Made by a program: the position numbers and the translations under genes. Below are positions 1 through 63,237 of a stretch of DNA of 63,237 nt, piece after piece. Positions within the stretch are counted from its first letter, which is position 1; every line of letters begins with the position of its first letter. The notes beneath the pieces are model-generated. The model ran no database searches. It was not told where the DNA came from and saw only the letters and a program-made list of their open reading frames with translations. Source of the stretch: a virus; IMG/VR virus record IMGVR_UViG_3300031249_000002, positions 1 through 63,237 of that record; one strand, written 5' to 3'.

Positions 1-5
1 ACGTC

Positions 6-701
6 GTGGCGCGGGGGTCCTCGCACGTCGAGGCGTGGGGGTCCTCGCACGTCGAGGCGTGGGAGTCCTCGCACGTCGTGGCGCGGGGGTCCTCGCACGT
101 CGAGGCGCGGGGGTCCTCGCACGTCGAGGCGTGGGGGTCCTCGCACGTCGAGGCGTGGGAGTCCTCGCACGTCGAGGCGTGGGGGTCTGTTGCCGTCCAC
201 GTTCATTCCGAGTTCTCCGCAGTCGATCTGTTCAGTTTCGCGGTGGCCATCCTGGTGGTCGCCGCCGCGACGAAGGTAGTCAAGAAGTCGACAACGGCAA
301 CGATCGTGTTGCCGGTCGCGCCGACTGGAACTCCGGGGTGGCTGGAAGCTCACGCGATCGAGCCCTCTGAAAAGGTCGTCCTGTACAAACGGGTGTCGAA
401 GGACTGGAAGACTCAGGAGGACACGCCGAACGAAACGGTATGGGAACCGGGGCGCACGCTCGAGCACGGCGCATGGAATCCGACCGAGGAGGAGTGCGGG
501 GGGGGCAAATTCCACGCTGTCCCGCGTCCCTATTTCGGCGACGAGTTCCGTAGCGTCGTCGGGGACAGGTATGTAGCGATCGAGATCGCAGCTGCGGACC
601 TGCACGCCTGGGACAGCTCACCGAGCTACCCGCACAAGATCGCGTTTCGCAAGGGGACGGTGCTGCGCGAGGTCGACCGGTTCGGCAAGGAGATGCCGTG
701 A
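6..701 (+). CDS. Phage protein with N-terminal octapeptide repeat, DUF7666-like C-terminus
   Basis: 231 codons from a GTG at 6; the frame is open to the window edge, so the true N-terminus may lie outside. Residues 1-60 are translated 24-bp repeats (GSSHVEAW). A hydrophobic stretch (FSFAVAILVVAAATKVV) follows, then a globular domain containing ECGGGKFHAVPRPYF and YPHKIAFRKGTVL. The last part resembles small phage proteins I know as DUF7666-like, whose function is unknown. The real start may be after the repeats, in which case the repeats are upstream non-coding DNA. The stop overlaps the next start. Confidence 0.55.
   Translation: MARGSSHVEAWGSSHVEAWESSHVVARGSSHVEARGSSHVEAWGSSHVEAWESSHVEAWGSVAVHVHSEFSAVDLFSFAVAILVVAAATKVVKKSTTATIVLPVAPTGTPGWLEAHAIEPSEKVVLYKRVSKDWKTQEDTPNETVWEPGRTLEHGAWNPTEEECGGGKFHAVPRPYFGDEFRSVVGDRYVAIEIAAADLHAWDSSPSYPHKIAFRKGTVLREVDRFGKEMP
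18..185. repeat. 24-bp tandem repeat, seven copies
   Basis: Seven copies start at 18, 42, 66, 90, 114, 138 and 162, exactly 24 bp apart, with decayed partial copies on both sides. Each unit contains CCTCG-CACGT-CGAGG, a 5-bp hairpin with loop CACGT; the copy at 66 carries CGTGG instead. Read in the frame of the overlapping gene the unit encodes an 8-residue repeat (GSSHVEAW). The window edge lies inside the array, so its true length is unknown. Confidence 0.9.
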
Positions 702-967
702 TGCTCGTCGGTGAGCAGAGCTTTCCCGTCTGGGAATCCTTCGGCGCCGTCGAGGACGCCACCCGCGCCCTCTGCCTCGAGCCCCCGCTACCTCCCTACG
801 CGGTCGTCGACGACGCGCACGACTGGCTCGTGTGGACGTTCGACTCGCTCGACGCGGCAATCGAGTTCGCGTGTGCGTCGGCGTCGTGGGGGTTCACGAG
901 CATCGTCACGACGACGGCGGCGTTGCTGCCGATGCAGCGGAAGGCGCTGAGGGAGCGCAGGCAATGA
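701..967 (+). CDS. Hypothetical small phage protein
   Basis: 88 aa from ATG 701, which overlaps the previous stop by one base; a GTG at 698 is the alternative. The protein is acidic with several aromatic residues (WLVWTFDSLDAAIEFA) and ends in a basic RRQ tail. I recognise no family. The overlap implies translational coupling with the upstream gene. Confidence 0.6.
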   Translation: MLVGEQSFPVWESFGAVEDATRALCLEPPLPPYAVVDDAHDWLVWTFDSLDAAIEFACASASWGFTSIVTTTAALLPMQRKALRERRQ

Positions 968-986
968 ACAGCAAGGGGACCACCAA

Positions 987-1142
987 ATGGGGATGACGAA
1001 ACAGCCGACGCTGGACGAGCGCTGGAGGGACGTCGAGCAGGCGATCACGCTGGCAATGAGCATGATCGTGACGGCGGAGGCCAGCCAGCGGACGCGGACG
1101 CAGGTTGATGAGTTCATCGGACAGATCGGAGCGAAGCCGTGA
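987..1142 (+). CDS. Small helical protein, 51 aa
   Basis: ATG at 987 is preceded by AAGGGGACC, a plausible ribosome binding site. The peptide is predicted to be almost all helix (RWRDVEQAITLAMSMIVTAE) and has no cysteines. It fills the space between two accepted genes, and its stop overlaps the GTG start of the next gene. Function unknown. Confidence 0.55.
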   Translation: MGMTKQPTLDERWRDVEQAITLAMSMIVTAEASQRTRTQVDEFIGQIGAKP

Positions 1143-1408
1143 GCCGTCCGCACTGTTCCGCCGTCGCTGCGCTCGTGGGCGGTCTCCGTCGCCTCGCGGG
1201 CACCACCAACTCGCGCAATCGTCAGCGCCAGGAACGGCGACGCGCGAAGCGTTCACATTCTGCGCCGCGGGAGCTGACCGCCGCGGAGGGAGAGCCGGAT
1301 TGGACCCGGGGATGTTCGAACTGCGGAGCGTCGCCTGTCGTCCCGGTCACTGGCATGTGCGGGCCGTGCACGTTCGGTGAGGCCGACACGGCAGGAGGTG
1401 AGTGGTGA
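1139..1408 (+). CDS. Small zinc-ribbon protein
   Basis: 89 aa from GTG 1139 overlapping the previous TGA. The N-terminal half is Arg-rich and basic. The C-terminal half holds CSNCG and CGPC pairs (residues about 62-65 and 77-80), a CxxC...CxxC zinc knuckle typical of small phage nucleic-acid-binding proteins. It is one of several such proteins in the plus-strand block. Exact role unknown. Confidence 0.6.
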   Translation: MSRPHCSAVAALVGGLRRLAGTTNSRNRQRQERRRAKRSHSAPRELTAAEGEPDWTRGCSNCGASPVVPVTGMCGPCTFGEADTAGGEW

Positions 1409-1668
1409 TGGCCCGCGTGATCGTCCTGCCGCCCCCGACCTCTCCCGCGACGTTCCACGCCATGGCGAGAGAAAGACACCGTCAGGCGGTTGCGCTCCGG
1501 CTCGCGGGCGACTTCGAAGGTTTCTGGGCGCTCCTGGCCGACGTGAAGGCGCTGGACGCGCGGGCGCACGACGCCCGCATCCGCGAGGAACGGCTCGCGC
1601 TGCAGGAAGAGGAGCGGCGGCGGATGGCGCGAGCGCTCGATCTCATCCTCGAGAAGGCGGGTCGATGA
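1408..1668 (+). CDS. Hypothetical coiled-coil protein
   Basis: ATG 1408 is preceded by CAGGAGGTG, a strong ribosome binding site; two in-frame GTG codons just upstream are less likely. The 86-aa product has a long charged helix (ALDARAHDARIREERLALQE) suggestive of a coiled coil. It overlaps the next gene through ATGA. No family recognised. Confidence 0.6.
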   Translation: MARVIVLPPPTSPATFHAMARERHRQAVALRLAGDFEGFWALLADVKALDARAHDARIREERLALQEEERRRMARALDLILEKAGR

Positions 1669-1874
1669 AAGTCTCGGACGCATTACGCACGCTCGCAGTC
1701 GACGCCCGCGCGAGAGCTCGTCATTTCGAAGCACGCGCGGGTCGCGTCGTCGGCTCGAAGGTCGTCCCGTTGCAGGTGCCGAGCGAGCGCGCGGCGGCGG
1801 AGCGTAAGGCGCTCGCGTTCTGGGCTGCCGCGGAACGGATCGAACAGCTCGCGGAGGAGGAAACAAATGTCTGA
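1665..1874 (+). CDS. Hypothetical helical protein
   Basis: 69 aa from ATG 1665 within an ATGA overlap. The reading frame extends upstream, but the coupled ATG is the sensible start. The sequence is Ala/Arg/Glu-rich and helical throughout. It sits directly before the RecE-like gene, whose ribosome binding site (GGAGGAGG) lies inside its 3' end. Function unknown. Confidence 0.55.
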   Translation: MKVSDALRTLAVDARARARHFEARAGRVVGSKVVPLQVPSERAAAERKALAFWAAAERIEQLAEEETNV

Positions 1875-2718
1875 CCGCATCCCATACGAGGACTATGTCG
1901 CAATCGAAGCCGTGAACTGGTCGACGCTCAAGGGGATGCGCCAGTCGCCGCTCCACTACATCTACGGGATCCGCAACCCACGCAAGGATACGCGCTCGCT
2001 CTACACCGGCCGTATCGGCCACGCAGCCGTGTTCGAGCCAGAGCGGTTCGGCTCCTCCTACATCGTCGAGCCCGACTTCGGTGATTGCCGCAAGACTGAC
2101 TACACGACGAAGGAGCAGGCGAAGGTGAACAAGACGAAGCGCGAGGCCTGGCGCAAAGAGCACGCCGGCATGACGCTCGTCACCGCCGAAGTCTGGGCGC
2201 GCGCCGCCGGCATGCGTGACGCCGTCCGCTCGCACCCGGAAGCGGCCCCGTACCTCGAAGCCGGCCTCGCTGAGGAGACGATCACCTGGACCGACGCCGT
2301 TACCGGCATCGCGTGCAAGGGCCGACTCGACTTCATCAGCACGAGCAAGCCCGCCATCATCGACCTCAAGACGACTGCGGACATCCTGCTCGAGAAGTTC
2401 TCGCGGTCGGCGCTGCGCTACGGCTACCACACGCAAGAGGCTTTCTATCGCGACGGTTATATGGTCGCTCGCGGTGTCGAACTCCCGACCGTCATCATCG
2501 CCGTCGAGTCATCGCCACCGTACGACGTGGGCGTCTTCCCGATCGACGAGGACTCGATGCAGCTCGGGTGCGAGGAGTACGCCGCGCTCCTGAAGTCGCT
2601 CCAGTGGTGCCGCTCGACCAACGAATGGCCCGGGCAATACCCGAAGCCGATGCCACTTCGGATGCCCTCGTGGGCGTTCGCTGACTACGACCTGACCGAA
2701 CTCGGATTGGAGGACTGA
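1867..2718 (+). CDS. RecE-like PD-(D/E)XK exonuclease
   Basis: 283 aa. The fold is that of the RecE/exonuclease VIII C-terminal nuclease: an early GHAAVFEP segment (His52), a glutamate in EETITW (about 136-137), Asp155 in KGRLDF, Asp166 and Lys168 in IIDLKTT, and Gln190 in YHTQEAFY. Such enzymes resect one strand of duplex DNA 5'-3' so that a partner can anneal the other. The start has a near-perfect GGAGGAGG site. The next gene is an OB-like protein often found beside phage exonucleases, so the pair probably forms the recombination module. No RecT-type annealase is recognisable. Confidence 0.85.
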   Translation: MSDRIPYEDYVAIEAVNWSTLKGMRQSPLHYIYGIRNPRKDTRSLYTGRIGHAAVFEPERFGSSYIVEPDFGDCRKTDYTTKEQAKVNKTKREAWRKEHAGMTLVTAEVWARAAGMRDAVRSHPEAAPYLEAGLAEETITWTDAVTGIACKGRLDFISTSKPAIIDLKTTADILLEKFSRSALRYGYHTQEAFYRDGYMVARGVELPTVIIAVESSPPYDVGVFPIDEDSMQLGCEEYAALLKSLQWCRSTNEWPGQYPKPMPLRMPSWAFADYDLTELGLED

Positions 2719-3242
2719 TGGCTGAAGCAGCAAAGCAATTGAAGAAACCGAAAAGCTACGACGACCTCTACCCGTCGCGATTTCTCAAGGCCAGCGCCTT
2801 CGACGGCAAGAAGGTGACGTTGACCATTCAGGACTGTCGCCGAGAAGAGCTCGAGGGCGAGAACGGCGAGAAGAAGGTCAAGGCGATCGTTTCGTTCAGG
2901 GAGACGGAGCGCGAGCTGGTCGCGTGCAAAACGAATGGGCTGTGCCTGCGTGACATGTTCGGCACTTCGCTCGCCGGGTGGGTCGGCAAGCGAGTCATCT
3001 TGTTCCCCGACAAGTGGAATGGTGAGCCAGCGATCCGCGTCTGGGGGAGCCCGGACATCAAGGCGCCGTTCGACGTCGAGGTGAAGTTGGCGCGCCGACG
3101 GCCCTTCAAGATGCGCATGCACACGAGCGCTGCCGACGAGAGCAAGGGCGTCGCGAAGCCGGGGGCCGATACGTACCCCGATGACAGCGGCGACGACCCC
3201 GGAACCCATCCGGGTGACCGCGAGCCGGGAGACGAGGGGTAA
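2718..3242 (+). CDS. OB-fold-like recombination-associated phage protein
   Basis: 174 aa; the start overlaps the RecE-like stop. The N-terminal 110 residues show the pattern YPSRFLKA ... KKVTLTI ... FRETERELV ... KTNGLCL ... GKRVILFP. I know this as a widespread small phage family with an OB-like beta pattern next to exonucleases. The C-terminal 40 residues are acidic and disordered, as in single-strand DNA-binding proteins. Role inferred: single-strand DNA binding or exonuclease partner. Confidence 0.6.
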   Translation: MAEAAKQLKKPKSYDDLYPSRFLKASAFDGKKVTLTIQDCRREELEGENGEKKVKAIVSFRETERELVACKTNGLCLRDMFGTSLAGWVGKRVILFPDKWNGEPAIRVWGSPDIKAPFDVEVKLARRRPFKMRMHTSAADESKGVAKPGADTYPDDSGDDPGTHPGDREPGDEG

Positions 3243-3247
3243 CCGAC

Positions 3248-3796
3248 ATGTCCTACGACGAACCGCCCGAACCGACCGAGGAAGAGATGATGGAACACGA
3301 CGCGCACCAAGCGACCACCGAGCACCCGATCGAGATCAAGGGCCTGACTAGCGCGCATGTCGACGCCACCGTGCGCGGCATCGTCAGGTCTCACTACCAG
3401 CTGGACGAACGCATCGAGCGCGAACTCGACCGCGCAATCGAGGAGCGCGTCGGGGCCCTCGTGGAGAGGGTGACCATGGAGCGTGTCGTTGTCGCCATCG
3501 ACGCGGCGATCGCTGAGGGGTTCGACACTTTCGACAAGTGGAACGGTCGCGTTACCGGTCATACCAGCGTCAAGGAGATCATCCACAAGGCGCTGACCGA
3601 GAAGACGCGTGACCAGCACAACCGGAAGGACTCCACGGTCGTCGAGGAGGCAGTTGCCAAGGCCGTCGCTGAGCTCTTCGCCGGTGAGCTGAAGGGTGTC
3701 ATGGGCGAGCTCGTGACGAGCTTCAAGAAACAAGCTGACGACGTGTTCAAGGCGCGAATCGTCGAGGCCCTCAAGGGGGCGGTGGGGATCCGATGA
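3248..3796 (+). CDS. Hypothetical protein of the recombination cluster
   Basis: 182 aa, preceded by GAGGGGT. The N-terminus is acidic (PPEPTEEEMMEHDAH) and the rest is predicted helical with few aromatics, ending in a repeated amphipathic pattern (VTSFKKQADDVFKARIVEALK). No motif recognised. It lies in the same operon as the exonuclease and OB-like genes. Confidence 0.6.
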   Translation: MSYDEPPEPTEEEMMEHDAHQATTEHPIEIKGLTSAHVDATVRGIVRSHYQLDERIERELDRAIEERVGALVERVTMERVVVAIDAAIAEGFDTFDKWNGRVTGHTSVKEIIHKALTEKTRDQHNRKDSTVVEEAVAKAVAELFAGELKGVMGELVTSFKKQADDVFKARIVEALKGAVGIR

Positions 3797-4008
3797 CAGA
3801 GAAGACGAAGCCCCCGCTCTCAATCGGGAGAGCCATCGACCGGATCACGAAGATCCGCTCCGAGCGCGCCGACGCCTGCCGCCAAGCCGCTAACGTCGCC
3901 GGCATCCGCCACACGAAGCGCGAGGGCAAGGTCCTCGACCAGCTCACCGAGCCCGACCGTGCGCGCGTGCTTGCGATGCTCGGCGCCGCCGCGGAGGCCG
4001 TCACATGA
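3793..4008 (+). CDS. Small basic helical protein
   Basis: 71 aa, coupled to its neighbours by ATGA overlaps at both ends. Charged and helical (AIDRITKIRSERADACRQAA). No family recognised; the position suggests an accessory factor of the recombination operon. Confidence 0.55.
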   Translation: MTEKTKPPLSIGRAIDRITKIRSERADACRQAANVAGIRHTKREGKVLDQLTEPDRARVLAMLGAAAEAVT

Positions 4009-4196
4009 ACGCAGCGCAGTGTGACCCCGTTCCCGGGCATCTCGCGCAAGCGTCGTGCGTCGGCCCGAACGGGCGGTGGATCCACCCATGCTGGCGCGGG
4101 GGCGCCGTCTTTTCCGTCGCGGCGGGATACGCATGTCCGATCTGCGGCGAGACCTTCGAGTCGCAGCGCGACGGAACGAACACGAATCGCAATTGA
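4005..4196 (+). CDS. Small zinc-finger-like protein
   Basis: 63 aa from ATG 4005 in an ATGA overlap. It holds an N-terminal C/H-rich segment (CDPVPGH, SCVGPNGRWIHPC) and a CPICGETF pair near the C-terminus, enough ligands for one zinc site. Probably a small nucleic-acid or protein-binding module. Confidence 0.5.
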   Translation: MNAAQCDPVPGHLAQASCVGPNGRWIHPCWRGGAVFSVAAGYACPICGETFESQRDGTNTNRN

Positions 4197-4210
4197 AAGG
4201 GAATCTGAAG

Positions 4211-4393
4211 ATGAAGGTCCGACCGCTGTTCTCGCGCCTGTGGAAGGCCATCACCTCGCCGCGCCGACTGCGGTGTCCTCGGTGCGGGCATGCCGCCAAA
4301 CCGTCGTCGCCGCCAGGCACGATGCGCTGCACGCGGTGCAGCTGGTGCGGCCCCGAGAAGGAGTGCGTCGGAGAAGGGTGGGATCGAGAATGA
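4211..4393 (+). CDS. Zinc-ribbon protein, paralogue of 9428-9613
   Basis: 60 aa from ATG 4211, preceded by GAAAGGGAATC. Ligands are CPRCG (22-25) and CTRCSWCG (40-43), followed by KECVGEGW. The protein 5 kb downstream matches it along its length (MxVRxLFSR, LCPRCG, MRCxRCSW, KECVGxGW), so the two arose by duplication. Role unknown; probably nucleic-acid binding. Confidence 0.6.
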   Translation: MKVRPLFSRLWKAITSPRRLRCPRCGHAAKPSSPPGTMRCTRCSWCGPEKECVGEGWDRE

Positions 4394-6120
4394 AGACGCT
4401 TCGCATCTCCCCGGACCTTGCACTTCCCCTCGACTTCGTAACGCAGGCCACGGCGATCGTCGCGAAGCGCCGCGTCGGAAAGAGCTACACGGCGCGCCGC
4501 CTCACCGAGCAGGTAGTGCGCGCCGGCGTGCAGACCATCATCATCGACCCGAAGGGCGATTGGTGGGGCAGCCGTTCGTCCGCCGACGGGCGATCCGAGG
4601 GCTTGCCGTTGACGATCTTCGGGGGCGAGCACCAGGACGTCCCGCTGACGGCGACATCCGGCGAGCTGCTAGCGGGCATCGCCGTCGAGGAACAGGTCTC
4701 GATGATCGTCGACCTCTCGGAATTCCGGAAGCACGAGATCCCGACGTTCACCGCGCCGTTCCTCGAGCAGCTGTACCGGCTGAAGGCGCGCGAGGCGTAC
4801 CGGACGCCCTTGCTCCTCCTGGTCGACGAGGGCGACGCCATCGCGCCGCAAAAGCCGCAGCCGAACGAAGCGCGCATGCTCGGCGCCGCCGAAGACATCG
4901 TCCGCCGCGGCGGGCAGCGCGGCATCGGTAGCGTCTTCATCACGCAGCGGACTGCGGTGCTCAACAAGAACGTGCTCACCCAGGCGCAAGTCCTGATCGC
5001 GCTCCGAACCATTGCCCCGCAAGACCTCGCCGCGATGAATGCGTGGATCGATGTGCATGGCGAGCCCGCGCAGCGAAAAACGCTCATGGGCTCGTTGCCG
5101 TCGCTGCCCGTCGGCGAGGCCTGGGTCTGGTCGCCAGGGTGGCCCACCGACGACGGCATCTTCCAGCGCGTGAAGGTCGACAGGATCGAAACGTTCGACT
5201 CGGGCGCCACGCCGAAGCCTGGCGAGACACGGATCGCGCCGAAGGTGCTCGCGGCCGTCGACCGCGACCGCATCCGAGATCTCATGGCGCATGCGGTCGA
5301 GGTCTCCGAGGCGAACGACCCGAAGGCGCTCCGGGCCCGGGTCGCGGAGCTCGAGAAGGAGCTCGCGGAGCGGCCCGAGCCCGAGCGCATCGAGGTGCCG
5401 TGCACGGACATCACGGTTGTATCGGCGATCAGCCGAGCGCGCGTCCGGCTAGAAGAGATGCGGGCGCAGCTCGACGAAGCGGTCACGGACATCGGAGCCG
5501 CGCTCTCCTACGCGGAGAAGCGGCCAGCGCTGCCGCCGGCTCTGACGCCAGACGGGCGGCGATACTCGATCGGAGCGCCTCCGGAATCCATCCAGCCTCG
5601 AGCCGCACTCACGCTCCGCCAGAAGACGGCAGGGGCGCGCCGGCACCCCGAAGCCGCGAACGCCCCGCGCGCCCGCAAGGGTGACGGCGTCATGAAGCCA
5701 CACACGCCATTCGGAAGCACTCCAACAATCCCACCCGAAGGATGGACCATGGAAGAAGAACAGCTCTATCAGAAGTTCAAGGCTCGCCTGCTCGAGGAGG
5801 CGCCCGCGCTCGTGCAGGTGCTCGCAACGGCGCCGGAGCTCGAAGTCACCGTCGAGCGGCGCGTCGTCGAGATCGACGGCTCGACCATGAAGGGTCGCCT
5901 CGCGCGCCTCCTTGCCGACGGGTTCCTCGACAGTGGCAAGCGAAACGGTGAGCTCGTGAAGGAGCTCGGGCGCACTGGAACGCAGGTGCATCCGGCTCGC
6001 GTGTCCGAGGCTCTGAGCGAATTCGTTGTCATGCGGCTCATCGAGCGCGATGGAGGCGACAGGTACCGCAAGGCAGAGGGCGCGAAGGTCACGAAGCGAA
6101 CGGTCGAGAGCGGCGGATGA
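4390..6120 (+). CDS. HerA/DUF87-type P-loop ATPase with C-terminal winged helix
   Basis: 576 aa from ATG 4390; the open frame continues upstream to 4021, but that part overlaps two genes and reads as shadow. Walker A is AKRRVGKSY (25-33, Ala in place of the first Gly), Walker B LLLLVDEGD (141-149), and FITQR (183-187) is the sensor-like motif. This is the HerA/FtsK-related pumping ATPase pattern. Residues about 315-375 form a coiled coil; the last 120 look like a winged-helix domain. HerA works with nucleases such as NurA in end processing. Here it follows a RecE-like nuclease and no NurA is visible. Confidence 0.75.
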   Translation: MKTLRISPDLALPLDFVTQATAIVAKRRVGKSYTARRLTEQVVRAGVQTIIIDPKGDWWGSRSSADGRSEGLPLTIFGGEHQDVPLTATSGELLAGIAVEEQVSMIVDLSEFRKHEIPTFTAPFLEQLYRLKAREAYRTPLLLLVDEGDAIAPQKPQPNEARMLGAAEDIVRRGGQRGIGSVFITQRTAVLNKNVLTQAQVLIALRTIAPQDLAAMNAWIDVHGEPAQRKTLMGSLPSLPVGEAWVWSPGWPTDDGIFQRVKVDRIETFDSGATPKPGETRIAPKVLAAVDRDRIRDLMAHAVEVSEANDPKALRARVAELEKELAERPEPERIEVPCTDITVVSAISRARVRLEEMRAQLDEAVTDIGAALSYAEKRPALPPALTPDGRRYSIGAPPESIQPRAALTLRQKTAGARRHPEAANAPRARKGDGVMKPHTPFGSTPTIPPEGWTMEEEQLYQKFKARLLEEAPALVQVLATAPELEVTVERRVVEIDGSTMKGRLARLLADGFLDSGKRNGELVKELGRTGTQVHPARVSEALSEFVVMRLIERDGGDRYRKAEGAKVTKRTVESGG

Positions 6121-6281
6121 GCTACCGACGCTCATCCGTGAAGCGCCGCCGACGGTGGGCGCGGTTCGTGTGGCTGGCCGAGCTCCACCCGTCTGTCGCG
6201 CTCGCCCTGGGCGTCCTCGACGCACGCGATCGGGCGCTCGAGATTCTCGGGCTGACGTCCGAGTTTTGGGGGTGGCGATGA
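6117..6281 (+). CDS. Small basic protein, 54 aa
   Basis: ATG 6117 overlaps the ATPase stop. The N-terminus is strongly basic (SYRRSSVKRRRRWARF) and is followed by a moderately hydrophobic helix (ELHPSVALALGVLDARD). Coupled to the next gene by another ATGA. Unknown function. Confidence 0.5.
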   Translation: MSYRRSSVKRRRRWARFVWLAELHPSVALALGVLDARDRALEILGLTSEFWGWR

Positions 6282-6685
6282 CGTCGTACGTCGACCAGCG
6301 CGTCGCGATTCGCCCGGCCTTCGGCTTCCAGCGCGGCCACGACCTCGGCGGCGGCGTCACGCTGAACCGGCTCCACATCATGGTGAGCGAAGCGAGCGTC
6401 GTGGGCGACTCCCTCGAGCTCCGAGCGGCCGTCGCAGATCGCGATACGGGACAGCCGCTCGCCATAAACTTCTCGGTGTACGAGCCCGGCCTCGCGATCG
6501 CCAAGGGCGAGGAACGCCGCGCGCTCATTCGCGCCGCTCTCCTCGAAGTCCTGGTGCACGAAGTCGACGAGCTCCTCCTCCTGGACGGCGAGCGGAACGA
6601 CCCGCATCCGCCGCCGAAGTACGAAATCACATTCACGCTCGACGGCGACGGCGCCGCCGAGTTGAAGAAGGCCCTCTCACCATGA
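6278..6685 (+). CDS. Hypothetical phage protein
   Basis: 135 aa with a mixed alpha/beta pattern (LNRLHIMVSEASVVGDSLEL) and a C-terminal strand-rich end (YEITFTLDGDGAAELKKAL). No signal peptide or recognised motif. Start chosen at the ATGA overlap. Confidence 0.55.
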   Translation: MTSYVDQRVAIRPAFGFQRGHDLGGGVTLNRLHIMVSEASVVGDSLELRAAVADRDTGQPLAINFSVYEPGLAIAKGEERRALIRAALLEVLVHEVDELLLLDGERNDPHPPPKYEITFTLDGDGAAELKKALSP

Positions 6686-6786
6686 AAAAACTGTTCAGCA
6701 TCGTCATCGGCTACGCGATCGGCTTCGCCGAGATGATCGCGATCGCCATCGGGATGCGCAAGAAGAAGGAGACCGAGAAGCCATGA
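6682..6786 (+). CDS. Single-span membrane peptide, 34 aa
   Basis: Begins MKKLFSIVIGYAIGFAEMIA and ends in a positively charged tail (KKKETEKP), so it is a one-helix inner-membrane peptide with a cytoplasmic C-terminus if the positive-inside rule holds. Both ends overlap neighbouring genes by four bases, which supports its being a real gene despite its size. Function unknown. Confidence 0.5.
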   Translation: MKKLFSIVIGYAIGFAEMIAIAIGMRKKKETEKP

Positions 6787-8495
6787 TCGGCCGCATCGAA
6801 TGGACCGTCCCGCAACCGCCGCGCAAAGCCGTGCTGCTCGTGCAGGTCGAAGGCTTGCACCCCCGCGACGCCACGCCCGCCGACATCGACGCCGCGGGCT
6901 ACGTAGCGTCGGGCATTCTCGACGAGGTCAACGGGCGCCTGAACGCAGTGCTTACCGAGCGAACCACTCTCGAGCGGGAGAACGCCGACCTGAAAGAGAG
7001 CGCCGAGAAGGCGGAGCGGGACAGCACGGATGCTTGGCGCCGTCTTGGCGAAGATGTCTGCCGCCTCCAATCCGAGCGCGACGCATTCAGGCGAGACCTA
7101 GAAGCGCAGCTGGCAGGCAACCTGGAGCTACGCAAACAGTACGGCGCCCGTGACGGTGAGACTATGTTCGACTTCCACGCGCGTGTGCATGCTGAACTGA
7201 AAGAGGCCAAGCAGGGCCACTCCTACATGAGTTCGTACATGGATCAGTACCGAAACGAGTGCAGGACACTTCGCGAGCAACTCGAGAAGACGGAGCGGGA
7301 GAGGGATGCTCTACAGGTCGCCGTCCGGAACATCGCCGAGACGCAGCGGAAGAAATGCGCCGACGAGTGGCGCGCTTACCACAGCGGCAAGTACGAGGAG
7401 TCGGTTCGCGAAGCAATCCTTGACGTACCCCTCGTGACAGCGGAGGCGACGGAGCGGAAGCCGTATCGTGAGCACGCCAGGTTGCTTGGAATTCTCGGCA
7501 TGCGAGCGATTCGAACCGAGGAGAACGCAGACGCTATCGCCGCCCAACTCGACCGCTGGGACGCCAAGCCCGCCGAGCAGGGCGAGTTGCCTAGAAGCGT
7601 GCATCTTCGAAGTCGTTTACCCGGCAAGATAAAACCGGCTTGCGAAGCCATGCTCCCTCCTGGGCACCAATATGGCAACTTCGATGAAGTCACCTGTGAG
7701 CTTTGCCGTAATCAGGTGACCCCCAATAACGAGGCCAAATATCGCGCGCTTGACGTCTCGCCCCCGCAGCCCGCATCCGAAGGGGAGGAAAGACCGGCAT
7801 GGCGCGACGAACCATGCGATCGAACTGAGGGTCAATGCTATGACCAACGGCGAGAAAAGCGTGAGGCAAAAGCTCGCGTTGCAGAACTCGAGTCCTCCCT
7901 CCAATCCACCCGCCGCGAGCTGGATGAGGCGAAGAAAAGGGGCGACATGTACAAGCGGTCCGTCATCGCCAAGGACAACCGCATCGACGACGACACCGAG
8001 ACCATCAATCGATTGCGCGCCGCGCTCTCCTCCCTGCGCAAGGTGGAGCAAGCGCGGCTGGCTGGATTCGCGCGTTATCTCCAAGAGCAAGGCTGCTCGC
8101 TCGGAGAGATGACGGAAGCCGAGCTGGCGGACGCTGCTGCCACTTACAGGTCCACGCCCCAGCCCGAGCAACCCGACACCAAGGCGGTCTGCACTCCCGG
8201 CAACGTCGGGGCGTATCTAGTGTCGCGGCCCGAGCAGGCGAAGGAACCCACCATGAGCACGACACCCAAAGAAATGGCCCAGCGCGCGCGTGAGATGTTC
8301 ATGGACCCGCATTTCAAGTCCGCCGCCGACATCGTAAACGAGATGTGGCGGATGGCGGGGGACACGGAGGAGCAATCAGAGCAGGCGAAGGAGTGCAACG
8401 GGTGCATAGTTGGCGCTCGAGGCTCTCTCGACCTTTCGCCAATTGTCGGTCGTGTCGAGGACTGCCCCAAGCACGGCACCGGGCGGGGGGAGTGA
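6783..8495 (+). CDS. Large coiled-coil protein with Cys clusters
   Basis: 570 aa. Residues about 45-125 and 140-190 are heptad-rich coiled coils (LTERTTLERENADLKESAEK). The middle carries C..H and CELC clusters (about 290-312). A second coiled coil spans 355-430, and the C-terminus has CNGC and CPKH. The mosaic of helix and small zinc clusters suggests stepwise accretion of modules. A scaffold or nucleic-acid-bridging role is possible but not shown. Unknown family. Confidence 0.6.
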   Translation: MIGRIEWTVPQPPRKAVLLVQVEGLHPRDATPADIDAAGYVASGILDEVNGRLNAVLTERTTLERENADLKESAEKAERDSTDAWRRLGEDVCRLQSERDAFRRDLEAQLAGNLELRKQYGARDGETMFDFHARVHAELKEAKQGHSYMSSYMDQYRNECRTLREQLEKTERERDALQVAVRNIAETQRKKCADEWRAYHSGKYEESVREAILDVPLVTAEATERKPYREHARLLGILGMRAIRTEENADAIAAQLDRWDAKPAEQGELPRSVHLRSRLPGKIKPACEAMLPPGHQYGNFDEVTCELCRNQVTPNNEAKYRALDVSPPQPASEGEERPAWRDEPCDRTEGQCYDQRREKREAKARVAELESSLQSTRRELDEAKKRGDMYKRSVIAKDNRIDDDTETINRLRAALSSLRKVEQARLAGFARYLQEQGCSLGEMTEAELADAAATYRSTPQPEQPDTKAVCTPGNVGAYLVSRPEQAKEPTMSTTPKEMAQRAREMFMDPHFKSAADIVNEMWRMAGDTEEQSEQAKECNGCIVGARGSLDLSPIVGRVEDCPKHGTGRGE

Positions 8496-8683
8496 TGAGA
8501 GCTGCACTTCGCCGGTTTCTGTGCGCTCTCATCGGTCACGCCGCGTGGTCGCGAAACGATCCGCTAGACGAACAGTGCTACGTCCGCACCGGTCGCGCCA
8601 GAGACGGCCGGACGCTGCACGAGATGCTTCTGGACAGCAAGTGCGAGCGCTGCGGCATCCGCTACGGAGATTACTACCGGTGA
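8495..8683 (+). CDS. Small CxxC protein
   Basis: 62 aa from ATG 8495, overlapping the previous stop. The N-terminus is basic (MRAALRRFLCALIGHAAW) and a KCERCG pair lies near the end (about 52-55). Similar in size and style to the other small zinc proteins of this block. Confidence 0.5.
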   Translation: MRAALRRFLCALIGHAAWSRNDPLDEQCYVRTGRARDGRTLHEMLLDSKCERCGIRYGDYYR

Positions 8684-8811
8684 CCGACGAGACACTGGCT
8701 CGACTCCTACCTTGCGCCATCATCACGGGCACATGGCTCGTGTTCGCGTGGGGCACGTTCGCGGTTGTCGAGATCCGAGCGCGACGAAAGAAGCGAGGCA
8801 AGAAACCATGA
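8680..8811 (+). CDS. Single-span membrane peptide, 43 aa
   Basis: GTG 8680 overlaps the previous TGA. One transmembrane helix (LLPCAIITGTWLVFAWGTFA) is followed by a basic tail (RARRKKRGKKP). Start and stop overlap neighbouring genes. Function unknown. Confidence 0.5.
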   Translation: MTDETLARLLPCAIITGTWLVFAWGTFAVVEIRARRKKRGKKP

Positions 8812-9365
8812 CCGACGACCTGTTGAAGAGACTACGCAAGCATGTCCGCTCGATGGAAATGCTCGGCTACTACGGTGACGGACCGATGATTATTCAAGCC
8901 GCCGACGAGCTCGAGCGTCTCCGCGCCGAGCGTACTCAGCTGATCGACGAGGTGGCGTCGCTCACGGCGCGCGTTATCGACGATCGCGAGGCCAGCGAGG
9001 AGCGTGAACGGGAACTCGAACGTCTCATGCTGCAGCGTGACGAGCACGTCCGCGAAGTCGCGGCCCGCGCAATCCGTTCCGCCGCATCCCGCCTCCCGCC
9101 GCCGTCGTGCGAGTCATGCCTCGGAGGCGTCGCCACCACGCCGCGGACGTGCTCTCGCTGCGCTGGCACCACGCTCGAACCCTCCGATAGCGGGCGAGCG
9201 CACCAGCACGCGATCGACGTGCGGACGCTCGAGGAGATGGCGGACGAGATTGCGGGCGGCGCAGCGGCGATTCCCGCCATGGTCAACGCTTCGACCCGCG
9301 CTGCAGGCGCGACGAGCAACGACGTCCAGAGCGACTGCGAAAAAACCGACAAGCGACAGAATTGA
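8808..9365 (+). CDS. Coiled-coil protein with zinc ribbon
   Basis: 185 aa from ATG 8808 (ATGA overlap). It opens with a helical segment containing ADELERLRAER, a pattern common at the start of small phage proteins, then a coiled coil to about residue 85. CESC and CSRC (about 101-122) form a CxxC...CxxC site. The C-terminal third is low in motif content. Function unknown. Confidence 0.55.
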   Translation: MTDDLLKRLRKHVRSMEMLGYYGDGPMIIQAADELERLRAERTQLIDEVASLTARVIDDREASEERERELERLMLQRDEHVREVAARAIRSAASRLPPPSCESCLGGVATTPRTCSRCAGTTLEPSDSGRAHQHAIDVRTLEEMADEIAGGAAAIPAMVNASTRAAGATSNDVQSDCEKTDKRQN

Positions 9366-9427
9366 CTACTCGGGTGGCCGAGTCCTGCGGGAGATTCCCC
9401 GCGAGCGCCCGGGGAGGGCGATGGTGG

Positions 9428-9613
9428 ATGCGAGTACGTATGTTGTTCTCACGGATTCTTGACGCGCTGTTCGGGGCGCCGCGCGACCTGCTATGCCCGC
9501 GGTGCGGGAGCGAGGCGAAGCGCGACGACACGCGCGCGATGCGTTGCTCGCGCTGCAGCTGGTCCGGCGACGCGAAAGAGTGCGTCGGGCGCGGGTGGAT
9601 GCCGGGAGACTGA
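9428..9613 (+). CDS. Zinc-ribbon protein, paralogue of 4211-4393
   Basis: 61 aa from ATG 9428, preceded by GGGGAGGG. An upstream TTG at 9362 in frame is possible, but the paralogue at 4211 begins at the equivalent residue. Ligands LCPRCG and CSRCSW are followed by KECVGRGW. Immediately after the stop a weak GGG/CCC pairing and six T residues (about 9623-9630) could end some transcripts. Confidence 0.6.
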   Translation: MRVRMLFSRILDALFGAPRDLLCPRCGSEAKRDDTRAMRCSRCSWSGDAKECVGRGWMPGD

Positions 9614-9689
9614 ACACCCGTCCTTTTTTCTTTCGGCGACTCAGACGTTTTCGCTAGCAACAATTCTCAGGTCTGATAGGGTCTCTTTT

Positions 9690-9729
9690 GTCGACACGGA
9701 GTCGACGCCTCGCCGGGCACGGAGCCCGG
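9690..9729 (+). promoter_or_regulatory. Two leader hairpins with ACGGA loops
   Basis: Hairpin 9690-9706 is GTCGAC-ACGGA-GTCGAC and hairpin 9713-9729 is CCGGGC-ACGGA-GCCCGG, both with 6-bp stems and the same five-base loop. They end 16 bases before the ATG at 9746. ANGGA in a hairpin loop is the classical CsrA/RsmA recognition element, so translational control is a reasonable inference. The rest of 9614-9745 is A/T-richer than its surroundings and may hold a promoter, but no convincing -35/-10 pair is visible. Confidence 0.6.
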
Positions 9730-9745
9730 GGAAAGACTGGAAAAG

Positions 9746-9982
9746 ATGGCTCGTATGTCCTCAAATCAGACCGCTTACGTTCGTTTCGTCGCCGCGAACC
9801 CGGGCTGCTCGACGGCCGACGTCGACCGCGCGTGCCGGTGGAATCCTCGCGCCGGTCACAAGTGGGTCTACGACGGCATCAATCGCCTCCTGCGCCGCGG
9901 CCTGCTGCGCCGGGGGCCGGTGCGTGCAGAGAGCAACCGCGGCGGCGCTGGCGGGCTCTATGTGACCGAGGTGGCCTCGTGA
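9746..9982 (+). CDS. Winged-helix DNA-binding protein
   Basis: 78 aa. The pattern AYVRFVAANPGCSTADVDRA ... YDGINRLLRRGLLRRGPV is a compact winged helix: recognition helix, then the hairpin ending GGLYVTE. It is the first gene after a structured leader and is therefore a candidate regulator of this part of the phage. Its stop overlaps the next start. Confidence 0.65.
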   Translation: MARMSSNQTAYVRFVAANPGCSTADVDRACRWNPRAGHKWVYDGINRLLRRGLLRRGPVRAESNRGGAGGLYVTEVAS

Positions 9983-10185
9983 GCACCGAGGGGCAGGAGA
10001 GCCCTGCGGAGCGCGACCTGGTCGCCCGCGTGGCAATCTCGCTGCGCTACGCCCGGATGGCCCCCGCGGACTTCGTCACCGCGAAACAGGTCGCTCGGGA
10101 GCTCATCGAGGACCTGCGAATGCGCGGGGTCGTAATCCAGAGCGCGGCCGTAGCGACCGAGCCAGACAACGCTTACGACGACTGA
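9979..10185 (+). CDS. Small helical protein
   Basis: 68 aa from GTG 9979 overlapping the upstream TGA. Helical (ERDLVARVAISLRYARMAPA), ending DNAYDD. Coupled to the winged-helix gene, so it may be its partner. No family recognised. Confidence 0.5.
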   Translation: MSTEGQESPAERDLVARVAISLRYARMAPADFVTAKQVARELIEDLRMRGVVIQSAAVATEPDNAYDD

Positions 10186-10229
10186 GCCTTCCGGCGCGGG
10201 GCGACGAGTCGCGAGGCTCGCCGCTCCGC

Positions 10230-10288
10230 CCGGGCGAATCAGCCCGGACCCCGACACGGAGTCGGGTCAAGACGCCGCTTGGAGCGGC
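10230..10288 (+). promoter_or_regulatory. Three consecutive leader hairpins
   Basis: 10230-10247 is CCGGGC-GAATCA-GCCCGG. 10250-10266 is CCCGAC-ACGGA-GTCGGG, with the same ACGGA loop as the hairpins at 9690-9729. 10274-10288 is GCCGCT-TGG-AGCGGC. All have 6-bp stems and they sit back to back before the next gene, whose start lies just after the last one. Translational control by an RNA-binding protein is inferred. Confidence 0.6.
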
Positions 10289-10303
10289 ATGGAGAAATGC
10301 AAA

Positions 10304-11401
10304 ATGAACCACACCATCACCGTCATGCTGTCCGAGGCCGCGCAGCGTGCAGCAATCCTCGCTGGGGAGCCGGCCGCGCGCACCCAAACGTATCACGTCG
10401 AGGACATTCTCCTGCCGAGACTGCTAGCGCTGCCGTGGACGCGGATATCCGACGAGGGAGAAGCGTCGTGCATCGTGCCGCCGACGCTCGGCTACTCCGA
10501 CGCGACGCTGGACCTGGCGCCCGGAGACGCCGTGGATTGCTCGATCCGCGGAGCGGCTTACGGCGCCTATCGGGAGGGCGAGGCGAGCAAGAGGCCCGCA
10601 GACGGCGGCGAGGCGGTCGCCTTCGCCGGGTCGTTCGCGGCTCAGTTCGTCGAGCACGTAAACGCCAAGCGCGAAGAGCGAGCCAGGGATAGGGCGACAC
10701 GCGAGGCGAAGGCGCGCGCTCTCTCGGAGGAGTGGGCATCGCTTCCGCTCGAGTGGCGCGTATCGGAGAGCGGCGCGCTCGTGTGCGTGCCATCGAACGC
10801 TCCGGACTATCGCGGCCCGCTCGCCGACTCAGGATACAGTCGCTACGATAGAGCAGATTTGCAGCGATACGCCGCAGCGGCCTGGGTAGAGGCAGAGGAA
10901 GAGATCGCCCGTCTGAAGCTGGTGAAGAAGATCGCCGAAGAAGCGAAAGCCAAGACTGCACGTGCCCAGATCCGTGACGTACTCGGCGCCAAGTCATCCG
11001 ATGCTCTCGAGCGCTTCGACGCGGGCGTTCTGCCCGAAGACGAGCTCGCGGAGATCGTGTCCGAGCATGTCTTCGCGCCGCTCTCCGGATTCCGCGGGTA
11101 CGACGAGATCACCGAGCAGGAGGTCGCGCACGAGTGCGAGTGCGATGTGGACGACGTGCGGTTCTCGACGACGGACTATGGCGGGCCTCTTGAAGCCGAC
11201 GAGTGGGCGACGCTCAAGGCGATTCGCGCGGCCGCACCACATGGAGCGAAGGTCGTCGTGCGAGAGCATGTCGGATACCAGCATGGCCACGACGAGTCGG
11301 ACGATCCTGAGGTGCGCCGCAAGTCGATCCGCGTAACGGCCGAGTTTGGTGGTCGAGCGTGGAAACGCGACTTCGATCTCGGGAAGGAGCACGCGCTCTG
11401 A
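10304..11401 (+). CDS. Hypothetical phage protein, 365 aa
   Basis: Start chosen at ATG 10304 (MNHTITVML) because GGAG lies about 9 bases upstream; ATG 10289 would add five residues but abuts a hairpin. The middle is a long charged helix (about 130-250); the C-terminal third is acidic with beta character (TAEFGGRAWKRDFDLGKEH). Two Cys near 280 (HECECD) do not form a clear zinc site. Unknown function. Confidence 0.6.
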   Translation: MNHTITVMLSEAAQRAAILAGEPAARTQTYHVEDILLPRLLALPWTRISDEGEASCIVPPTLGYSDATLDLAPGDAVDCSIRGAAYGAYREGEASKRPADGGEAVAFAGSFAAQFVEHVNAKREERARDRATREAKARALSEEWASLPLEWRVSESGALVCVPSNAPDYRGPLADSGYSRYDRADLQRYAAAAWVEAEEEIARLKLVKKIAEEAKAKTARAQIRDVLGAKSSDALERFDAGVLPEDELAEIVSEHVFAPLSGFRGYDEITEQEVAHECECDVDDVRFSTTDYGGPLEADEWATLKAIRAAAPHGAKVVVREHVGYQHGHDESDDPEVRRKSIRVTAEFGGRAWKRDFDLGKEHAL

Positions 11402-11565
11402 TACCCATTGGCCCCGACCCGGCTGAATACCGGATCGGGGCACCGGGGTGCGCGCGAGTATGGTGTCGGAGGCAACCTCCGGACGCTGGTCCCTGTCCGA
11501 ATCAAGCAGGGGAGTCCCAGTCATGAAACATCGCGCGCGCCCTGATTTTGCCGCGAGGACATGAG
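11402..11565 (+). promoter_or_regulatory. Structured intergenic RNA region
   Basis: 164 bases without a gene. 11412-11442 forms a 12-pair hairpin (GCCCCGA.CCGG / CCGG.TCGGGGC, loop CTGAATA) with one C-A opposition. Farther on are CGGAGG-CAA-CCTCCG near 11473-11487 and a CCCTG/CAGGG pairing near 11495-11515. The first could end the upstream transcript, though no T run follows. The rest could be a leader for 11566. Confidence 0.5.
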
Positions 11566-11928
11566 ATGGATCGAAGCTACGAGGCATATCTACGCAAGAA
11601 GGAGCGCGATGCGCAGCGCATGAAAGCTCGCCGCGCGGAGAGAGCGGAGCTTGGGCTCTGCTTGTGCGGCGCGGAGCGCGAACCAGGGAAGAGTCGATGC
11701 CGTCCGTGTCTCGATGCGGCGAATGCACACGAGAGGCGAAAGAAGGCCGCAGAGCCGAAGGTTGGCCGTCCTCGGCTGGAGGTGGCCCGCGATGCGAAAC
11801 CGATATACCTTCGACTTAGCGCGAGCGAGCGCAAGGTGTGCGAGCAAGCCGCTCGCCTCGAAGGTAAGCCGCTCGCGCGATGGGCGAGGGACGCGCTGCT
11901 GCTGCGGGCGGCGGCGCATGGAGAATGA
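11566..11928 (+). CDS. Zinc-knuckle plus ribbon-helix-helix-like protein
   Basis: 120 aa from ATG 11566 (GCGAGG upstream); an alternative start at 11548 adds six residues. The N-terminal half has LCLCG and SRCRPC ligands (about 29-49) inside a basic helix. The C-terminal half (KPIYLRLSASERKVCEQAAR ... WARDALL) resembles a CopG/Arc-type ribbon-helix-helix DNA-binding domain. A DNA-binding regulator is likely. Confidence 0.6.
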   Translation: MDRSYEAYLRKKERDAQRMKARRAERAELGLCLCGAEREPGKSRCRPCLDAANAHERRKKAAEPKVGRPRLEVARDAKPIYLRLSASERKVCEQAARLEGKPLARWARDALLLRAAAHGE

Positions 11929-12226
11929 AACGATGACGAGCGAAGAGGATATCGAGGCGGAAGAGCGCGGGGCCAAAATGTGGCACCCGGATACGCCCGG
12001 CAGGATTCGGAGCCTCAGTATTTGCGCGGACGCGAGGGCGGCCCGAAAGGCCCTCGAGCTCATCGTCCGATACGTCGGCATCGACGGCGAGCATCACAAG
12101 GCGTGGGTAATCGACCAGGTCGCACGCGTTCTCGCCGGCGACGGCTACGACGAGCTCGTGCGCGAGGCGAAGGCCGGCGAGGACGGACCGGAAACGTACG
12201 GGTGGGACGTCGGGATCCCACCGTAG
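11918..12226 (+). CDS. Hypothetical acidic protein, last plus-strand gene
   Basis: 102 aa from ATG 11918, overlapping the previous gene by 11 bases; ATG 11933 is an alternative. Acidic N-terminus, then a helical segment (AARKALELIVRYVGIDGEHH). No family recognised. It faces the convergent late block across a 120-bp gap holding the minus-strand terminator. Confidence 0.55.
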   Translation: MENETMTSEEDIEAEERGAKMWHPDTPGRIRSLSICADARAARKALELIVRYVGIDGEHHKAWVIDQVARVLAGDGYDELVREAKAGEDGPETYGWDVGIPP

Positions 12227-12254
12227 CCGGTTCCTATTTTTCGACCAGAAATGA

Positions 12255-12290
12255 GAAAAGCCGCCGCGACCCTTTCGGATCACGGCGGCT
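12255..12290 (-). terminator. Rho-independent terminator of the minus-strand block
   Basis: On the minus strand AGCCGCCG (12290-12283) pairs with CGGCGGCT (12266-12259) and is followed by TTTTCTC. It lies 56 bp beyond the last minus-strand gene, as expected for the end of the late transcript. Confidence 0.75.
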
Positions 12291-12345
12291 AACGGTCGCC
12301 CGCGGTCGGGCCCCTGGGGACTCTATCCAGGTGATGGGGGGTCTA

Positions 12346-12567
12346 TCACTTCGGCGGCGGTCTCCGGCTCTTCACGCGCTGTCCGAGTGCCCACCGTTCC
12401 ATCCGACGAGCGGCGCTGAGGGCGGCAGCGATTCGCTGTGGCGGCGCCTTCCATGTCGTCCAGTAGGCGGCGAGCTGGCGGAGCGTCTCGGCCGCCGTGA
12501 CGTCGTCCGCGTAGATGCGGAAGGTCGGACGGATGCCCGAGCGTGGCCGGCGCTTACTCGCCGCCAC
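12346..12567 (-). CDS. Hypothetical basic protein at the end of the late block
   Basis: 73 aa from GTG 12567, overlapping the previous stop at 12554; the frame extends upstream, but that part is antisense-like Arg/Pro-rich shadow. The product is basic (SKRRPRSGIRPTF, RRMERWALGQRVKSRRPPPK). Unknown; last gene before the terminator. Confidence 0.5.
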   Translation of the reverse strand: MAASKRRPRSGIRPTFRIYADDVTAAETLRQLAAYWTTWKAPPQRIAAALSAARRMERWALGQRVKSRRPPPK

Positions 12568-13108
12568 GGGGTCGCGGAGGGCGCGGGATGGGGTTCGGCG
12601 GGAAGGGGTGTGCGGGGTCGATCGCCGTCGGCGTGTCGGGCCCTCGAGCGATCTGGTCGCGCTTCCACGCGCGGTGATCCTCGTTGCCCGCAAGGGGGCC
12701 GAGGTTCCGCTTGCCGGCGAGCCCCTCGAGCGGCGGCGACTTGAGCGGTCTCGGGTCGATGTAGAGTTTCCGCATCGGGGCGTAAGCCGGCTCGTCCTCC
12801 GCTTCGCACATGTCCACGATCGCGCTGTCGTCGTCGAATTCTTCCTGCTCCGGCGGCGGCGCTACGCTCGGCGTGCCGTACGCCCGCCGTTCGAGCTCGA
12901 CGCGGGCGATGCGCCGGTCACGTACGAGCACCTTGCGCCGCTGGCGTAGCTTCGCGTTCTCTTTGAGCAGCTTGAGGACGAACGTCGAGAGCGCCGCCAG
13001 GGTGGCGAGCAGCGTCGCGAACGACCCCGCCGCGGAGATCGCGATGGTCCCCCAGGGTAGGGAGGCCAAGCCGGAGGCGGCGCCGGCGGCTGGAGTCAGA
13101 TCGGTCAT
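12554..13108 (-). CDS. Single-span membrane protein, holin or spanin candidate
   Basis: 184 aa. One transmembrane helix (about 18-44, GTIAISAAGSFATLLATLAA) is followed by a charged coiled segment (LKENAKLRQRRKVLVRDRR) and a long acidic, Pro-rich tail. A type with one span and a long soluble tail fits an i-spanin or an atypical holin. Assignment rests on position beside the endolysin rather than on sequence. Confidence 0.5.
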   Translation of the reverse strand: MTDLTPAAGAASGLASLPWGTIAISAAGSFATLLATLAALSTFVLKLLKENAKLRQRRKVLVRDRRIARVELERRAYGTPSVAPPPEQEEFDDDSAIVDMCEAEDEPAYAPMRKLYIDPRPLKSPPLEGLAGKRNLGPLAGNEDHRAWKRDQIARGPDTPTAIDPAHPFPPNPIPRPPRPRGGE

Positions 13109-13491
13109 GGTCGATCGTTTTCGGGCCGCGTGACGGGCGCGACTTCCGTCGGCTCGTCGATCGGCGGGAGAGCTTCGATCCGTTTCAGGGTCTCGCGAAT
13201 GTCGCGCAGCGTGTCCGTTCGCTCGTGGATGTACTGGACGAGCTCCGCCTCGACCTCCTCGGCGCCCAGCTTCTTGGCCAGCGCGCGCAGAGCTTCGAGG
13301 CAAACGCGGTTGTCGCCCTCAAGCAACCGCATCATTTGGTCGCCGACGAGGAGTTGCTTCGAGTGAAGCTCAGAGTCCGCGGCGGTGCGCTGCGATTGCG
13401 CCGCAGTGCGCTCCGATTGCGCCGCGACGCGCTCGAGCCTCTTGCATACGTCTTCCAAGCGATCCTCGAGTGTTCGGTTCGCGTCGCTCAT
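13105..13491 (-). CDS. Coiled-coil protein of the lysis region
   Basis: 128 aa, soluble, strongly helical with a short repeat (VAAQSERTAAQSQRTAADSE). It overlaps both neighbours by four bases. It may be a cytoplasmic partner of the adjacent membrane protein. No family recognised. Confidence 0.5.
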   Translation of the reverse strand: MSDANRTLEDRLEDVCKRLERVAAQSERTAAQSQRTAADSELHSKQLLVGDQMMRLLEGDNRVCLEALRALAKKLGAEEVEAELVQYIHERTDTLRDIRETLKRIEALPPIDEPTEVAPVTRPENDRP

Positions 13492-14216
13492 GCCTTCTCC
13501 AGCTGCGCCGACTCCGAAAGCGTCAGCGCGATCAGGGATTCGACTCGGTCGCGCTCCTCGGGTGTGACGACCTGTCCGACGAGCGGCAGGGGTGCGAGGA
13601 GCCGGTTCTGGTCAACCTGCGGACCGTCCGCGGTTGCCTGAAAGAATCCCCCGGGGCCGCTCGGGTCGAACGTCCCCACACGATGCTGCCAGATGGTCGC
13701 AGGGAGGCCGCCGGGCGTCGCTGGGGCCGCTGCCGGCGTGTAATGCGCCGTCCAGAGCGGGCGACGGAGCACCCAAGAGGGCGAGCCCATCAGGTGCCAT
13801 TCGCGCTGTGTGATGTATACGAGGCAATTGCCCCACGTCTCCACGATGCGCCCGACGAGCTCCTCGGTCGGCCCGGACCAGGACGGCTGCACCGGCTTGC
13901 CAGGAGGAGGAACCGGATCCCCCTCGATATCGAGGGCGGGCACGATGTCGCCGTCGTCGATTCGACAGGCGTCCATCACCTCATGCAGGGTCGCGAGGTG
14001 GCTGTCTACCGATTCCCCGATTCGGAAGAACTGATAGAGCCCGACCTTCGCGCCGATGGCCCTTGCTCGATCCACGTGCGCGCCGGCGGTGGCGTCGTAC
14101 ATCGTCGCGCCATACGCCGCTCGCACCATGACGAAGTCGACTTTCCCAGCCCACGTATCCCACGGCATCTTCGCGGGGTTCTGGTGGTGCGAGAGATCGA
14201 TCCCATAGCCGATCAT
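13488..14216 (-). CDS. GH25 muramidase (endolysin)
   Basis: 242 aa. GIDLSHHQ at 5-12 supplies Asp7, and ALDIEGD at 95-101 supplies the Asp96/Glu98 pair characteristic of GH25 (Chalaropsis-type) lysozymes, which cut the beta-1,4 bond after N-acetylmuramic acid. No signal peptide is visible, so release depends on a holin. The C-terminal 50 residues are helical and have no obvious cell-wall-binding repeat. It is the central enzyme of the lysis cassette. Confidence 0.88.
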   Translation of the reverse strand: MIGYGIDLSHHQNPAKMPWDTWAGKVDFVMVRAAYGATMYDATAGAHVDRARAIGAKVGLYQFFRIGESVDSHLATLHEVMDACRIDDGDIVPALDIEGDPVPPPGKPVQPSWSGPTEELVGRIVETWGNCLVYITQREWHLMGSPSWVLRRPLWTAHYTPAAAPATPGGLPATIWQHRVGTFDPSGPGGFFQATADGPQVDQNRLLAPLPLVGQVVTPEERDRVESLIALTLSESAQLEKA

Positions 14217-14347
14217 CGTTTCACCATGCCGAGCAGACCGTCGAGGAACAGCAGCACGACCGCGAAGCCCGCGTTGACGATCCGCGAAAGAGGCGCCGCG
14301 CGGGGCCGGGGAGGTAATCCGGTCGCGCCCGCGCGGCTGGCAATCAT
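14213..14347 (-). CDS. Small membrane peptide, possible holin
   Basis: 44 aa from ATG 14347 (ATGA overlap with the lipoprotein gene). A basic, Pro-rich start is followed by one hydrophobic helix (IVNAGFAVVLLFLDGLLGMV) and KR at the end. Directly upstream of the endolysin, where a holin is expected. Too short for a firm call. Confidence 0.45.
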   Translation of the reverse strand: MIASRAGATGLPPRPRAAPLSRIVNAGFAVVLLFLDGLLGMVKR

Positions 14348-14556
14348 CGGATCACGTACATGTGCGTGGGGTCCTCGACGTCTGGCCAGTCCGCCTGACA
14401 GTCTTCGGGCCCCACGGCGATCGGCGTCTCGGGCTGACACCCGTTCGTCAGCGGCGTGCGTGTCGGATCGTTGGGCGGATCCCACGAGTCGAGCGGCACG
14501 CCGCAGCCGGCGAGGAGGAGCGCGAGCGCGGCGGCCGCGAATGCCCTCACTGACAT
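14344..14556 (-). CDS. Small lipoprotein (o-spanin-like)
   Basis: 70 aa from ATG 14556. Signal peptide MSVRAFAAAALALLLAGCG with a clear lipobox (LLAGC), followed by a Pro/Asp-rich mature part. Small Pro-rich lipoproteins in lysis cassettes are typically Rz1-type outer-membrane spanins. It implies a Gram-negative host. Its i-spanin partner is not certain (12554-13108 is one candidate). Confidence 0.6.
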   Translation of the reverse strand: MSVRAFAAAALALLLAGCGVPLDSWDPPNDPTRTPLTNGCQPETPIAVGPEDCQADWPDVEDPTHMYVIR

Positions 14557-14921
14557 TTGACGAACCCGCACGCTCGAGCCGCCGCCTTCGTCGTCGCCTT
14601 CGTGAGGCAGGCTGCCGGAACGGTCGTAAGATGCTGCTGGTCGGCGACGCGCATCCGGTCCGCACAGGACGACGCGCTACCCTCCGAGCACCCGATCGAC
14701 GCGAGGTGATCGCACGCCGCCGAATAGGCGTCTGCCGGCGCGGGGGGTGGAGGCGTGGGCGGAGTGGGGCTTGGCGCCGGGGGCGTCACGTGCCCCGCGT
14801 CGGCGACGACGGTCGGCACCGGCGCGGGCGGCTGCGGGGGATTCGGATCCGGCGTGACGCCCTGACAGTTCGGCGCCATGGCGAGCGCCGCGAGCGCGGC
14901 GACGATGAGAATGCGGGTCAT
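14547..14921 (-). CDS. Secreted Cys-rich protein
   Basis: 124 aa with signal sequence MTRILIVAALAALAMAPNCQ, a Pro-rich linker (about 25-62), then a domain with six cysteines (ACDHLASIGC ... SSCADRM ... AACLT ... ACGFVKC). The cysteine spacing suggests disulfides formed outside the cytoplasm. Overlaps the protease gene by ATGA. Unknown role; possibly an accessory lysis or inhibitor protein. Confidence 0.5.
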   Translation of the reverse strand: MTRILIVAALAALAMAPNCQGVTPDPNPPQPPAPVPTVVADAGHVTPPAPSPTPPTPPPPAPADAYSAACDHLASIGCSEGSASSCADRMRVADQQHLTTVPAACLTKATTKAAARACGFVKCQ

Positions 14922-15706
14922 GGCTGTCCTTTCCAGCCGAAAGCGATGAGCTCGTCGGCCTGGTTCACGAAGTCGTCGGTGACGAGGCACTCGCCGTTGT
15001 CGCCGTACGACGTCCCCCACGAATTGCGTAGCGTGAAGATGCCGCCAGAGCGCGACTCGACGAGGCAGGTCCAATGTCCGCCTCCCGCAGGGTCGTCCTC
15101 CCGCATGAGCCCGAGGGGCGGTCGCGACGGCGTCCAATCTTCGAACGACGTGTCGACGTACGTCCCGATCCCCACGGGACAACCCGCCGCGATCGCGGTG
15201 CGCGCCTCGTCGGCGCTACCGATCGAGTACCACCCGACGTAGAGGTGCGGGCCCTCGAGCTCGAGCGAGGCGAGGTCCGGCTCCGGCAGGTACGTCGCGC
15301 CCTGTGGGACGTCGGTGCTAGCGCTCTGCGGCGACATGGCGCGCACGCCGAAGTGCGTGAGGCCGAGCATCGCCGACGACGGCATGCACCCTTGGTCCTG
15401 CAGGCGACCATTCGCCGGGCTCCCGCGGTCGTAGCAGAGCGCGTTCTGGTAGATGCCCCACGGCGACGGGATGAAGCCGAGCGGTTTGCCGGCGACGGCC
15501 GCGGCTGTGAACAGGCCCGTTGCCGTGCCGTGCCCGACACACGAGCCGCTATTGGCTTGGTCGAGCACCTTGCAGGTGAACGGACGTAGGTCGCGCGGAG
15601 CCGCGGCCGCGAGCTGGAAGGCAGCGCGGAACCGCGGGAAGAGCCTGCGATGCTCTGCGCGTGGCGTCGGGACGTAGCCGTATCGAGAGATGCGTCCGTA
15701 GATCAT
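14918..15706 (-). CDS. Papain-like (C1-type) cysteine protease
   Basis: 262 aa from ATG 15706. The catalytic set of papain-like enzymes is complete: Gln50 and Cys56 in DQANSGSCVGHG, His211 in GGHWTCLV, and Asn228 in LRNSWGTSYGDNG. No signal peptide is seen. A papain-type enzyme inside a lysis cassette is unusual. It could act as an amidase-like lysin on peptide cross-links, process virion proteins, or digest a host surface protein; the sequence does not decide. Confidence 0.8.
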   Translation of the reverse strand: MIYGRISRYGYVPTPRAEHRRLFPRFRAAFQLAAAAPRDLRPFTCKVLDQANSGSCVGHGTATGLFTAAAVAGKPLGFIPSPWGIYQNALCYDRGSPANGRLQDQGCMPSSAMLGLTHFGVRAMSPQSASTDVPQGATYLPEPDLASLELEGPHLYVGWYSIGSADEARTAIAAGCPVGIGTYVDTSFEDWTPSRPPLGLMREDDPAGGGHWTCLVESRSGGIFTLRNSWGTSYGDNGECLVTDDFVNQADELIAFGWKGQP

Positions 15707-16263
15707 CGCGACAGGCTCTCCTTGCTCAGGTTGACGCCGTCGTGCTCGAGCTTCGCGAGCTGCATCTTCGCCGCCTTCACGCCCGCGGCCGTCGCCTCGT
15801 CCTGGCTCGCGCCAGCGGATGCGGCGGTTTCGCACGCCTGCTCGAACGCCGCCGAGGCGAGCTCGGTGCAGATCGGTGTGATCGGCGGCGGACAGAGCCG
15901 GGAGATCACTTCGGCCGCGCTCTCCGCGCTGCACTCGATGACGCGCCCGACGGGCGTCTCGAACAACGCGCACCCGACGAAGAACAGGCACACGAGCATC
16001 ACGAGCGCGCCCTTCGCGGCGTTCTTCGCGGCGGTCTGCAGGTCGGGCGGGATGGTTCCCCCGATCATTTTCCCGACGGCGGCCACGACGTCGATCACGT
16101 CGAAAACGACCTCGTCGACCAGGGCGGCGAAGTGCGTGAGGCGCGGGAACTGGGGGAGCGCCTTGGCGACCGCGTCGAGTACGCGCGTCGCGAGGGTACC
16201 GACCACCAGCCAAGTGATGACGAGGACCCAATGGGCAAGCAAAAATGCGTAGACGGGATTCAT
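15703..16263 (-). CDS. Membrane protein of the lysis region
   Basis: 186 aa with a perfect AGGAGG ribosome binding site. Two transmembrane segments: 5-25 (AFLLAHWVLVITWLVVGTLA) and about 85-105 (ALVMLVCLFFVGCAL). The second ends in a sequence like a lipobox, although it is internal. The C-terminal part is Cys-containing and helical. Two spans and the position suggest a holin or antiholin. Confidence 0.5.
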   Translation of the reverse strand: MNPVYAFLLAHWVLVITWLVVGTLATRVLDAVAKALPQFPRLTHFAALVDEVVFDVIDVVAAVGKMIGGTIPPDLQTAAKNAAKGALVMLVCLFFVGCALFETPVGRVIECSAESAAEVISRLCPPPITPICTELASAAFEQACETAASAGASQDEATAAGVKAAKMQLAKLEHDGVNLSKESLSR

Positions 16264-16294
16264 GATTTACCTCCTGTGGTGTGTGCGAGAGCGT

Positions 16295-16615
16295 TCACGG
16301 GCTCGTGAACGCAGATGAGCGAGCGCGGATGCGCACTTCCTCGGCGCCCTGCAGGCTGCCAGCGCCCTTCCAGCGAACGAACCAGTCGCCGGGCTTGGTG
16401 AGGTCGACGAAGACGTCGAAGACACCGAGCGACGCCCGCGTGATTTCAGCGTCGACGCCGTACGTGTACGAAGTCTCGAAGCCCTCCGGGTCGCGCACGA
16501 GCACGGTCAGGCTCGCCGGATCTACGAGCATGCCGTCGACATCCGCGCACGTGGCGCGCACGCGCGGCTTGTCGCCGACGAGCCAGCCGCCTGTTCTGTC
16601 TCCGAGGAAGCTCAT
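16295..16615 (-). CDS. Small virion-associated beta protein
   Basis: 106 aa, beta-sandwich-like pattern: VRATCADVDGMLVDPASLTV ... GVFDVFVDLTKPGDWFVRW. Proteins of this size and pattern accompany phage fibre genes. It overlaps the fibre stop by four bases. Role not known. Confidence 0.5.
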   Translation of the reverse strand: MSFLGDRTGGWLVGDKPRVRATCADVDGMLVDPASLTVLVRDPEGFETSYTYGVDAEITRASLGVFDVFVDLTKPGDWFVRWKGAGSLQGAEEVRIRARSSAFTSP

Positions 16616-18480
16616 GATTCAACGCTCACGCGGATCCGCAGCGACGGTTGCAGGCGAAGCGAGATGTCGAAGGCGATGTTTAGGAAGTTGCCAGCTGCGC
16701 CGACGGCGCTGAACGAGGCGACATCGACCGATCCAGAGCCGACGATGTCGAATGCGCTGAAACCGGAGCCGGACGGGGCAAAGCTGCTCAATGCAGCGGC
16801 GCCACTGCCGGCTATATTCACGACGAGCGTCCCCGAAGCGCTTGCGGCAAATGACGCAGGCGCGCCCGCGCCGGAGCCAACGAACGACTCAGCAGCGCTA
16901 CCCGATGCCGCGAACGACGACATCGCAGCGAGCCCGGTGCCCGCGAATACGATGGGCACCGTGCCGGCGCCAGCGGCGCCGAACGACGCCATGGACGCCG
17001 CGCCGACCCCGAGGAAGCCGGCGCCAACGAGACCCACGCCGGCAGCCGTGAACGACTGCGTGGTAGCGGCCCCGCTGGCGGTGAACGTCTCCGCGCCAGC
17101 TCCCGAGGTAACGAACGACCGCACCGCGGCGGTCGCCGTCCCTGGAAAGGACTCCGCACCGGTCGCGCTCGCCGCAAACGAGCTCATGGCAGCCGTGCAC
17201 GAGCCCGAGAACACGATCCCCAGCGCCCCGTTGCCGGAGGCGCCGAAGGGCGAGCACGCAGCCGCGCCCGAGCCGCTGAACGACTCGGCGCCGGAGCCCG
17301 AGCACGCGAACGAGCTCAGTGCCGCCGCGCAGCTCCCGGCGAACGACTCCGCGCCGGCCGCCGTGCAAGCGAAGGACGAAAGAGCGGCGCTTCCCGATCC
17401 GGGAAAGGTCTCGGCGCCAGCGCCGGTGACGGCGAAGGATTGCTCCGCTGCAGCACCGGAGCCCGAAAACACTTCGCTCCCGGCTCCGCTCGCCGCGAAC
17501 GAGGCCATCGCGGCAGCGCCGGAGCCGATGAAGACCATCGCGCCGCTGCCGGTAGCCGCGAAAGACGACATCGCCGCGGACCCGGATCCGGAGATGCCGC
17601 CGCCTGCCGCAGCCGGCACGCGGAGCCGCCGTCTGATCGGCATGACCTCCAGAGGAGGCGCGTCGTCGACCGGAGCCCACAGCACGAGCGGCGGGAAGTC
17701 GACCGAGGGCGGCGTGAGCTTCGCGCGAGATCGCGGGCGCTCTTCCGGCAGAGCTTCCGTCGGAGTCTGCCGGCGCCGCTGCGGAGGGGGAGATCCGCCA
17801 CCGCCGCCACCACCGGCCTCGTCGAGGACCAGGAGGATGTTCGAATGGTTGTCACCGCCTGAACTGCTATTCGCAGTCGCCGTCGCAGAGACGCTACCGG
17901 TCGAGGTGATCCGTTTGCTCTCGATCAGAGCCGAAACGGGAGAGGTGCCGGCGTATGTCCAGACAGTGCCGACGCTCGAGAATCCAGTGCCCGGGGCGGG
18001 CGCCGGGTTGGCTCCCACGGGATCGGCGAACAGGCCGAGAACGAGAGCGGGCTGACTCGCGTTCGTCGACGCGGTCGTCGTCAGCGCATCGGCGCTCGTG
18101 CCGGGTGTCGTCTGCAGCTGCGAGGCATGGCCATCAAGCGGCGAAGCCGATACGCCGTCGATCTCGACGACGGCGATGCAACAGAAGATTGACGTTACGG
18201 TAAACGTCGCCGTAACGGTGCGCGCCCCAGCGGCCTGGTTCGCCAGAACGAATGCGAGCGTGGTCGCGCCGAGGGTGTTGTCGGCAACGGTCTCAACCGC
18301 AGCGCCGTACGACCCACCGACATTGTCAGCTACAGAGCACGAGGCTCCGCTCTGATTGTCGAACTGCACGAACGCCACGAGCGTGGCGCCCGCGCTGGCG
18401 ACCGTGACAGCCTGGGCGATCGTCGTACCGCTTGTGGTCGCGGTCGAGCTCTCGCCAAGCAGCGTGGCTGACGCTGTCAT
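16612..18480 (-). CDS. Tail fibre with Gly/Ser/Ala solenoid-like repeats
   Basis: 622 aa. Residues 1-220 form a beta-rich N-terminal domain. A Gly/Pro hinge (GGGGGGGSPPP) follows, and from about 300 to 600 run some 15 copies of a roughly 19-residue repeat (consensus GSGAAALSSFAASGAGAE-F). Such repeats usually fold as a trimeric or beta-solenoid fibre. The repeat stretch is prone to recombination and so to host-range change. No chaperone gene follows. Confidence 0.7.
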   Translation of the reverse strand: MTASATLLGESSTATTSGTTIAQAVTVASAGATLVAFVQFDNQSGASCSVADNVGGSYGAAVETVADNTLGATTLAFVLANQAAGARTVTATFTVTSIFCCIAVVEIDGVSASPLDGHASQLQTTPGTSADALTTTASTNASQPALVLGLFADPVGANPAPAPGTGFSSVGTVWTYAGTSPVSALIESKRITSTGSVSATATANSSSGGDNHSNILLVLDEAGGGGGGGSPPPQRRRQTPTEALPEERPRSRAKLTPPSVDFPPLVLWAPVDDAPPLEVMPIRRRLRVPAAAGGGISGSGSAAMSSFAATGSGAMVFIGSGAAAMASFAASGAGSEVFSGSGAAAEQSFAVTGAGAETFPGSGSAALSSFACTAAGAESFAGSCAAALSSFACSGSGAESFSGSGAAACSPFGASGNGALGIVFSGSCTAAMSSFAASATGAESFPGTATAAVRSFVTSGAGAETFTASGAATTQSFTAAGVGLVGAGFLGVGAASMASFGAAGAGTVPIVFAGTGLAAMSSFAASGSAAESFVGSGAGAPASFAASASGTLVVNIAGSGAAALSSFAPSGSGFSAFDIVGSGSVDVASFSAVGAAGNFLNIAFDISLRLQPSLRIRVSVES

Positions 18481-18489
18481 CCTGCGATG

Positions 18490-19854
18490 TCATCCCTGTA
18501 GAAGCATTGCCCAGTCGGTATCACCGGCAGCGTTGTTGCCCGGGGTGGGGATGCTCTGCGAACCGGACGTCGAAAACGGAGAGCCGCTCACCGGCGACGT
18601 CGCGCCGTTGCTCGGATCGAACCATGTCGCAGTGAACGGGAGCGACATCTGCCCCTTGGCGATCGTGATCGTCGCGCCGGTGAGGTTGTAGATGACCGCG
18701 AGCTTTTGGTCGGCGCTCTGGGCGGCGCAAACGTAGCCCTGCGTGCCGAGCGTCCCGCGTCCGGAAGTAACCAGCAGGCTAGACGAGTCCGGAACGAGCG
18801 TGTGCCACGCGATGCCGGCGAAGAAGTCTAGGCACCGCTGATAGTCGACGACCGACGCATCCCCGAGGTGGCTCGTCCAGGGACCGTTGTTCGCCGTGAT
18901 CAACGGATTCGAAACGGTGCGCGTGCCGCCGAATGGCCAAATGTAATCACTGCAGTAGTCCGCCCCGCACCCGCCGCTCGTCATCACCTGCCAGTATTGC
19001 GAGCGAAGGTCCTTGTTCGACGAATACGCGCCAGTGTTTCCATCGCCGATGGCCTCGATCAGGAAGCACGGGATCGTTGGGGATACAGCGTATGCGCGCA
19101 ACGTGTCGGCGCTGACGATCAAGTCGCGGTAGATGGCGTTTAGTTTCCACATCTCCGACACGCCGAAATCGGAGCTCAGGTGCCCGTCCCAGTGCGTCGT
19201 CGTGAGGTGCGTCGGGTCGACCGATAGGATCGTGTCCGCGAACGTCTGGAGGAGTGTGACGCCCGTCCCGCTCATCGCGTTCGGGGTTGAGTTGGGGTCT
19301 AGGTCTCCGCCGACGCACCAGATGATGTTTGGTGCGCTGCGGTACCGATTGGCGAGGAACGTCGCGAACGATTGAACACCCGATGTCCCGTTGGTCAGCA
19401 TCTGCTGATACCAACCTTGCAGACCGTTGTGCGATCCCTGGTACAACGGCGCGGCCATGACGGAGATGCCGCGAAGGCGTGCCTCCGTGACGAACGAGTC
19501 GACGAAACTCCAATACGCTGGGTTCGGCGTCGTGAAGTCGGGCGTCGTGCCGCCGATGGTCCCCGTGAACGGAATATCTCCGTTCGCGTTCGCGGGGGGG
19601 CTCTGCGAGAAGTAGGACTCGATCAGTTCGACCAGCACCGCGTTGAACCCGCGAGCCTTCCGGTCGTCGAGGTACTGACGCACCTCCGCGATCGAAAGCT
19701 GCGTGATCGCATCCCAGGCCTCGTCGCATCGGAGGAGCGTCGGCGTGCCGCTCGTATCGACGAGATACCGCCCGTTCGCCGACGCCCGGAGCGGGAACGG
19801 CGCCGGCCGTGGCGGGGACGGCCGACGCACTGGTCGCATGCGAGCGCCGGGCAT
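18490..19854 (-). CDS. GH140/DUF4038-like glycoside hydrolase (putative depolymerase)
   Basis: 454 aa; ATG 19854 chosen, ATG 19839 possible. ANGRYLVDTSGTPTLLRCDE, AWDAITQLSIAEVRQYLDDR and RYRSAPNIIWCVGGDLDP match the apiosidase-like barrel (DUF4038/GH140): a substrate-facing start, then barrel strands. The last 90 residues look like the small beta domain that usually follows. In a phage fibre cluster such an enzyme would strip a host surface polysaccharide. The exact bond is not inferable. Confidence 0.65.
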   Translation of the reverse strand: MPGARMRPVRRPSPPRPAPFPLRASANGRYLVDTSGTPTLLRCDEAWDAITQLSIAEVRQYLDDRKARGFNAVLVELIESYFSQSPPANANGDIPFTGTIGGTTPDFTTPNPAYWSFVDSFVTEARLRGISVMAAPLYQGSHNGLQGWYQQMLTNGTSGVQSFATFLANRYRSAPNIIWCVGGDLDPNSTPNAMSGTGVTLLQTFADTILSVDPTHLTTTHWDGHLSSDFGVSEMWKLNAIYRDLIVSADTLRAYAVSPTIPCFLIEAIGDGNTGAYSSNKDLRSQYWQVMTSGGCGADYCSDYIWPFGGTRTVSNPLITANNGPWTSHLGDASVVDYQRCLDFFAGIAWHTLVPDSSSLLVTSGRGTLGTQGYVCAAQSADQKLAVIYNLTGATITIAKGQMSLPFTATWFDPSNGATSPVSGSPFSTSGSQSIPTPGNNAAGDTDWAMLLQG

Positions 19855-19861
19855 GCGCTGA

Positions 19862-20359
19862 TCAGCCGAGCTCGCGGAACGTGATCCCGAAGTCCCATCC
19901 GCTCAGGTACGATGCCGTGCTCGTCGTCAGCTGCAACACAGCGGCGAGCGAATCGGCGCCGCTCACGATGAGCGACTCACCAGCCGTCATGTTGGGCGTC
20001 CACAGCCATCCGTTGAGCACGTTGAAGCTGTCCGGATAGACCGTCGTCACGGTCCCCGCACCCTCCGCGGAGGCGTTGATTCCGGACGTGCCCGCGGCAC
20101 CGGCTGTCCCGCCCGCGATGAGCGACGACGGGTCGCTCGTCTTGAGCTTTTGCGGTGCCGAGCTCGTATAAGTGCCGAAGGCTGACGCCTTCAGACCGAG
20201 TCGCACGCCGAGTTGGCCGCTCGTCGTGCTGCCGTTCTGCGAGCACCAAGCGCGCACGATCTCGATGACGCGGCTTGCTCCAGGATTGACGATCGCGAGC
20301 GTGAGTGTGCTTCCGCTCGCGATCGTTACGTTCTCTCCCTTGACGCTGTATTCGCGCAT
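19862..20359 (-). CDS. Hypothetical structural protein
   Basis: 165 aa, beta-rich (ENVTIASGSTLTLAIVNPGA), with Thr/Ser/Gly composition like fibre or decoration proteins. No motif recognised. Lies between the glycosidase and smaller decoration genes in the fibre operon. Confidence 0.55.
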   Translation of the reverse strand: MREYSVKGENVTIASGSTLTLAIVNPGASRVIEIVRAWCSQNGSTTSGQLGVRLGLKASAFGTYTSSAPQKLKTSDPSSLIAGGTAGAAGTSGINASAEGAGTVTTVYPDSFNVLNGWLWTPNMTAGESLIVSGADSLAAVLQLTTSTASYLSGWDFGITFRELG

Positions 20360-20362
20360 GGA

Positions 20363-20548
20363 TCAGCCCTCCCCCTTCTTCGGCTCCGGGAACCGCTGGG
20401 CGAGCTCACGGAGGAGCGCGCCATCGAGGTGGTATTTCCGCCCCTGAGGGTCGCTGAGGACGACGTAGTCGCCCTTGAGCACGACGATCTCTCCCCGCAC
20501 TTCTTTGGTGGCGTCGTCGTCGAACGATAGAACTCGATCTTCTTCCAT
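20363..20548 (-). CDS. Small hypothetical protein, 61 aa
   Basis: Acidic N-terminus followed by a compact strand-rich core (GEIVVLKGDYVVLSDPQG) and a basic end. The first genes on either side are virion-type, so it may be a minor structural or assembly factor. Confidence 0.45.
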   Translation of the reverse strand: MEEDRVLSFDDDATKEVRGEIVVLKGDYVVLSDPQGRKYHLDGALLRELAQRFPEPKKGEG

Positions 20549-20552
20549 GGGA

Positions 20553-20867
20553 TCAGTCCTCCGCCTTCGTGGGGAACGAGATCACGCCCGTTCCGGATGC
20601 GACGAGCTCGCCGCTCGCGGCCTCACCGCCTGGGGCCGTCCTGGTCGAAGGCGTGCCCTGCGGCGGGTCGATCTTCGGGAGGTCGCTCGGACCGCAGAGC
20701 TCCGCTTCGACGACGCGCGCCCAGCCCGTCACGCGCCCTTGGCGGCCGTGGATGCGCTCCGCCTCGGCGGCGAGCACAGCGACCTGCTCCTCCGACGGAT
20801 GCTCGGTGAAGACGTGGCTCGTGATCACGCCGTGGTGTTGGTGACGGACCATGTAGACTTTGGCCAT
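20553..20867 (-). CDS. Hypothetical protein, 104 aa
   Basis: ATG 20867 is preceded by GAGGAATCG; the open frame upstream is shadow. It begins AKVYMVRHQHHGVITSHVF and carries a short helix with EAERIHGRQGRV. Unknown; co-transcribed with fibre genes. Confidence 0.5.
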   Translation of the reverse strand: MAKVYMVRHQHHGVITSHVFTEHPSEEQVAVLAAEAERIHGRQGRVTGWARVVEAELCGPSDLPKIDPPQGTPSTRTAPGGEAASGELVASGTGVISFPTKAED

Positions 20868-20878
20868 CTGACGATTCC

Positions 20879-21292
20879 TCACGCCGCCTGCGAGACGGTG
20901 AGCGACGTGATCGAGCAGGTCGCACCGCTCGAGAACGCCACCGAGTTGAAGTTCATGTTCGCGCCGCTCGTGCCCGCGGACATGTCCATGACGGTGTCCG
21001 TTGCGCGCACGCCGCCGCTCTTGATGCACGTGCACCATGCGGCCGTACTGGTCGCGTTGATGCTCGTGTCGTTGCTGATCGCGTTCGCCGCCTTGCTGCC
21101 CGCGCTCGCCGCCGCGAAGGCGGTTGCGCCGAATGCGTTGTCAGCGAGGTCCACTTGCGCGCCGAGTGCGGTGTCGGCGTCTACGGGCTGTGTTCCGTCG
21201 TAGGTTTTGATGCTGCCCGAGTTGAGCACGTCGAACGCTGCATTGAGCGCGAGGTTGCGTGCCGCGACCGCCGTCTTCGGGTTCAAACTCAC
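20879..21292 (-). CDS. Small virion protein
   Basis: 137 aa of Ala/Ser/Thr/Asn-rich beta sequence (SIKTYDGTQPVDADTALGAQ; AFAAASAGSKAANA). The pattern around KTYDGTQP is common in phage minor structural proteins. Cys residues near the end may be structural. Confidence 0.55.
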   Translation of the reverse strand: MSLNPKTAVAARNLALNAAFDVLNSGSIKTYDGTQPVDADTALGAQVDLADNAFGATAFAAASAGSKAANAISNDTSINATSTAAWCTCIKSGGVRATDTVMDMSAGTSGANMNFNSVAFSSGATCSITSLTVSQAA

Positions 21293-21660
21293 GACACACC
21301 TCTCTCTTCGATCTGCGCACGCAGCGCTTCGTTCTCACCGATGAGCCGATCGATCTCCGCGAGGAGCTGTGCCTTCGTGACGTTGAACGGCACTTCCTTC
21401 GCGTCGAGTGCGGTCGGCTGCGGAGCGTCGCACGCGACCGCGTTGTAACGGACCTGCGTCGCGTCCATCTCGACCGTTTCGATCACGGTCGTCCCGTGCC
21501 GCCACTGCACGCGGGCGCCGTGGAGCTGCCCCGACTCGATGCGAGCCGCGAGATCGCGAAACGTCGCCACGGCGGCGGTTCGCGGGTCGGCGTCCGAGCG
21601 AACGACGTCGCCCGGAACGATGGGAAGCACGGCTCGCGCCGCGCCCGTTCCTTGGTTCAT
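21289..21660 (-). CDS. Hypothetical protein with C-terminal coiled coil
   Basis: 123 aa. The N-terminal half is beta-like, and the C-terminus is a short coiled coil (KAQLLAEIDRLIGENEALRA) that could trimerise, as fibre-associated proteins do. Overlaps the next gene by four bases. Confidence 0.5.
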   Translation of the reverse strand: MNQGTGAARAVLPIVPGDVVRSDADPRTAAVATFRDLAARIESGQLHGARVQWRHGTTVIETVEMDATQVRYNAVACDAPQPTALDAKEVPFNVTKAQLLAEIDRLIGENEALRAQIEERGVS

Positions 21661-21689
21661 GATTTTTCCCTTTCGAAAAAGGTGGGGGT

Positions 21690-21788
21690 TCAGGCCACGC
21701 GGGCCATGTGCGCGTCGACGCCCTGGACGTCTTGATCGGTCGCGATGCTGGTGCCGCTGCCCGCCGTGATGGGAACGTTGTCAGCCAT
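21690..21788 (-). CDS. 32-aa relict of a minor virion protein
   Basis: Sequence MADNVPITAGSGTSIATD plus 14 more residues. This opening is typical of longer phage structural proteins (MAxNVxITxGSGxxIATD). Here the frame stops after 32 residues, so it looks like a truncated or minimal version. A plausible start spacing and its own stop suggest it is still translated. Confidence 0.45.
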   Translation of the reverse strand: MADNVPITAGSGTSIATDQDVQGVDAHMARVA

Positions 21789-21797
21789 GCTTTTGCC

Positions 21798-22646
21798 TCA
21801 GGCCGCGTCGGCCATCAGAAACGTTTCGATCGGCAGGTACGTGCTCGAGCCCCACACTCCGGTGCCGAAGACGAAGGCGCGGATTGCGATGTTCGAGAAG
21901 AACGGAGTAACCGTGCTCCGCCAGCCGCCGAGGGTAAACGCCGTGAAGCTCTGCGACGCGACATCGAACGCAGTCCCGCTGACGTCGGTGGTTGCGCCGT
22001 TGATCCGCAGTGTCACTGCCGTGCCCGTGAATAGCTGCGTCAGGACGTAGGTCGTATTCACCACCGCCGTGACGGTCGTCGCCGTAGCGGTGATATTGCC
22101 AGTCCCGGTATCTCGCCTGGTTACCTCAAAGTGATTGCTCGTATTCAATCGGACAACGTGCCACGGGCCGACGCTGCTTGAGCCACCGAAACCGAGAAAG
22201 TTTCTGGTGCCGCCGACGGTTGGGAACGAGACCGCGACGGTAAGCGAAAAGGCGATGTCCGATCCGGAAGCCACCGCTGCAAGCGAGTCAGCGGTGAGCA
22301 GCTGCGCCGTCCCGTTGAATAGCGGAGCGGTGCGTTTCCCTTTTCCGATCCCGCCAAACGCCGGCTGCGCCGAGCCTGTCGCCTGGATTGCATCGATCGC
22401 GCCCTTCGCGGGATGCCACGTCGCAATGCCAGTCCCGGCGACGAGGTACTTGGGATCGGAGATCCACGCGTTCGTGACCGCGGCGTCATTGGTCCACGGA
22501 TAGTTCCCGTACCAATGCCCGGGCGAGTTGATCCCGAGCTCTCCGAAAAGCTTCGGCGCGCGCCGTAGCGCGGAGTCGAGCCCACGACGACGCAGGTCGC
22601 ATTCCGCCGCTCGAGGGATGTCGGCTTCAACGTAGCGGCGGATCAT
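21798..22646 (-). CDS. LamG/concanavalin-like receptor-binding protein
   Basis: 282 aa. The C-terminal 200 residues have the jelly-roll rhythm of a concanavalin-like domain: FSLTVAVSFPTVGG ... FLGFGGSS ... ATTVTAVVNTTYVLTQLF ... AFTLGGWRS ... IAIRAFVFG. It follows the main fibre and overlaps it by four bases. A carbohydrate-binding tip is inferred. Confidence 0.6.
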   Translation of the reverse strand: MIRRYVEADIPRAAECDLRRRGLDSALRRAPKLFGELGINSPGHWYGNYPWTNDAAVTNAWISDPKYLVAGTGIATWHPAKGAIDAIQATGSAQPAFGGIGKGKRTAPLFNGTAQLLTADSLAAVASGSDIAFSLTVAVSFPTVGGTRNFLGFGGSSSVGPWHVVRLNTSNHFEVTRRDTGTGNITATATTVTAVVNTTYVLTQLFTGTAVTLRINGATTDVSGTAFDVASQSFTAFTLGGWRSTVTPFFSNIAIRAFVFGTGVWGSSTYLPIETFLMADAA

Positions 22647-23905
22647 GTCGCGGCAACGAGGGTGTCCGAGTACATATAGACTTTGATGAAGCCGGCAGTG
22701 TGCACGGCGTTGGTCCCGCCATAGCTCACGTCGAAGCCGTCCGTGCTCGCGACGACCGTCGCACCCGTGACGGTGATCTCATCCTTCGCCAGCGTCGCGC
22801 TGCCGTCATCGAGCAACGTTGCGCCGCCGCTGACCGTCTTGAACTTCCGCGAGAAGCTCGCGATGTACATGAGCGTGCCGGTATCGCGAGCCGCGACGAA
22901 GACGACGACTCGGGTGATCGAATCGTTCGGCAGGCTGTAGTGATGAACGAGGTTCGATGTGGTGCTAGTGGACGTGAAAGTCCGCGTGTCCGTCGGGTCG
23001 TCGCCGTTGCCGGCGGTGCTGCTGTTGGTCCACAGGCCATAGGCCGCGCCGGCCGCTGCGATCGAGTCGGCCTTTCCCGATGCCGTGCTGCCGGTGATGC
23101 TCTGCTTTACGGCGCCCGCGCCATCGAAGAAGAAGAGCTTGACGAGGCTCGAATCGTAGAGCGCTCCGACAACGCGCTTCAGAACGGAGAAGACGTCGTG
23201 GATACCGATCCACGCCTTGTTTTGCGAGCCGTCGAGAAACGCTTCCGTTCCAGAGCCGTAGTCGAGGACGCCACCGCGCACCGCGTTGGCTGCGTCGGAG
23301 AAGATGACTTGATTTAGGGCGTCGCCACCTTTCGGGTAGACGTGCGAGACAGCGACGGTCGCATCGTCAGCGGGAACCCATGCATGGGCGCCCGAATCCC
23401 AGACGAGCGGCTCCTTGTCGTAGATGCCGTCACTGAGGACGTCACTCTGCGCAACGAGAGTCGTTTCAAGCCATCGACCATTCCCGCTCACATCGTCGGG
23501 CTTGATGACCGTGCTGTCATTGTCACCCGCGCTGCTCGTGCTGTCCCACTCGAGCACCTTCGTCGTGCCCGCAATGTGCGAGAGCATGCCGTCGATGAAG
23601 TCGGCCGAGGGAATAGTGCGGAGCGCAGCGTTGTTCTGGGCGGAGATGACGAAGCGCTGGTCCGTCGGGTAGTTGACGGCGATCGTACGGTTCGCCGAGA
23701 GGTCGCCGCCGCCCGATGCCAGGCCCGAGCCGCTGACCGTGATGGACGCCTCCGCCTTATGCAGTCGGAGCGAATGGGCGAAGTTGAACAGCGTTTGAAG
23801 CGCCCGCCCGAAGACGGTCTTGTTCGCCTTCTCTCCAGTCCCCGGAGCATCGACAGTGCTCGGGTATCCGTCGTCCGACGGCGTGAGTGTGTTCGGGCTC
23901 GGCAT
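22643..23905 (-). CDS. Tail fibre protein
   Basis: 420 aa. Residues about 15-75 carry GTGEKANKTVFGRALQTLFN and ASITVSGSGLASGGGDLSAN, typical of the phage-proximal part of tail fibres. The rest is Ser/Thr/Gly-rich and beta-structured. It follows the gp48-like wedge gene, where Mu-like phages place their fibre. Confidence 0.65.
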   Translation of the reverse strand: MPSPNTLTPSDDGYPSTVDAPGTGEKANKTVFGRALQTLFNFAHSLRLHKAEASITVSGSGLASGGGDLSANRTIAVNYPTDQRFVISAQNNAALRTIPSADFIDGMLSHIAGTTKVLEWDSTSSAGDNDSTVIKPDDVSGNGRWLETTLVAQSDVLSDGIYDKEPLVWDSGAHAWVPADDATVAVSHVYPKGGDALNQVIFSDAANAVRGGVLDYGSGTEAFLDGSQNKAWIGIHDVFSVLKRVVGALYDSSLVKLFFFDGAGAVKQSITGSTASGKADSIAAAGAAYGLWTNSSTAGNGDDPTDTRTFTSTSTTSNLVHHYSLPNDSITRVVVFVAARDTGTLMYIASFSRKFKTVSGGATLLDDGSATLAKDEITVTGATVVASTDGFDVSYGGTNAVHTAGFIKVYMYSDTLVAAT

Positions 23906-23920
23906 GCTCGACTTTCGTGC

Positions 23921-24697
23921 TCAGACGTAATCGATGAGCGTCACGATCCAGTGTTGCGAGGGCGTGAGCTTTTTCAGCAGACGCTCGAGCTCGTTGCGGC
24001 GCGACGCGGGCACCGATGCGTGATCAGGAAACGTCTCGGCGCCGTAGTAGACGAAGAACGGATATTTCGTCGGGTCGTCGGGAACCGGCGGCGGCGCTAC
24101 GTTCGTCAGGTTTCGATTGACGATGTAGTGAGGATCGTTCGCGAGGAATCGATTGCACTGCGGCTGCGTCGCGAACGCGCTGCATTGCGGCTGGCTCGGG
24201 AACGCGCTGCACTGCACGGAGCCGATCAGCGGTGGCGTCGTGTAGTCGTGCGGGTCGCGCGCGACGTACGTCGGAGGCCCGGAGGACCACCATTCGTGAA
24301 CGAAGACGTCGAAGCCGGCCGCCGCGAGTACCCCGTTGATGTACGCGGGCGACTGTCCGCCCGTCGCCGCCCACTCCGCAGCAAGGTTGGCGCGGCGGAT
24401 TGCGTCGTCGGGGTTCGGCTGTAGACCGAATTGCGCCTCCCATGCTGCCAGCTCCGTGGTGGAGTCAGGGAAGAGCTCGAGGAAGATGCCGTCGAAGAAG
24501 TCCCGAACCGGTTCGAGCGCGGTCGCCAAACCGCTGAAGAACCGCGACAGCATCGGGCCCCCGTCGTCGGAACTCCCGATGAAGAGGCCGTCCTCGTCGA
24601 TCTCGTGGTCGTCCCCGATGGTCCACCCGGGGCTCGTCTCCCGAATGCGCCACGTCTTGGTCCGCGGCAAAAGGTGCTGAAAAACGCGGACGAGCAT
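23921..24697 (-). CDS. Mu gp48-like baseplate/tail wedge protein (DUF2313)
   Basis: 258 aa. ELFPDSTTELAAWEAQFGL, RRANLAAEWAATGGQSPAYI and NGVLAAAGFDVFVHEWW match the YmfQ/gp48 family, which joins baseplate and fibre. An internal duplication PQCSAF.SQPQCSAF.TQPQC (about 170-190) is an insertion absent from the usual family. Separated from its expected neighbour gp47 by a fibre-like gene and by a plus-strand cargo gene. Confidence 0.75.
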   Translation of the reverse strand: MLVRVFQHLLPRTKTWRIRETSPGWTIGDDHEIDEDGLFIGSSDDGGPMLSRFFSGLATALEPVRDFFDGIFLELFPDSTTELAAWEAQFGLQPNPDDAIRRANLAAEWAATGGQSPAYINGVLAAAGFDVFVHEWWSSGPPTYVARDPHDYTTPPLIGSVQCSAFPSQPQCSAFATQPQCNRFLANDPHYIVNRNLTNVAPPPVPDDPTKYPFFVYYGAETFPDHASVPASRRNELERLLKKLTPSQHWIVTLIDYV

Positions 24698-24712
24698 GAC
24701 GGGCGTTCAGAA

Positions 24713-24740
24713 TTGACAGACCGGCCCTCGCTGCCATCCT
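24713..24740 (+). promoter_or_regulatory. Candidate promoter of the lipoprotein gene
   Basis: A perfect TTGACA lies at 24713-24718, with CATCCT 16 bp downstream as a poor -10. The ATG follows at 24747, so the leader would be very short. It is placed exactly in the gap between the reverse-strand gp48 start and the cargo gene. Confidence 0.4.
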
Positions 24741-24746
24741 GGTGCG

Positions 24747-25448
24747 ATGACCTGGATTCTTCGGAGCTCCGTCGCCCTGACCCTGGCCCTGGTCGGTTGC
24801 GGCGGCGGTGACGTGGCAAGCTTCGACGGCGGCGCAGGCGGGGCCGTGACGAGCTCAGGAGGGATGGCGGCGAGCAGCTCGGGCGGTTCCACGACGGCCG
24901 TAGGCGGCGAGGCAGGCGCGGCGGCTGGCGGTGCGTCGAGCACCGGCACCGGCGGAGCTGCACAACACGGCAGCGGCGGCACCGGCGGCGCGACGGCCAT
25001 CGGGGGAAGTCCGGGAGCCAGAGGCTCTGCTACCGGCGGCGTCGGCCCTTCCACCGGCGGGGCCGGCGGCGCTTCAGTCGGCGGCGACGCAGGCGACGCC
25101 GCGGCGGACGCGGGAGCGGAAACGGACGCGGGGGAAGTCGACGCCCGCGCATGCGAATGCACGAGCGGTGCTTGCTGCGACGGCTGTCACTTTTCGCCGC
25201 TCGGAACGCTCTGCGGGCGCGATGTATTAGTGGAGCGACGATGCTTCCGTGTCGTAGATCAGTCGCCGCCGTGTCAGTCGTTGCCCCAACATATAGAATC
25301 GTCTACGGCAAACATGTTTTGCACCGGACGCTCAAGCGAGTGCGAGCATGTTGGGCCATTGGCCAGCACAGTTAGCCAATGCCCGATCGGCTCGTACTGC
25401 GCCGACACTGAAGCTGGCATTTGGGCGCAGTGCTTGCCGTGCATGTAA
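24747..25448 (+). CDS. Cargo (moron) lipoprotein with Cys-rich domain
   Basis: 233 aa on the strand opposite to all neighbours. Signal peptide with lipobox LVGC (15-18), about 110 residues of Gly/Ala/Ser/Thr linker, then a 100-residue domain with 14 cysteines (ECTSGACCDGC ... CPIGSYCADT). Myxobacterial outer-surface lipoproteins are built this way, so host origin is likely. The 3' third is less G+C-rich than the linker. Expression in the lysogen could change the cell surface; that is inference. Confidence 0.8.
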   Translation: MTWILRSSVALTLALVGCGGGDVASFDGGAGGAVTSSGGMAASSSGGSTTAVGGEAGAAAGGASSTGTGGAAQHGSGGTGGATAIGGSPGARGSATGGVGPSTGGAGGASVGGDAGDAAADAGAETDAGEVDARACECTSGACCDGCHFSPLGTLCGRDVLVERRCFRVVDQSPPCQSLPQHIESSTANMFCTGRSSECEHVGPLASTVSQCPIGSYCADTEAGIWAQCLPCM

Positions 25449-25463
25449 ATCCACAAGTCCTCT

Positions 25464-26327
25464 TCATGCTCCCGCCCAGCCGGCGCCGCCCACACCGGTC
25501 TCGACCCACACCAACCGCACCACCCCCGGATTCAATCCGCCGGAGAGAGCGGGCAGTGTCGCAGCTGTCAGGATCGAACCGCCACCCGAGTTGTGCAAGG
25601 TGATCGCGCTCGAGCTGTAGTTCAGGAGCGTCAACCGGTTCCCCTCGTTGCCATCCGGGATGGTCCACGTGCGCGGAGCCGTTATCACGCCGCTTTTCGC
25701 AACGTAAATGGAGCCGTCGGTGATCGCGAAGGTATGATCGGCGTCCGGCGCGTACGCGACGCCTTCGCGCAACCGGCCACCCGCTAGAATGACTTCGTCC
25801 CGGAAGGTCGCGGGCGGCGTGATGTCGTGCGCGCCGGCAAGCTGCGTGATCCCGCCGGCCTGGATGATGATCCCGTCGATGCCGTTGCCGATTCCGACGA
25901 ATCCGCTACCGACGACGATCCCTCCCTTGTTGACCGTGACCTCGTCGGAAAAGTCGGTCAGACCGAGGAAGTTGTGGCCCCCGCCGATCGTGTTCCCGTC
26001 GTGCGAGACGAAGGCGAGCGCGTCGATCGTGAAGTCGGCGCTGATCGCATGCGACACATGCATGTCGCCGGTGATGTGCTGCGTCGCGTATTGGATGGCC
26101 GCGAGGTAGTCGGATGCGAGCGTTGAATCGGGTGCGCCGCTCGGCGTGATCGCCGCATTGACCAGAAGCGCTTGAAGGAACCCGATCCAGTCGTTGACGA
26201 GATTGGCTTCGAAAGGAGTGCCGGATCCGTCGCCCTCGACGAGGACGTTCTTCGCCTTGCCGTAGGGGTATCCAGCCGCGCCACTTGAAACCTGCGAGCC
26301 GTATGTGATGCGTAGATCGAGGGCCAT
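25464..26327 (-). CDS. Fibre/baseplate-associated protein
   Basis: 287 aa. It begins RITYGSQVSSGAAGYPYGKA, a pattern typical of baseplate-proximal fibre proteins, with a following helix (DWIGFLQALLVNAAITPSGA). The remainder is beta-repeat-like (GNTIGGGHNFLGLTDFSDEV). It sits between gp47 and gp48 homologues, so a short fibre or wedge decoration is likely. Confidence 0.6.
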   Translation of the reverse strand: MALDLRITYGSQVSSGAAGYPYGKAKNVLVEGDGSGTPFEANLVNDWIGFLQALLVNAAITPSGAPDSTLASDYLAAIQYATQHITGDMHVSHAISADFTIDALAFVSHDGNTIGGGHNFLGLTDFSDEVTVNKGGIVVGSGFVGIGNGIDGIIIQAGGITQLAGAHDITPPATFRDEVILAGGRLREGVAYAPDADHTFAITDGSIYVAKSGVITAPRTWTIPDGNEGNRLTLLNYSSSAITLHNSGGGSILTAATLPALSGGLNPGVVRLVWVETGVGGAGWAGA

Positions 26328-26333
26328 GATGCT

Positions 26334-27548
26334 TCACACGAAGGTTGCGCCGGCAGGATTAAGCTTCGCCTTCTCGCCGTCGCCGAGCGTGATCGCTGTC
26401 ACCGGCGATCCGGAAATCGAAAGCGAAACCGATGTGACCGTCATTCCGCTCGCGCTCGCGATCCCGTCCACGACCCCACCGAGCGCGGAGGTCGTGATCC
26501 GATCCTTGCGCGGAAGCACCGAGAGACCGACGATGAATGGCTCTAGCGAGCGCAGGTATTCGTCGAGTCCAGCGCTGATTTCCGTCTGCACCGGCGCCGT
26601 GTCGCTCCCGTCCTCGCTCGCGAGTCCCGTCACTACTACATCGACCGTCGTGCGGCTGATCGGGAGCACAATGGGAGCGGCGTTGACGGGTCTCCTCGTC
26701 GCTACTCCGGCGTCGTTGAGGTTGATGGCGTCGAGTACCGCTGTCTGTTGCGCGCCCGTCGGGATACCGTCCGCCGATCCGCTGCTCGCCTCGTCGGCCT
26801 CGATGTACGTGACGACTGTTCCCGGGTCTCCCGTGTACGGGTATGCGTTGACGATGCCGGGAACGGTCAGCGCCCAATCGCGATAGTCCGCGAACGCTCC
26901 ACCCTGGGGGCGTTGCTGGACGCGATTCGTGATGCGCGCGCGATACGAGGCGGGCGTCTCCGCGTCGGCGCCGGTGACCGTGGCTCCGGCTACCGTCGCG
27001 GTCGTGCCGAGGTTCGGCGGCCCGTTCACGACCTGCAGCGTTGCGCCTGCCGCCAGGTTCCCGATCGCGCCGGCGCCACCGTGGTCGTCCTGGTCGTACG
27101 TCGCCCGGACGGTGATCGCGAGGTTACCGGGCGCGCCCGAGATCACCGTCTCGGTGATCGCCTGGTAGATGACGTTCGTATCAGTGCAAAGGAATTGCTG
27201 CCCGGCTAGGAGCTTCCCACCATCCGCCTTGATCGGGATGGTGATGAGCAACTCGGCGCGTGTCGCGGGCTTCGGGTCGCCCACCCCGACGAGCCGTCCC
27301 CAGAGCACCAGCGGGACGACGGTCTTCCCGTTGATCGTCGTCGACTGCATTGAGGCATGCGCGACGAAGAGCTGCAGGAAGATCCAGCCGCCGTACTTGT
27401 AGAGAAGCACGACGACGCCCGCGAGCACCTTCGCGAGCACGTTCGTGAACGCCTTCGGGAGGAGCGGGATCGTCTGAGAGATCGACGCCTCGAGCTGGGC
27501 GATGATCGTGTCCGAGATTTCCTGCGTATTGAGGACCGAAAGGCTCAT
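26334..27548 (-). CDS. Baseplate J-like protein (Mu gp47)
   Basis: 404 aa. The order LLVNxx-like N-terminus, hydrophobic helix, GQQFLCTDTNVIYQAI, GAIGNLAAGATL and DAETPASYRARITNRVQQRP is diagnostic of the gp47/J baseplate wedge family, which surrounds the hub. Overlaps the gp46-like gene by four bases in the standard Mu order. Confidence 0.87.
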   Translation of the reverse strand: MSLSVLNTQEISDTIIAQLEASISQTIPLLPKAFTNVLAKVLAGVVVLLYKYGGWIFLQLFVAHASMQSTTINGKTVVPLVLWGRLVGVGDPKPATRAELLITIPIKADGGKLLAGQQFLCTDTNVIYQAITETVISGAPGNLAITVRATYDQDDHGGAGAIGNLAAGATLQVVNGPPNLGTTATVAGATVTGADAETPASYRARITNRVQQRPQGGAFADYRDWALTVPGIVNAYPYTGDPGTVVTYIEADEASSGSADGIPTGAQQTAVLDAINLNDAGVATRRPVNAAPIVLPISRTTVDVVVTGLASEDGSDTAPVQTEISAGLDEYLRSLEPFIVGLSVLPRKDRITTSALGGVVDGIASASGMTVTSVSLSISGSPVTAITLGDGEKAKLNPAGATFV

Positions 27549-27970
27549 GTGCGCGGTTGCTGGAACAGAAAGCGGAAGGTGTCGTCGTCGATCTCGATGC
27601 TGATCGCGAGGCCCAGGCGATTGACGTTCGGAATGCTCGCTTGCGCGGTGACCGAGTCAGCGAGGCCCTCGAGCATCCACGCGAGATCGCGGTTTGCCGC
27701 GTCCTCGATGCGTCCAAGATTCGACGGAGTGAGCGGGAGCGACCGGAGTAGAAATTGCGTTTCGCTGCGGTAGCGCTTCGAGAGATCGGGCTCCGAAACG
27801 TTTGCCCACCATTGCTTGGAGTCGTCGCCCTGAATTCCGGAGTCGTCTTCGTTGCCGCCGAACAGGCTCAGGTAGACGGCCGCCTCGAGCCCGTCGGACA
27901 TCACGGCTTGACCAGCGACGTAGTCGATCGCGCCGCCGTCTTCCGTGTTGTAGAACCGGACGTCGGTCAT
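27545..27970 (-). CDS. Mu gp46-like baseplate protein
   Basis: 141 aa. SDGLEAAVYLSLFGGNEDD and QWWANV plus the C-terminal IEIDDDTFRFLF match the small GP46 baseplate family (T4 gp25-like lysozyme fold without the active site). Position directly before J supports the call. Confidence 0.8.
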   Translation of the reverse strand: MTDVRFYNTEDGGAIDYVAGQAVMSDGLEAAVYLSLFGGNEDDSGIQGDDSKQWWANVSEPDLSKRYRSETQFLLRSLPLTPSNLGRIEDAANRDLAWMLEGLADSVTAQASIPNVNRLGLAISIEIDDDTFRFLFQQPRT

Positions 27971-27973
27971 CTA

Positions 27974-28420
27974 TCAGGCCCACTGCTGCGCGGTGTTCGG
28001 CGGTGCAACGAGCGTCGCGATTCCGGTCCGGAGCCACGTGTCGATCGCATTCGAGATCTGCAGTGCGGCGTCGGAATGCGTGGCCGGCTTCGGGCCCGAG
28101 AAGAGCGCCGCGAGTCCTATCGGGCTCGGAGGCGGCGTCGCCGCGAAACCGGCGGCAGCCATGCCCGTGCCCACGGTCACGGCGAATGAGGAGAACGCGC
28201 TTTCCATCGCGGGCGCGGCGTTCGGCGCTGCGAAGGCGCTCGCAAGCGCCGTCTGAAGGGCGGACTGCGCCGCCGGAATGGTTGTGGATGGCGGGACGAT
28301 CGCGCCGGCGTACGAGCCCATCGCAGAGGCCCACGACTGCGCGCAGCCCGCTGCGTTCGGCGGCGGATCTGCGAAGCAGGATTCGAGCGCGCTCTTCAAC
28401 GTCGCGGCGACGAGCGGCAT
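27974..28420 (-). CDS. Hypothetical protein of the baseplate cluster
   Basis: 148 aa, Ala/Pro/Ser-rich, no recognised domain (MPLVAATLKSALESCFADPP). It lies between the spike and gp46-like genes in an otherwise canonical series, so it is probably a baseplate assembly factor. Overlaps the spike stop as TAATG. Confidence 0.5.
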   Translation of the reverse strand: MPLVAATLKSALESCFADPPPNAAGCAQSWASAMGSYAGAIVPPSTTIPAAQSALQTALASAFAAPNAAPAMESAFSSFAVTVGTGMAAAGFAATPPPSPIGLAALFSGPKPATHSDAALQISNAIDTWLRTGIATLVAPPNTAQQWA

Positions 28421-28956
28421 TAGGTGCCCGGCTGCGGCGACCCGGACGGGCCCGTGCCCGTGGGGTGGAGATGGGTCGAGAGCTTCACGGCCGTCGCGGG
28501 CGTCGCGGCTTTCGCGGTGATCTCGCCCGGCGCAGTCAGATTCCCCTGCTTGTCGATCTTCACGCCGTTCAGGTTCCAGCTGCCATCCGACGGATCGAGC
28601 GTCGCCGAGCCTCCGTTCACGAGGCCGCGGATCGCAATCGTTCCATCGCCTTTCAGCCAGAGATCCGAGACGATTGTCCCGTCAGCATTCTTCCGCGCGT
28701 AGAGCCTCCGCTCGCCCGCGGCTGACGTGCCGGTGTTCTTCCCATCGCACGTCGCAACCGCAAGCTGCGTCCCTTGGCCCGGCCCCTCGACGAGCGCCAC
28801 GAAGTCGCCCGGGAGCGGGAGCGAGTCGTCGCCCGACGGCTGCAGGAGCTCTGCGGTGATGGGCCCCGCACCGGCATCGCACCGCACCTCGACGATCGGG
28901 TTTCCGTCGTCGCCGGTCACGCGCTCGGTCGAGATGACGGTCGCAATCTGACCCAT
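28420..28956 (-). CDS. Central tail spike (Mu gp45-like)
   Basis: 178 aa. An OB-like start (about 1-75) is followed by beta repeats (ARKNADGTIVSDLWLKGDG ... GSATLDPSDGSWNLNGVK). A C-terminal HLHPTGTGPSG holds the His-x-His motif that binds iron at the spike tip. It pierces the outer membrane during injection. Order and size agree with Mu gp45. Confidence 0.75.
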   Translation of the reverse strand: MGQIATVISTERVTGDDGNPIVEVRCDAGAGPITAELLQPSGDDSLPLPGDFVALVEGPGQGTQLAVATCDGKNTGTSAAGERRLYARKNADGTIVSDLWLKGDGTIAIRGLVNGGSATLDPSDGSWNLNGVKIDKQGNLTAPGEITAKAATPATAVKLSTHLHPTGTGPSGSPQPGT

Positions 28957-28960
28957 GCGT

Positions 28961-30103
28961 TCAATCCCAGGGGAGCGATTCGGGCATAGCGCCGCTGAAC
29001 GCTCCGGGCATCACGACATTGAGCGACGCCGTGAACACGTCCTTGTCCTGATGGAGCGTGACGTCGCGAATCAGGAATTCGTAGTCATCGAAGATCCAGG
29101 CATGCGGCGCCTTCACCAGGATCGTGGTGTTCGGTGTCCAGAGATCCCCGCTCGGGCCGCGCCATGTCGGGAGTCCGTCGATCGTCCATGACGCGCAACT
29201 CCCGAGCATCCGCCCCATCTTCGCCCAGCATGCGGCGGGAGCGTCCGCGGGTGTCTGCAGGCTGTCGAGCTTGAAGCAATGCGGGCGCCGGATCTGCGTG
29301 CCGCGCGTGAAGGGGTTGAACTCCGAGTGGTGCATCCCCTTCTTTCGGAGACGCTCCGGAACGAACGCGGTGATCTCGGAAAAGTACTCTTGCGGGCGGA
29401 AGTTTGCTTTTACGGATACGAGCGGCTGCTCGCCTTCGGCGAGTCGCGCTACCGGATCGCCGAGCGTCGCATCCGAATCCCGAAAGACGAGGTTACCGAC
29501 CTCGTCGTCGGACATCACGAGCCCGATCTGCTGCGCAAGCTTGACCAGGAATTCGTGCGCCTGGTCACCCGGCTCCAGAGCGCATCGAGCGAACTTGTTG
29601 CCGCGTTTGCCGCGTCCGCCGCGTGGGCCGCGATGAATCTTCGCCTTCGTGAACGCGTGCGCCGATTCGTCGACAGAAACGGTCGCGTCGTACTTCGCGG
29701 TGATCCCGAAGTAGTTGCAGATCGTCTGTGCGATCTGCTGCAGCGTCATGCCCGAGAACTCGAGCGGAAACGCCACGCCGGGCGGACAGCAATCGCCCAG
29801 GACTGCCGGGAGCGAGTAACAGCTCACCGCGACGGAAGCGGACTCTGGATCGACCGACGGCTCCGGTGTGAGCATCTCGCCGGTAAACCGGACCTTGTCG
29901 TCGATCAGCCCGTTCACGCTCGAGTACGAGAACGGGCGGAAGCGCTTGCGGAACTCCTTGCGGTCGGGCTCGAACGGCGCGGTGAACGAGAGCGTCGAAA
30001 ACGTGTCGATCGACTTCGTGAACTCGATCGTATCGAAGTGTTCGAACTTCTCGCCCGAGATGACGAGCCCGGTTTTCGGCGTGGCTTCCGCGGAAGGCAT
30101 CAC
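28961..30103 (-). CDS. Baseplate hub (Mu gpP/gp44-like)
   Basis: 380 aa. N-terminal GLVISGEKFEHFDTIEFTKS and FRPFSYSSVNGLIDDKVRFTG are the hub opening, and MTLQQIAQTICNYFGI is the familiar hub helix. The C-terminal part includes a strand-rich domain that contacts the spike. Encoded between gpN-like and spike genes, as in Mu. Confidence 0.78.
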   Translation of the reverse strand: MMPSAEATPKTGLVISGEKFEHFDTIEFTKSIDTFSTLSFTAPFEPDRKEFRKRFRPFSYSSVNGLIDDKVRFTGEMLTPEPSVDPESASVAVSCYSLPAVLGDCCPPGVAFPLEFSGMTLQQIAQTICNYFGITAKYDATVSVDESAHAFTKAKIHRGPRGGRGKRGNKFARCALEPGDQAHEFLVKLAQQIGLVMSDDEVGNLVFRDSDATLGDPVARLAEGEQPLVSVKANFRPQEYFSEITAFVPERLRKKGMHHSEFNPFTRGTQIRRPHCFKLDSLQTPADAPAACWAKMGRMLGSCASWTIDGLPTWRGPSGDLWTPNTTILVKAPHAWIFDDYEFLIRDVTLHQDKDVFTASLNVVMPGAFSGAMPESLPWD

Positions 30104-31458
30104 GCCGCCGGGTAGTAGACGATTCGGCGGCCCGGTTGCAGCTCGAGGATCTCGTCGCCGCTCAGGTCGTTCGAATTGATCAGGAGGTCGAGACGGTCGT
30201 CGACCGAGCCGTACAGCTCCGCCGCGAGATCGATGATGGTGCGCGGCCGCCCGAGCACGATCGCGCGCTCGGGAACGAGCTGAAACGAGATCTGGACGAG
30301 GAAGCCGGTCGTCAGCGCGACGGCGTTCTGAAGCGCCTGATACGACTCGCCGGTGTCGACCTGGTACGCGCCCCGCTTCGGGATCTGAGTGAGCGCCGAG
30401 AACCCATCATCACGCCATGCGACCGCGGCGTCGAATTGCGCCTGTACGGCGTCCGCTGCGTTGATCGCCTCCGGCTTCGTCGCGAACGTGTGGTTCGTGA
30501 CGGAGAGCACCGATCCCGTGACGGCGTTCTTCACGACCAGGTCGGATGCGTGGAAGTCGTTCGCGATGCGATCGGTTCGAAGCGCGAGCGCGAGCCCGCT
30601 CGTCAACGCGAAGCCGGGCTTCCCCGCTGGCGAACCGAAGATCCGATTCGCGAGGTCCTCATATCCGGCGAGCCGATCCTCGATCGCCGCGGCCGCGATG
30701 GCCGGCGCCTTGATGAGGTTCGAGATCTGTTGCGCGAGTTCGAGCGGCGCACCGATGAAGGTATCGAGCCCCTCGTTGATCAGGCTAGTGATGTCGCGGA
30801 ACTCTTGATTCTGAGCCTCCGTCGCGTCGGACACGTCGGTGAGCGCCGCGTTGATGTCGCGGAGGAACTTCCGGATCGTGCTCTTCAGGTTCGCCTTTTG
30901 GAGCGTGGTGACGAGGCTCGTCGAGTCCGAGAAGTTCTGCGCGGCCGTGACGTCGAAGCCGGCGAGCGCCGCGGTGATCTCGTCCCCTGGGCTGCCCGAC
31001 GATGACGGGTAGACGGTCCGGAGCGTGGTGAAGAACGTCACCTCGACGATGGTCTGATTCGCCTCCGCGACGAGGTCCTCTCGCCGCGTGATGTCCCCGA
31101 AGGAAACGACGTCGATCGGTCCATACACGGGGTGTTCGAGCTTGCCGATCCCCTCCTCGAGGAGCGCGGCCTCGAACGCCGTCGCGACCAAGTCGTGCTG
31201 CGGGCCCGAGAAGAAACAGCGCAACGGATAGCGTCGCGGCCCCTTGCCGTTCGTCTGGACGTAGCCGCCATCAACGCCGGGAAATTCGAAGACGGCGCCG
31301 CGCTTCGTGGTCTGCCGGCTCGTGTCCTCGAAGTCGAACTTGATGCGCGTCCCGCTCGGGGAGGTGAACGCGGCTTCCCGTACTCGGTCCTTCCAGCTCG
31401 AGCCCTGACGGAAGAGCCCGACCACGCCGTTGATGCCCGCGGGGATGACGGAAGCCAT
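30100..31458 (-). CDS. Mu gpN-like tail/DNA circularisation protein
   Basis: 452 aa. The N-terminal domain (about 20-150; SSWKDRVREAAFTSPSGTRI, DVVSFGDITRREDLV) matches the gpN DNA-circulation domain. A long helical middle follows, and the C-terminal 55 residues (VLGRPRTIIDLAAELYG ... LQPGRRIVYYPA) resemble a LysM-like tail domain. It joins tape measure and hub. Confidence 0.75.
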   Translation of the reverse strand: MASVIPAGINGVVGLFRQGSSWKDRVREAAFTSPSGTRIKFDFEDTSRQTTKRGAVFEFPGVDGGYVQTNGKGPRRYPLRCFFSGPQHDLVATAFEAALLEEGIGKLEHPVYGPIDVVSFGDITRREDLVAEANQTIVEVTFFTTLRTVYPSSSGSPGDEITAALAGFDVTAAQNFSDSTSLVTTLQKANLKSTIRKFLRDINAALTDVSDATEAQNQEFRDITSLINEGLDTFIGAPLELAQQISNLIKAPAIAAAAIEDRLAGYEDLANRIFGSPAGKPGFALTSGLALALRTDRIANDFHASDLVVKNAVTGSVLSVTNHTFATKPEAINAADAVQAQFDAAVAWRDDGFSALTQIPKRGAYQVDTGESYQALQNAVALTTGFLVQISFQLVPERAIVLGRPRTIIDLAAELYGSVDDRLDLLINSNDLSGDEILELQPGRRIVYYPAA

Positions 31459-31459
31459 A

Positions 31460-33595
31460 TCAGGCGAACGCTCCGGACGGTCGCAGGTTCAGGCGGACGT
31501 TCCCGCGCGGGCGCCGCGGCACCTCTACGCGCCCGCCCGTCCTGTCGTTGATGTTCACGTCCACCGATTCGCGCGTGTTGAAGTAGGCGTGCTGCTCGCC
31601 GACGGGCGGCGAAACGCTCGGCGGCACGACCTGCGGCGGAGGCGGACCCGCCGCCGGAGCTTCACCAGGCGCCGGCGGCTCCGCGCCCGGGCCGCCGCCG
31701 CCGAGTACGTCGTGGCCGAGATGCCGCAGCGTATCGACCAGGCCGCTGATCTTTTCGACGGCCCAGCCGAGCGTGTGCTTGAAGCCGTCCGAGATCTCCT
31801 TCCAGAGATCCGAGAAGAACGCGCCGATCGGCGCCCAAATCTCTTTCACCTTGTTCACGACCGCGAGCGCGATCGGGGCGAGCGCCGCCATTTCGGTGAG
31901 GAACACGGATTTGATGCCGTGCCAGACGCCGGCGAAGAATTCCTTGATCGGCTCCCACTTGCTGACGAGCCACGTCGCGAGAGCCGCGAGCCCGTGGAAC
32001 GCAAGGCGACCTGCTTCGAGCACGCCGGGGAAGAGCGCCGCGAAGAGACCGACCGCAACCTCCAGCGCCGCGCGCATGAAGTTCTTGACCGGCTCCCAAA
32101 CGGCTTGGACGAGCCCGACGAGCGTCGTCGCGGCCGCGATGGCGATCTCTTTCACGCCCTTCCACACCCGGGCGAAGAACGCGGAGATCTCCGGCCAGAA
32201 CGTGACGAGGAGCGAAATCGCCGCCGTGATTGCGACGATCCAGAGCGTCGCCGGGTTTGCTTTCGTTACCGCGTTGAGGATGGCCGTTGCGGCTGCGGCG
32301 ACCTTCACGGCTGCCGCGTACGCGAGCCATACGGCCGCGAACTTCCCCGCGCGATCGAGCCAGCCCATGATCTTCGGCAGGTTGTCGGCGATCTTCTGGA
32401 TGAAGTCCTGCACGCCCTGGACGATGAGATCTTGGTTGGCCTGCACCCAGGCGTTGACCTTGTCGATCACGCCGCGGAGCGGACCGCTCTGCAGATTGAA
32501 CAGCTTCGTCTCGAGCACCTCGATCGTCGACATCAGCAGCTTCCAAGAACCCTGCGTCGTGTCGAGTCGGATCTTCGCGACCTTCTCGGCGTAGTCGCCG
32601 GTGTTCTTGATTCCCTCGACGAGCTTCTGGAAGTCGCCGCTCTTCGCCATGTCCGAGAGCGCGATCGCTGCCTTATCGCCACGGAGCCCGACGAGCTCGG
32701 CAAAGAACGCCATGCGATTCATGTTGCCGCCGGCCTTGTCGCCAGCTTTCACGAACTGGCCGAGGATATCGACGAACGGAAGCGCATTCCCCTTCGCATC
32801 CTTGAACTTGATCCCCATTGCGGCCATCTGCGTGGCCGCTTCCTTCGAAGGCTTCGTGATCTTCGCGAGCATCGTCGCGACCGCGGTGCCGGCCGTGCTC
32901 GCGTCGATACCCATCTTCTGCATGAGGCCGACCGCCGCAGCAGTATCCTCGATGCCCACTCCGAGCGTCTTCGCGGTCGGTGCCGCGTTCGCGAGCGCTT
33001 GCCCGAGGTCCGTGATCGTTGCACCCGTCTTCTCGGCGGTGAAGGCGAGGATGTTCGCAACGCGGCCGGCCTCCTTGGCCTCGAGCCCGAAGCCGCGGAT
33101 CGTGCTACCGACGACCTGCGACACCTCCGCCATGCCCTGGCCGGATGCGGCGATGGCGTTCAGCACACCGGGGATACCCGCGAGGATTTCCTCCGAGTCG
33201 AAGCCCTTGCGGGCCATCTGCTCCATGGCCTCGGCGACCTGACTCGAGCTGAACTGCGTGACGACGCCGAGCCGCAGCGCCTCTTTCTCGAGGTCCGCAA
33301 TCTGCGCGCGGTTCTTCCCCATGACCGCGCCGACGTTCGTGATCGACTGCTCGAAGTCGGCGCCCGTGTGGATGACGTGGCCTAGGCCAGCGGCAACCGC
33401 GGCCCCGGCGGCAACCGCAGCCGCGCCGATCTTCATTAGACCGCCGGCGACCTTATCGACGCCGCTGTTCAGCTCGTCGACCGTCTTGGTGACGCCTTTG
33501 AACATCTTCTGCGTGCGCGACTGGATCCCAGCCGTGACACGCGAGAAGTTGTCCACCGCCTTGAAGACGGCCTCGACGCTGAACCGGCCTGCCAT
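31460..33595 (-). CDS. Tape measure protein
   Basis: 711 aa, long helical protein. The N-terminus has FEQSITNVGAVMGKNRAQI and LEKEALRLGVVTQFSSSQVA, the phage tape-measure core. Several transmembrane-like stretches lie at about 400-500 (AAVWLAYAAAVKVAAAAT; LWIVAITAAISLLVTFWP). A Pro/Gly-rich C-terminus follows. It sets tail length and probably enters the membrane on injection. A small gene at 47133-47333 repeats its first 20 residues. Confidence 0.88.
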   Translation of the reverse strand: MAGRFSVEAVFKAVDNFSRVTAGIQSRTQKMFKGVTKTVDELNSGVDKVAGGLMKIGAAAVAAGAAVAAGLGHVIHTGADFEQSITNVGAVMGKNRAQIADLEKEALRLGVVTQFSSSQVAEAMEQMARKGFDSEEILAGIPGVLNAIAASGQGMAEVSQVVGSTIRGFGLEAKEAGRVANILAFTAEKTGATITDLGQALANAAPTAKTLGVGIEDTAAAVGLMQKMGIDASTAGTAVATMLAKITKPSKEAATQMAAMGIKFKDAKGNALPFVDILGQFVKAGDKAGGNMNRMAFFAELVGLRGDKAAIALSDMAKSGDFQKLVEGIKNTGDYAEKVAKIRLDTTQGSWKLLMSTIEVLETKLFNLQSGPLRGVIDKVNAWVQANQDLIVQGVQDFIQKIADNLPKIMGWLDRAGKFAAVWLAYAAAVKVAAAATAILNAVTKANPATLWIVAITAAISLLVTFWPEISAFFARVWKGVKEIAIAAATTLVGLVQAVWEPVKNFMRAALEVAVGLFAALFPGVLEAGRLAFHGLAALATWLVSKWEPIKEFFAGVWHGIKSVFLTEMAALAPIALAVVNKVKEIWAPIGAFFSDLWKEISDGFKHTLGWAVEKISGLVDTLRHLGHDVLGGGGPGAEPPAPGEAPAAGPPPPQVVPPSVSPPVGEQHAYFNTRESVDVNINDRTGGRVEVPRRPRGNVRLNLRPSGAFA

Positions 33596-33599
33596 TGCT

Positions 33600-34273
33600 C
33601 TACTTGTTTCGTGGCTTCGTGATCTCTCGGAGCTCGGCGCGTAGCCCCTCGTAGAAAAACCGGATGTCGCTCGCGGTCAGCGTGCGGACATCCGGTAGCC
33701 CGCCGAAGTCCCGGGTGACCTGCAGAATCATCTCCCGCATCACGACGGGGAGCGTGTGCTGCACGCGACCGGTTTCGCGATCCCGCGGGTGCCTGTAGTC
33801 CTCACCGCGGCGCACCAGCGGCGTCGCCGCCTCGGTCCCTACTTCCCCAGTAAAAAAACGAAGATCGCCTGGCAGACGGATACGTCGCGGTTCAGCATCA
33901 ATGAAAACCGCTGCACTGGCTGCCCGCTCATCTCAGCGAGCACCGCGAACGACTTCGTTACGCCGTGGTGCTGTTTGCCGGCCTTGTCCATCGATATGAA
34001 GGCCTGCCCCTTTGGCTCGTGGAACGTAATCGGATCGCTCGGGCCGACCTTTTGCACATATACGAACTCGCCGGCATCGTTGACCACGAGGTGCCCGAAG
34101 CGGATCGCATCGATCAGGACCCGCTTGTGGGCGAAAAACTCCTTGCGGTCGTCTTCGTCCATCGCCTTCATGGCCTCGGCGTCGAACTTCGCGACGATGT
34201 CCATGGCGTCCGCCCAGCGATCGAATTCCTGCTCGGCGACTTCTCGTGCGACCTTCTCTTCTCGTGTGCTCAT
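33600..34273 (-). CDS. Tail assembly chaperone, frameshift product
   Basis: Reading from ATG 34273, a -1 shift at the T7-A run near 33857-33851 joins the upstream frame to a 3' frame that is open to 33600. The extension reads VGTEAATPLVRRGEDYRHP and ends TASDIRFFYEGLRAELREI. About 225 aa in total. Programmed -1 shifts at this exact position are known in lambda (gpG/gpGT) and Mu-like tails, and the longer product recruits the tail tube to the tape measure. The downstream frame lacks its own good start. Confidence 0.7.
33839..34273 (-). CDS. Tail assembly chaperone, unshifted form (Mu gp41-like)
   Basis: 144 aa, helical and acidic N-terminus (REEKVAREVAEQEFDRWADA). It occupies the space between tube and tape-measure genes where the chaperone pair always lies. 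Its last codons run through the T7 slippery run and stop just beyond. Confidence 0.7.
   Translation of the reverse strand: MSTREEKVAREVAEQEFDRWADAMDIVAKFDAEAMKAMDEDDRKEFFAHKRVLIDAIRFGHLVVNDAGEFVYVQKVGPSDPITFHEPKGQAFISMDKAGKQHHGVTKSFAVLAEMSGQPVQRFSLMLNRDVSVCQAIFVFLLGK
33851..33857 (-). other. -1 frameshift slippery site
   Basis: Minus-strand heptamer T-TTT-TTA, part of a run of seven T. It follows the X-XXY-YYZ rule, lies 9-12 bases before the zero-frame stop, and the -1 frame stays open for about 80 more codons. Confidence 0.7.
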
Positions 34274-34671
34274 TGTTGCGTCAGCTTTCCGGGACCGGTG
34301 AGCGTCACCTCGCCGGTCGCGTCCTGGCTGCTACCCTGTAGCTCGCCCGTGATCGTGCCCTTCCCCTGGTAGGAGAAGCCGCTCGCGAAGTTCACGACGA
34401 TCGCCACGTTCCCGTCCGCGTCCGCGCTCGTGTTCTTCCCGTCGGCGACGTCCTGGAGGAACTCCTGGTCACCCCTCGCGTCGTCGATCGCGAGCTTCAC
34501 GCCGCCGATCATCCACGCGACGCGCGTTTTGATGATGCGCACGGTCCCGTTGCCGTTCGGTTTGACCTCGTTTTCGAAGCCACCGAGCTTTCGATTCGAG
34601 TCCGAATCGGCGGCCACCGCGAGGGTGCGCCCCGCGATCGAGACGCTCCCGATCGATCCACCAACTGACAT
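34270..34671 (-). CDS. Tail tube protein (Mu gpM-like)
   Basis: 133 aa. SIAGRTLAVAADSDSNRKLG and the C-terminal GFSYQGKGTITGELQ are the tube fold. It follows the sheath in the normal order and overlaps the chaperone start by four bases. Confidence 0.78.
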   Translation of the reverse strand: MSVGGSIGSVSIAGRTLAVAADSDSNRKLGGFENEVKPNGNGTVRIIKTRVAWMIGGVKLAIDDARGDQEFLQDVADGKNTSADADGNVAIVVNFASGFSYQGKGTITGELQGSSQDATGEVTLTGPGKLTQQ

Positions 34672-34717
34672 TGGATGTTTCCTTTTTCTGGTGGAAGGCG
34701 CACCGGTGCCGCCCCGT

Positions 34718-34735
34718 CGCGCGCCGATGCGCGCG
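34718..34735 (-). promoter_or_regulatory. Hairpin between sheath and tube genes
   Basis: CGCGCGC-CGAT-GCGCGCG, 7 bp, in the 97-base gap before the tube start, with AAGGA close to the ATG. Likely a 5' stabilising structure or processing site for the tube message. Confidence 0.4.
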
Positions 34736-34768
34736 GGTCGGCCTCACTGCCGCGCTTCCGAGATTTCG

Positions 34769-36544
34769 TTACGCGGCGGCGCCGAAGAAGAATCCGAAAT
34801 AGAGCGTCGCGCTCTTGATGTTGGTGTTGCCCGAGAGCTGCACCGTCATCGTCATGTCGAGACGCTTCGGGTTCTCGCTGTTGATCACGGAGGTGATGCT
34901 CTTCTTCGCCGTGTCGGGGTCGCTGATGATCGCCTCGTCGCCGAGGCTATCGGCGATGCCAGCGAGCCGCGCCTTCGCGTCCGATGGATGGCGCGCGTTC
35001 GCGTTGACGGTCGCCTGACCATCGGGGATGAGCGGCGCTGCTGCCCATTCCTTCGCGCTGAACGTCGTGTCGATGCTGTAGATGCACGTCATGAGACGCA
35101 CGATGTCGACGACGTAGCGGTAAGCCGGGTTCGGATCTCCCGTCGGGTGATAGAACGTGATGACGTCCGAGAGCTGCACGACGGAGTCGACCACCTCGAT
35201 CGTCGAGCTTCCCGCCATGACAGCCGCATTGCGCGTCGGGTAATCCCACTGGTCGCCATCGTTGCCGGGGATGATTCCGGTTAGCGGCTGCGCGCCGTAG
35301 TCCGTCGGCGGGTTGTCGTTCGCCTGCTTCGCGATCATGGCGACCGCTCGCGCAGCGACCACGAACGGCAGATTCACGGAACCAACCCCCGGGATCACGC
35401 TGTTCACGCGGTCGGTCTTGCGAGCATCGGTGATCGCGGTGACGGTCGCCCGATCGGTGCTCGTGTTGCCCGTGAATGCGACGAAGGGCTTTCGGACCAG
35501 GTCGCCCCACCGGCCCTCTCCGACGTTCATGATCGCGTCCAGCGTCGTCGCGTCGGTGAGCTCCATTGCGTTGATGATGAGCGTCTCCCAGACGTTGCCG
35601 ATCTGCGCGAGCGCGTCTGTAACGTCCGGGTTCACGAGGCCGCCGCTCGGCTGCGCGATCGTGAACGTGACCCCGAGCGTCGTGTCGCCGATGATCTCGA
35701 TGTAGATCCCGTTCCCGCTCGACCCCTTCCACTTCGCCGTCGCTTTGACGTCCGTCGCGGGCACGGTGATCATGAACTGATCGCCCACCTCGAAGTCCGT
35801 GGTCCCGTCGGTAACGGTGAATTGCAGGCCGCCCGAGTCGAAGACCGAGGCCGCGCCTACGCCCACCGTCATGGTGAGATCGTTCGCGATGACCGAGCCG
35901 CTCGGATCCGTGAGCGTCCATACGCCGCCATTCGCGACGTGCGTGTTACACGTGAGCTTGTAGGCTCCGGGAGTCGGCGTTCCTGGCGCGGTGAGCGCAG
36001 TGAGTGTGCCGTTGCCGGTGCCGGTGATCGCGCTCGCGGTCACCGCCCCGTACGTATACGAGATGTCGACCGGCATGCGCATCACCGCGGAGATCGACGA
36101 GCCGACGAGCCCGCAAACGTCCGTGAGGCTGACAGCGCCCGAGGGGATGACGAACGAGTTGCCGAGGATGCCGTTCACCCGCGCGCGATACGCGCCAGCG
36201 TCGCTCATGGTGGTCCCGACGGGCGTGATCGTGCCGTTGGCGGCGACGCCGGCGGGGTCGTCCACGAGCGGATAGAGGGTGACGGGGATCGAGTCGACTC
36301 CGTCGCCGTTCGCCGGGAAGAGCTGGTCGACGATGAGGTCCGCCGGGCATCCGTAGCCGTACGTATTTCCCGTCTCCGGCTCGCTCGTCACCTGCCGCTT
36401 CGCCGTCGAATAGACGACGTCGCTGCAGCCTTGCGCGAGCACCACGATTCGCTGCGGCGTGAATCGCGCGCTGCCGCTCTTGAGGTTCTTGAACTGAGTA
36501 CCGATCCCGGTGACTCGGGCGACGGCCGATGCATCGACTGACAT
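34769..36544 (-). CDS. Contractile tail sheath (Mu gpL-like)
   Basis: 591 aa. Sheath marks: GYGCPADLIVDQLFPANGDG near the N-terminus, the C-terminal core with IEVVDSVVQLSDVITFYHPT and YRYVVDIVRLMTCIYSIDTT, and the final strand. The middle (about 190-300) is an extra beta domain exposed on the surface. It establishes the contractile (myovirus) morphology. Confidence 0.88.
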   Translation of the reverse strand: MSVDASAVARVTGIGTQFKNLKSGSARFTPQRIVVLAQGCSDVVYSTAKRQVTSEPETGNTYGYGCPADLIVDQLFPANGDGVDSIPVTLYPLVDDPAGVAANGTITPVGTTMSDAGAYRARVNGILGNSFVIPSGAVSLTDVCGLVGSSISAVMRMPVDISYTYGAVTASAITGTGNGTLTALTAPGTPTPGAYKLTCNTHVANGGVWTLTDPSGSVIANDLTMTVGVGAASVFDSGGLQFTVTDGTTDFEVGDQFMITVPATDVKATAKWKGSSGNGIYIEIIGDTTLGVTFTIAQPSGGLVNPDVTDALAQIGNVWETLIINAMELTDATTLDAIMNVGEGRWGDLVRKPFVAFTGNTSTDRATVTAITDARKTDRVNSVIPGVGSVNLPFVVAARAVAMIAKQANDNPPTDYGAQPLTGIIPGNDGDQWDYPTRNAAVMAGSSTIEVVDSVVQLSDVITFYHPTGDPNPAYRYVVDIVRLMTCIYSIDTTFSAKEWAAAPLIPDGQATVNANARHPSDAKARLAGIADSLGDEAIISDPDTAKKSITSVINSENPKRLDMTMTVQLSGNTNIKSATLYFGFFFGAAA

Positions 36545-36562
36545 GTTGCTGTCCTTTCGGAA

Positions 36563-36605
36563 CGCACACGCCCGCCGAGGCCCGACGCTTCGGGTTCGGT
36601 GTGCG
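36563..36605 (-). promoter_or_regulatory. Branched hairpin before the sheath gene
   Basis: CGCACAC (36563-36569) pairs with GTGTGCG (36599-36605); inside lies CCCGA-CGCT-TCGGG. It sits in the 78-base gap just upstream of the sheath ribosome binding site. Message stability or expression tuning is a reasonable guess. Confidence 0.4.
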
Positions 36606-36622
36606 CGCGCGCTCGTGAAAAC

Positions 36623-37330
36623 TCAGGGCGGCGTGGCGTCGTACGTGGCTCGCACGTAGACTTCGCTTGTCTCTTTACGCAGGAGGGTGACGCCGATGAT
36701 CTCGAGCGGCTGCCCGAGGTTTTGCGGCGAAAACTCGTTGAACTCGACGGCCATCACGAGGCGGGCGGCGAGCACCTTCGGCACGACCGTCCCGTCGATC
36801 GCTGGTTGGAAGAACGTGAGCGATTGCGGCCAGCGTCCCCAGACCCATTGATCCGCTTTGCGCGGACTGCCGAGGTAGACGTACTGCCCCGACATCAGGA
36901 TATTGCGCACGAGCCTGATGGCGCGCCCGAGCGAATCGGATGCGTCTAGGTCGCCAGGGCGATGCCCCTCAGTCGTCTCCGTGCTCACACCGTAAGCGTA
37001 GAAGTCGAGGTTGTAGAGACCGACGCACTTCTGCCGCTCGACCACGTCACTCGTTGCCTTGTCGTACGTCGCGGAGTCGATCGCGATATTCACGATCGGC
37101 GACGTGTCGGCGGCGACGTTCGGATCGTTCAGATCGAGCTGAGACCATTCGTCCCATGGGTTCGCTCGATCCGTGAAGACTCGCACCTTCCAAAGGAGCG
37201 GATCCTTGCCGGCCTTGAACGCAAGCTGCTGCTGATTGTCGAGCTCGACGGCGAGGATCGACGCGATCAGATCCGAGACGAGCTCGAAATTATCGACCTT
37301 GTCGATCAGCTCGGTGATGAGCGCGGCCAT
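36623..37330 (-). CDS. Tail completion/terminator-like protein
   Basis: 235 aa between head-tail joining and sheath genes. VRVFTDRANPWDEWSQLDLN and SPIVNIAIDSATYDKAT together with a beta-rich C-terminus resemble tail-terminator-type proteins that cap the sheath in Mu-like phages. Assignment rests partly on gene order. Confidence 0.6.
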   Translation of the reverse strand: MAALITELIDKVDNFELVSDLIASILAVELDNQQQLAFKAGKDPLLWKVRVFTDRANPWDEWSQLDLNDPNVAADTSPIVNIAIDSATYDKATSDVVERQKCVGLYNLDFYAYGVSTETTEGHRPGDLDASDSLGRAIRLVRNILMSGQYVYLGSPRKADQWVWGRWPQSLTFFQPAIDGTVVPKVLAARLVMAVEFNEFSPQNLGQPLEIIGVTLLRKETSEVYVRATYDATPP

Positions 37331-37336
37331 CGACTC

Positions 37337-37720
37337 TCAGATCCGATACTGCTCGAGCATGCACACCACGACGCCGAGGGCGCGGTCGGGGCGGCCCTCC
37401 ATCACCTTGAACATGTACGCGGTGCCATCGAGCCCGGCGAAGCTCACGACCCACGGCGTCGCCTTATCGTCCGCGCTGCCGCGAGGGATCCCGAGGCCCG
37501 CCTCCGTGAGCGCCGCGAGGGGCAGCGCCACGGAAGCCATACGCCCCACGACGGCCGCGCCCGTCTGAGGATCGATCGTGTGGCCGATATCCGTCGTCCG
37601 ACCCTTCAGGGACGCGGTGACGCCCGTCGGATCGGTGATGGTGATCGGCCACCCAAAGCCGCCGCCGTCGTCCTCCAGGATCGTCCGGAGGTCGGCGGCG
37701 GCTTGCTGCCGCAGTCCCAT
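37337..37720 (-). CDS. Head-tail joining protein
   Basis: 127 aa. MGLRQQAAADLRTILEDDGG, GWPITITDPTG, and PDRALGVVVCMLEQYR are typical of the small joining proteins downstream of lambda-type capsid genes. It overlaps nothing but lies 6 bp from its neighbour. Position: between capsid cluster and tail cluster. Confidence 0.7.
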   Translation of the reverse strand: MGLRQQAAADLRTILEDDGGGFGWPITITDPTGVTASLKGRTTDIGHTIDPQTGAAVVGRMASVALPLAALTEAGLGIPRGSADDKATPWVVSFAGLDGTAYMFKVMEGRPDRALGVVVCMLEQYRI

Positions 37721-37732
37721 GGTGTGCGCTCG

Positions 37733-37996
37733 TTACTTCTTCTCGACGATGACGTTCGCTTTGCGCAGCGTCTCGAAGGTCACCGACTTGGGGGGGAAGT
37801 CCCGCGCGGCGATCGGATCTCCTTCGTTCAGCTGACCGCGGAGCGTCGTGACGGAGTGGCCCTTCGCGACCACGAAGACCGGCGGCTTGGCGGGCTTCGC
37901 CGGCGGATCGACCTTCGGTGGCGGCGCGTCCTTTTGAGCAGCGCCGACATCCACTGGCGTCGCCTCCGGCGGCTCGCCGTCGAATCGCTTCGGCAC
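37733..37996 (-). CDS. Small capsid-cluster protein, paralogue of 38000-38290
   Basis: 87 aa from GTG 37996. The Pro/Lys/Ala-rich first half is unstructured. The second half (FVVAKGHSVTTLRGQLNEGD ... DFPPKSVTFETLRKANVIV) aligns with the C-terminal half of the next gene, so the two are tandem duplicates. Role unknown; perhaps a capsid accessory. Confidence 0.55.
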   Translation of the reverse strand: MPKRFDGEPPEATPVDVGAAQKDAPPPKVDPPAKPAKPPVFVVAKGHSVTTLRGQLNEGDPIAARDFPPKSVTFETLRKANVIVEKK

Positions 37997-37999
37997 GGA

Positions 38000-38290
38000 T
38001 CAGCCGCCCTTCACAATCGCCCCGCGCTTGACGAGGTCCTCGAAGTTGGCCTTGCTCTCGGCGGGTTTGGCATGGAAGTCGGTGGGCTTCACCTCGCCTC
38101 CCGCGTCGATGACGCGCCCGTCATGCGTGATGACGGCCTGATCCGGCGCGACGACGAAATCGGCCTTCTTGGGAACCGCTTTCGCCGCGGCGGCCTTGTC
38201 GGCCGCAGCTTTCTCGGCCGCAGCCTTGTCAGCGGCAGTCTTCTCGGCTGCGGACTGCTCTTCGGTCTTCTTGTCGTTTTGGTCGGCCAT
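38000..38290 (-). CDS. Small Ala/Lys-rich capsid-cluster protein
   Basis: 96 aa. Residues about 8-40 are repeats of AADKAAAEK, which form a long helix. The C-terminal domain (FVVAPDQAVITHDGRV ... FEDLVKRGAIV) matches the 37733-37996 protein. Start ATG overlaps the capsid stop by one base. Confidence 0.55.
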   Translation of the reverse strand: MADQNDKKTEEQSAAEKTAADKAAAEKAAADKAAAAKAVPKKADFVVAPDQAVITHDGRVIDAGGEVKPTDFHAKPAESKANFEDLVKRGAIVKGG

Positions 38291-39405
38291 CAGAACACCG
38301 TGAGACACGCATACGTGTCGATTGCGGTCGGGATGGTGAGTGGGCGAGTGCCGGCGGAGACCTTGAGGTGCTTGCCGTCGGGGGTCATCCACGCGTTCGT
38401 GGTGAGATCGATCCCGCGTTCCGTGCTCGAGATGCGCGGCGGCAGGAATGGAAGGATCCGTTGGTCGGGAGGAACGAGGATCGGAATCGCGCCGAACGAC
38501 AGATCCATGCGGCCGCCGCTGGCTCGCACGATGACCTTGTTGTCCGGGACGAATGGCGTAAGCGTTCCGCCGTTCGGATCCTTGTACCAACCGTCATACG
38601 TCCAGAGGTCGTATCGGTAGTTGTCGATGAAGACGTAGCCCTGGTACGTCGCGCCCTCGACGCCCTTCGACATTTGCGGCTGCAGCTGACCGAGACCGAG
38701 ACCGATCACGGTTGAAGACCCGTTCTGCCCGACGATGCGTGTCAAGGATTGCTGCGCGGTCGCGTTCTTCATGAACCGCTGCCACGCGCCCTTGCCAAAG
38801 ATCGCCATGTCGGCCATCTTCTTGCCGTCCTGTCGCACGACCGTTCCGGCGCTCGACAAGTCGGTAAGTGGCGCGCCAGTGCTGCCGTCCGCGGCCCACG
38901 CGGTCGTGGTGATCTTGTGGCCAGACTTCATCCCGAAGTCGAGCGTGTAGAGCGTGTTCCCGCCTGAATCCTTGAGTGTCAGAATGCCGGTCTGAAAGAC
39001 CTGCGACGCCATGAGCTCGATCGAGCGACGGATCTTGTTCTCGAGCTTGCGGAAAATCCGGAACGCTTGCTGCGTCGCATTCGCCGCGTAGTCGGGGCTG
39101 TCGAACGGATTCTGACCCGGCAGACGACGGATCGCGTCGTACGCGGTGATCGTCCCGACCTCGTCGTAGATCGGCGGGGTGAAACCCTTGTTCACGTAGG
39201 CCGTCGCTTCGTTCTCGCGCTGGCCCGCCGTGAAGTCCTGGATGACGACGGCGATATCCTCGCCGTCACGCATCACGTCGATTTCGACCTTCTCGGTCGT
39301 GTGGATGTTCTGCGGCGGAGTCTGGAACATGCCAGCCAAAAACAGCGGGGCCGGCGACTCTTCCAAGTAGGCGGAGATGAGCCTTGTGGTGCTTCGATCG
39401 GACAT
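38290..39405 (-). CDS. Major capsid protein (lambda gpE family)
   Basis: 371 aa from ATG 39405. Lambda-E family features: the N-terminal FQTPPQNIHTTEKVEIDVMR, the E-loop region RENEATAYVNKGFTPPIYDE, and the C-terminal LPPRISSTERGIDLTTNAW. It follows decoration and protease genes in lambda order. The mature protein would form HK97-fold capsomers. Confidence 0.88.
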   Translation of the reverse strand: MSDRSTTRLISAYLEESPAPLFLAGMFQTPPQNIHTTEKVEIDVMRDGEDIAVVIQDFTAGQRENEATAYVNKGFTPPIYDEVGTITAYDAIRRLPGQNPFDSPDYAANATQQAFRIFRKLENKIRRSIELMASQVFQTGILTLKDSGGNTLYTLDFGMKSGHKITTTAWAADGSTGAPLTDLSSAGTVVRQDGKKMADMAIFGKGAWQRFMKNATAQQSLTRIVGQNGSSTVIGLGLGQLQPQMSKGVEGATYQGYVFIDNYRYDLWTYDGWYKDPNGGTLTPFVPDNKVIVRASGGRMDLSFGAIPILVPPDQRILPFLPPRISSTERGIDLTTNAWMTPDGKHLKVSAGTRPLTIPTAIDTYACLTVF

Positions 39406-39508
39406 GAACGTTGCCTTTTCTGATGTGCTGGCGCACCTCCGCGCCCCCGCGCGCGCCGAATGCGCGAGCAAGGAAACGACTCAGTGAGCCGAGTTGGCTT
39501 GTTGGTTT

Positions 39509-39547
39509 GAAGCGGCGACTGAGCTCGTTACCGAGGAACGCCGCTTC
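39509..39547 (-). promoter_or_regulatory. 9-bp hairpin between decoration and capsid genes
   Basis: GAAGCGGCG (39509-39517) and CGCCGCTTC (39539-39547) pair perfectly with a 21-base loop that contains GAGCTC. No T run follows on the minus strand, so it is not a simple terminator. It lies in the 148-base gap before the capsid gene. Confidence 0.45.
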
Positions 39548-39553
39548 GGGTTT

Positions 39554-39943
39554 TCATGACGAGGTCTGAAGAACGTCGATCGGCATGATGCCGACCGCTC
39601 GAAGCTGGTCGATGACCGCTCCGTCGATGTTCGAATCGTTGCCGTCGGCGTCGATCACGAGGCGCTTCTTGTTCACCTCGCCCTTTTCGAGCGCGCGGAC
39701 CTGGACATCGCCGGCGCCGGTCGCCGTGACGTCGTACGTAAGCACGGCCTTGGGGATGCCGTTGCCGTTCGCCGAGCCGCCCTTCACGAACTTCACGAGC
39801 TTCAGCGTGGAGCTGTCGCGCGCGAGAAGCGTTCCGGCGACCATCGTCCCGGCACCGGCGAAGGTGAGAGGCTCGTCGCGAAACTGTTCGCCGGCCAGCG
39901 CGACGCTGCCGACGTTGATCGATGTCGTGGTGATGTTCGCCAT
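39554..39943 (-). CDS. Head decoration protein (lambda gpD-like)
   Basis: 129 aa from ATG 39943. AGTMVAGTLLARDSSTLKLV and IPKAVLTYDVTATGAG match the gpD fold (trimeric cap on capsid threefold axes). It lies between protease and capsid genes exactly as in lambda. Confidence 0.8.
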   Translation of the reverse strand: MANITTTSINVGSVALAGEQFRDEPLTFAGAGTMVAGTLLARDSSTLKLVKFVKGGSANGNGIPKAVLTYDVTATGAGDVQVRALEKGEVNKKRLVIDADGNDSNIDGAVIDQLRAVGIMPIDVLQTSS

Positions 39944-39983
39944 TTTCTCTTTGTCCTGTTCTTGAGGAGCTTCGGCGCTCTGC

Positions 39984-40385
39984 TCAGTGCTTCGCCACGC
40001 TCGCGGCGCCGTCGCCCGCGGCCGGCTTCTTGCCCATGGCCGCCTCGATCCGATCCGCGACCTCGTCTCCGAGATCTTTCGTCGCGACGGGCGTCTGCGC
40101 CGCATCGCCGAGGGCCGCGCCGGCCGCGTCCGAATCCGCCTGACGAGCTGCCGTCTCGCGCTTGCCCAGCGACGCCGCGAGATATTCGGCGTGCACGTCT
40201 TCGTCCATGGTGCTCGCGCCGGAGGCGATAGCTGCTTCCGCGACGTCGCGCGCACCGGTGGCCTTGGCGAGCTTCAGATGGGCGCACACGCGCTTGCGCT
40301 CGGTCGCCTGGCCCTGTGCGGCGCCCTTGGCGATCAGCGAGGCATGGAGTGCGGGATGCTGTGCGAGGAGCTCTTCTTCGTTCAT
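39984..40385 (-). CDS. Nested scaffold gene (Nu3-like)
   Basis: 133 aa from ATG 40385, in frame within the protease gene; AGGAAG lies about 9-14 bases upstream. It begins MNEEELLAQHPALHASLIAK and continues into the Ala-rich helical end. Nested scaffolds are the rule for this protease family. Expression is inferred. Confidence 0.6.
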   Translation of the reverse strand: MNEEELLAQHPALHASLIAKGAAQGQATERKRVCAHLKLAKATGARDVAEAAIASGASTMDEDVHAEYLAASLGKRETAARQADSDAAGAALGDAAQTPVATKDLGDEVADRIEAAMGKKPAAGDGAASVAKH

Positions 40386-41333
40386 GGGAGTTGTCTTCCT
40401 GGTTTGCCCCGTGAGCCGAGGCGGTTGATCCTTCGAAACAGGGGCCGAAGGCGCCGCGTCGGTAGATGCGGCAACGCTCGGCATGGGCGGTGATTCTTCG
40501 GTATCGTCGGCGAGCGCCTGCCCGCTTCCGCGCTTCGTCGGCTTCGGCGCCTTGTCGATCATGCCAGCGGCCTTCGCTGCATCGGTCAGCAGCACGCCGC
40601 CGCGGCCGAAGTCCGCGTTTACCTGGGCGACCGTGTACGCCTTGCCGGTCGCGTTCGAGCGTCCGCGCGCGATCGCGTCGACGAATAGCTCGTGGTAGGC
40701 GTCGAGCTCCTCGCGGACTATCGCTTTGCCTTCCGGCGTCGTGACGTCCGGCCGCTTCTTGGGCGCCTCGGTGCTCGCGATGTCGACCTGATGCTCGGGA
40801 TCGACGAAGAATGTGATGGCGACACCGATGCTCCCGAAGCTCGACGCTGGACCGGACGCCTGGATGGGTCCAGCCATCGCGGACAGCGCGTATGCGGCCG
40901 AGCACGCTTGCGCGGCCACGACCTTGACCGGCTTCTGGAAGGACTCCTCGGTGGCGAGCGTCTCGAACAGGCCGTCGAGGTAGCCCCCCGGGCTGTTCAC
41001 GCTCAGGATGACGTTGGTGACGTTCGGATCCGCTGCGGCAAGCGCGAACGCGTCTCGGATGTCCTCGTAGCAGGTCTGGTCAATGCCGAGGAGCCATGAC
41101 CAAAAGTCCGGCTCTTCCGTGAGCACGCCGCAAACCGCGATCTCCGCGGTGTTGCCGACGACCGTGTAGTTTTCCGTGTCGCCCGAGCTCGCGAGAACGC
41201 CGTCCGACTTCACCGCGACACGCCGACGCGCAGCTCGACATTCCTCGAGTTGCTTCGCCGTCGGGACGATGCCGGATTTGTAGAGCCGCCCGATCCGCTC
41301 GGCGACATCTTGCTGGAGGAACATTCGGAGCAT
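39984..41333 (-). CDS. Capsid maturation protease (S49; lambda gpC-like) with scaffold domain
   Basis: 449 aa. SVNSPGGYLDGL (about 111-122) and the nucleophile region AAQACSAAYALSA (Ser145) match the S49 protease of lambda C. From about residue 230 the sequence becomes low-complexity and helical scaffold-like. An internal ATG (40385) with a good AGGAAG site would give a 133-aa scaffold, as Nu3 does. Confidence 0.8.
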   Translation of the reverse strand: MLRMFLQQDVAERIGRLYKSGIVPTAKQLEECRAARRRVAVKSDGVLASSGDTENYTVVGNTAEIAVCGVLTEEPDFWSWLLGIDQTCYEDIRDAFALAAADPNVTNVILSVNSPGGYLDGLFETLATEESFQKPVKVVAAQACSAAYALSAMAGPIQASGPASSFGSIGVAITFFVDPEHQVDIASTEAPKKRPDVTTPEGKAIVREELDAYHELFVDAIARGRSNATGKAYTVAQVNADFGRGGVLLTDAAKAAGMIDKAPKPTKRGSGQALADDTEESPPMPSVAASTDAAPSAPVSKDQPPRLTGQTRKTTPMNEEELLAQHPALHASLIAKGAAQGQATERKRVCAHLKLAKATGARDVAEAAIASGASTMDEDVHAEYLAASLGKRETAARQADSDAAGAALGDAAQTPVATKDLGDEVADRIEAAMGKKPAAGDGAASVAKH

Positions 41334-41336
41334 GAA

Positions 41337-43028
41337 TCACCTGACTTCGAGCAGCGCCAGGCGCCGCCGCGGGTAGTTACCGAGCCCCTCGACGACGTCG
41401 TCGGCGCCGTCCTCACCCTGCCCTTTGGCTTCGGTGGGGCCAGTCTCGCCCTTCGCGCCAGCGTTGCCCTTGCTCGCCGCCGCGAGCGCCGCGAGCACCT
41501 CGTTCGCTTCGACGAGTTGCTTGTTCTCGCGTTTCAGCTTTTGGATGTTCTTCGAGTACTTCGTCCCAAAGATCTCGCGCGCCGCGCGGTCCCTGGTGAT
41601 GAAACCCTCTTCGATCCCGAGCTTGTATCCACCGACGAGCTTCGACAGGTCGACAGCCGGCTTGATCTGACCCGACCAGTCGCTCGAGATCCATCCAGCG
41701 AACACGTCGTACAGCGAGAAGTCTCGCCACGATTCGAGCAGTCGCTCGGCGGCGATCTTCTTCGCCGTCACCTCGGCGAGAAGCCACTCGACGTAGACGG
41801 GCTGGCAAAACTCATCGCCGAACCATTGACGCACCTTGTTCAAGTACATCTTGAATTCGTTGATCGCGGCCTGGCTCGCGGAGTAGTTCGAATTGAACGA
41901 GAGCGTGAGGATCTCGGGCGGGATTTCAAGCGCCCACGCGATCGCCTGGACGATCGCCTCCTCGAAGACACCGTAGCTCTCGGTCGTGCCGTTGACCGAG
42001 AATGCCGCCGGCTCTTCGCCGGTCTGCAACTCCTCGATCACCCACCCCGGAACCTGTTGAGCGGCCGAGAAGCAGCGATCCTCTGTCGGACGGTTCCCTT
42101 CGGCGCGCTCGACCGTTCTGCGGACGGCTCCGCCCGTGACGGGCTTCGACGAAGGTTTATCCTGCGTCTTCTTGATGAAGAAGGCGAGATAGCTCAGGAC
42201 GAGCGCCTTGCGCTGCGTGCTGTCGCGGTACCGGTCGAGCTCCTTCAGAGATTGCAGGACGAGAGCAAGGAGCGGCTTGCCACGGACGTCATCGAGCCGA
42301 TGCGCGGTCCCGTAGACGAGCCATGCGAGCCGTCGCCCGGATTTTTCACCCCACGCCGGGAGGCGCTTCGACGTCCTGTCTTCCTGGAGGATCCAATACG
42401 CGACGTGGCGCCCGTTCGCGTCGATCTCGACGCCATGGCGGATCTTGTTGCCGCTCTGGAGCTCGATGCCGAAAGGCGTCTGAACTTTCTCGCCGTTGAT
42501 CAGCTGCAGGCGCGGTAGGCCGGTGCGCTGGTCCTGTCGCATGACGACGAGGACGTCGCCGACGACGAGGGCCTCGGTCCGCGCGATCGCCTGTTGGCGC
42601 CCGAACGTGACTTGCTCAGCATGGTCGGAGAGCTGCGCACGGTCGCTCCAGATCTGGAAACGGTTCTCGACCGTCTCGGACCAGTCCGCGAGCTCATCAT
42701 CCCGCTTCCCGAGAATCGCCTCTTCGGGCGTGGCCTCGAGATGGAGTCCGGTGTTGATCTCGTTCGTGACGAGGCGCTGGATCACGCCGCGCGCATAAAG
42801 ATTCGTCTCGAAAAGCTCGGCACTGCGCTTCCGCAGCGTCCAGTAATCCGGAATCGGGAGGATCGTCGGGCCGTAGCCGCCCGGAAACTTGCTGCCGTCG
42901 TCCCACGAATATCGGATTGGCGAGAGTTGTCCGAGCGTCGTCGGCTTCGGTTCCGGCGCCGGCGCCGGCGCGGCGTTGAACGTCCGCACCTTCGGCGGCG
43001 CGAACAGCTTTTTGACGGCTTCGAACAT
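41337..43028 (-). CDS. Portal protein (lambda gpB family)
   Basis: 563 aa. DYWTLRKRSAELFETNLYAR, ARTEALVVGDVLVVM, LQLINGEKVQTP and VNGTTESYGVFEEAIVQA are lambda-portal signatures. The C-terminal 60 residues include KLKRENKQLVEANEVL, a coiled coil. Twelve copies would form the vertex through which DNA enters. Confidence 0.88.
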   Translation of the reverse strand: MFEAVKKLFAPPKVRTFNAAPAPAPEPKPTTLGQLSPIRYSWDDGSKFPGGYGPTILPIPDYWTLRKRSAELFETNLYARGVIQRLVTNEINTGLHLEATPEEAILGKRDDELADWSETVENRFQIWSDRAQLSDHAEQVTFGRQQAIARTEALVVGDVLVVMRQDQRTGLPRLQLINGEKVQTPFGIELQSGNKIRHGVEIDANGRHVAYWILQEDRTSKRLPAWGEKSGRRLAWLVYGTAHRLDDVRGKPLLALVLQSLKELDRYRDSTQRKALVLSYLAFFIKKTQDKPSSKPVTGGAVRRTVERAEGNRPTEDRCFSAAQQVPGWVIEELQTGEEPAAFSVNGTTESYGVFEEAIVQAIAWALEIPPEILTLSFNSNYSASQAAINEFKMYLNKVRQWFGDEFCQPVYVEWLLAEVTAKKIAAERLLESWRDFSLYDVFAGWISSDWSGQIKPAVDLSKLVGGYKLGIEEGFITRDRAAREIFGTKYSKNIQKLKRENKQLVEANEVLAALAAASKGNAGAKGETGPTEAKGQGEDGADDVVEGLGNYPRRRLALLEVR

Positions 43029-43303
43029 CAGAAATTCGGCGTGACGTGCGTGCTGCCGTTGCCGTAGAGAAGCGCGCGGAGTGTCGCGCGCTCGTTCATG
43101 AGCCAGCTGATGATGCCGTTTAGCCGCAGAAGATCGACTTTCGTGACTCGCTCGCGAGTCTGTCCCGTGTCGATCTCGTAAGATTGCACGCCGCCGGAAG
43201 CGACCGCTGTCACTGCCGCTCGGTACGCGATGATCTGCGCTTCGATGGCCGCGATCTGCGTGAGGATGAAGGCGTCATCCGCTGCGTCATCGGCTATCAA
43301 CAT
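43028..43303 (-). CDS. gpW-like small head-tail connector (DUF6148-like)
   Basis: 91 aa, helical: AIEAQIIAYRAAVTAVASGG, then VQSYEIDTGQTRERVTKVD. This SYEIDTGQ(T/G)R signature is found in the small proteins between terminase and portal. Its start overlaps the terminase end. Confidence 0.72.
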   Translation of the reverse strand: MLIADDAADDAFILTQIAAIEAQIIAYRAAVTAVASGGVQSYEIDTGQTRERVTKVDLLRLNGIISWLMNERATLRALLYGNGSTHVTPNF

Positions 43304-45329
43304 CTTTCTTCGGATCCGGTTCCTGGAAAAACGGGTGCTGCTGCTCGAGCACCGTGTAGAACTCCGCCCAATTGACGGCCTCGAGCTCCAGCTGTGAGAC
43401 GCAGACGTCCCAAGCGATGATGTCGAATGCCGCGCTCGCGTAGACGAGGCAGTCCCAGAGCTCGTTCGCGGCGCCCGACGGGCGGTGCCACGTGAATCCG
43501 AGCCGTTGCCCGGTCTGCGCGTCGATGCGCTCTCGCTTCGTCTCGACCGTCAGCTCCTTCAGCTGCTTGTCGGTCGCATCGAGCGGGGCGTTGAAGTGAC
43601 CTTCGGGCTGGATCCCGTCCTCGTTCCAGCCGCGCCGAAGCGCCGAGCTCCATCGATCCTTGTAGAAGTCGACCGTGATCCCGTAGGCGGTCGCGCCCAT
43701 CGGAGTCGCGAAGCTCGAGAATTCTTTCAGGTTGGCCGACTTCGGCGGAGCGTCGCGACCCTTCACGGGAAAGACGCTCGTCTCGTACTGTGCGCAGAAC
43801 CGATAGACGTCGTCCGCTCGATAACCGGAGTCGATGAGCGTCAATGCGATCGGATAGATGCGCCCGTCGTCAGCCTTGTAGCGCTGTGCGTCCTCGATGA
43901 GCGCCGCGAGCCGGACCCACGTCGCCGGATCGTCGAGGTTCTCGGTGTCACCGATGAACTTCTTTTGCGCTTCGTCCCACCCGAAGCGCCAGTAATCGAC
44001 GAGGAGCACACGGCGCCCGCGGCACCAGCCCCACACCGAGACCGCGAGGTTGTCCTTGTGGACGTCGACCGTGCAGACCAGCGCAAGGACGTGGCCCCCG
44101 CAATGCCTCGACGCCCAGCGGTTCGGGATCTGACCGTAGTGGTAGACGGATCGCCGATGCCCCGAGACCTTCTCGAAGCGGACCGACGAGCCCAGCATTC
44201 GGAATGGCTCGCCGAGAACGTTGTTGTAGAAGACCTGGAGCTTTCCGATATCCTTCGGCTGGGCGCGCTCGGTGTCCCACGCCTCTTGCCACTTCGCAGC
44301 GCCCGCCGCCCACGTCTGCATGCCGGGCGGCGAGTAGAGCGCGCTCAGGTGGTAGCTGCGATGCGTCGGATCTGCAGCCTCCGCGGTCGGACGCCACTCG
44401 GCGCCATGCTCTGGAGAGAGCAGTCGCGCCTTGTCGTCGTTCGTGTGCGGATGCGAGCATTCGCGGCATAGGTAACGGACCGATTCCGGGACGACGTTCC
44501 CGTCCTTCGTCTCCCAGACGATCCCCGTCACCTCACCGGTATCGCGGTTCTCGCGGCGCCAGCGCAACGTCTGGGGCGCGTTGCACTTCAGACACCTGAC
44601 GAAGTACCGCCGCTTGTCGCCGCGCTCGAAGCATTCGTTGATCCTCGACTGGCCAACGATCGTCGGCGTCGAGATGTTCAGTGTCTTACGGTCGCCCTCG
44701 TACGCGGCCGTGCGGTCCGCCGAGAGCTTCATCGGGTCACCGTCCTTCCCGACCGTGAGCGGGTAGCCGTCGACCTCGTCGCGCAGAAGTATCTTGATCG
44801 GGATCGCGCGGAGCTTCGTTGCGCTCTTCGCGCCGAACGGCAGGATGAACCCGCCGCCCTCGATCTCGATCTTCTGGTCCGTCTTGCCCGTCTTGCGGGC
44901 GTTAAACTCGTCCGAGCTCTTGATCAGATGGGCCAGCCCGGAGAGCTGGATCATCGGGATGATCGACGTGTCGAGCCGGAGCTTCGCGAGCTCGGCGTCA
45001 GCCGTCAGCAGCATGATCGGCGCGTGGCCGACGTGCGCGATGTAGTAGCCGATCGCGTTCTCGAGGATCCCGACCGTCGCCCCGAGCTGCACGCCCTTCT
45101 GGAGCGTCACCTCGCGGACCGGAGAGTCCACGCTCAGGCAGTCGACGATCTCTCGGAGGTAGGGCGCGACCTTGTAGCGGTAGTACCCCGGCATCGGCGT
45201 CGCCGACGGGGGCAAGTAGCGGTTCGCCTCCGCCCACGTGCTGGGCGTGACGACGTTCTGCGCGACCGGAAGCGCGTCGAACTGGAGGGCGAGCCACTCG
45301 CGCTCGGGGATGAGCGCTTCAACTTCCAT
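43287..45329 (-). CDS. Terminase large subunit (lambda gpA family)
   Basis: 680 aa. ATPase: QKGVQLGATVG (77-87, the deviant P-loop of GpA enzymes) and ILLRDEVDGY as Walker B. Zinc cluster: CLKCN and CRECSH. Nuclease: VCTVDVHKDNLAV, LTLIDSGYRADDVY and GAANELWDCLVYA. It pumps DNA and cuts concatemers. The GpA type suggests cos-like ends. Confidence 0.9.
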   Translation of the reverse strand: MEVEALIPEREWLALQFDALPVAQNVVTPSTWAEANRYLPPSATPMPGYYRYKVAPYLREIVDCLSVDSPVREVTLQKGVQLGATVGILENAIGYYIAHVGHAPIMLLTADAELAKLRLDTSIIPMIQLSGLAHLIKSSDEFNARKTGKTDQKIEIEGGGFILPFGAKSATKLRAIPIKILLRDEVDGYPLTVGKDGDPMKLSADRTAAYEGDRKTLNISTPTIVGQSRINECFERGDKRRYFVRCLKCNAPQTLRWRRENRDTGEVTGIVWETKDGNVVPESVRYLCRECSHPHTNDDKARLLSPEHGAEWRPTAEAADPTHRSYHLSALYSPPGMQTWAAGAAKWQEAWDTERAQPKDIGKLQVFYNNVLGEPFRMLGSSVRFEKVSGHRRSVYHYGQIPNRWASRHCGGHVLALVCTVDVHKDNLAVSVWGWCRGRRVLLVDYWRFGWDEAQKKFIGDTENLDDPATWVRLAALIEDAQRYKADDGRIYPIALTLIDSGYRADDVYRFCAQYETSVFPVKGRDAPPKSANLKEFSSFATPMGATAYGITVDFYKDRWSSALRRGWNEDGIQPEGHFNAPLDATDKQLKELTVETKRERIDAQTGQRLGFTWHRPSGAANELWDCLVYASAAFDIIAWDVCVSQLELEAVNWAEFYTVLEQQHPFFQEPDPKKDVDSR

Positions 45330-46011
45330 CTCGGAGCATCCGGGCCGCGGTCGTCTTCACGGGCGCGAGGTGCGAACCGAGGTTCTCGCGCACCGCGCGC
45401 TCCGCTTCCTCGATCGCCGCCCCGCTTTTCGCGAGCGCGTAGAGCTCACGCACGATTGTGCGCGGCGCATCGCCGAGTAGGCGCTTGTTCGTGGCTTCGA
45501 GCGCCCCAAAAACATGGGTCCGGACGAGCTCGCGTTGGATGACGCGGCCCTCCCGCTCGTCGTTGTCGAGCCGCTTCTCGCGGATCGTCTCGATGTCCTT
45601 CAGCGCGAGGAGCCAGTCCCGGAAGATGCGGCCCGTCCCGAAGCGCTGAACTAGCGGGGCGAGCAGCTCCGCGAAGGCATCGAGCTCGGCGGTCGCCGGC
45701 GGGGCCTCCTCGGACGGGAGTTCCGGTCGGATCGGCGGCGGCGCCGGAGCGCCGTTCGAGGCCTGCGGTCGGCCCGCCGTCGGCTTGGCGCGTCGCTTCT
45801 TGGTGGTTTTCGCCGCACTCGTCGTCGCCCTGTCTGGAGGCGCGAGATTGACCCCATGGCGCGCCGCGTAGGCGACGGCGGCCTCATGGTCGATGTCGAT
45901 GCGGTCGCGCACACAGGCGGGCTTCAACGGGCCCCGGCACGCCTTCGTGATGGCCATCGCCGACACGCCGACGCGGCGCGCGTATTCGGACCGGGAAACG
46001 AGCCGCCGCAT
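45319..46011 (-). CDS. Terminase small subunit (Nu1-like)
   Basis: 230 aa. An N-terminal winged-helix-like segment (SRSEYARRVGVSAMAITKAC) binds DNA, followed by a Pro/Ala linker and a helical domain containing KDIETIREKRLDNDEREGRV, seen in many small terminases. It overlaps the terminase start by 11 bases. The cos/pac site should lie near or within its 5' region. Confidence 0.72.
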   Translation of the reverse strand: MRRLVSRSEYARRVGVSAMAITKACRGPLKPACVRDRIDIDHEAAVAYAARHGVNLAPPDRATTSAAKTTKKRRAKPTAGRPQASNGAPAPPPIRPELPSEEAPPATAELDAFAELLAPLVQRFGTGRIFRDWLLALKDIETIREKRLDNDEREGRVIQRELVRTHVFGALEATNKRLLGDAPRTIVRELYALAKSGAAIEEAERAVRENLGSHLAPVKTTAARMLRDGS

Positions 46012-46294
46012 GCGATTCGGGGCTGTTTCGGGCCACCCCGTGAGCGCTGGACCGGTTTAGGACCGGTCGGAGGTTTAAAGTCCTCGAAGATCGAGACGTT
46101 GCAAGGGGAAGGCGGTGGCGAATCTAAACCGCGATGGGCCGCGGGTACCCCCACAGTACCTTTACGATCCAGCATGTTTTACGCTGGATTCGAGATCACT
46201 GATCTGCCTTGTTTTATGCTCGATTCGCGATCGATCGCATCGGCAGCATGAAACAAGGGCTGCGGTGCATGGCCCAACGAATACGCCTACTTAG
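46012..46294 (-). promoter_or_regulatory. Control region upstream of the packaging genes
   Basis: 283 bases without a gene and richer in A+T. GGACCGGT occurs twice 11 bp apart (46049, 46060). GGGTACCC is at 46143. A 7-bp dyad is at 46167-46189 (ATCCAGC/GCTGGAT). A near-perfect 12-bp inverted repeat CTTGTTTTATGC/GCATGAAACAAG lies at 46208 and 46246. These look like regulator or packaging-protein sites; no clear promoter can be fixed. Confidence 0.6.
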
Positions 46295-47005
46295 CTAGTA
46301 CCCGAAGAGCCTGTGCCTTGCTGCCTGCTCACGCAGAGCCCCGAGGTGGATAGCCGGCAGATGAGGGTCTAGGCGTACGAGAGCGCGTTCCAGCGTCGGA
46401 TTGCGGGGGATCATTACGGCGGGGCGGCGCGTCTCCCACACCATGTCGAGCCTTGGGTTGCGCTTGCCACCTGAGATTCGAAAGAGCCCCTGCGTGGTCG
46501 CGAGCTCGAGGTACACGAACCGCTTCCCGTTCGAGAGCGCGCGCCGAATACTCACGGCGTTGCGCTGCTTCCGAGAGATCCCCGTTCGGTTCTGGACTTG
46601 GATGCTCCCGAGCTTCATCGGGCCGCGAACGAGGCGCTGACGAGGGCCTGAGCCACGTCCTTCACCGGACGCCGTCTTCGTCGGAATGGCGACGCCGTGC
46701 TTGCCGTGCTTCGTCTTCTTCCCGCCCTCTTCCTGCGTGCCCATGTACCGCGCGATCGAGCCCGTCACCGCGACCATGCGCCGCGGGTCCATCCCCGTCG
46801 CGTTCACGACCCGCAACGAGCCGAGGGTCCAACGATTCCGGAGAATCATCGAGCTCCGAATCTCGTCCGCCCATACGTTCTTCGCGGCGAGCGCCGACCG
46901 GTTCAGGCTGTCTCGAATCGCGTACGGCAGCGCCTTCGACGAGAACACCTCGAGCTGCCGGACGAGCCCATGAATCTCGCGCGTGTCGACCACGAGGAGC
47001 GTCAC
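46295..47005 (-). CDS. Morphogenesis or minor tail protein
   Basis: 236 aa from GTG 47005. The N-terminal half (EIHGLVRQLEVFSSKALPYA ... SIARYMGTQEEGG) resembles gp10/virion-morphogenesis proteins that complete the neck. The second half is basic and beta-like. It lies ahead of the terminase genes, an unusual place for such a protein. Confidence 0.5.
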   Translation of the reverse strand: MTLLVVDTREIHGLVRQLEVFSSKALPYAIRDSLNRSALAAKNVWADEIRSSMILRNRWTLGSLRVVNATGMDPRRMVAVTGSIARYMGTQEEGGKKTKHGKHGVAIPTKTASGEGRGSGPRQRLVRGPMKLGSIQVQNRTGISRKQRNAVSIRRALSNGKRFVYLELATTQGLFRISGGKRNPRLDMVWETRRPAVMIPRNPTLERALVRLDPHLPAIHLGALREQAARHRLFGY

Positions 47006-47136
47006 GGCGCCGCCCACCAGAGCACGAACACGAGCACGAACGCGTATGCGAGACAGGCGGCGACCGCCCACTGGAGCACGCGCCCCAGTCGCCGCCGTCG
47101 GCTCCGAGAATCCCGACCTCGAGGGATCGGCTTCAC
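47002..47136 (-). CDS. Single-span membrane protein, 44 aa
   Basis: From GTG 47136, overlapping the previous TGA. A basic segment (RGRDSRSRRRRLGRV) is followed by WAVAACLAYAFVLVFVLWWA, one clear transmembrane helix. An ATG at 47157 would lengthen it by seven codons. Unknown function. Confidence 0.5.
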   Translation of the reverse strand: MKPIPRGRDSRSRRRRLGRVLQWAVAACLAYAFVLVFVLWWAAP

Positions 47137-47333
47137 GAGCGCCGCACCGGCCGCCATCCATGCACCGCCGGCCCCGCCCGTCGAATCTTCTCCAGCTGCC
47201 CGTCAGTCAGTGAGCCGCGGCAACGCCGCGCAATGCCCATCGTCGGGCCTGCGCTCGTGCCCTTCCACACCACGGCCGAGAAGCTGTCGCGGCCCTTGAA
47301 CGCCGCCTCGACTGCAAAGCGACCCGAGCTCAT
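47133..47333 (-). CDS. Small protein repeating the tape-measure N-terminus
   Basis: 66 aa. MSSGRFAVEAAFKGRDSFSA aligns with MAGRFSVEAVFKAVDNFSRV at the start of the tape measure (31460-33595); the remainder is unrelated and basic. It may be a copy used as a tail-length decoy or assembly competitor, or a relict of a second tail module. Two overlaps support translation. Confidence 0.55.
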   Translation of the reverse strand: MSSGRFAVEAAFKGRDSFSAVVWKGTSAGPTMGIARRCRGSLTDGQLEKIRRAGPAVHGWRPVRRS

Positions 47334-47506
47334 GCCACGATCCTCCGCGGACCCCGCTCGCGCCGCGGCACCACGACGAGTCGAACTACCCTCGGCTCAC
47401 CCGCTCGTGCCGCGAGCCGCAGCGCCCGGTCGACCGTTGCCACCGACGAGAACTCGTCGAGGACCTGTTGCCGGAGCGTCTTCCCGCCCGGAGCCGTCTT
47501 CCACAT
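47330..47506 (-). CDS. Small basic protein, 58 aa
   Basis: From ATG 47506. WKTAPGGKTLRQQVLDEFSS is a helical start; the end is very basic (VVVPRRERGPRRIVA). Overlaps the next gene by ATGA. The 99 bases upstream (47507-47605) hold nothing recognisable. Confidence 0.5.
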   Translation of the reverse strand: MWKTAPGGKTLRQQVLDEFSSVATVDRALRLAARAGEPRVVRLVVVPRRERGPRRIVA

Positions 47507-47605
47507 CGTCAACGTGGCCTCGCGGTCTCTGCTCCGCTCCGTTGGGACGGGCGGCTGCGCGCGCGGGCCTATCCCCTATGCTGTCGCGGGAGGCTCACAT
47601 TTGGC

Positions 47606-48034
47606 TCACTTTGGCCCGAGTAGTTGCCGCAGTTCCTCCACCATCCCCGCGAAACGTTTGGACCAATCCTGAATTCGCTGGATGTCTTTTTCGCTCCTCG
47701 TGACGCGCCGTTCGACTCGGCGCATGCGGACACCGAGGGTGTCGATCGTCGACCGCATTGCAGTGAGCGTGCCCGGGTCCCAGGGCATGAGTTGTTCGAG
47801 CGCGGAGACGGCGACGAACAGCGGCGCGTTCTCGCCTTCGCCGAACTGTCGCAGGTAGGTCGTGCCATCGCGGCGCTCTAGCCGGCGGATGAGACGGCGG
47901 ATCCGGCGCCGTGCCTCCGCGCGTGCCCTAGGGTGGACGGGCTCCGGAGACGCGTTCTCCGTGGTTCTCCGGATGAGCTCGGCGACTTCCGCCATCGAAA
48001 GCCAGCGGTCGCGGCGCGGCCCCTCACGCCGCAC
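47606..48034 (-). CDS. DNA-binding-like protein with coiled coil
   Basis: 142 aa from GTG 48034 (11-base overlap with the upstream gene); ATG 47995 is an alternative. RWLSMAEVAELIRR is a short excisionase/MerR-like helix pair, and the rest is charged and coiled (RMRRVERRVTRSEKDIQRIQ). A regulator or packaging-related factor is possible. Confidence 0.5.
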   Translation of the reverse strand: MRREGPRRDRWLSMAEVAELIRRTTENASPEPVHPRARAEARRRIRRLIRRLERRDGTTYLRQFGEGENAPLFVAVSALEQLMPWDPGTLTAMRSTIDTLGVRMRRVERRVTRSEKDIQRIQDWSKRFAGMVEELRQLLGPK

Positions 48035-49046
48035 GGGTGCGCTTCTCCTTCCGGCGGTGCTCGGCCTCCTCGGATTCACCGAGACGCCGGCAGGCGCTCG
48101 CGACGGCCTTTGCGGCCAGGAGCTCGGGGGTGATCGCGAGATGGCGACAGGTGGCAGCGATGGCGCGAGCGGCAAGAAGAGTCGGCTCCATCGCGCGGCA
48201 AACCTTCTCGACGACGAGCACGGCGCGAAGCTCCTCGGTGCGTCGCTTATCGCTTTGGCCGCGCTGGTATTCGCGCTCCCAGCGGCCACCGTCGTCAGCG
48301 GGGCGCGGTGGCGCATCCAGAGCTCGGGGCGGCCGTCGCAGGGCCGGTGCGCCTGTCAGGGCGTTTTCCCGAGGCTCCCTCAGGCGCTCGCCGCACAGCT
48401 CGCATTTCCTGGGCAATCGCTCCGATCGTGCCCAGTTCGACAACAACTGCCGCGTGGCCGTCGAGCAGATGGGGCACGTCACCTGGCGCGCCACAGGAGT
48501 CCCTGTCCACGGTCCGACATGCCATCGGCTACGCTCCGCCGCCGCTGCGTCCCACTCCCGATGGGCAGCCCGAACCCCGATCTCCGTCTTCCGGCGCGCG
48601 CTCTGAATGATCCCCGCCCGCCCCTCGTAATCTTTGTCCAGGCACGCAGCCAGGAGCCTCCCGACATGATCGGATCGGAGCACGTGCAAGGCTGCACTTG
48701 CCAGCATCCCCAGCTCACCATCGAGCCGCGCGCGCTGGATCGGTGGCAGGTCGTTCCGCGGCGCGTAGTGCGCCATGAGGACACCTTGGCCGTCGCGACT
48801 CACCAGGAACCAGACCGGCGACCAGCGCCTCCACTTCGCCGCCGGGCTATCGCCCGCGCACCAGCCAGCCTGATAGTCCGAGTACGGGTCCGTGTTCGGA
48901 ATCCCGCTCGCGCCGCCATGCTCGAGGGCGCTAATCGTGCCGCCGAGCGTTCCCTTCATCCCGAGTTCCGCCGCAGCGAAGTGTAGCCACCAATGGATCG
49001 CTGGGTTCCACAGCTCACGGTCGGATTGTTTGTCGATCGCTTGCAT
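48024..49046 (-). CDS. Zinc-ribbon protein downstream of the RNA array
   Basis: 340 aa from ATG 49046, preceded by GAGGAGAAACCC. Residues 1-120 are globular (WNPAIHWWLHFAAAELGMKG, LGGTISALEHGGASGIP). CPICSTATRQL and CELCGERL (about 190-222) form a zinc ribbon, and the C-terminus is a long basic helix region. No family recognised. It stands between early and late genes where phages often keep a late-gene activator, and it begins 77 bases beyond the last array hairpin. Confidence 0.6.
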   Translation of the reverse strand: MQAIDKQSDRELWNPAIHWWLHFAAAELGMKGTLGGTISALEHGGASGIPNTDPYSDYQAGWCAGDSPAAKWRRWSPVWFLVSRDGQGVLMAHYAPRNDLPPIQRARLDGELGMLASAALHVLRSDHVGRLLAACLDKDYEGRAGIIQSARRKTEIGVRAAHREWDAAAAERSRWHVGPWTGTPVARQVTCPICSTATRQLLSNWARSERLPRKCELCGERLREPRENALTGAPALRRPPRALDAPPRPADDGGRWEREYQRGQSDKRRTEELRAVLVVEKVCRAMEPTLLAARAIAATCRHLAITPELLAAKAVASACRRLGESEEAEHRRKEKRTRAA

Positions 49047-49082
49047 GGTAGGGTTTCTCCTCGACGGCGGGAATCGTCCGGG

Positions 49083-49106
49083 AGCCCTCGCGCAAGCGGG
49101 GGTTTT
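49083..49106 (+). terminator. Terminator-like hairpin beside the array
   Basis: AGCCCTCGC-GCAA-GCGGGGGTT followed by TTTT on the plus strand: a GC-rich stem with a GNRA loop and T run. No plus-strand gene precedes it, so it may act on antisense transcripts, or the stem may serve the minus-strand RNA instead. Confidence 0.4.
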
Positions 49107-49122
49107 CGTTTCAGGTCATGGG

Positions 49123-49820
49123 TCCGCCGTCCTGGTCATGAACCAACGCGCCCCGAAGGCGCGACGGCGGAGGGTGCGGTGCTGTTCGGTGCGGCGCGTT
49201 GCGACGCGGAACTGGGCGACACGTGGCGTGGCGGTGCGCAGCCTTGAGTAGCGCCCCGTCGAGCCGGAAGGCGCGACGAGGCTCGGTGCGGCGCGCTGCC
49301 CAGCGGAGCGCTGCCTGTCGGTGCAATGCATGGCGGCGCGGAGCTGCGGATAGTGCCCAGCAGAATCGAAAGACGCTGCTGGGCTCGGTGCGATGCGATG
49401 CGGTGCGGTGCGGAGCGGTGCGGCGCGCTGCGAGGCGCGGCGGCGCGATGCGGAGCGACGGATAGGGCCCACGCATCCCGAAAGAGAGGCGTGGGCTCGG
49501 TGCGGTGTTTTGCGTGGCGCAGCGCAGCGCTGCGTTGCGGAGCGGTTCGCGGCGAAGCGTTGCGACGAATAGCGCCCTCGCTTCCCGAAAGAGAAGCGAG
49601 AGCTTGGAGCGGTGCGAGGCGGCGCGGAGCGCAGCGCCGCAGCTCGTTGCGAGGCGGCGCGATGCGGAGCGGCGCGATGAATAGCGCCACGACGATCCGA
49701 AAGAACCGTCGTGACTCGGTGCGGGGGCGGTGCGGGGCGGCGCGGGGCGCTGCGCTGCGGAGCGATGCCGTGCGAAGCGAGAAATAGTCGCTCCGCCCGG
49801 GAGCAACCCAAGGCGGAGCG
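49123..49820 (-). ncRNA. Array of seven hairpins joined by CNNCG pentamer linkers
   Basis: Stems (plus-strand arms): 49789-97/49812-20; 49686-94/49707-15; 49574-83/49594-603; 49467-74/49489-96; 49355-63/49376-84; 49253-61/49274-82; 49123-31/49163-71. Arms are 8-10 bp; sequences differ but complementarity is kept, and the middle loops share a CTTTCGG-like core. Linkers start CTAT(T/C), run 14-16 in-register pentamers CNNCG (about 68 of 91 fit exactly), and end CACCGAG. Non-Watson-Crick stem pairs are mostly G-U on this strand. The last element is a three-way junction. The DNA begins 7 bases after the stop of the upstream gene, so it should be transcribed with it. Confidence 0.85.
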
Positions 49821-49826
49821 TCGGAA

Positions 49827-50441
49827 TCATGCAGCCCTCGACTTCTCGGTGCGCTGTCCCGATCGCGGGACAGCGGCCTCGGCGCGAGCCTCGAAGTCAT
49901 CGAGCGCATTCGACGACTTCAGCAGCTCGCGCACCCCACCCCAGATGGGTCCGAGCTTATCGTTGTGCCGGAACGCTCGGAATTCGTCGAGCCACCCGTT
50001 CAACCGATTCACGCCCTCGGCGAACTTCTGATCGGTCATGTAGGGCGAGGCCTGCGCAGTCTCCGTCGCGACGTAGCCGCGACGCGCCTCCGGGCTCGGC
50101 TTCAGATTGACCATGATCGGCTGCACCTCGCGCTTACCGGTCTCGAGGACGATCTCGATTCGGATGGAATTGACCAGCTTCCTGGCCAAGGTCTCGCGCG
50201 CCGCCGCCAGGATAGCCGAGTCCGATCGCCCGAAGATGTAGCGGTGAAGCGGAGATGACTTCTTGGATGCGGCTTCGACGATCTTCTTCGCGGAGAGCCC
50301 CGTAGGGGTCCCGTCGCCGTTGACTTTGGCGCCGAGGCGGATCAGCTCCGCGCCGACGGTTTCCGCCTGTTCCTGCGTCAGCCTGAATTCCGGACAGATC
50401 TGACGCGGAACGAAACGGCGCTGCTGCGCGCGACTCTTCAC
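49827..50441 (-). CDS. Phage protein next to the RNA array, helical
   Basis: 204 aa. MKSRAQQRRFVPRQICPEFR is basic. The middle has YIFGRSDSAILAAARETLAR and LVNSIRIEIVLETGKREVQP. The C-terminal 60 residues are helical (QKFAEGVNRLNGWLDEFRAF). This protein travels with the next gene (four-base overlap) in many phages as I recall, function unknown. Its stop lies directly before the array, so it is a candidate partner. Confidence 0.6.
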   Translation of the reverse strand: MKSRAQQRRFVPRQICPEFRLTQEQAETVGAELIRLGAKVNGDGTPTGLSAKKIVEAASKKSSPLHRYIFGRSDSAILAAARETLARKLVNSIRIEIVLETGKREVQPIMVNLKPSPEARRGYVATETAQASPYMTDQKFAEGVNRLNGWLDEFRAFRHNDKLGPIWGGVRELLKSSNALDDFEARAEAAVPRSGQRTEKSRAA

Positions 50442-51106
50442 GAAACCGCCTTGAGGGGCGAGCCCTGCTTCTTGACCTCGAACTTCTTGATCGTGAAGGT
50501 GCCATGAGAGCCGCCCTTCTTTGAGCCGGGGCGCCAGTTACCGATCCCGATGACCCGTCCCGCCATGTCGATCAGCGAGTGACATTCCGTTGGATTCATC
50601 GCGTTCAGAAGGAGATCGATCTCGAAGTCGATCGACCAGTCGACGTACTCCGGGCGGATCACGAGCCGGGGAGCTCCTGTCGGGCCAGAGTTGCGGCCGA
50701 CGTCTTCCCGCATGCGGCACTCCTTGAAATTGAGCGTCAGCATGTCGCCCACGATGTTGATCGCTCGGTTCGCGCCGGCCTTCGAAAGCTCCGGGAGCTC
50801 GACCGCGCCATCGCGAATGCACGAGCGAATGCCGCCCGCGGGGAAGGCGTCGCGCCCCTTGGCGTCACGGTACTTCGCGCGGTCGAAAACTGCTTTTTTC
50901 GTGACCGGCAGCGGCTTCACGTCGCCCGTGGTGACTGCTGTCTCGCCGTACTTCTTGTCCAGCCCAGCGCCGGACGGTGTGAGCCGATCTACGAGAAGCC
51001 GCTCGCCGGCGATCTGTACGTGGATGCGTGCCACGTATACCTCCGGTTTCTTGTTGAGCTCGTACGTTACTAGCTTCTTCTGCGTTTCTTTCTTCTTCGG
51101 TGCCAT
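50438..51106 (-). CDS. Conserved phage protein with RAMP-like motif
   Basis: 222 aa, start after a perfect AGGAGG. Signatures: DAFPAGGIRSCIRDGAVELP (about 86-105) and, near the end, IRPEYVDWSIDFEIDLLLN and IGIGNWRPGSKKGGSHGTF. The first resembles the IPGSSxRGxLR ligand loop of RAMP/Cas7-like RNA-binding proteins and the last a Gly-rich loop. That likeness is visual only. The family is widespread in phages without an assigned function. Confidence 0.6.
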   Translation of the reverse strand: MAPKKKETQKKLVTYELNKKPEVYVARIHVQIAGERLLVDRLTPSGAGLDKKYGETAVTTGDVKPLPVTKKAVFDRAKYRDAKGRDAFPAGGIRSCIRDGAVELPELSKAGANRAINIVGDMLTLNFKECRMREDVGRNSGPTGAPRLVIRPEYVDWSIDFEIDLLLNAMNPTECHSLIDMAGRVIGIGNWRPGSKKGGSHGTFTIKKFEVKKQGSPLKAVS

Positions 51107-51214
51107 GACTATTACCTCCTGACGTGACTGCGCCGAAAACCGCGGCGCCCGGAATCTTTAGTGGAACGTCCGCTCAGCTTGTCGCGCGCTCGAATCCGCG
51201 TAGCGTCCCCGCCC

Positions 51215-51673
51215 GTGCGCCTCCTGAAAAAGCTCCTCGTTGCACTCGCGATTCTTGTGCTCGTGCCGCTCGCTCTTCTCGCGCTCGTCGGCGCCCTGGT
51301 AGCCGTCGGCGCGGTGAAGCTGCCAGCTCCGAATGGCGCGCCACCGAGCGTTCAGCTGTCGGCTCAGCCGCCACTGACGCCGCCGACTCCCCCGTCGAAG
51401 CCTCTCGCCGAGCGCCCATGCACCTTGCGGACTGATGGCGTGAAGCACATCGCCCTCTTTCCCGACGCCGCCAGCGCTCAGGCCTTTCACGAAGTCGTGA
51501 TGGCCGCGGATGGTCTCCGGATGCTCGACGCGCCGGGCGTGTTCGAAGTGATCATCGGTACTCGATGCACGCTGCTCGACCTCGGCTCGGCCGTATCGAA
51601 GGTCCACATCTCCGAGGGAGAGCATGTCGGCGCCGAGGGCTTCATCACGACGGAATGGGTGGTGGTGAACTAG
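51215..51673 (+). CDS. Cargo (moron) membrane-anchored protein
   Basis: 152 aa on the strand opposite to the operon. GTG 51215 gives MRLLKKLLVALAILVLVPLA, a clear N-terminal membrane anchor; upstream in-frame GTG 51161 would spoil it. A Pro-rich linker (about 40-70) and a small alpha/beta domain follow with two Cys (PCTLRTDG; GTRCTLLDLG). It converges on the next minus gene with a five-base gap. Unknown; host-surface or exclusion role is conjecture. Confidence 0.6.
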   Translation: MRLLKKLLVALAILVLVPLALLALVGALVAVGAVKLPAPNGAPPSVQLSAQPPLTPPTPPSKPLAERPCTLRTDGVKHIALFPDAASAQAFHEVVMAADGLRMLDAPGVFEVIIGTRCTLLDLGSAVSKVHISEGEHVGAEGFITTEWVVVN

Positions 51674-51678
51674 CGCGC

Positions 51679-52053
51679 TCACCCGCCGCCTTCTTTCTTC
51701 ATCGCCTCGTGCAGAGCGTCGAGGCCGCGACGCAGCTCGGGCGTCATCGGCTGCGGCTTCGCGATCCCTTGTTCGTCGAGATACCGGAATGCGGCTTCCG
51801 CGGAGTCGGCGGGCAATGGCGGCGCGCCCTCACGTAGCCAGCTCGCGATCCGCCGCAACGTCGCGGCGTTAACCCTGGCGCCCCTGAACCGCTCGATCAG
51901 CCGGCGGGTGATCTCGCGCTCGACCGCGCCATCGCGCCGGATGTCCAGGTGCGGCCCAGTGGGCCTGCTCTCGAGGTGAATCACGAAGTCGGTGTCCGGC
52001 ACCGAGAGCGGCTGCATCTCGTCACCGTCTTTGATCTCGAGCACGCTTTTCAT
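51679..52053 (-). CDS. Hypothetical early protein
   Basis: 124 aa from ATG 52053 (ATGA overlap). Beta-rich N-terminus (DTDFVIHLESRPTGPHLDIR), then helices ending in basic residues (RRGLDALHEAMKKEGGG). No family recognised. Confidence 0.55.
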   Translation of the reverse strand: MKSVLEIKDGDEMQPLSVPDTDFVIHLESRPTGPHLDIRRDGAVEREITRRLIERFRGARVNAATLRRIASWLREGAPPLPADSAEAAFRYLDEQGIAKPQPMTPELRRGLDALHEAMKKEGGG

Positions 52054-52265
52054 CGAATCGCGCCTCCGTTCTCGCCGCACCGAATCACGGTCCCGTTCGC
52101 GGGCAGCGGCTCGCCCGCGTCGATGGTCTCGATGGTCGCTTGCCCGCTCGTGATGAGACGCTCGCGCAGCTCCAGATAGCACCGCGCCAAATTCCCCGTG
52201 CTCGACTGCTCGTCGTTGCACCAGGAGCGGGCATCGCGGGAGGCTCGGGCGTGGTCGGGCATCAT
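52050..52265 (-). CDS. Small early protein, 71 aa
   Basis: MPDHARASRDARSWCNDEQS is followed by helix LARCYLELRERLITSGQATI and a short strand region. Coupled at both ends. Unknown function. Confidence 0.5.
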   Translation of the reverse strand: MMPDHARASRDARSWCNDEQSSTGNLARCYLELRERLITSGQATIETIDAGEPLPANGTVIRCGENGGAIR

Positions 52266-52636
52266 GGGGTTCCTCGTTCGAGAACGTCGTCGAGCGTGAG
52301 CTGCTCACCGCGCGTGACCTCGCCGCGCTCACCGAGCACGTGTTTGCGAATCTCTCGGGCGAGCTTCACCGCATGACCGAACGACGCGATCCAAAACCCG
52401 TCTCCCGAGATCGGGTTTCCCAGGTCATCGTGGACGCGCAGGCAGACCAGGTAACCGGGCGTCTCCGGGTCTTCCGGTTCCGGGCCCCACACCGGCGCGT
52501 CGACGTTCTTGCGGGGGTACTCGGTGATCGTCAGGCAGCGCGACGACGGCACGTGGATCCAAAGCAGGTCGATGAAGAGCTCCTGGTCGCCGATCTCTCG
52601 CCAGCCCTCGGCTTGCATCTCGGGTCCGAGTGTCAT
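52262..52636 (-). CDS. Hypothetical early protein
   Basis: 124 aa from ATG 52636; the upstream frame to 52732 overlaps the helicase gene and is shadow. Beta-rich (LWIHVPSSRCLTITEYP), acidic middle, helical C-terminus (AVKLAREIRKHVLGERGE). Unknown. Confidence 0.55.
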   Translation of the reverse strand: MTLGPEMQAEGWREIGDQELFIDLLWIHVPSSRCLTITEYPRKNVDAPVWGPEPEDPETPGYLVCLRVHDDLGNPISGDGFWIASFGHAVKLAREIRKHVLGERGEVTRGEQLTLDDVLERGTP

Positions 52637-52689
52637 CCCGACCAAACCTCTCCCCGCGCGAGCGCGGCCGTGACGTCGTCGTAGCTCAT
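52633..52689 (-). CDS. 18-aa linker cistron
   Basis: ATG 52689 overlaps the helicase stop and its TGA overlaps the next ATG, so ribosomes can pass from one gene to the next. MSYDDVTAALARGEVWSG has no known motif. It may exist only to keep translation continuous. Confidence 0.35.
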   Translation of the reverse strand: MSYDDVTAALARGEVWSG

Positions 52690-53744
52690 GGGAACCTCGA
52701 ATCGTTGCCGTCGTCGTCCATGTCGCTCGCACGGTTGTCGATGTTGGGATCCTCGATCACCTCTCCAGATGTCTCCTTGAAGCTCGCCGTGTATTCGTCG
52801 AAGGCCTGGTCGATGGTCTCATCGAAGACTGGGCCGTCCTTGTTCTTCCAGATCCGAATCTGCCGAACACGCAGCTCCACCTTCGTCCCTTGGATGTGAT
52901 CCTTCCGGACGTGGCCCATGATGACGTGCTCGGAGGCGTTCTCGATTTCGCCCGCCTCTTTGAGGTCGTACATCGTGGGCTCGGCGTCGGGCTTGTTCTT
53001 GTCGGGACGGTTCACCTGCGAGAGCAGGAGGCCGGCTGCGCCCACCTCCTTGATCGCCATACCGAGCTCGTCAGCGACGTAGCCGACCTCAAGCCGGCGC
53101 TCGGAGTGCCGCTTCTTGCACTTAGCCTTTTGCAGGTAGTCGAACACGACGAGGCGCACGCGCTTCTTTTTGCCGCGCTCGCGGATGAACGCCGTCACGT
53201 CCTCGATCGTCGCACCGACAGCATCGACGAAGAACGGGGTGCGCTCCGCTCGAGCTGCGACACGGCGCATCGCCTCGAGCTCCTGAGGCGTGCAACGATT
53301 CGCGCGCAGCCGGAGCGCGTTCACGCCAGCTCGGCGCGCCATGAGGCGTTTGAGACACATCGTCTCGCCGTCCTCGCTGCTGAAGAAGAGGATCTCCTCG
53401 TCGGTAGGATGCAGCTTCGGGAGAGCGATGTCGGCGATCTGAAGAGCCTTGCTCGTCTTGCCGAAGCTCGTCCGGCCGCCGAGCGTCGTGACATGCTTCG
53501 ACCTAAGCCCGCACAATCGAGCGTCGAGCTTGAAGTGGCCGGTCGTGAGTCCCATTGCGGTGGCGCCGGATTCGGCCTCTTTGACGACGCGCGCGAACCC
53601 ATCTGCGAGCGTCACAGCTACGAGCTCGCGGCGCAGCGATATGACCTTCGCCGCGGCCTTGTTCGCCGGCCGTGCCTCTTTCTGCGGATCGTGGGGGAGG
53701 TTGTTCTCCATGTGCCGATCGCTCACGTCCTTGCCGTTGCTCAC
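52686..53744 (-). CDS. DnaB-like replicative helicase
   Basis: 352 aa from GTG 53744. RecA-fold core: Walker A GGRTSFGKTS (89-98), catalytic Asp202 in RLVVFDYLQ, LLLSQVNR (sensor, about 239-246), and a C-terminal arginine-containing end (VRQIRIWKNKDG). It lacks the N-terminal DnaB hexamerisation domain, as some phage helicases do. It unwinds DNA at the fork with the adjacent primase. Confidence 0.85.
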   Translation of the reverse strand: MSNGKDVSDRHMENNLPHDPQKEARPANKAAAKVISLRRELVAVTLADGFARVVKEAESGATAMGLTTGHFKLDARLCGLRSKHVTTLGGRTSFGKTSKALQIADIALPKLHPTDEEILFFSSEDGETMCLKRLMARRAGVNALRLRANRCTPQELEAMRRVAARAERTPFFVDAVGATIEDVTAFIRERGKKKRVRLVVFDYLQKAKCKKRHSERRLEVGYVADELGMAIKEVGAAGLLLSQVNRPDKNKPDAEPTMYDLKEAGEIENASEHVIMGHVRKDHIQGTKVELRVRQIRIWKNKDGPVFDETIDQAFDEYTASFKETSGEVIEDPNIDNRASDMDDDGNDSRFP

Positions 53745-54763
53745 GCCGCGTCCTCCTCGCCGGTGCATCGCCATGTCCGGCACTTCTCGCCCAGACTATC
53801 GATGATCTTCGCCGCGTACCGGTCGCCCGCTGGGTCCGGGTCCGTGTAGATGTACACGTCCGCGTTGCGCGGGATCGCCGCTGCGAAGTTGTCCGTCCAC
53901 GAACCGCTCCCGATCCCGAGGACCGGCACGTCTTCGTCCTGAACGGTCGACAGCACGAGAAAGTCCGGCTCGCCTTCCGCGATCATGATCTTCCCCGGGT
54001 TGTCACCGCGAAGCATCGCGCGCGCGGCGCGGTTCGCGAGCACGAGCTCCGCGGCACGCCGGTCCTTCGGCGGTAGCCGCTTCGGCGTGTCGCCATCGAC
54101 GACGCGGCATGCGCGGACGCTGCGCCCGTTCCCCCATGCGTCGTACACGGGAACGATCATCCGGTGCCCGGTGTCGAGCCACGTGCGCCGGCCGTACATC
54201 GCCCACTCGGGCGTCGGGGCGCGGAGAACGCGTGCGAGGTCTCGCGCCGCGACCAGCTCGGGGTCGAGCTTGCGGCGGACCAGGTAGCCGCTCACCGCGG
54301 TGTCGGCCGTCACCGGTGTCGCGCGCTCCCAGACGGCGCGTAGCTCCGCCTTCGATGGGTAGGGCTTCGATGGCTCCGGCGCGGGCAACGGACGTGGCGG
54401 CGGCCGGTCAGGGGCCGGGCTGCCGTTCCGGATCTCGTCCGCCAGGTCGCGCCGGTTCGCTATCTCCGCGGCCTCCGCAAGCACGTCGCGAAACGAGCTC
54501 CGGGGGATCTGGCGCACCAGGGCGACAAGGTCGAGCGCGTCCCCCGACCAGTCGCAGCCGAAACACCGAACCCCGATCGTCCCGCTCTCGCGGCGGGTGA
54601 TCGAGCACGACGGTGTGCGTTCCTCGTGGTTCGGACAGCGCACCACGAGCCCGTCGCCGGCCTGCCGCTTCGACCCGCGGAGGTCGATCCCGAGCGCCTC
54701 GCACAGCCGCTTCGGGTCCCGGAGCTCGCCCCGGATCTCCCGGGCGTAGTCGGGCCGCGTCAC
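53741..54763 (-). CDS. DnaG-like primase (CHC2 zinc finger and Toprim)
   Basis: 340 aa. CHC2 finger: Cys43, His46, Cys67, Cys70 (CPNHEERTPSCSI, VRCFGCDWSG). Toprim: EGEPDFLVL (Glu263) and TDPDPAGDRYA (Asp308, Asp310). A Pro-rich linker joins the two. Makes RNA primers on templates opened by the helicase whose gene it overlaps. Confidence 0.87.
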   Translation of the reverse strand: MTRPDYAREIRGELRDPKRLCEALGIDLRGSKRQAGDGLVVRCPNHEERTPSCSITRRESGTIGVRCFGCDWSGDALDLVALVRQIPRSSFRDVLAEAAEIANRRDLADEIRNGSPAPDRPPPRPLPAPEPSKPYPSKAELRAVWERATPVTADTAVSGYLVRRKLDPELVAARDLARVLRAPTPEWAMYGRRTWLDTGHRMIVPVYDAWGNGRSVRACRVVDGDTPKRLPPKDRRAAELVLANRAARAMLRGDNPGKIMIAEGEPDFLVLSTVQDEDVPVLGIGSGSWTDNFAAAIPRNADVYIYTDPDPAGDRYAAKIIDSLGEKCRTWRCTGEEDAA

Positions 54764-55782
54764 CGCTGCGCCTCCATCGCGGCTTCGAACTCGTCGTCGG
54801 CGGAGCGTGGCGCGGTCGCCGGCATGTCCTGCGCGGCCTCGAGAATCCGCGCGAAGGTCTGTTCGTTGCCGAAGATGTACCGGATCGACCGGTGCTTTTC
54901 CCCTCGCTCGTCCGCCTCGCCGTTGACCATCCGGTCCCGCATGCAGGCGTCGGCGACGAGCACGCAGTCGGCCTCGCCGTGCAGGTCCAAGGCCTCAGCG
55001 AGCAGGGTCGCGTCGATGTCGGTCGCGCCGCCCCTGAGCCTGTGCCCGGTGAGCCCAGTGGCGCGTTGCCAGCGCTCGTGCAACCGGCGGACGTCGTCCC
55101 GGACGGCGACGAACGACGCCGCCATCCGGTCCGGTGGCCTCGGTCTGGCCGGCTCCGACCGAGGAGGGGGGTTAGGGGGATCTTCCTGCTCCTGTTCCTG
55201 CTCCTGATCCTGATTACCCCCACGGTTGGGGGTAACGTTTCCCTCGACCTGGGTGCGAACGTCCTCGGCAACGTCATTCGGAACGTTTCGATAGACGTTA
55301 CCTGTGGCGTGGTGGAAAGCCTCCACCCACGTCGCACCGTTGCGGACGGGCGCCTCCAAGTCGCGCAACGCGAAGACGTGGAGCAGTGCCTTTGCCGCAC
55401 GCAGCTTCAGCGCGCAGTCCGGCAGCTCCTTCCAGGCGAGCTTCCAGCCCTTCACGGTGTTGGGGTTCTCGGGGAAGTTGTGGTGGATCGCGTTCGGGAC
55501 CCAGATGAGCCCAGCCGTCCAGTCAGCGGCGGCCATCTTCCGCGACTCGATCTCCTCCCAGCACCGGCGGAAATCGCGCACTGACCACCGCAGCGCGCTC
55601 GCGAGGCCACCCTCCCAGGCCTCGAACAGCCCCGGGATGCACCCGAGCTCCGGACCGGTCAGAAGGCGAAGCCAGAGCCACTGCGCGCTCGGCTTCGGCG
55701 CTGAGAGCTCGCGGAAGTCCCCCGACCCCCAGATGCGGCGGGAGACTTTCGAGTAACGGCCCTCGTCGGGTTTTCGCTTCAC
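54760..55782 (-). CDS. Replication initiator-like protein
   Basis: 340 aa from GTG 55782 (coupled); a start at 55824 is possible. The N-terminal 110 residues (RRIWGSGDFRELSAPKPSAQ, LASALRWSVRDFRRCWEEIE) form a winged-helix-like DNA-binding domain. Then a low-complexity hinge (NQDQEQEQEQED), and a C-terminal helical domain (about 240-340) that would load the helicase. The arrangement is that of lambda O/helicase-loader type proteins. The gene DNA at the hinge contains repeats fit for an origin. Confidence 0.65.
   Translation of the reverse strand: MKRKPDEGRYSKVSRRIWGSGDFRELSAPKPSAQWLWLRLLTGPELGCIPGLFEAWEGGLASALRWSVRDFRRCWEEIESRKMAAADWTAGLIWVPNAIHHNFPENPNTVKGWKLAWKELPDCALKLRAAKALLHVFALRDLEAPVRNGATWVEAFHHATGNVYRNVPNDVAEDVRTQVEGNVTPNRGGNQDQEQEQEQEDPPNPPPRSEPARPRPPDRMAASFVAVRDDVRRLHERWQRATGLTGHRLRGGATDIDATLLAEALDLHGEADCVLVADACMRDRMVNGEADERGEKHRSIRYIFGNEQTFARILEAAQDMPATAPRSADDEFEAAMEAQR
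55214..55300. other. Candidate replication origin inside the initiator gene
   Basis: TTACCCCC (55214-55221) and GGGGGTAA (55228-55235) form an 8-bp inverted repeat with a 6-base spacer. Several AACGT/GACGT motifs at short spacing follow up to about 55300. CTCCTG repeats flank it at 55184-55210. Initiator genes of lambda type carry their own origin at the hinge. Confidence 0.4.
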
Positions 55783-56348
55783 GTGTTTGGACTCCACTGC
55801 ACACGGTTGGATGACTTCGCCCACGCGGCCTCAAGCGGGATGCTCAGGACCGCGCCGACGTGTTCGTTGCCGGCGCCCTCGCCGCAGATCCGGCAACGCC
55901 AGGATCCGCTGGCGGCAAGCACCGACGTATGCCCGCACGAGATGCAGTCGAAGAGCCGGGCGTCGCCCCACGACCACTCGAGGTCTTCGCCGATCCGAAC
56001 GCGCTCGCCGAACCAACCGATCAGCGGTTGCGACGAAGTGAGATGCCATGGCGCCGCACCTACGAGCAGCGCCTCACCATCCCAGCCCGAGATCTCGATC
56101 TTATGCGCGTGCTCGACGAGTTGCTCGACCGTGACCGCGTCGCCCTTCACCTCGACGAGCAAGGGCGCCTCGTCGAGCCGCAAGATGAAGTCCGGGATGT
56201 ACCCGGCGAGATCGCGTGGCTCGTACACCCAGCCCCAACCGAGCTCGTCGAAGAGCACCGCCCAGCGAGCCTCGGTGCGGGAGCGAAAGCGCGTCCCGCG
56301 GTAGAGCGTGGGGATGCCAGGAATCTTCGGGGGTCGTCCGTTCTTCAC
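55779..56348 (-). CDS. PD-(D/E)XK nuclease-like protein with zinc ribbon
   Basis: 189 aa from GTG 56348. YRGTRFRSRTEARWAVLFDE, YIPDFILRLDEAPLLVEVKG holds the Asp...Glu-x-Lys catalytic set. The C-terminal CISCGHTSVLAASGSWRCRI is a zinc ribbon. Resembles small phage nucleases of restriction-endonuclease fold, perhaps for recombination or host DNA cutting. Confidence 0.68.
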   Translation of the reverse strand: MKNGRPPKIPGIPTLYRGTRFRSRTEARWAVLFDELGWGWVYEPRDLAGYIPDFILRLDEAPLLVEVKGDAVTVEQLVEHAHKIEISGWDGEALLVGAAPWHLTSSQPLIGWFGERVRIGEDLEWSWGDARLFDCISCGHTSVLAASGSWRCRICGEGAGNEHVGAVLSIPLEAAWAKSSNRVQWSPNT

Positions 56349-56902
56349 GCCGCCTTCCTCCTTCGTTCCTTCACGGGCTCCGGAGTCGCGAACGCGGCCG
56401 CCTTGATCTCGACGAGCTTCACGTTCGCGACCACGAACGCATCGACCTCGCCCTCGCGCCAAACAGCCGGCATCCCGCGGTCGAGCAGGAAGCGGCGAAC
56501 GACGCGCTTCGGGTTCGTGCCCTTCGGCGGGTTCTTGCCGAGCATGAGCTTCCGCGCCGTCTTCGTCGGGACGAGCCGCTCGACGACGAGTCCCGCGCGG
56601 GTCGCGAGCGCGAGCTTGATCGCGCCCGATACCTCGCCGATTCGCTCGCGCTCGAACTTCGCCCCGAAGGCGTACCCCTCGGCCAGCGCGACCGTGCATC
56701 CGTGCCGTTGCGCGAACGCGAGCACGTCGGTCGTGATGCGGTGCAGGCGCCCGATCCGGAGCTGCTCGGATGCGCCCTTCTCGACCGGATCGCCGGTAGT
56801 GAGCCGGGCGACGCGACTCCAATCCGCGTTCCACGCCGCCGGGACCGCGACCATCGCACAGGCCGAGAGCGAGATATCGAGCGCCAGCACCACGGTGTTC
56901 AC
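56345..56902 (-). CDS. RuvC-like Holliday-junction resolvase
   Basis: 185 aa. RNase H fold: Asp9 in VVLALDISLS, Glu75 in VALAEGYAFG, and Glu152/Asp154 in REGEVDAFVVAN; TKTARKLMLGKNPPKG supplies basic residues. It resolves branched DNA before packaging. C-terminus strongly basic. Confidence 0.78.
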   Translation of the reverse strand: MNTVVLALDISLSACAMVAVPAAWNADWSRVARLTTGDPVEKGASEQLRIGRLHRITTDVLAFAQRHGCTVALAEGYAFGAKFERERIGEVSGAIKLALATRAGLVVERLVPTKTARKLMLGKNPPKGTNPKRVVRRFLLDRGMPAVWREGEVDAFVVANVKLVEIKAAAFATPEPVKERRRKAA

Positions 56903-57510
56903 GCCGGCACGTCTCCGTTCTCTTCCGGAGCCTCGACGGTGTCGCCCGCGGTCGGCTCGTCGTCGAGCTCGTCGGATTCCTGCTCCTCGGCCGCAGTCGG
57001 TTTGCTCTCCGGAAGGTCGTCAGGGTGGCGCGAATTCGGTTCTGTCTTCGCGGCCGCCGCCTTCGGCTTCGGGAGCTCGAGCTGGCGCTCCGACGCGTTC
57101 ATTGCGCGTTCGAACGTCTGCGTGTTCGTGTCCATCCTGTACTCGACGACGCTGCCGACCCGGTACTTGAAGTGCCGCTCGCAATCGACCTCGCGGAACG
57201 TGGCGCCGTCGTTGATCTCCTGCGAGAGCCGCGAGATCTCGGCGTCGATCTGCTTGATCTCCGCCTTCAAGTGGGCGGTCGCGCTCTTCGCGGCCTCGAC
57301 GCGGAGCGCCTTCTCGCTGAGCTTGTGCGCTACCTGCTTCGCCTTGTCGTTCAGCTCGTCGGACGAGAGCTCGCAGCGCATGTTCTGACGGAAGCGCTCG
57401 ATCTTCGTGTCGGGCTGCTGCTTGTCGGTCGCGCTCTTCGCCTTCGGCTTCGACGCGCGCGGCGTCTTCTCTTTCGGTCGCTTGCTCGGGGACTTCTTTC
57501 GATTGGCCAT
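56899..57510 (-). CDS. Hypothetical coiled-coil protein, early operon
   Basis: 203 aa, first 40 residues Lys-rich, then a coiled coil (KAKQVAHKLSEKALRVEAAK, HLKAEIKQIDAEISRLSQEI), a beta segment with CERHFKYRVGSVVEYRMD, and an acidic tail. A very good AGGAGGTAAGC site precedes ATG 57510. The pattern occurs in phage replication or repair clusters; function unknown. Confidence 0.6.
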   Translation of the reverse strand: MANRKKSPSKRPKEKTPRASKPKAKSATDKQQPDTKIERFRQNMRCELSSDELNDKAKQVAHKLSEKALRVEAAKSATAHLKAEIKQIDAEISRLSQEINDGATFREVDCERHFKYRVGSVVEYRMDTNTQTFERAMNASERQLELPKPKAAAAKTEPNSRHPDDLPESKPTAAEEQESDELDDEPTAGDTVEAPEENGDVPA

Positions 57511-57529
57511 GCTTACCTCCTGCGCGCCT

Positions 57530-57850
57530 TCACGGCGCCGTGACTCGTGCGGCGACGCGCTCACCCGTCAGCAGCTCTCTCGCCTCCGGATGCGCGCGGC
57601 GCATTTTCCTGAGCGCCGATTGAATGATCTGGCCGACGCGCGCCTTGGTGATGCCGAGCTCCTTGGCGATCTCCTCGATCGTCGCAGCAGGCTCGATGCC
57701 CGCGACCTCGACCCCGGCCACGCGCAGACGCTCCTCCATGGGATCGAGCTGCCGCTCGTGTGCGTAGTGGCCACGCCGCTTGCGCGCGTACGCGACGTTC
57801 TGCGCGATGATGCGTTTGCGGTTGCGCCGGTAGTACTGCTTGCTGCTCAT
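57530..57850 (-). CDS. Sigma-70 region-4-like HTH protein
   Basis: 106 aa. TIEEIAKELGITKARVGQII followed by QSALRKMRR is a sigma-70 region 4.2 helix-turn-helix (residues about 57-85); a basic region precedes it (RRNRKRIIAQ). It lacks region 2, so it is not a complete sigma factor. It could redirect RNA polymerase or be a repressor-like regulator of early or late genes. Confidence 0.7.
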   Translation of the reverse strand: MSSKQYYRRNRKRIIAQNVAYARKRRGHYAHERQLDPMEERLRVAGVEVAGIEPAATIEEIAKELGITKARVGQIIQSALRKMRRAHPEARELLTGERVAARVTAP

Positions 57851-58068
57851 CGGGCCGCGAGTCCTTTCAGGCACGCGAGTAGGCGTTCGAGGGCATCGTC
57901 GGCGTGAACGGTGATCTCGTCGGCGGTGCGCGGCCCGCGGTCCTCGAGCTCCAAGCCAGCGGTCGCCCAGCGACCACCGTAGGTCACCTCGGCCTTTTCG
58001 CCGAATACGCGGCGAGCCTCGACCAGGCAGAGACCTGGGAGTGCAAGCGCGCGATCAACGTTCTTCAA
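57847..58068 (-). CDS. Small hypothetical early protein
   Basis: 73 aa; ATGA coupling with the sigma-like gene. Compact alpha/beta pattern (ALPGLCLVEARRVFGEKAEV). Unknown. Confidence 0.5.
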   Translation of the reverse strand: MKNVDRALALPGLCLVEARRVFGEKAEVTYGGRWATAGLELEDRGPRTADEITVHADDALERLLACLKGLAAR

Positions 58069-58181
58069 GCCACCCTCCTTCCCGCCTGCAACCCGAGCGC
58101 GCGCCAGGCCTTCGCGACGTCAGCCCGCGCGCCGACCATGAGCCGGCGGGAGCGGGCGAGGAGAGTGTCGACCTCTGTCAT
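58065..58181 (-). CDS. Very small basic helical protein, 38 aa
   Basis: From ATG 58181 in an ATGA overlap. TEVDTLLARSRRLMVGARAD then VAKAWRALGLQAGRRVA, an amphipathic basic helix. Overlaps on both sides make it likely to be translated. Function unknown. Confidence 0.45.
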   Translation of the reverse strand: MTEVDTLLARSRRLMVGARADVAKAWRALGLQAGRRVA

Positions 58182-58711
58182 CGCTTCTCGAGCTCCTTCG
58201 TCCAGCGCCACCGACCGAAGCCGGTAGCTGCGCCGTCGTAGACCGAGAACATCAAATCCTTCGGATACAAGTCCTTTGCGCCGACGAAGCGAATGCGATC
58301 CGTCGCGTAGACGATCGCGTGCGGCCGAACGTGCTCCCAAAACCAGTTCGTCCCGATGCTCGCCGGCGTGAGCATGATGATGCGGCACCGTGGCGACGCT
58401 TCCTGCGCGCACTTCGCGGCGAACTCGGGGATCCGATCAAATGGCGGGTTGAGCCAGAGCAGTCCACCGAGGTGACGCCATTCCTGATGGAGCGCATCCT
58501 CGTGCGCCGAGAAGAATTGCTTGGACCGGCCGCCGTTCACGTTCCGCACGACGCAGTTGTCGTCGCTCGCCGCGAGGTCGAACTCGAGCTTGCCGAATCG
58601 GTGCTCGACCGCGTCGATGACCTCCCACGGCGTGCCGTAGTCCTGGCGGCTTTCACTCGGCTTTTGCGCCGGCATCTTCCGGCGCTTCGGCGCATCGCTC
58701 CCATCAGCCAT
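58178..58711 (-). CDS. Phage N6-adenine DNA methyltransferase (Dam-like)
   Basis: 177 aa from ATG 58711. QDYGTPWEVIDAVEHRFGK and FDLAASDDNCVV are the family opening, and WLNPPFDR (about 87-93) is the catalytic NPPF motif. Small stand-alone enzymes of this type methylate phage DNA, which can give protection from restriction. No partner endonuclease is adjacent. Confidence 0.82.
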   Translation of the reverse strand: MADGSDAPKRRKMPAQKPSESRQDYGTPWEVIDAVEHRFGKLEFDLAASDDNCVVRNVNGGRSKQFFSAHEDALHQEWRHLGGLLWLNPPFDRIPEFAAKCAQEASPRCRIIMLTPASIGTNWFWEHVRPHAIVYATDRIRFVGAKDLYPKDLMFSVYDGAATGFGRWRWTKELEKR

Positions 58712-58994
58712 TTGGGTCCGTCTCCTCGGTGTGTACGAGCGCCGCAAAATCCTCGACCGCGAGCGGCCGGTCGGTGAGCGGCGCGACGCTCGCGTCTCTC
58801 AATGTCGGCGCCTCGTCTCGCGCGTCCCGCGCGCCGGCCTCAACGCGCTCCACGCGCAGCGTGAGCAGCGAGCAGCGCGCGCGCACGAAGTCCTCGAGAC
58901 ACTCGAGGTGCTGGACCGCGCCGACGCGCGTCCGGAACACGAGCGGCAACCCCGCGGGTGGGCTGACGGCGAAGAGGGCATCGCCTTCCTTCAT
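58704..58994 (-). CDS. Hypothetical early protein
   Basis: 96 aa, overlapping the methylase by 8 bases. Begins GDALFAVSPPAGLPLVFRTR and has two Cys near the centre. No family recognised. Confidence 0.5.
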   Translation of the reverse strand: MKEGDALFAVSPPAGLPLVFRTRVGAVQHLECLEDFVRARCSLLTLRVERVEAGARDARDEAPTLRDASVAPLTDRPLAVEDFAALVHTEETDPNG

Positions 58995-59329
58995 GGTTCC
59001 GCTCCGATGCTACGGGTCACGTAGGTCAGGTGTTCACGTTCGTAGAGGGCCATCGCGGCCGTCATGCCCGGCGACATCCCGTGATCGATGTAGAAGACGC
59101 GCTTGTGCGCGAGTCGGCGCCACACGAGCCCGGCGGCGATGCCGAGCGCTCGTTCCTCCGGGATCCGGTCGTCGAGCGCGCCCGGAATCATCTTGTGCGA
59201 GGCGTAGGGCGTCTCGCCGCGGTCCAGGCAATCGCGGATGCAGCGATCGAGATAGCGGACGTTCCGCGCGTACTCCTCGTCAGAGCCGGTCTCGCCCTTG
59301 AACGGCGACTCGATGATGGTCGGGATCAC
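58991..59329 (-). CDS. Nucleoside 2-deoxyribosyltransferase-like (DUF7768-type) protein
   Basis: 112 aa. IIESPFKGETGSDEEYARNV, RYLDRCIRDCLDRGETPYAS, LDDRIPEERALGIAAGLVW and the C-terminal SPGMTAAMALYERE match the small phage DUF7768 proteins with nucleoside deoxyribosyltransferase fold. A nucleotide metabolism or anti-defence role is possible. Confidence 0.7.
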   Translation of the reverse strand: MIPTIIESPFKGETGSDEEYARNVRYLDRCIRDCLDRGETPYASHKMIPGALDDRIPEERALGIAAGLVWRRLAHKRVFYIDHGMSPGMTAAMALYEREHLTYVTRSIGAEP

Positions 59330-59523
59330 GAGCGCACCTCAGAGGTTTGCGGAACGGACTCGGTCGGCTCTGTCTTCGGCAGCAGCGTGACAACCCCGTC
59401 GCGGCAGCGTTCCGCGAACGTCCGCCGGATCTCGTGGAGCTCGCTCAGATAGAGGCCGCGCGCGCCACTCGCGAGCATCTCGGCCTCGGAGCGATCGAAA
59501 AACATGTCCCATGCAGCGCTCAT
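59326..59523 (-). CDS. Small hypothetical early protein
   Basis: 65 aa from ATG 59523. Helical start (AAWDMFFDRSEAEMLASGAR), Arg-rich middle, Pro/Thr/Ser tail. Overlaps both neighbours. Unknown. Confidence 0.5.
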   Translation of the reverse strand: MSAAWDMFFDRSEAEMLASGARGLYLSELHEIRRTFAERCRDGVVTLLPKTEPTESVPQTSEVRS

Positions 59524-60029
59524 GATCCCGACGCCTCCGCGCGCCGGAGCTCGACGACGATGCGGCGAGCGGTCCTGACGCGAGCCTCGGCGCCGAGCCA
59601 ATGGCACGAGGCGCCGCCCGAGAAAGCGCCTACGGTCGGCGAGAGCGCGTGCTCGCGACAGCGCCAGCCGTGATACCGGAGTTGGCGGATCGCGCACCGC
59701 GCCTCCGCGGCGATCGACCCGTCCGTGCCTGCGTCGAGCGCCCACGCCTCGCGGCACGCGCTCTGATGCAATTGCCAGCTTCCGCGCGCTTTCCCGCCGT
59801 CACATTCACCCGCGCGGCAAACGCCATGCACCACGCCACTGGCGAATCCGCTCTCGTGCAGCCCGAGCGCGACGAGCAGCGCGGCGTCCGTGGTGTCGCG
59901 CGACGCTTCAGCAATCGCGATAGCGACAGGAGCGAGCGCACGTTCGCGCTGCTCGCTCGTCGCGTGACGGTCCGCCCACGCGGGATGCTGGAGGAGCACT
60001 ACGAGGATTGCAGCGGACGAGGCGGTCAC
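59520..60029 (-). CDS. Transglycosylase-like (SLT fold) exported protein
   Basis: 169 aa from GTG 60029. N-terminal hydrophobic stretch (SSAAILVVLLQHPAWA) is probably a signal peptide. Glu60 in LLVALGLHESGF and GSWQLHQSA (84-92) match the soluble lytic transglycosylase catalytic pattern. Cys pairs suggest disulfides in the periplasm. It is far from the lysis cassette, so wall remodelling at entry or in early infection is possible. Confidence 0.65.
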   Translation of the reverse strand: MTASSAAILVVLLQHPAWADRHATSEQRERALAPVAIAIAEASRDTTDAALLVALGLHESGFASGVVHGVCRAGECDGGKARGSWQLHQSACREAWALDAGTDGSIAAEARCAIRQLRYHGWRCREHALSPTVGAFSGGASCHWLGAEARVRTARRIVVELRRAEASGS

Positions 60030-60406
60030 CACGCCACCTCCGTGCTCGGAGCCGGATGCTCACCCCAATCCGTCGCCTCGCCGGCCTTGCCGATCGCGTA
60101 CAGCGCGCCCTTGCGCAACAGCGATGCGGGCGCTTCGAGGCACTGGTAGACGCCGAGCCAGAAGCGCTGTTCGAGCGTGCTCCCGTCCTTCGCCCATTGC
60201 TCGCGGCGGGCCTCGTCGAGGCGCACGAGCACGAGCGCGCCCTCGACCGCCAGGTCGGCAGCGACGAGCGCGCCGAGCAGGCCAGCGGCAACGACCGCGC
60301 GTGCAAGCGGGAACGGACCCGGCTCGGGCGCCATCGGTGAGCCGGGACGCCGGACCGCGAAGGGCCGGCGCCGTGGTTCGTAGGTGTAGCCGTCGTCGAA
60401 TCTCAT
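60026..60406 (-). CDS. Membrane protein of the early operon
   Basis: 126 aa. Arg/Pro-rich N-terminus, one transmembrane stretch at about 36-60 (ARAVVAAGLLGALVAADLAV), then a soluble helical part (WLGVYQCLEAPASLLRKGAL). Unknown function. Confidence 0.5.
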   Translation of the reverse strand: MRFDDGYTYEPRRRPFAVRRPGSPMAPEPGPFPLARAVVAAGLLGALVAADLAVEGALVLVRLDEARREQWAKDGSTLEQRFWLGVYQCLEAPASLLRKGALYAIGKAGEATDWGEHPAPSTEVAW

Positions 60407-60600
60407 TCGCTTTCCTCCGTGATGTCGGTCGCGCCGACGAGGTCCGTCACTCCGTGCGCACCGCCCTTGCAGACGTGCCGCGAGATGCGCGCGGCCTTCG
60501 TCGGCGCCGCGATGCGCGCGTCGATCTCCGCTTCGGGCGTCGCGTGCGTGGCGGGGCCCGTCTCGATCGCATTACACAACCGGCAACGCCAGAGACTCAC
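60403..60600 (-). CDS. Small Cys/His protein
   Basis: 65 aa from GTG 60600, overlapping the upstream stop. Contains CRLCNAIETGP and RHVCKGGAHG, consistent with a zinc site. Acidic C-terminus. Unknown. Confidence 0.5.
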   Translation of the reverse strand: MSLWRCRLCNAIETGPATHATPEAEIDARIAAPTKAARISRHVCKGGAHGVTDLVGATDITEESE

Positions 60601-60659
60601 GACCACGAGACACCTCCCGCGAACGCGAAGACGAGGGCGAGCAGGACGAGGGCGGTCAA
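60597..60659 (-). CDS. Possible 20-aa membrane peptide
   Basis: TTG 60659 overlaps the HNH stop and the frame ends inside the next start. LTALVLLALVFAFAGGVSWS is a pure transmembrane helix. Without the coupling it would be ignored; expression is uncertain. Confidence 0.3.
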   Translation of the reverse strand: MTALVLLALVFAFAGGVSWS

Positions 60660-61222
60660 GAGGCCCTCCGACGTTCAGCGAGCCGCCCCGCGAGCTCCGC
60701 GGTTACCCTGCGATGGCACGGCCGACACAACGTGCGGAGCCCGTCGAGCGAGCAGCACCCGCCGCCCTCCGCGACCGGTACGACGTGGTCCATCTCCCAA
60801 GCGCCGTGCATCCCGACGACGGCCGGACAGAGCGCGCACTGGCCGGCGTCACGCTCCCAGACCTTGCGGCGCGCATAGCCGGCGTTGCTCCGTAGCTTCC
60901 ACTCGTGGACGCAGGCCTCGCCGCAGAACGTCCGTCGCTTCGACGCGCACTCGGTCTCGCACCAGCGGCAGAGCGGGAGGCCCGCCGGGCTCTTCAGCAG
61001 CTCGTGCGAGTCCGCGCCCGGCATGACCCGCGGGGGGATGCCGGCCTCGAAGGCCTCGAGCTCACGGCGCGCGGCCGCGAGGGCGAGCGCGTACTCCTTG
61101 CGATGCTTCCGCTCCCATGGCTGGAGCGTCGAGCGGCCCGCGTAGTAGCTCAGCCGGTGCTCCCGGATCTCGACCTCGGAGCGGAGCGCGCCGAGGAGCG
61201 TCGAGGGGAGGCGACCCGTCAT
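60656..61222 (-). CDS. HNH endonuclease-like protein
   Basis: 188 aa. The N-terminal half is helical with a CRWCETECAS...FCGEACVHEW cluster. The HNH core is KVWERDAGQCALCPAVV ... WEMDHVVPVAEGGG (His-Asp-His), LDGLRTLCRPCHRRVTAEL. Two CxxC pairs bind structural zinc. Likely a DNA nickase or homing-type nuclease. Confidence 0.8.
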   Translation of the reverse strand: MTGRLPSTLLGALRSEVEIREHRLSYYAGRSTLQPWERKHRKEYALALAAARRELEAFEAGIPPRVMPGADSHELLKSPAGLPLCRWCETECASKRRTFCGEACVHEWKLRSNAGYARRKVWERDAGQCALCPAVVGMHGAWEMDHVVPVAEGGGCCSLDGLRTLCRPCHRRVTAELAGRLAERRRAS

Positions 61223-61467
61223 CGCCGCACCGCCTTCGCGAATTCGACGGGGGCGTTCAGCGCTTCACGAACGCGTGCGCGGTGGATGGCAACCGTACGG
61301 ACCAGGTCGGCGACCCGCGCCCGCGGGAAGAGCTCGCGAAGAAACTCCGTCTCGACGACGAAGGGCAGGGGCCAGCGGTCCCGCGGTGGCACGCCCCGCG
61401 AGCGGACGGGGATGAGCCAGCCGCGGCGGCGGGCGAGTCGGAGCAGGTGGACGTCGAGGGCGCTCAC
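61219..61467 (-). CDS. Small basic protein downstream of integrase
   Basis: 82 aa from GTG 61467. Basic and helical (SALDVHLLRLARRRGWLIPV, VADLVRTVAIHRARVREALN). The size and position downstream of int suggest an excisionase or regulator, but the sequence does not confirm it. Confidence 0.5.
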   Translation of the reverse strand: MSALDVHLLRLARRRGWLIPVRSRGVPPRDRWPLPFVVETEFLRELFPRARVADLVRTVAIHRARVREALNAPVEFAKAVRR

Positions 61468-62810
61468 TATCGGCGGCCCCCGACAAGGCGAGCCGACGGG
61501 GCGACGGGGGCGCCCTCGAGCAGGAGCCCGCCCTCCCGGACCAGTTCATGAAGCCGCGCCTTCGCGAGGGGGCTCTTCCCCGCCCGGTAAGCTACGCTGG
61601 TCGCCTCGCGGACGAGGGCCCCGAGCCGGTCATCCCGCGCCGTGGAACGCCGGTGGAATTCCTCGACTGCAAGTCCCGAGAATCCTTCGAGGTGTGCCGG
61701 ATTCGTAAACCGTAGGTCTCGAGTTCGAATCTCGAAGGTGGCTCGATACTTAGACGCGGCGGCGTCTCCATCGTGGAATTCCACGGTCCGCGCCGCCGCT
61801 CCTCGCAACGTCTCGTTGAGGAAGTGCGCGTACCGCTCGGTCGTCTTGATGCTCGCGTGACCGAGAAGGTTCTGAATCTCCGGCAGCGTCCACGCCGGGC
61901 CCCACCAGCCGGCGAGCAGCGATGTCGCGCACGTGTGCCGGAGGTCGTACCAGCGGAAGTCATCCGCGAGGCCGGCCGACTTGACCCAGTCCTTCCAGTG
62001 CGTGGGGAAGCTCGAATCGGCGCGACGATCGTTCGTGCGCGGTGCGGGGAAGACTGCGTCGCACTTGCCCTTGCGCGCGCGCTCCGCGGCTCGGAACGCT
62101 TCGAGCGCGAGACCGAACAACGGAAGACGGCGCACGCGGCCCGTCTTCGTCGGCTTGCCGTCGCGTGAGTAGCGGATCGTCACCTGCAGTGCGTCGAAGT
62201 CGACGTCGTCCCAGGTCAAGCGCCACTGTTCGGAGTTGCGCAGACCGAGCCCGAGCGCGGCGGCTACCGCCGGCCATTCCTCGGCCTCGACGACTTCAAG
62301 GAGCGCGAGCTGTTGATCCGGCATCGCGACATGCCACGGGTCATCAGAGCGAGCGTCGTCCGCCTTCGCGACGCGCACGTCGCGCGCTGGGTTCTCGTCG
62401 AGCAGCTCGTCCTCGACGGCGTCCTTCAAAACTTGTCGGAGGATGTTCAGCGCGTTGCGCCGCGTTTGCGCGGCGAGTCCCTTGTCCTGCAACCAAAGGA
62501 GCCAATCGCGCACGTGGCGCTTGCTCAGGGAACGAATGGGGATCTTCGCGATGGGATGCTGCTCGACATAGAGCGCCCACACATTCCCCTCGTTGTCCTT
62601 GTCGCGTGTCCGGCGACGCTTCTCGAAGCCTTCCCACAGCGATTCAAGTAGCGGACCCTTGCCCTTCACGGGGAAGGGCTTCGCGAGAGCGAGCTCCGCT
62701 TCGCGCTCGGTGTCGAACGTGCCGATGCCGCGGTACTTCCCGGTGCTCGGATCGATCTTCCGCGCGCGGAAGCGTCCCGACTTGAGCGCCTCGATCGTGC
62801 CTTCCCTCAC
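61467..62810 (-). CDS. int: Tyrosine integrase
   Basis: 447 aa from GTG 62810, overlapping the upstream stop. N-terminal AP2/SAM-like domains (about 1-145). Catalytic residues: Arg191 (LGLRNSEQW), Tyr288-x-x-Arg291 (YDLRH; Tyr replaces the usual His), His318 (LLGHAS) and Tyr327 (ERYAHF). The C-terminal 90 residues are extra. DNA for residues about 356-370 is antisense to the 3' half of a tRNA gene, i.e. attP lies inside the gene. Integration would exchange the C-terminus. Confidence 0.9.
   Translation of the reverse strand: MREGTIEALKSGRFRARKIDPSTGKYRGIGTFDTEREAELALAKPFPVKGKGPLLESLWEGFEKRRRTRDKDNEGNVWALYVEQHPIAKIPIRSLSKRHVRDWLLWLQDKGLAAQTRRNALNILRQVLKDAVEDELLDENPARDVRVAKADDARSDDPWHVAMPDQQLALLEVVEAEEWPAVAAALGLGLRNSEQWRLTWDDVDFDALQVTIRYSRDGKPTKTGRVRRLPLFGLALEAFRAAERARKGKCDAVFPAPRTNDRRADSSFPTHWKDWVKSAGLADDFRWYDLRHTCATSLLAGWWGPAWTLPEIQNLLGHASIKTTERYAHFLNETLRGAAARTVEFHDGDAAASKYRATFEIRTRDLRFTNPAHLEGFSGLAVEEFHRRSTARDDRLGALVREATSVAYRAGKSPLAKARLHELVREGGLLLEGAPVAPSARLVGGRR
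61702..61743 (+). other. attP: attP core: 3' half of a tRNA-Thr(CGU)
   Basis: On the plus strand this reads anticodon loop TTCGTAA (anticodon CGT, 61704-61706), anticodon 3' stem ACCGT, variable loop, a perfect T stem-loop TCGAG-TTCGAAT-CTCGA (61719-61735), and acceptor strand AGGTGGC plus T. No 5' half is present and CCA is absent. Such half tRNAs are phage attachment cores; the matching host gene would start GCCACCT. Confidence 0.8.
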
Positions 62811-63163
62811 GCCGCAATCCTCCGCGCCCGCTCGAGGCGCTCTGCGTTCTCCTCCTCGTCGTCCTTCGACCACAGCGAGCGGACCATGTCGAAGACGTCG
62901 TCGAGCGTCAGGTCGAGCGTCACCGAGCCGGAGCCGCCGCACGTATCGCACCAGTCCGGATCGACGCCGTCCTCACCGAACCCGTGGTGGTAGCCCTTGC
63001 CGGCGCAGCGCTCGCAGGTCTCCGATACGGAGACCATGCCGTTGCCTACGTGGCAAATCCGATCCTCGCCGACGGCCTTCGTCGCAAGCTTGAGCGCCGC
63101 GGTGTCGAGGCGGTCCGCGATGCGAACGAGCACCAAGGCGGAGATGAAGCGGAGAGCCTTCAT
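62807..63163 (-). CDS. DnaJ-type zinc-finger protein
   Basis: 118 aa from ATG 63163 (GGGAGG upstream). Basic helix first (KALRFISALVLVRIADRLDT), then CERCAGKGYHHGFG and CDTCGGSGSV, two CxxCxGxG repeats as in the DnaJ zinc centre, then acidic helix. Probably a small protein-binding module. Confidence 0.6.
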   Translation of the reverse strand: MKALRFISALVLVRIADRLDTAALKLATKAVGEDRICHVGNGMVSVSETCERCAGKGYHHGFGEDGVDPDWCDTCGGSGSVTLDLTLDDVFDMVRSLWSKDDEEENAERLERARRIAA

Positions 63164-63237
63164 GCCGCCTCCCGAATCCGCGCCTGCACGTCCGCCGGCA
63201 CCTTCCAAAAGCCCAGGGCTCCCTTGCACGGAACGAA
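63160..63237 (-). CDS. Truncated gene at window edge
   Basis: Only the last 25 codons are present, ending VPADVQARIREAA; it continues beyond the window. Coupled to the zinc-finger gene by an ATGA overlap. The fragment is too short to identify. Confidence 0.5.
   Translation of the reverse strand, partial: FVPCKGALGFWKVPADVQARIREAA

Follow-up and report, generated by a model that had tools for sequence, protein, structure and literature searches.

The closest described counterparts of the locus studied here are the Viral Interference Programmable Repeat (VIPR) systems, CRISPR-like RNA-guided systems that phages use as a weapon against rival phages (PMC13142463; bioRxiv 2026.04.26.720920, a 2026 preprint). 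By the preprint's account, a VIPR system combines a RAMP protein with vrRNAs of ~100 nt, each made of 9–16 pentamers (YNNGG, with a fixed GGY and a variable NN) and a structured 3′ tail, and the NNs target double-stranded DNA with one base skipped (PMC13142463). The preprint distinguishes seven types, which share GGY/NN 'or a related consensus' and vary in array architecture, and the tail of the vrRNA is called invariable (PMC13142463).

The window, i.e. the whole 63,237-bp stretch of DNA that was analysed, is the complete IMG/VR virus record IMGVR_UViG_3300031249_000002, which also codes for a GpA-type large terminase, a DnaB-like helicase and a primase. On its minus strand, flanked by two genes of that strand, one with its end at 49827 and the other with its start at 49046, lies an array that reads as NNCGC pentamers in register with hairpins in between. 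We conclude that this stretch is almost certainly the vrRNA array of a phage VIPR system, with about six vrRNAs. An earlier note on this DNA had reported knowing of no described element of such shape; the vrRNA arrays presented in the preprint match it (PMC13142463), and a striking phage sequence without prior explanation can now, very probably, be explained as a VIPR guide array.

The array has two levels of order, pentamers and hairpins, and its earlier description as non-coding DNA with both was confirmed. The step CGCnnCGC occurs 48 times, whereas dinucleotide-preserving shuffles contain it 8.7 times on average and at most 19 times. Among periods of 3–12, the counts are highest at 5 (48) and at its double, 10 (44), and every other period has 11 or fewer. 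Parsing of the minus strand gave 62 exact pentamers in six tracts, which supports the register reported before (CNNCG, NNCGC on the minus strand) but lowers the reported count of about 68 exact pentamers out of 91. The guide tracts hold 12–15 pentamers each and the units measure 102–112 nt. Two motifs had been ascribed to every linker: the starting CTAT(T/C) is present after five of the six hairpins, with CTACTC after the sixth, and the closing CACCGAG is present in all but one of the five full modules. Overlapping ORFs of 231–257 aa are found in all three minus frames, as would be expected if a repetitive protein rich in Arg, Pro and Ala were encoded here; however, the three frames are open because CNNCG pentamers seldom allow stops, no codon phase exists in the 5-base period, and the covariation of the hairpins acts at the RNA level, leaving a coding function with a negligible probability.

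Six strong hairpins were identified (49790–49819, 49686–49715, 49574–49603, 49467–49496, 49355–49384 and 49253–49282), each of exactly 30 nt, with 13 layers and a 4-nt loop, and with 12–13 of the 13 layers paired. Their single-hairpin z-scores range from −2.5 to −4.9, and they are spaced 102–112 bp apart. The earlier note had counted seven hairpins at intervals of 102–120 bp; the seventh (49130–49180) does not stand out from shuffled sequence (z −0.26), and the narrower spacing is that of the six supported ones. The stems covary, with both-side changes in 11 of the 13 layers and 94.9% of the cells paired, a level reached by none of 500 shuffles on any measure, in agreement with the claim that stems differ from module to module and stay self-complementary. 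Sliding the stem partners reduced pairing to 38–47%, and setting the 5′ arm of one module against the 3′ arm of another reduced it to 58%. A covariance model of the hairpin returned no convincing copy beyond the window.

Judged from base pairing and loop sequence, the RNA strand of the array is the minus strand. On this strand, U–G pairs complete hairpins 2 and 3 as perfect 13-bp stems; the plus strand has A/C mismatches at the positions concerned. In sister arrays, the CGC strand mostly has GCGA loops between its guide tracts, with TTCG second, and GCGA (GNRA) and TTCG (UUCG) are usual stable RNA tetraloops. It is the gain of G–U pairs, together with the sister loops on the same sense strand, that led us to this assignment; the plus strand, whose loops read GAAA, was considered as the RNA and rejected on the same two grounds. 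In one sister locus (L071), the VIPR array lies on the minus strand relative to that contig, and its guide tracts alternate with near-identical hairpins that have GCGA or TTCG loops. As a separate observation, the plus strand at the left edge of the window array (49083–49113) carries a GC-rich hairpin followed by TTTTCGTTT; it is terminator-like with respect to antisense transcription into the array and is absent from the scanner's list.

Along the minus strand, the array begins with hairpin H1 (49790–49819; 30 nt, 12 of 13 layers paired), which separates the probable accessory gene from the first guide tract. The six predicted vrRNAs, all on the minus strand, are vrRNA 1 (49686–49787; tract of ~12 NN, 3′ tail of ACCGAG and hairpin H2), vrRNA 2 (49574–49684; 14 NN, tail hairpin H3), vrRNA 3 (49467–49572; 13 NN, tail of ACCGAG and hairpin H4), vrRNA 4 (49355–49465; 14 NN, the cleanest tract, tail of ACCGAG and hairpin H5), vrRNA 5 (49253–49353; degenerate tract of ~12 NN, tail of ACCGAG and hairpin H6) and vrRNA 6 (49140–49250; degenerate tract of ~12–14 NN, weak tail hairpin with z −0.26). 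A covarying 30-nt hairpin is thus found 3′ of five tracts as their structured 3′ tail. ACCGAG followed by a hairpin is probably the vrRNA 3′ tail, because the same ending terminates guide tracts in three other loci (L044, L118 and L007). Tracts 5 and 6 (49140–49353), the most distant from vipr, show many more triad changes than tracts 1–4, in a decay-like manner.

The second gene upstream of the array, vipr (50438–51106, minus strand), encodes a 222-aa RAMP/Cas7-like protein of phrog_4652 with a predicted guide-RNA-binding role and the G-rich loop GIGNWRPGSKKGGSHGTF. From homology and structure modelling, we identify its product as Vipr, a RAMP protein of Cas7-like fold. The window protein alone matches chain D of the SUSP1 Vipr structure (PDB 36pp_D) with a phmmer E-value of 6.3e-5; the same chain is matched by the family profile at 3e-14 and by a sister-family profile at 1.2e-8, and 36pp, 'SUSP1 Vipr protein', is the only PDB entry that the family profile found. 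A scan of 40 family members matched every one of them to phrog_4652, which is annotated as of unknown function. The AF2 model of the window protein (pLDDT 75) gave a Foldseek match to Csm3/Cas7 (E 4e-6), and a modelled family member (pLDDT 94.5) matches Cas7 of type VII/III CRISPR complexes (E 2.7e-7). Between vipr and the array, the gene at 49827–50441 (minus strand, 204 aa, phrog_15946 with a PHROG match of 6.2e-7) is, from its family and position, a probable vipr accessory gene and may be one of the VIPR accessory genes vap1–6. Its start overlaps the vipr stop codon, and a member of its family lies directly after vipr in mycobacteriophage Saal as well (BLASTP 30% identity, E 3e-8); a protein search of viral contigs recovered no relatives of it. 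The reading frames of vipr and of this gene are both open and intact.

The locus can be compared most directly with the type II VIPR of Escherichia phage SUSP1 (PDB 36pp), as far as the preprint presents that system. Both are phage-borne, with a single RAMP protein (a direct sequence match), one accessory gene adjoining vipr, pentamer tracts of a fixed triad and a variable NN, ~100-nt units and a structured 3′ tail. The window differs in its triad, which is CGC and not the GGY of the characterised systems, although CGC may fall under the 'related consensus' of the preprint. It also differs in having about six guides, all downstream, and in its tail, a 13-bp hairpin whose fold is kept and whose sequence varies by unit. 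The accessory proteins are from different families, phrog_15946 in the window; in Felixounavirus ESCO50, the gene after vipr is phrog_5926.

By analogy with the published VIPR systems, transcription, processing, loading, target reading and repression may be pictured as follows. The minus strand would be transcribed through vipr, the probable accessory gene and the array, giving about six vrRNAs of ~100 nt, each with 12–15 pentamers of a fixed CGC and a variable NN, followed by ACCGAG and the 13-bp hairpin tail. Vipr belongs with Cas7 among the RAMP proteins, and its subunits would coat the tract, with one subunit holding the CGC triad of each pentamer. The NNs, left exposed, would recognise a gapped sequence in double-stranded DNA (NNxNNxNN in SUSP1). 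Genes of competing mobile elements would then be repressed by the Vipr–vrRNA complex. If the window system also skips one base, the predicted gapped targets are CTnTTnACnATnTCnAGnAGnCCnGCnCCnAC (guide 1), ATnGCnTCnATnGCnCTnAAnGCnGGnTGnTCnGCnCTnAC (guide 2), GTnAAnTTnCGnACnTCnAAnAGnTGnTGnCAnAAnAC (guide 3), GTnTCnATnGCnCGnCTnAGnGCnACnTCnACnACnATnAT (guide 4), GCnTCnGCnCAnATnACnCAnAGnTCnTGnAGnGC (guide 5) and AAnTGnACnCAnCAnGTnCCnTCnGTnAAnGCnAC (guide 6).

Searches for targets of guides 2, 3 and 4 gave no assignment. In IMG/VR, guide 4 as a one-base-skip pattern of 9 NN had no match, and guides 2, 3 and 4 as 8-NN patterns had 15, 17 and 11 matches, in which the other NNs agree only at the level of chance. 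With skip lengths of 0–3 over 1.65 Mb of collected loci, guides behaved no differently from reversed guides and favoured none of these lengths, and the guide of the Ancylobacter array had no match in 120 genomes of its family. The lack of IMG/VR targets for guides 2, 3 and 4, like the degeneration of tracts 5 and 6, would suit a VIPR-derived array that has become inactive or been repurposed, e.g. as a leader or decoy RNA whose binding to Vipr serves autoregulation and not DNA targeting. We consider this unlikely, since four tracts are clean and differ from one another in NN content in a guide-like manner, both protein genes are intact, and most environmental targets would be absent from the collection anyway.

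Related arrays were sought in viral contigs as eight GCGNN units, which gave at least 119 stretches. Many of the viral stretches among the matches listed are long arrays with free NN variation (entropy 2.5–3.8 bits), and a scan of bacterial genomes found almost only plain GCGNN microsatellites, with NN entropy near 0 in most. With dozens of related arrays in viral contigs, one of the outcomes that the earlier note would have taken as refutation, an absence of such arrays elsewhere, does not apply. A vipr homolog is encoded in 72 of the 89 viral loci with diverse NNs (IMG/VR, among the matches listed) and in both such bacterial contigs (Ancylobacter and Roseomonas). None was found in 116 bacterial plain-microsatellite loci or in 43 background viral loci included for another reason. 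Among the matches listed, most loci have their nearest array within 100 bp of the vipr homolog, and in 73 of 74 the vipr coding strand is also the CGC strand; the locus sample was chosen by the GCG pattern itself, and these linkage counts are not independent events because some contigs are near-copies of one another. The positive controls behaved as expected of VIPR loci, with GGYNN in a Felixounavirus (a SUSP1 relative) and GGCNN in mycobacteriophage Saal, each on the gene strand beside phrog_4652. The one exception in strand (L037, 5405–5872) reads GCGNN on the vipr strand, with a GCCAGTGGTGGGGA-like spacer repeated between units; its triad may be a third kind, or its array may be transcribed in the direction opposite to vipr.

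These results also bear on whether the array could be a degenerate pentanucleotide microsatellite grown by replication slippage, with hairpins formed by chance. Plain GCGNN microsatellites do occur and make up the bulk of the bacterial-genome matches. However, at least 14 of the 16 dinucleotides are used at the variable NN of the window array, the entropy of the sister arrays is far from the near-zero value of most microsatellites, and CGC stays in register. We give the microsatellite origin an extremely low probability and regard it as refuted by the linkage to vipr and the covariation of the stems.

CRISPR-Cas, TIGR arrays, codons and simple repeats had been dismissed as explanations before, and our analysis agrees. 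Class 1 CRISPR-Cas effectors (Cas7/Csm3) resemble the modelled Vipr in backbone-protein fold, in the G-rich loop and in the periodic grip on guide RNA that is expected of it. The window array differs in that no conserved direct repeat of CRISPR form is present, the stems differ by unit and the neighbouring genes are not cas genes; by analogy with VIPR, its guide would be read in gapped pairs and not contiguously. TIGR-Tas systems likewise have phage-borne guide arrays with short units, but no Tas protein is encoded among the scanned neighbour genes and, to our knowledge, VIPR pentamers are not TIGR repeats. An early idea, that a TRAP-like or other ring protein binds RNA with a 5-nt period, was displaced by the RAMP protein beside the arrays. 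Hammerhead-interspersed VIPR arrays carry hammerhead ribozymes between vrRNAs, whereas the window array has no Rfam ribozyme match; Rfam ribozymes were absent from the window at gathering and permissive thresholds, and from 17 sister and control loci at the gathering threshold. The array stretch contains no tRNA or Rfam family, and BLASTN of the array against phages gave no match.

The CGC triad is shared with arrays in other IMG/VR contigs and in an Ancylobacter prophage (L171/L038), which have CGCNN on the gene strand beside vipr; they differ from the window in their Vipr subfamilies and spacers, and their guides often flank vipr on both sides. Over 84 vipr loci, picked by the GCG pattern, the main triad is CGC in 76, GGC in seven and GCG in one. 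The seven loci with GGC on the gene strand (L013, L048, L059, L092, L018, L083 and L105) share their PHROG with the CGC loci. A tree of 30 Viprs places the window protein with those of Saal and UmaThurman and with four environmental Viprs (support 95/92), although its exact position is unsure because of its long branch. The group containing the window, Saal and UmaThurman mixes GGC and CGC arrays, and the triad label changes at least three times on well-supported branches of the tree. It is possible, though we propose it only tentatively, that the window contains a VIPR subtype not described before, in which Vipr grips CGC and recognises the tail by length and shape alone (13 bp and a 4-nt loop, freely covarying), and that related Viprs have exchanged GGC for CGC, or the reverse, on several occasions. 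If this is true, the triad specificity of Vipr would be evolvable and would yield orthogonal systems. Different triads with related Viprs may help to decipher how Vipr reads its guides and to design orthogonal tools, and a simple DNA signature, runs of CGCNN or GGCNN beside phrog_4652, points to dozens more systems in public viral contigs.

Saal and its relatives (Cheoctovirus) have the vipr family and the downstream phrog_15946 in common with the window; they differ in their GGC triad, and their proteins are 27–30% identical to those of the window. Their GGCNN arrays (2550–2810 in the Saal locus, L240) lie with vipr and phrog_15946, genes 51–52, which are annotated as 'hypothetical protein', and isolates of these phages exist.
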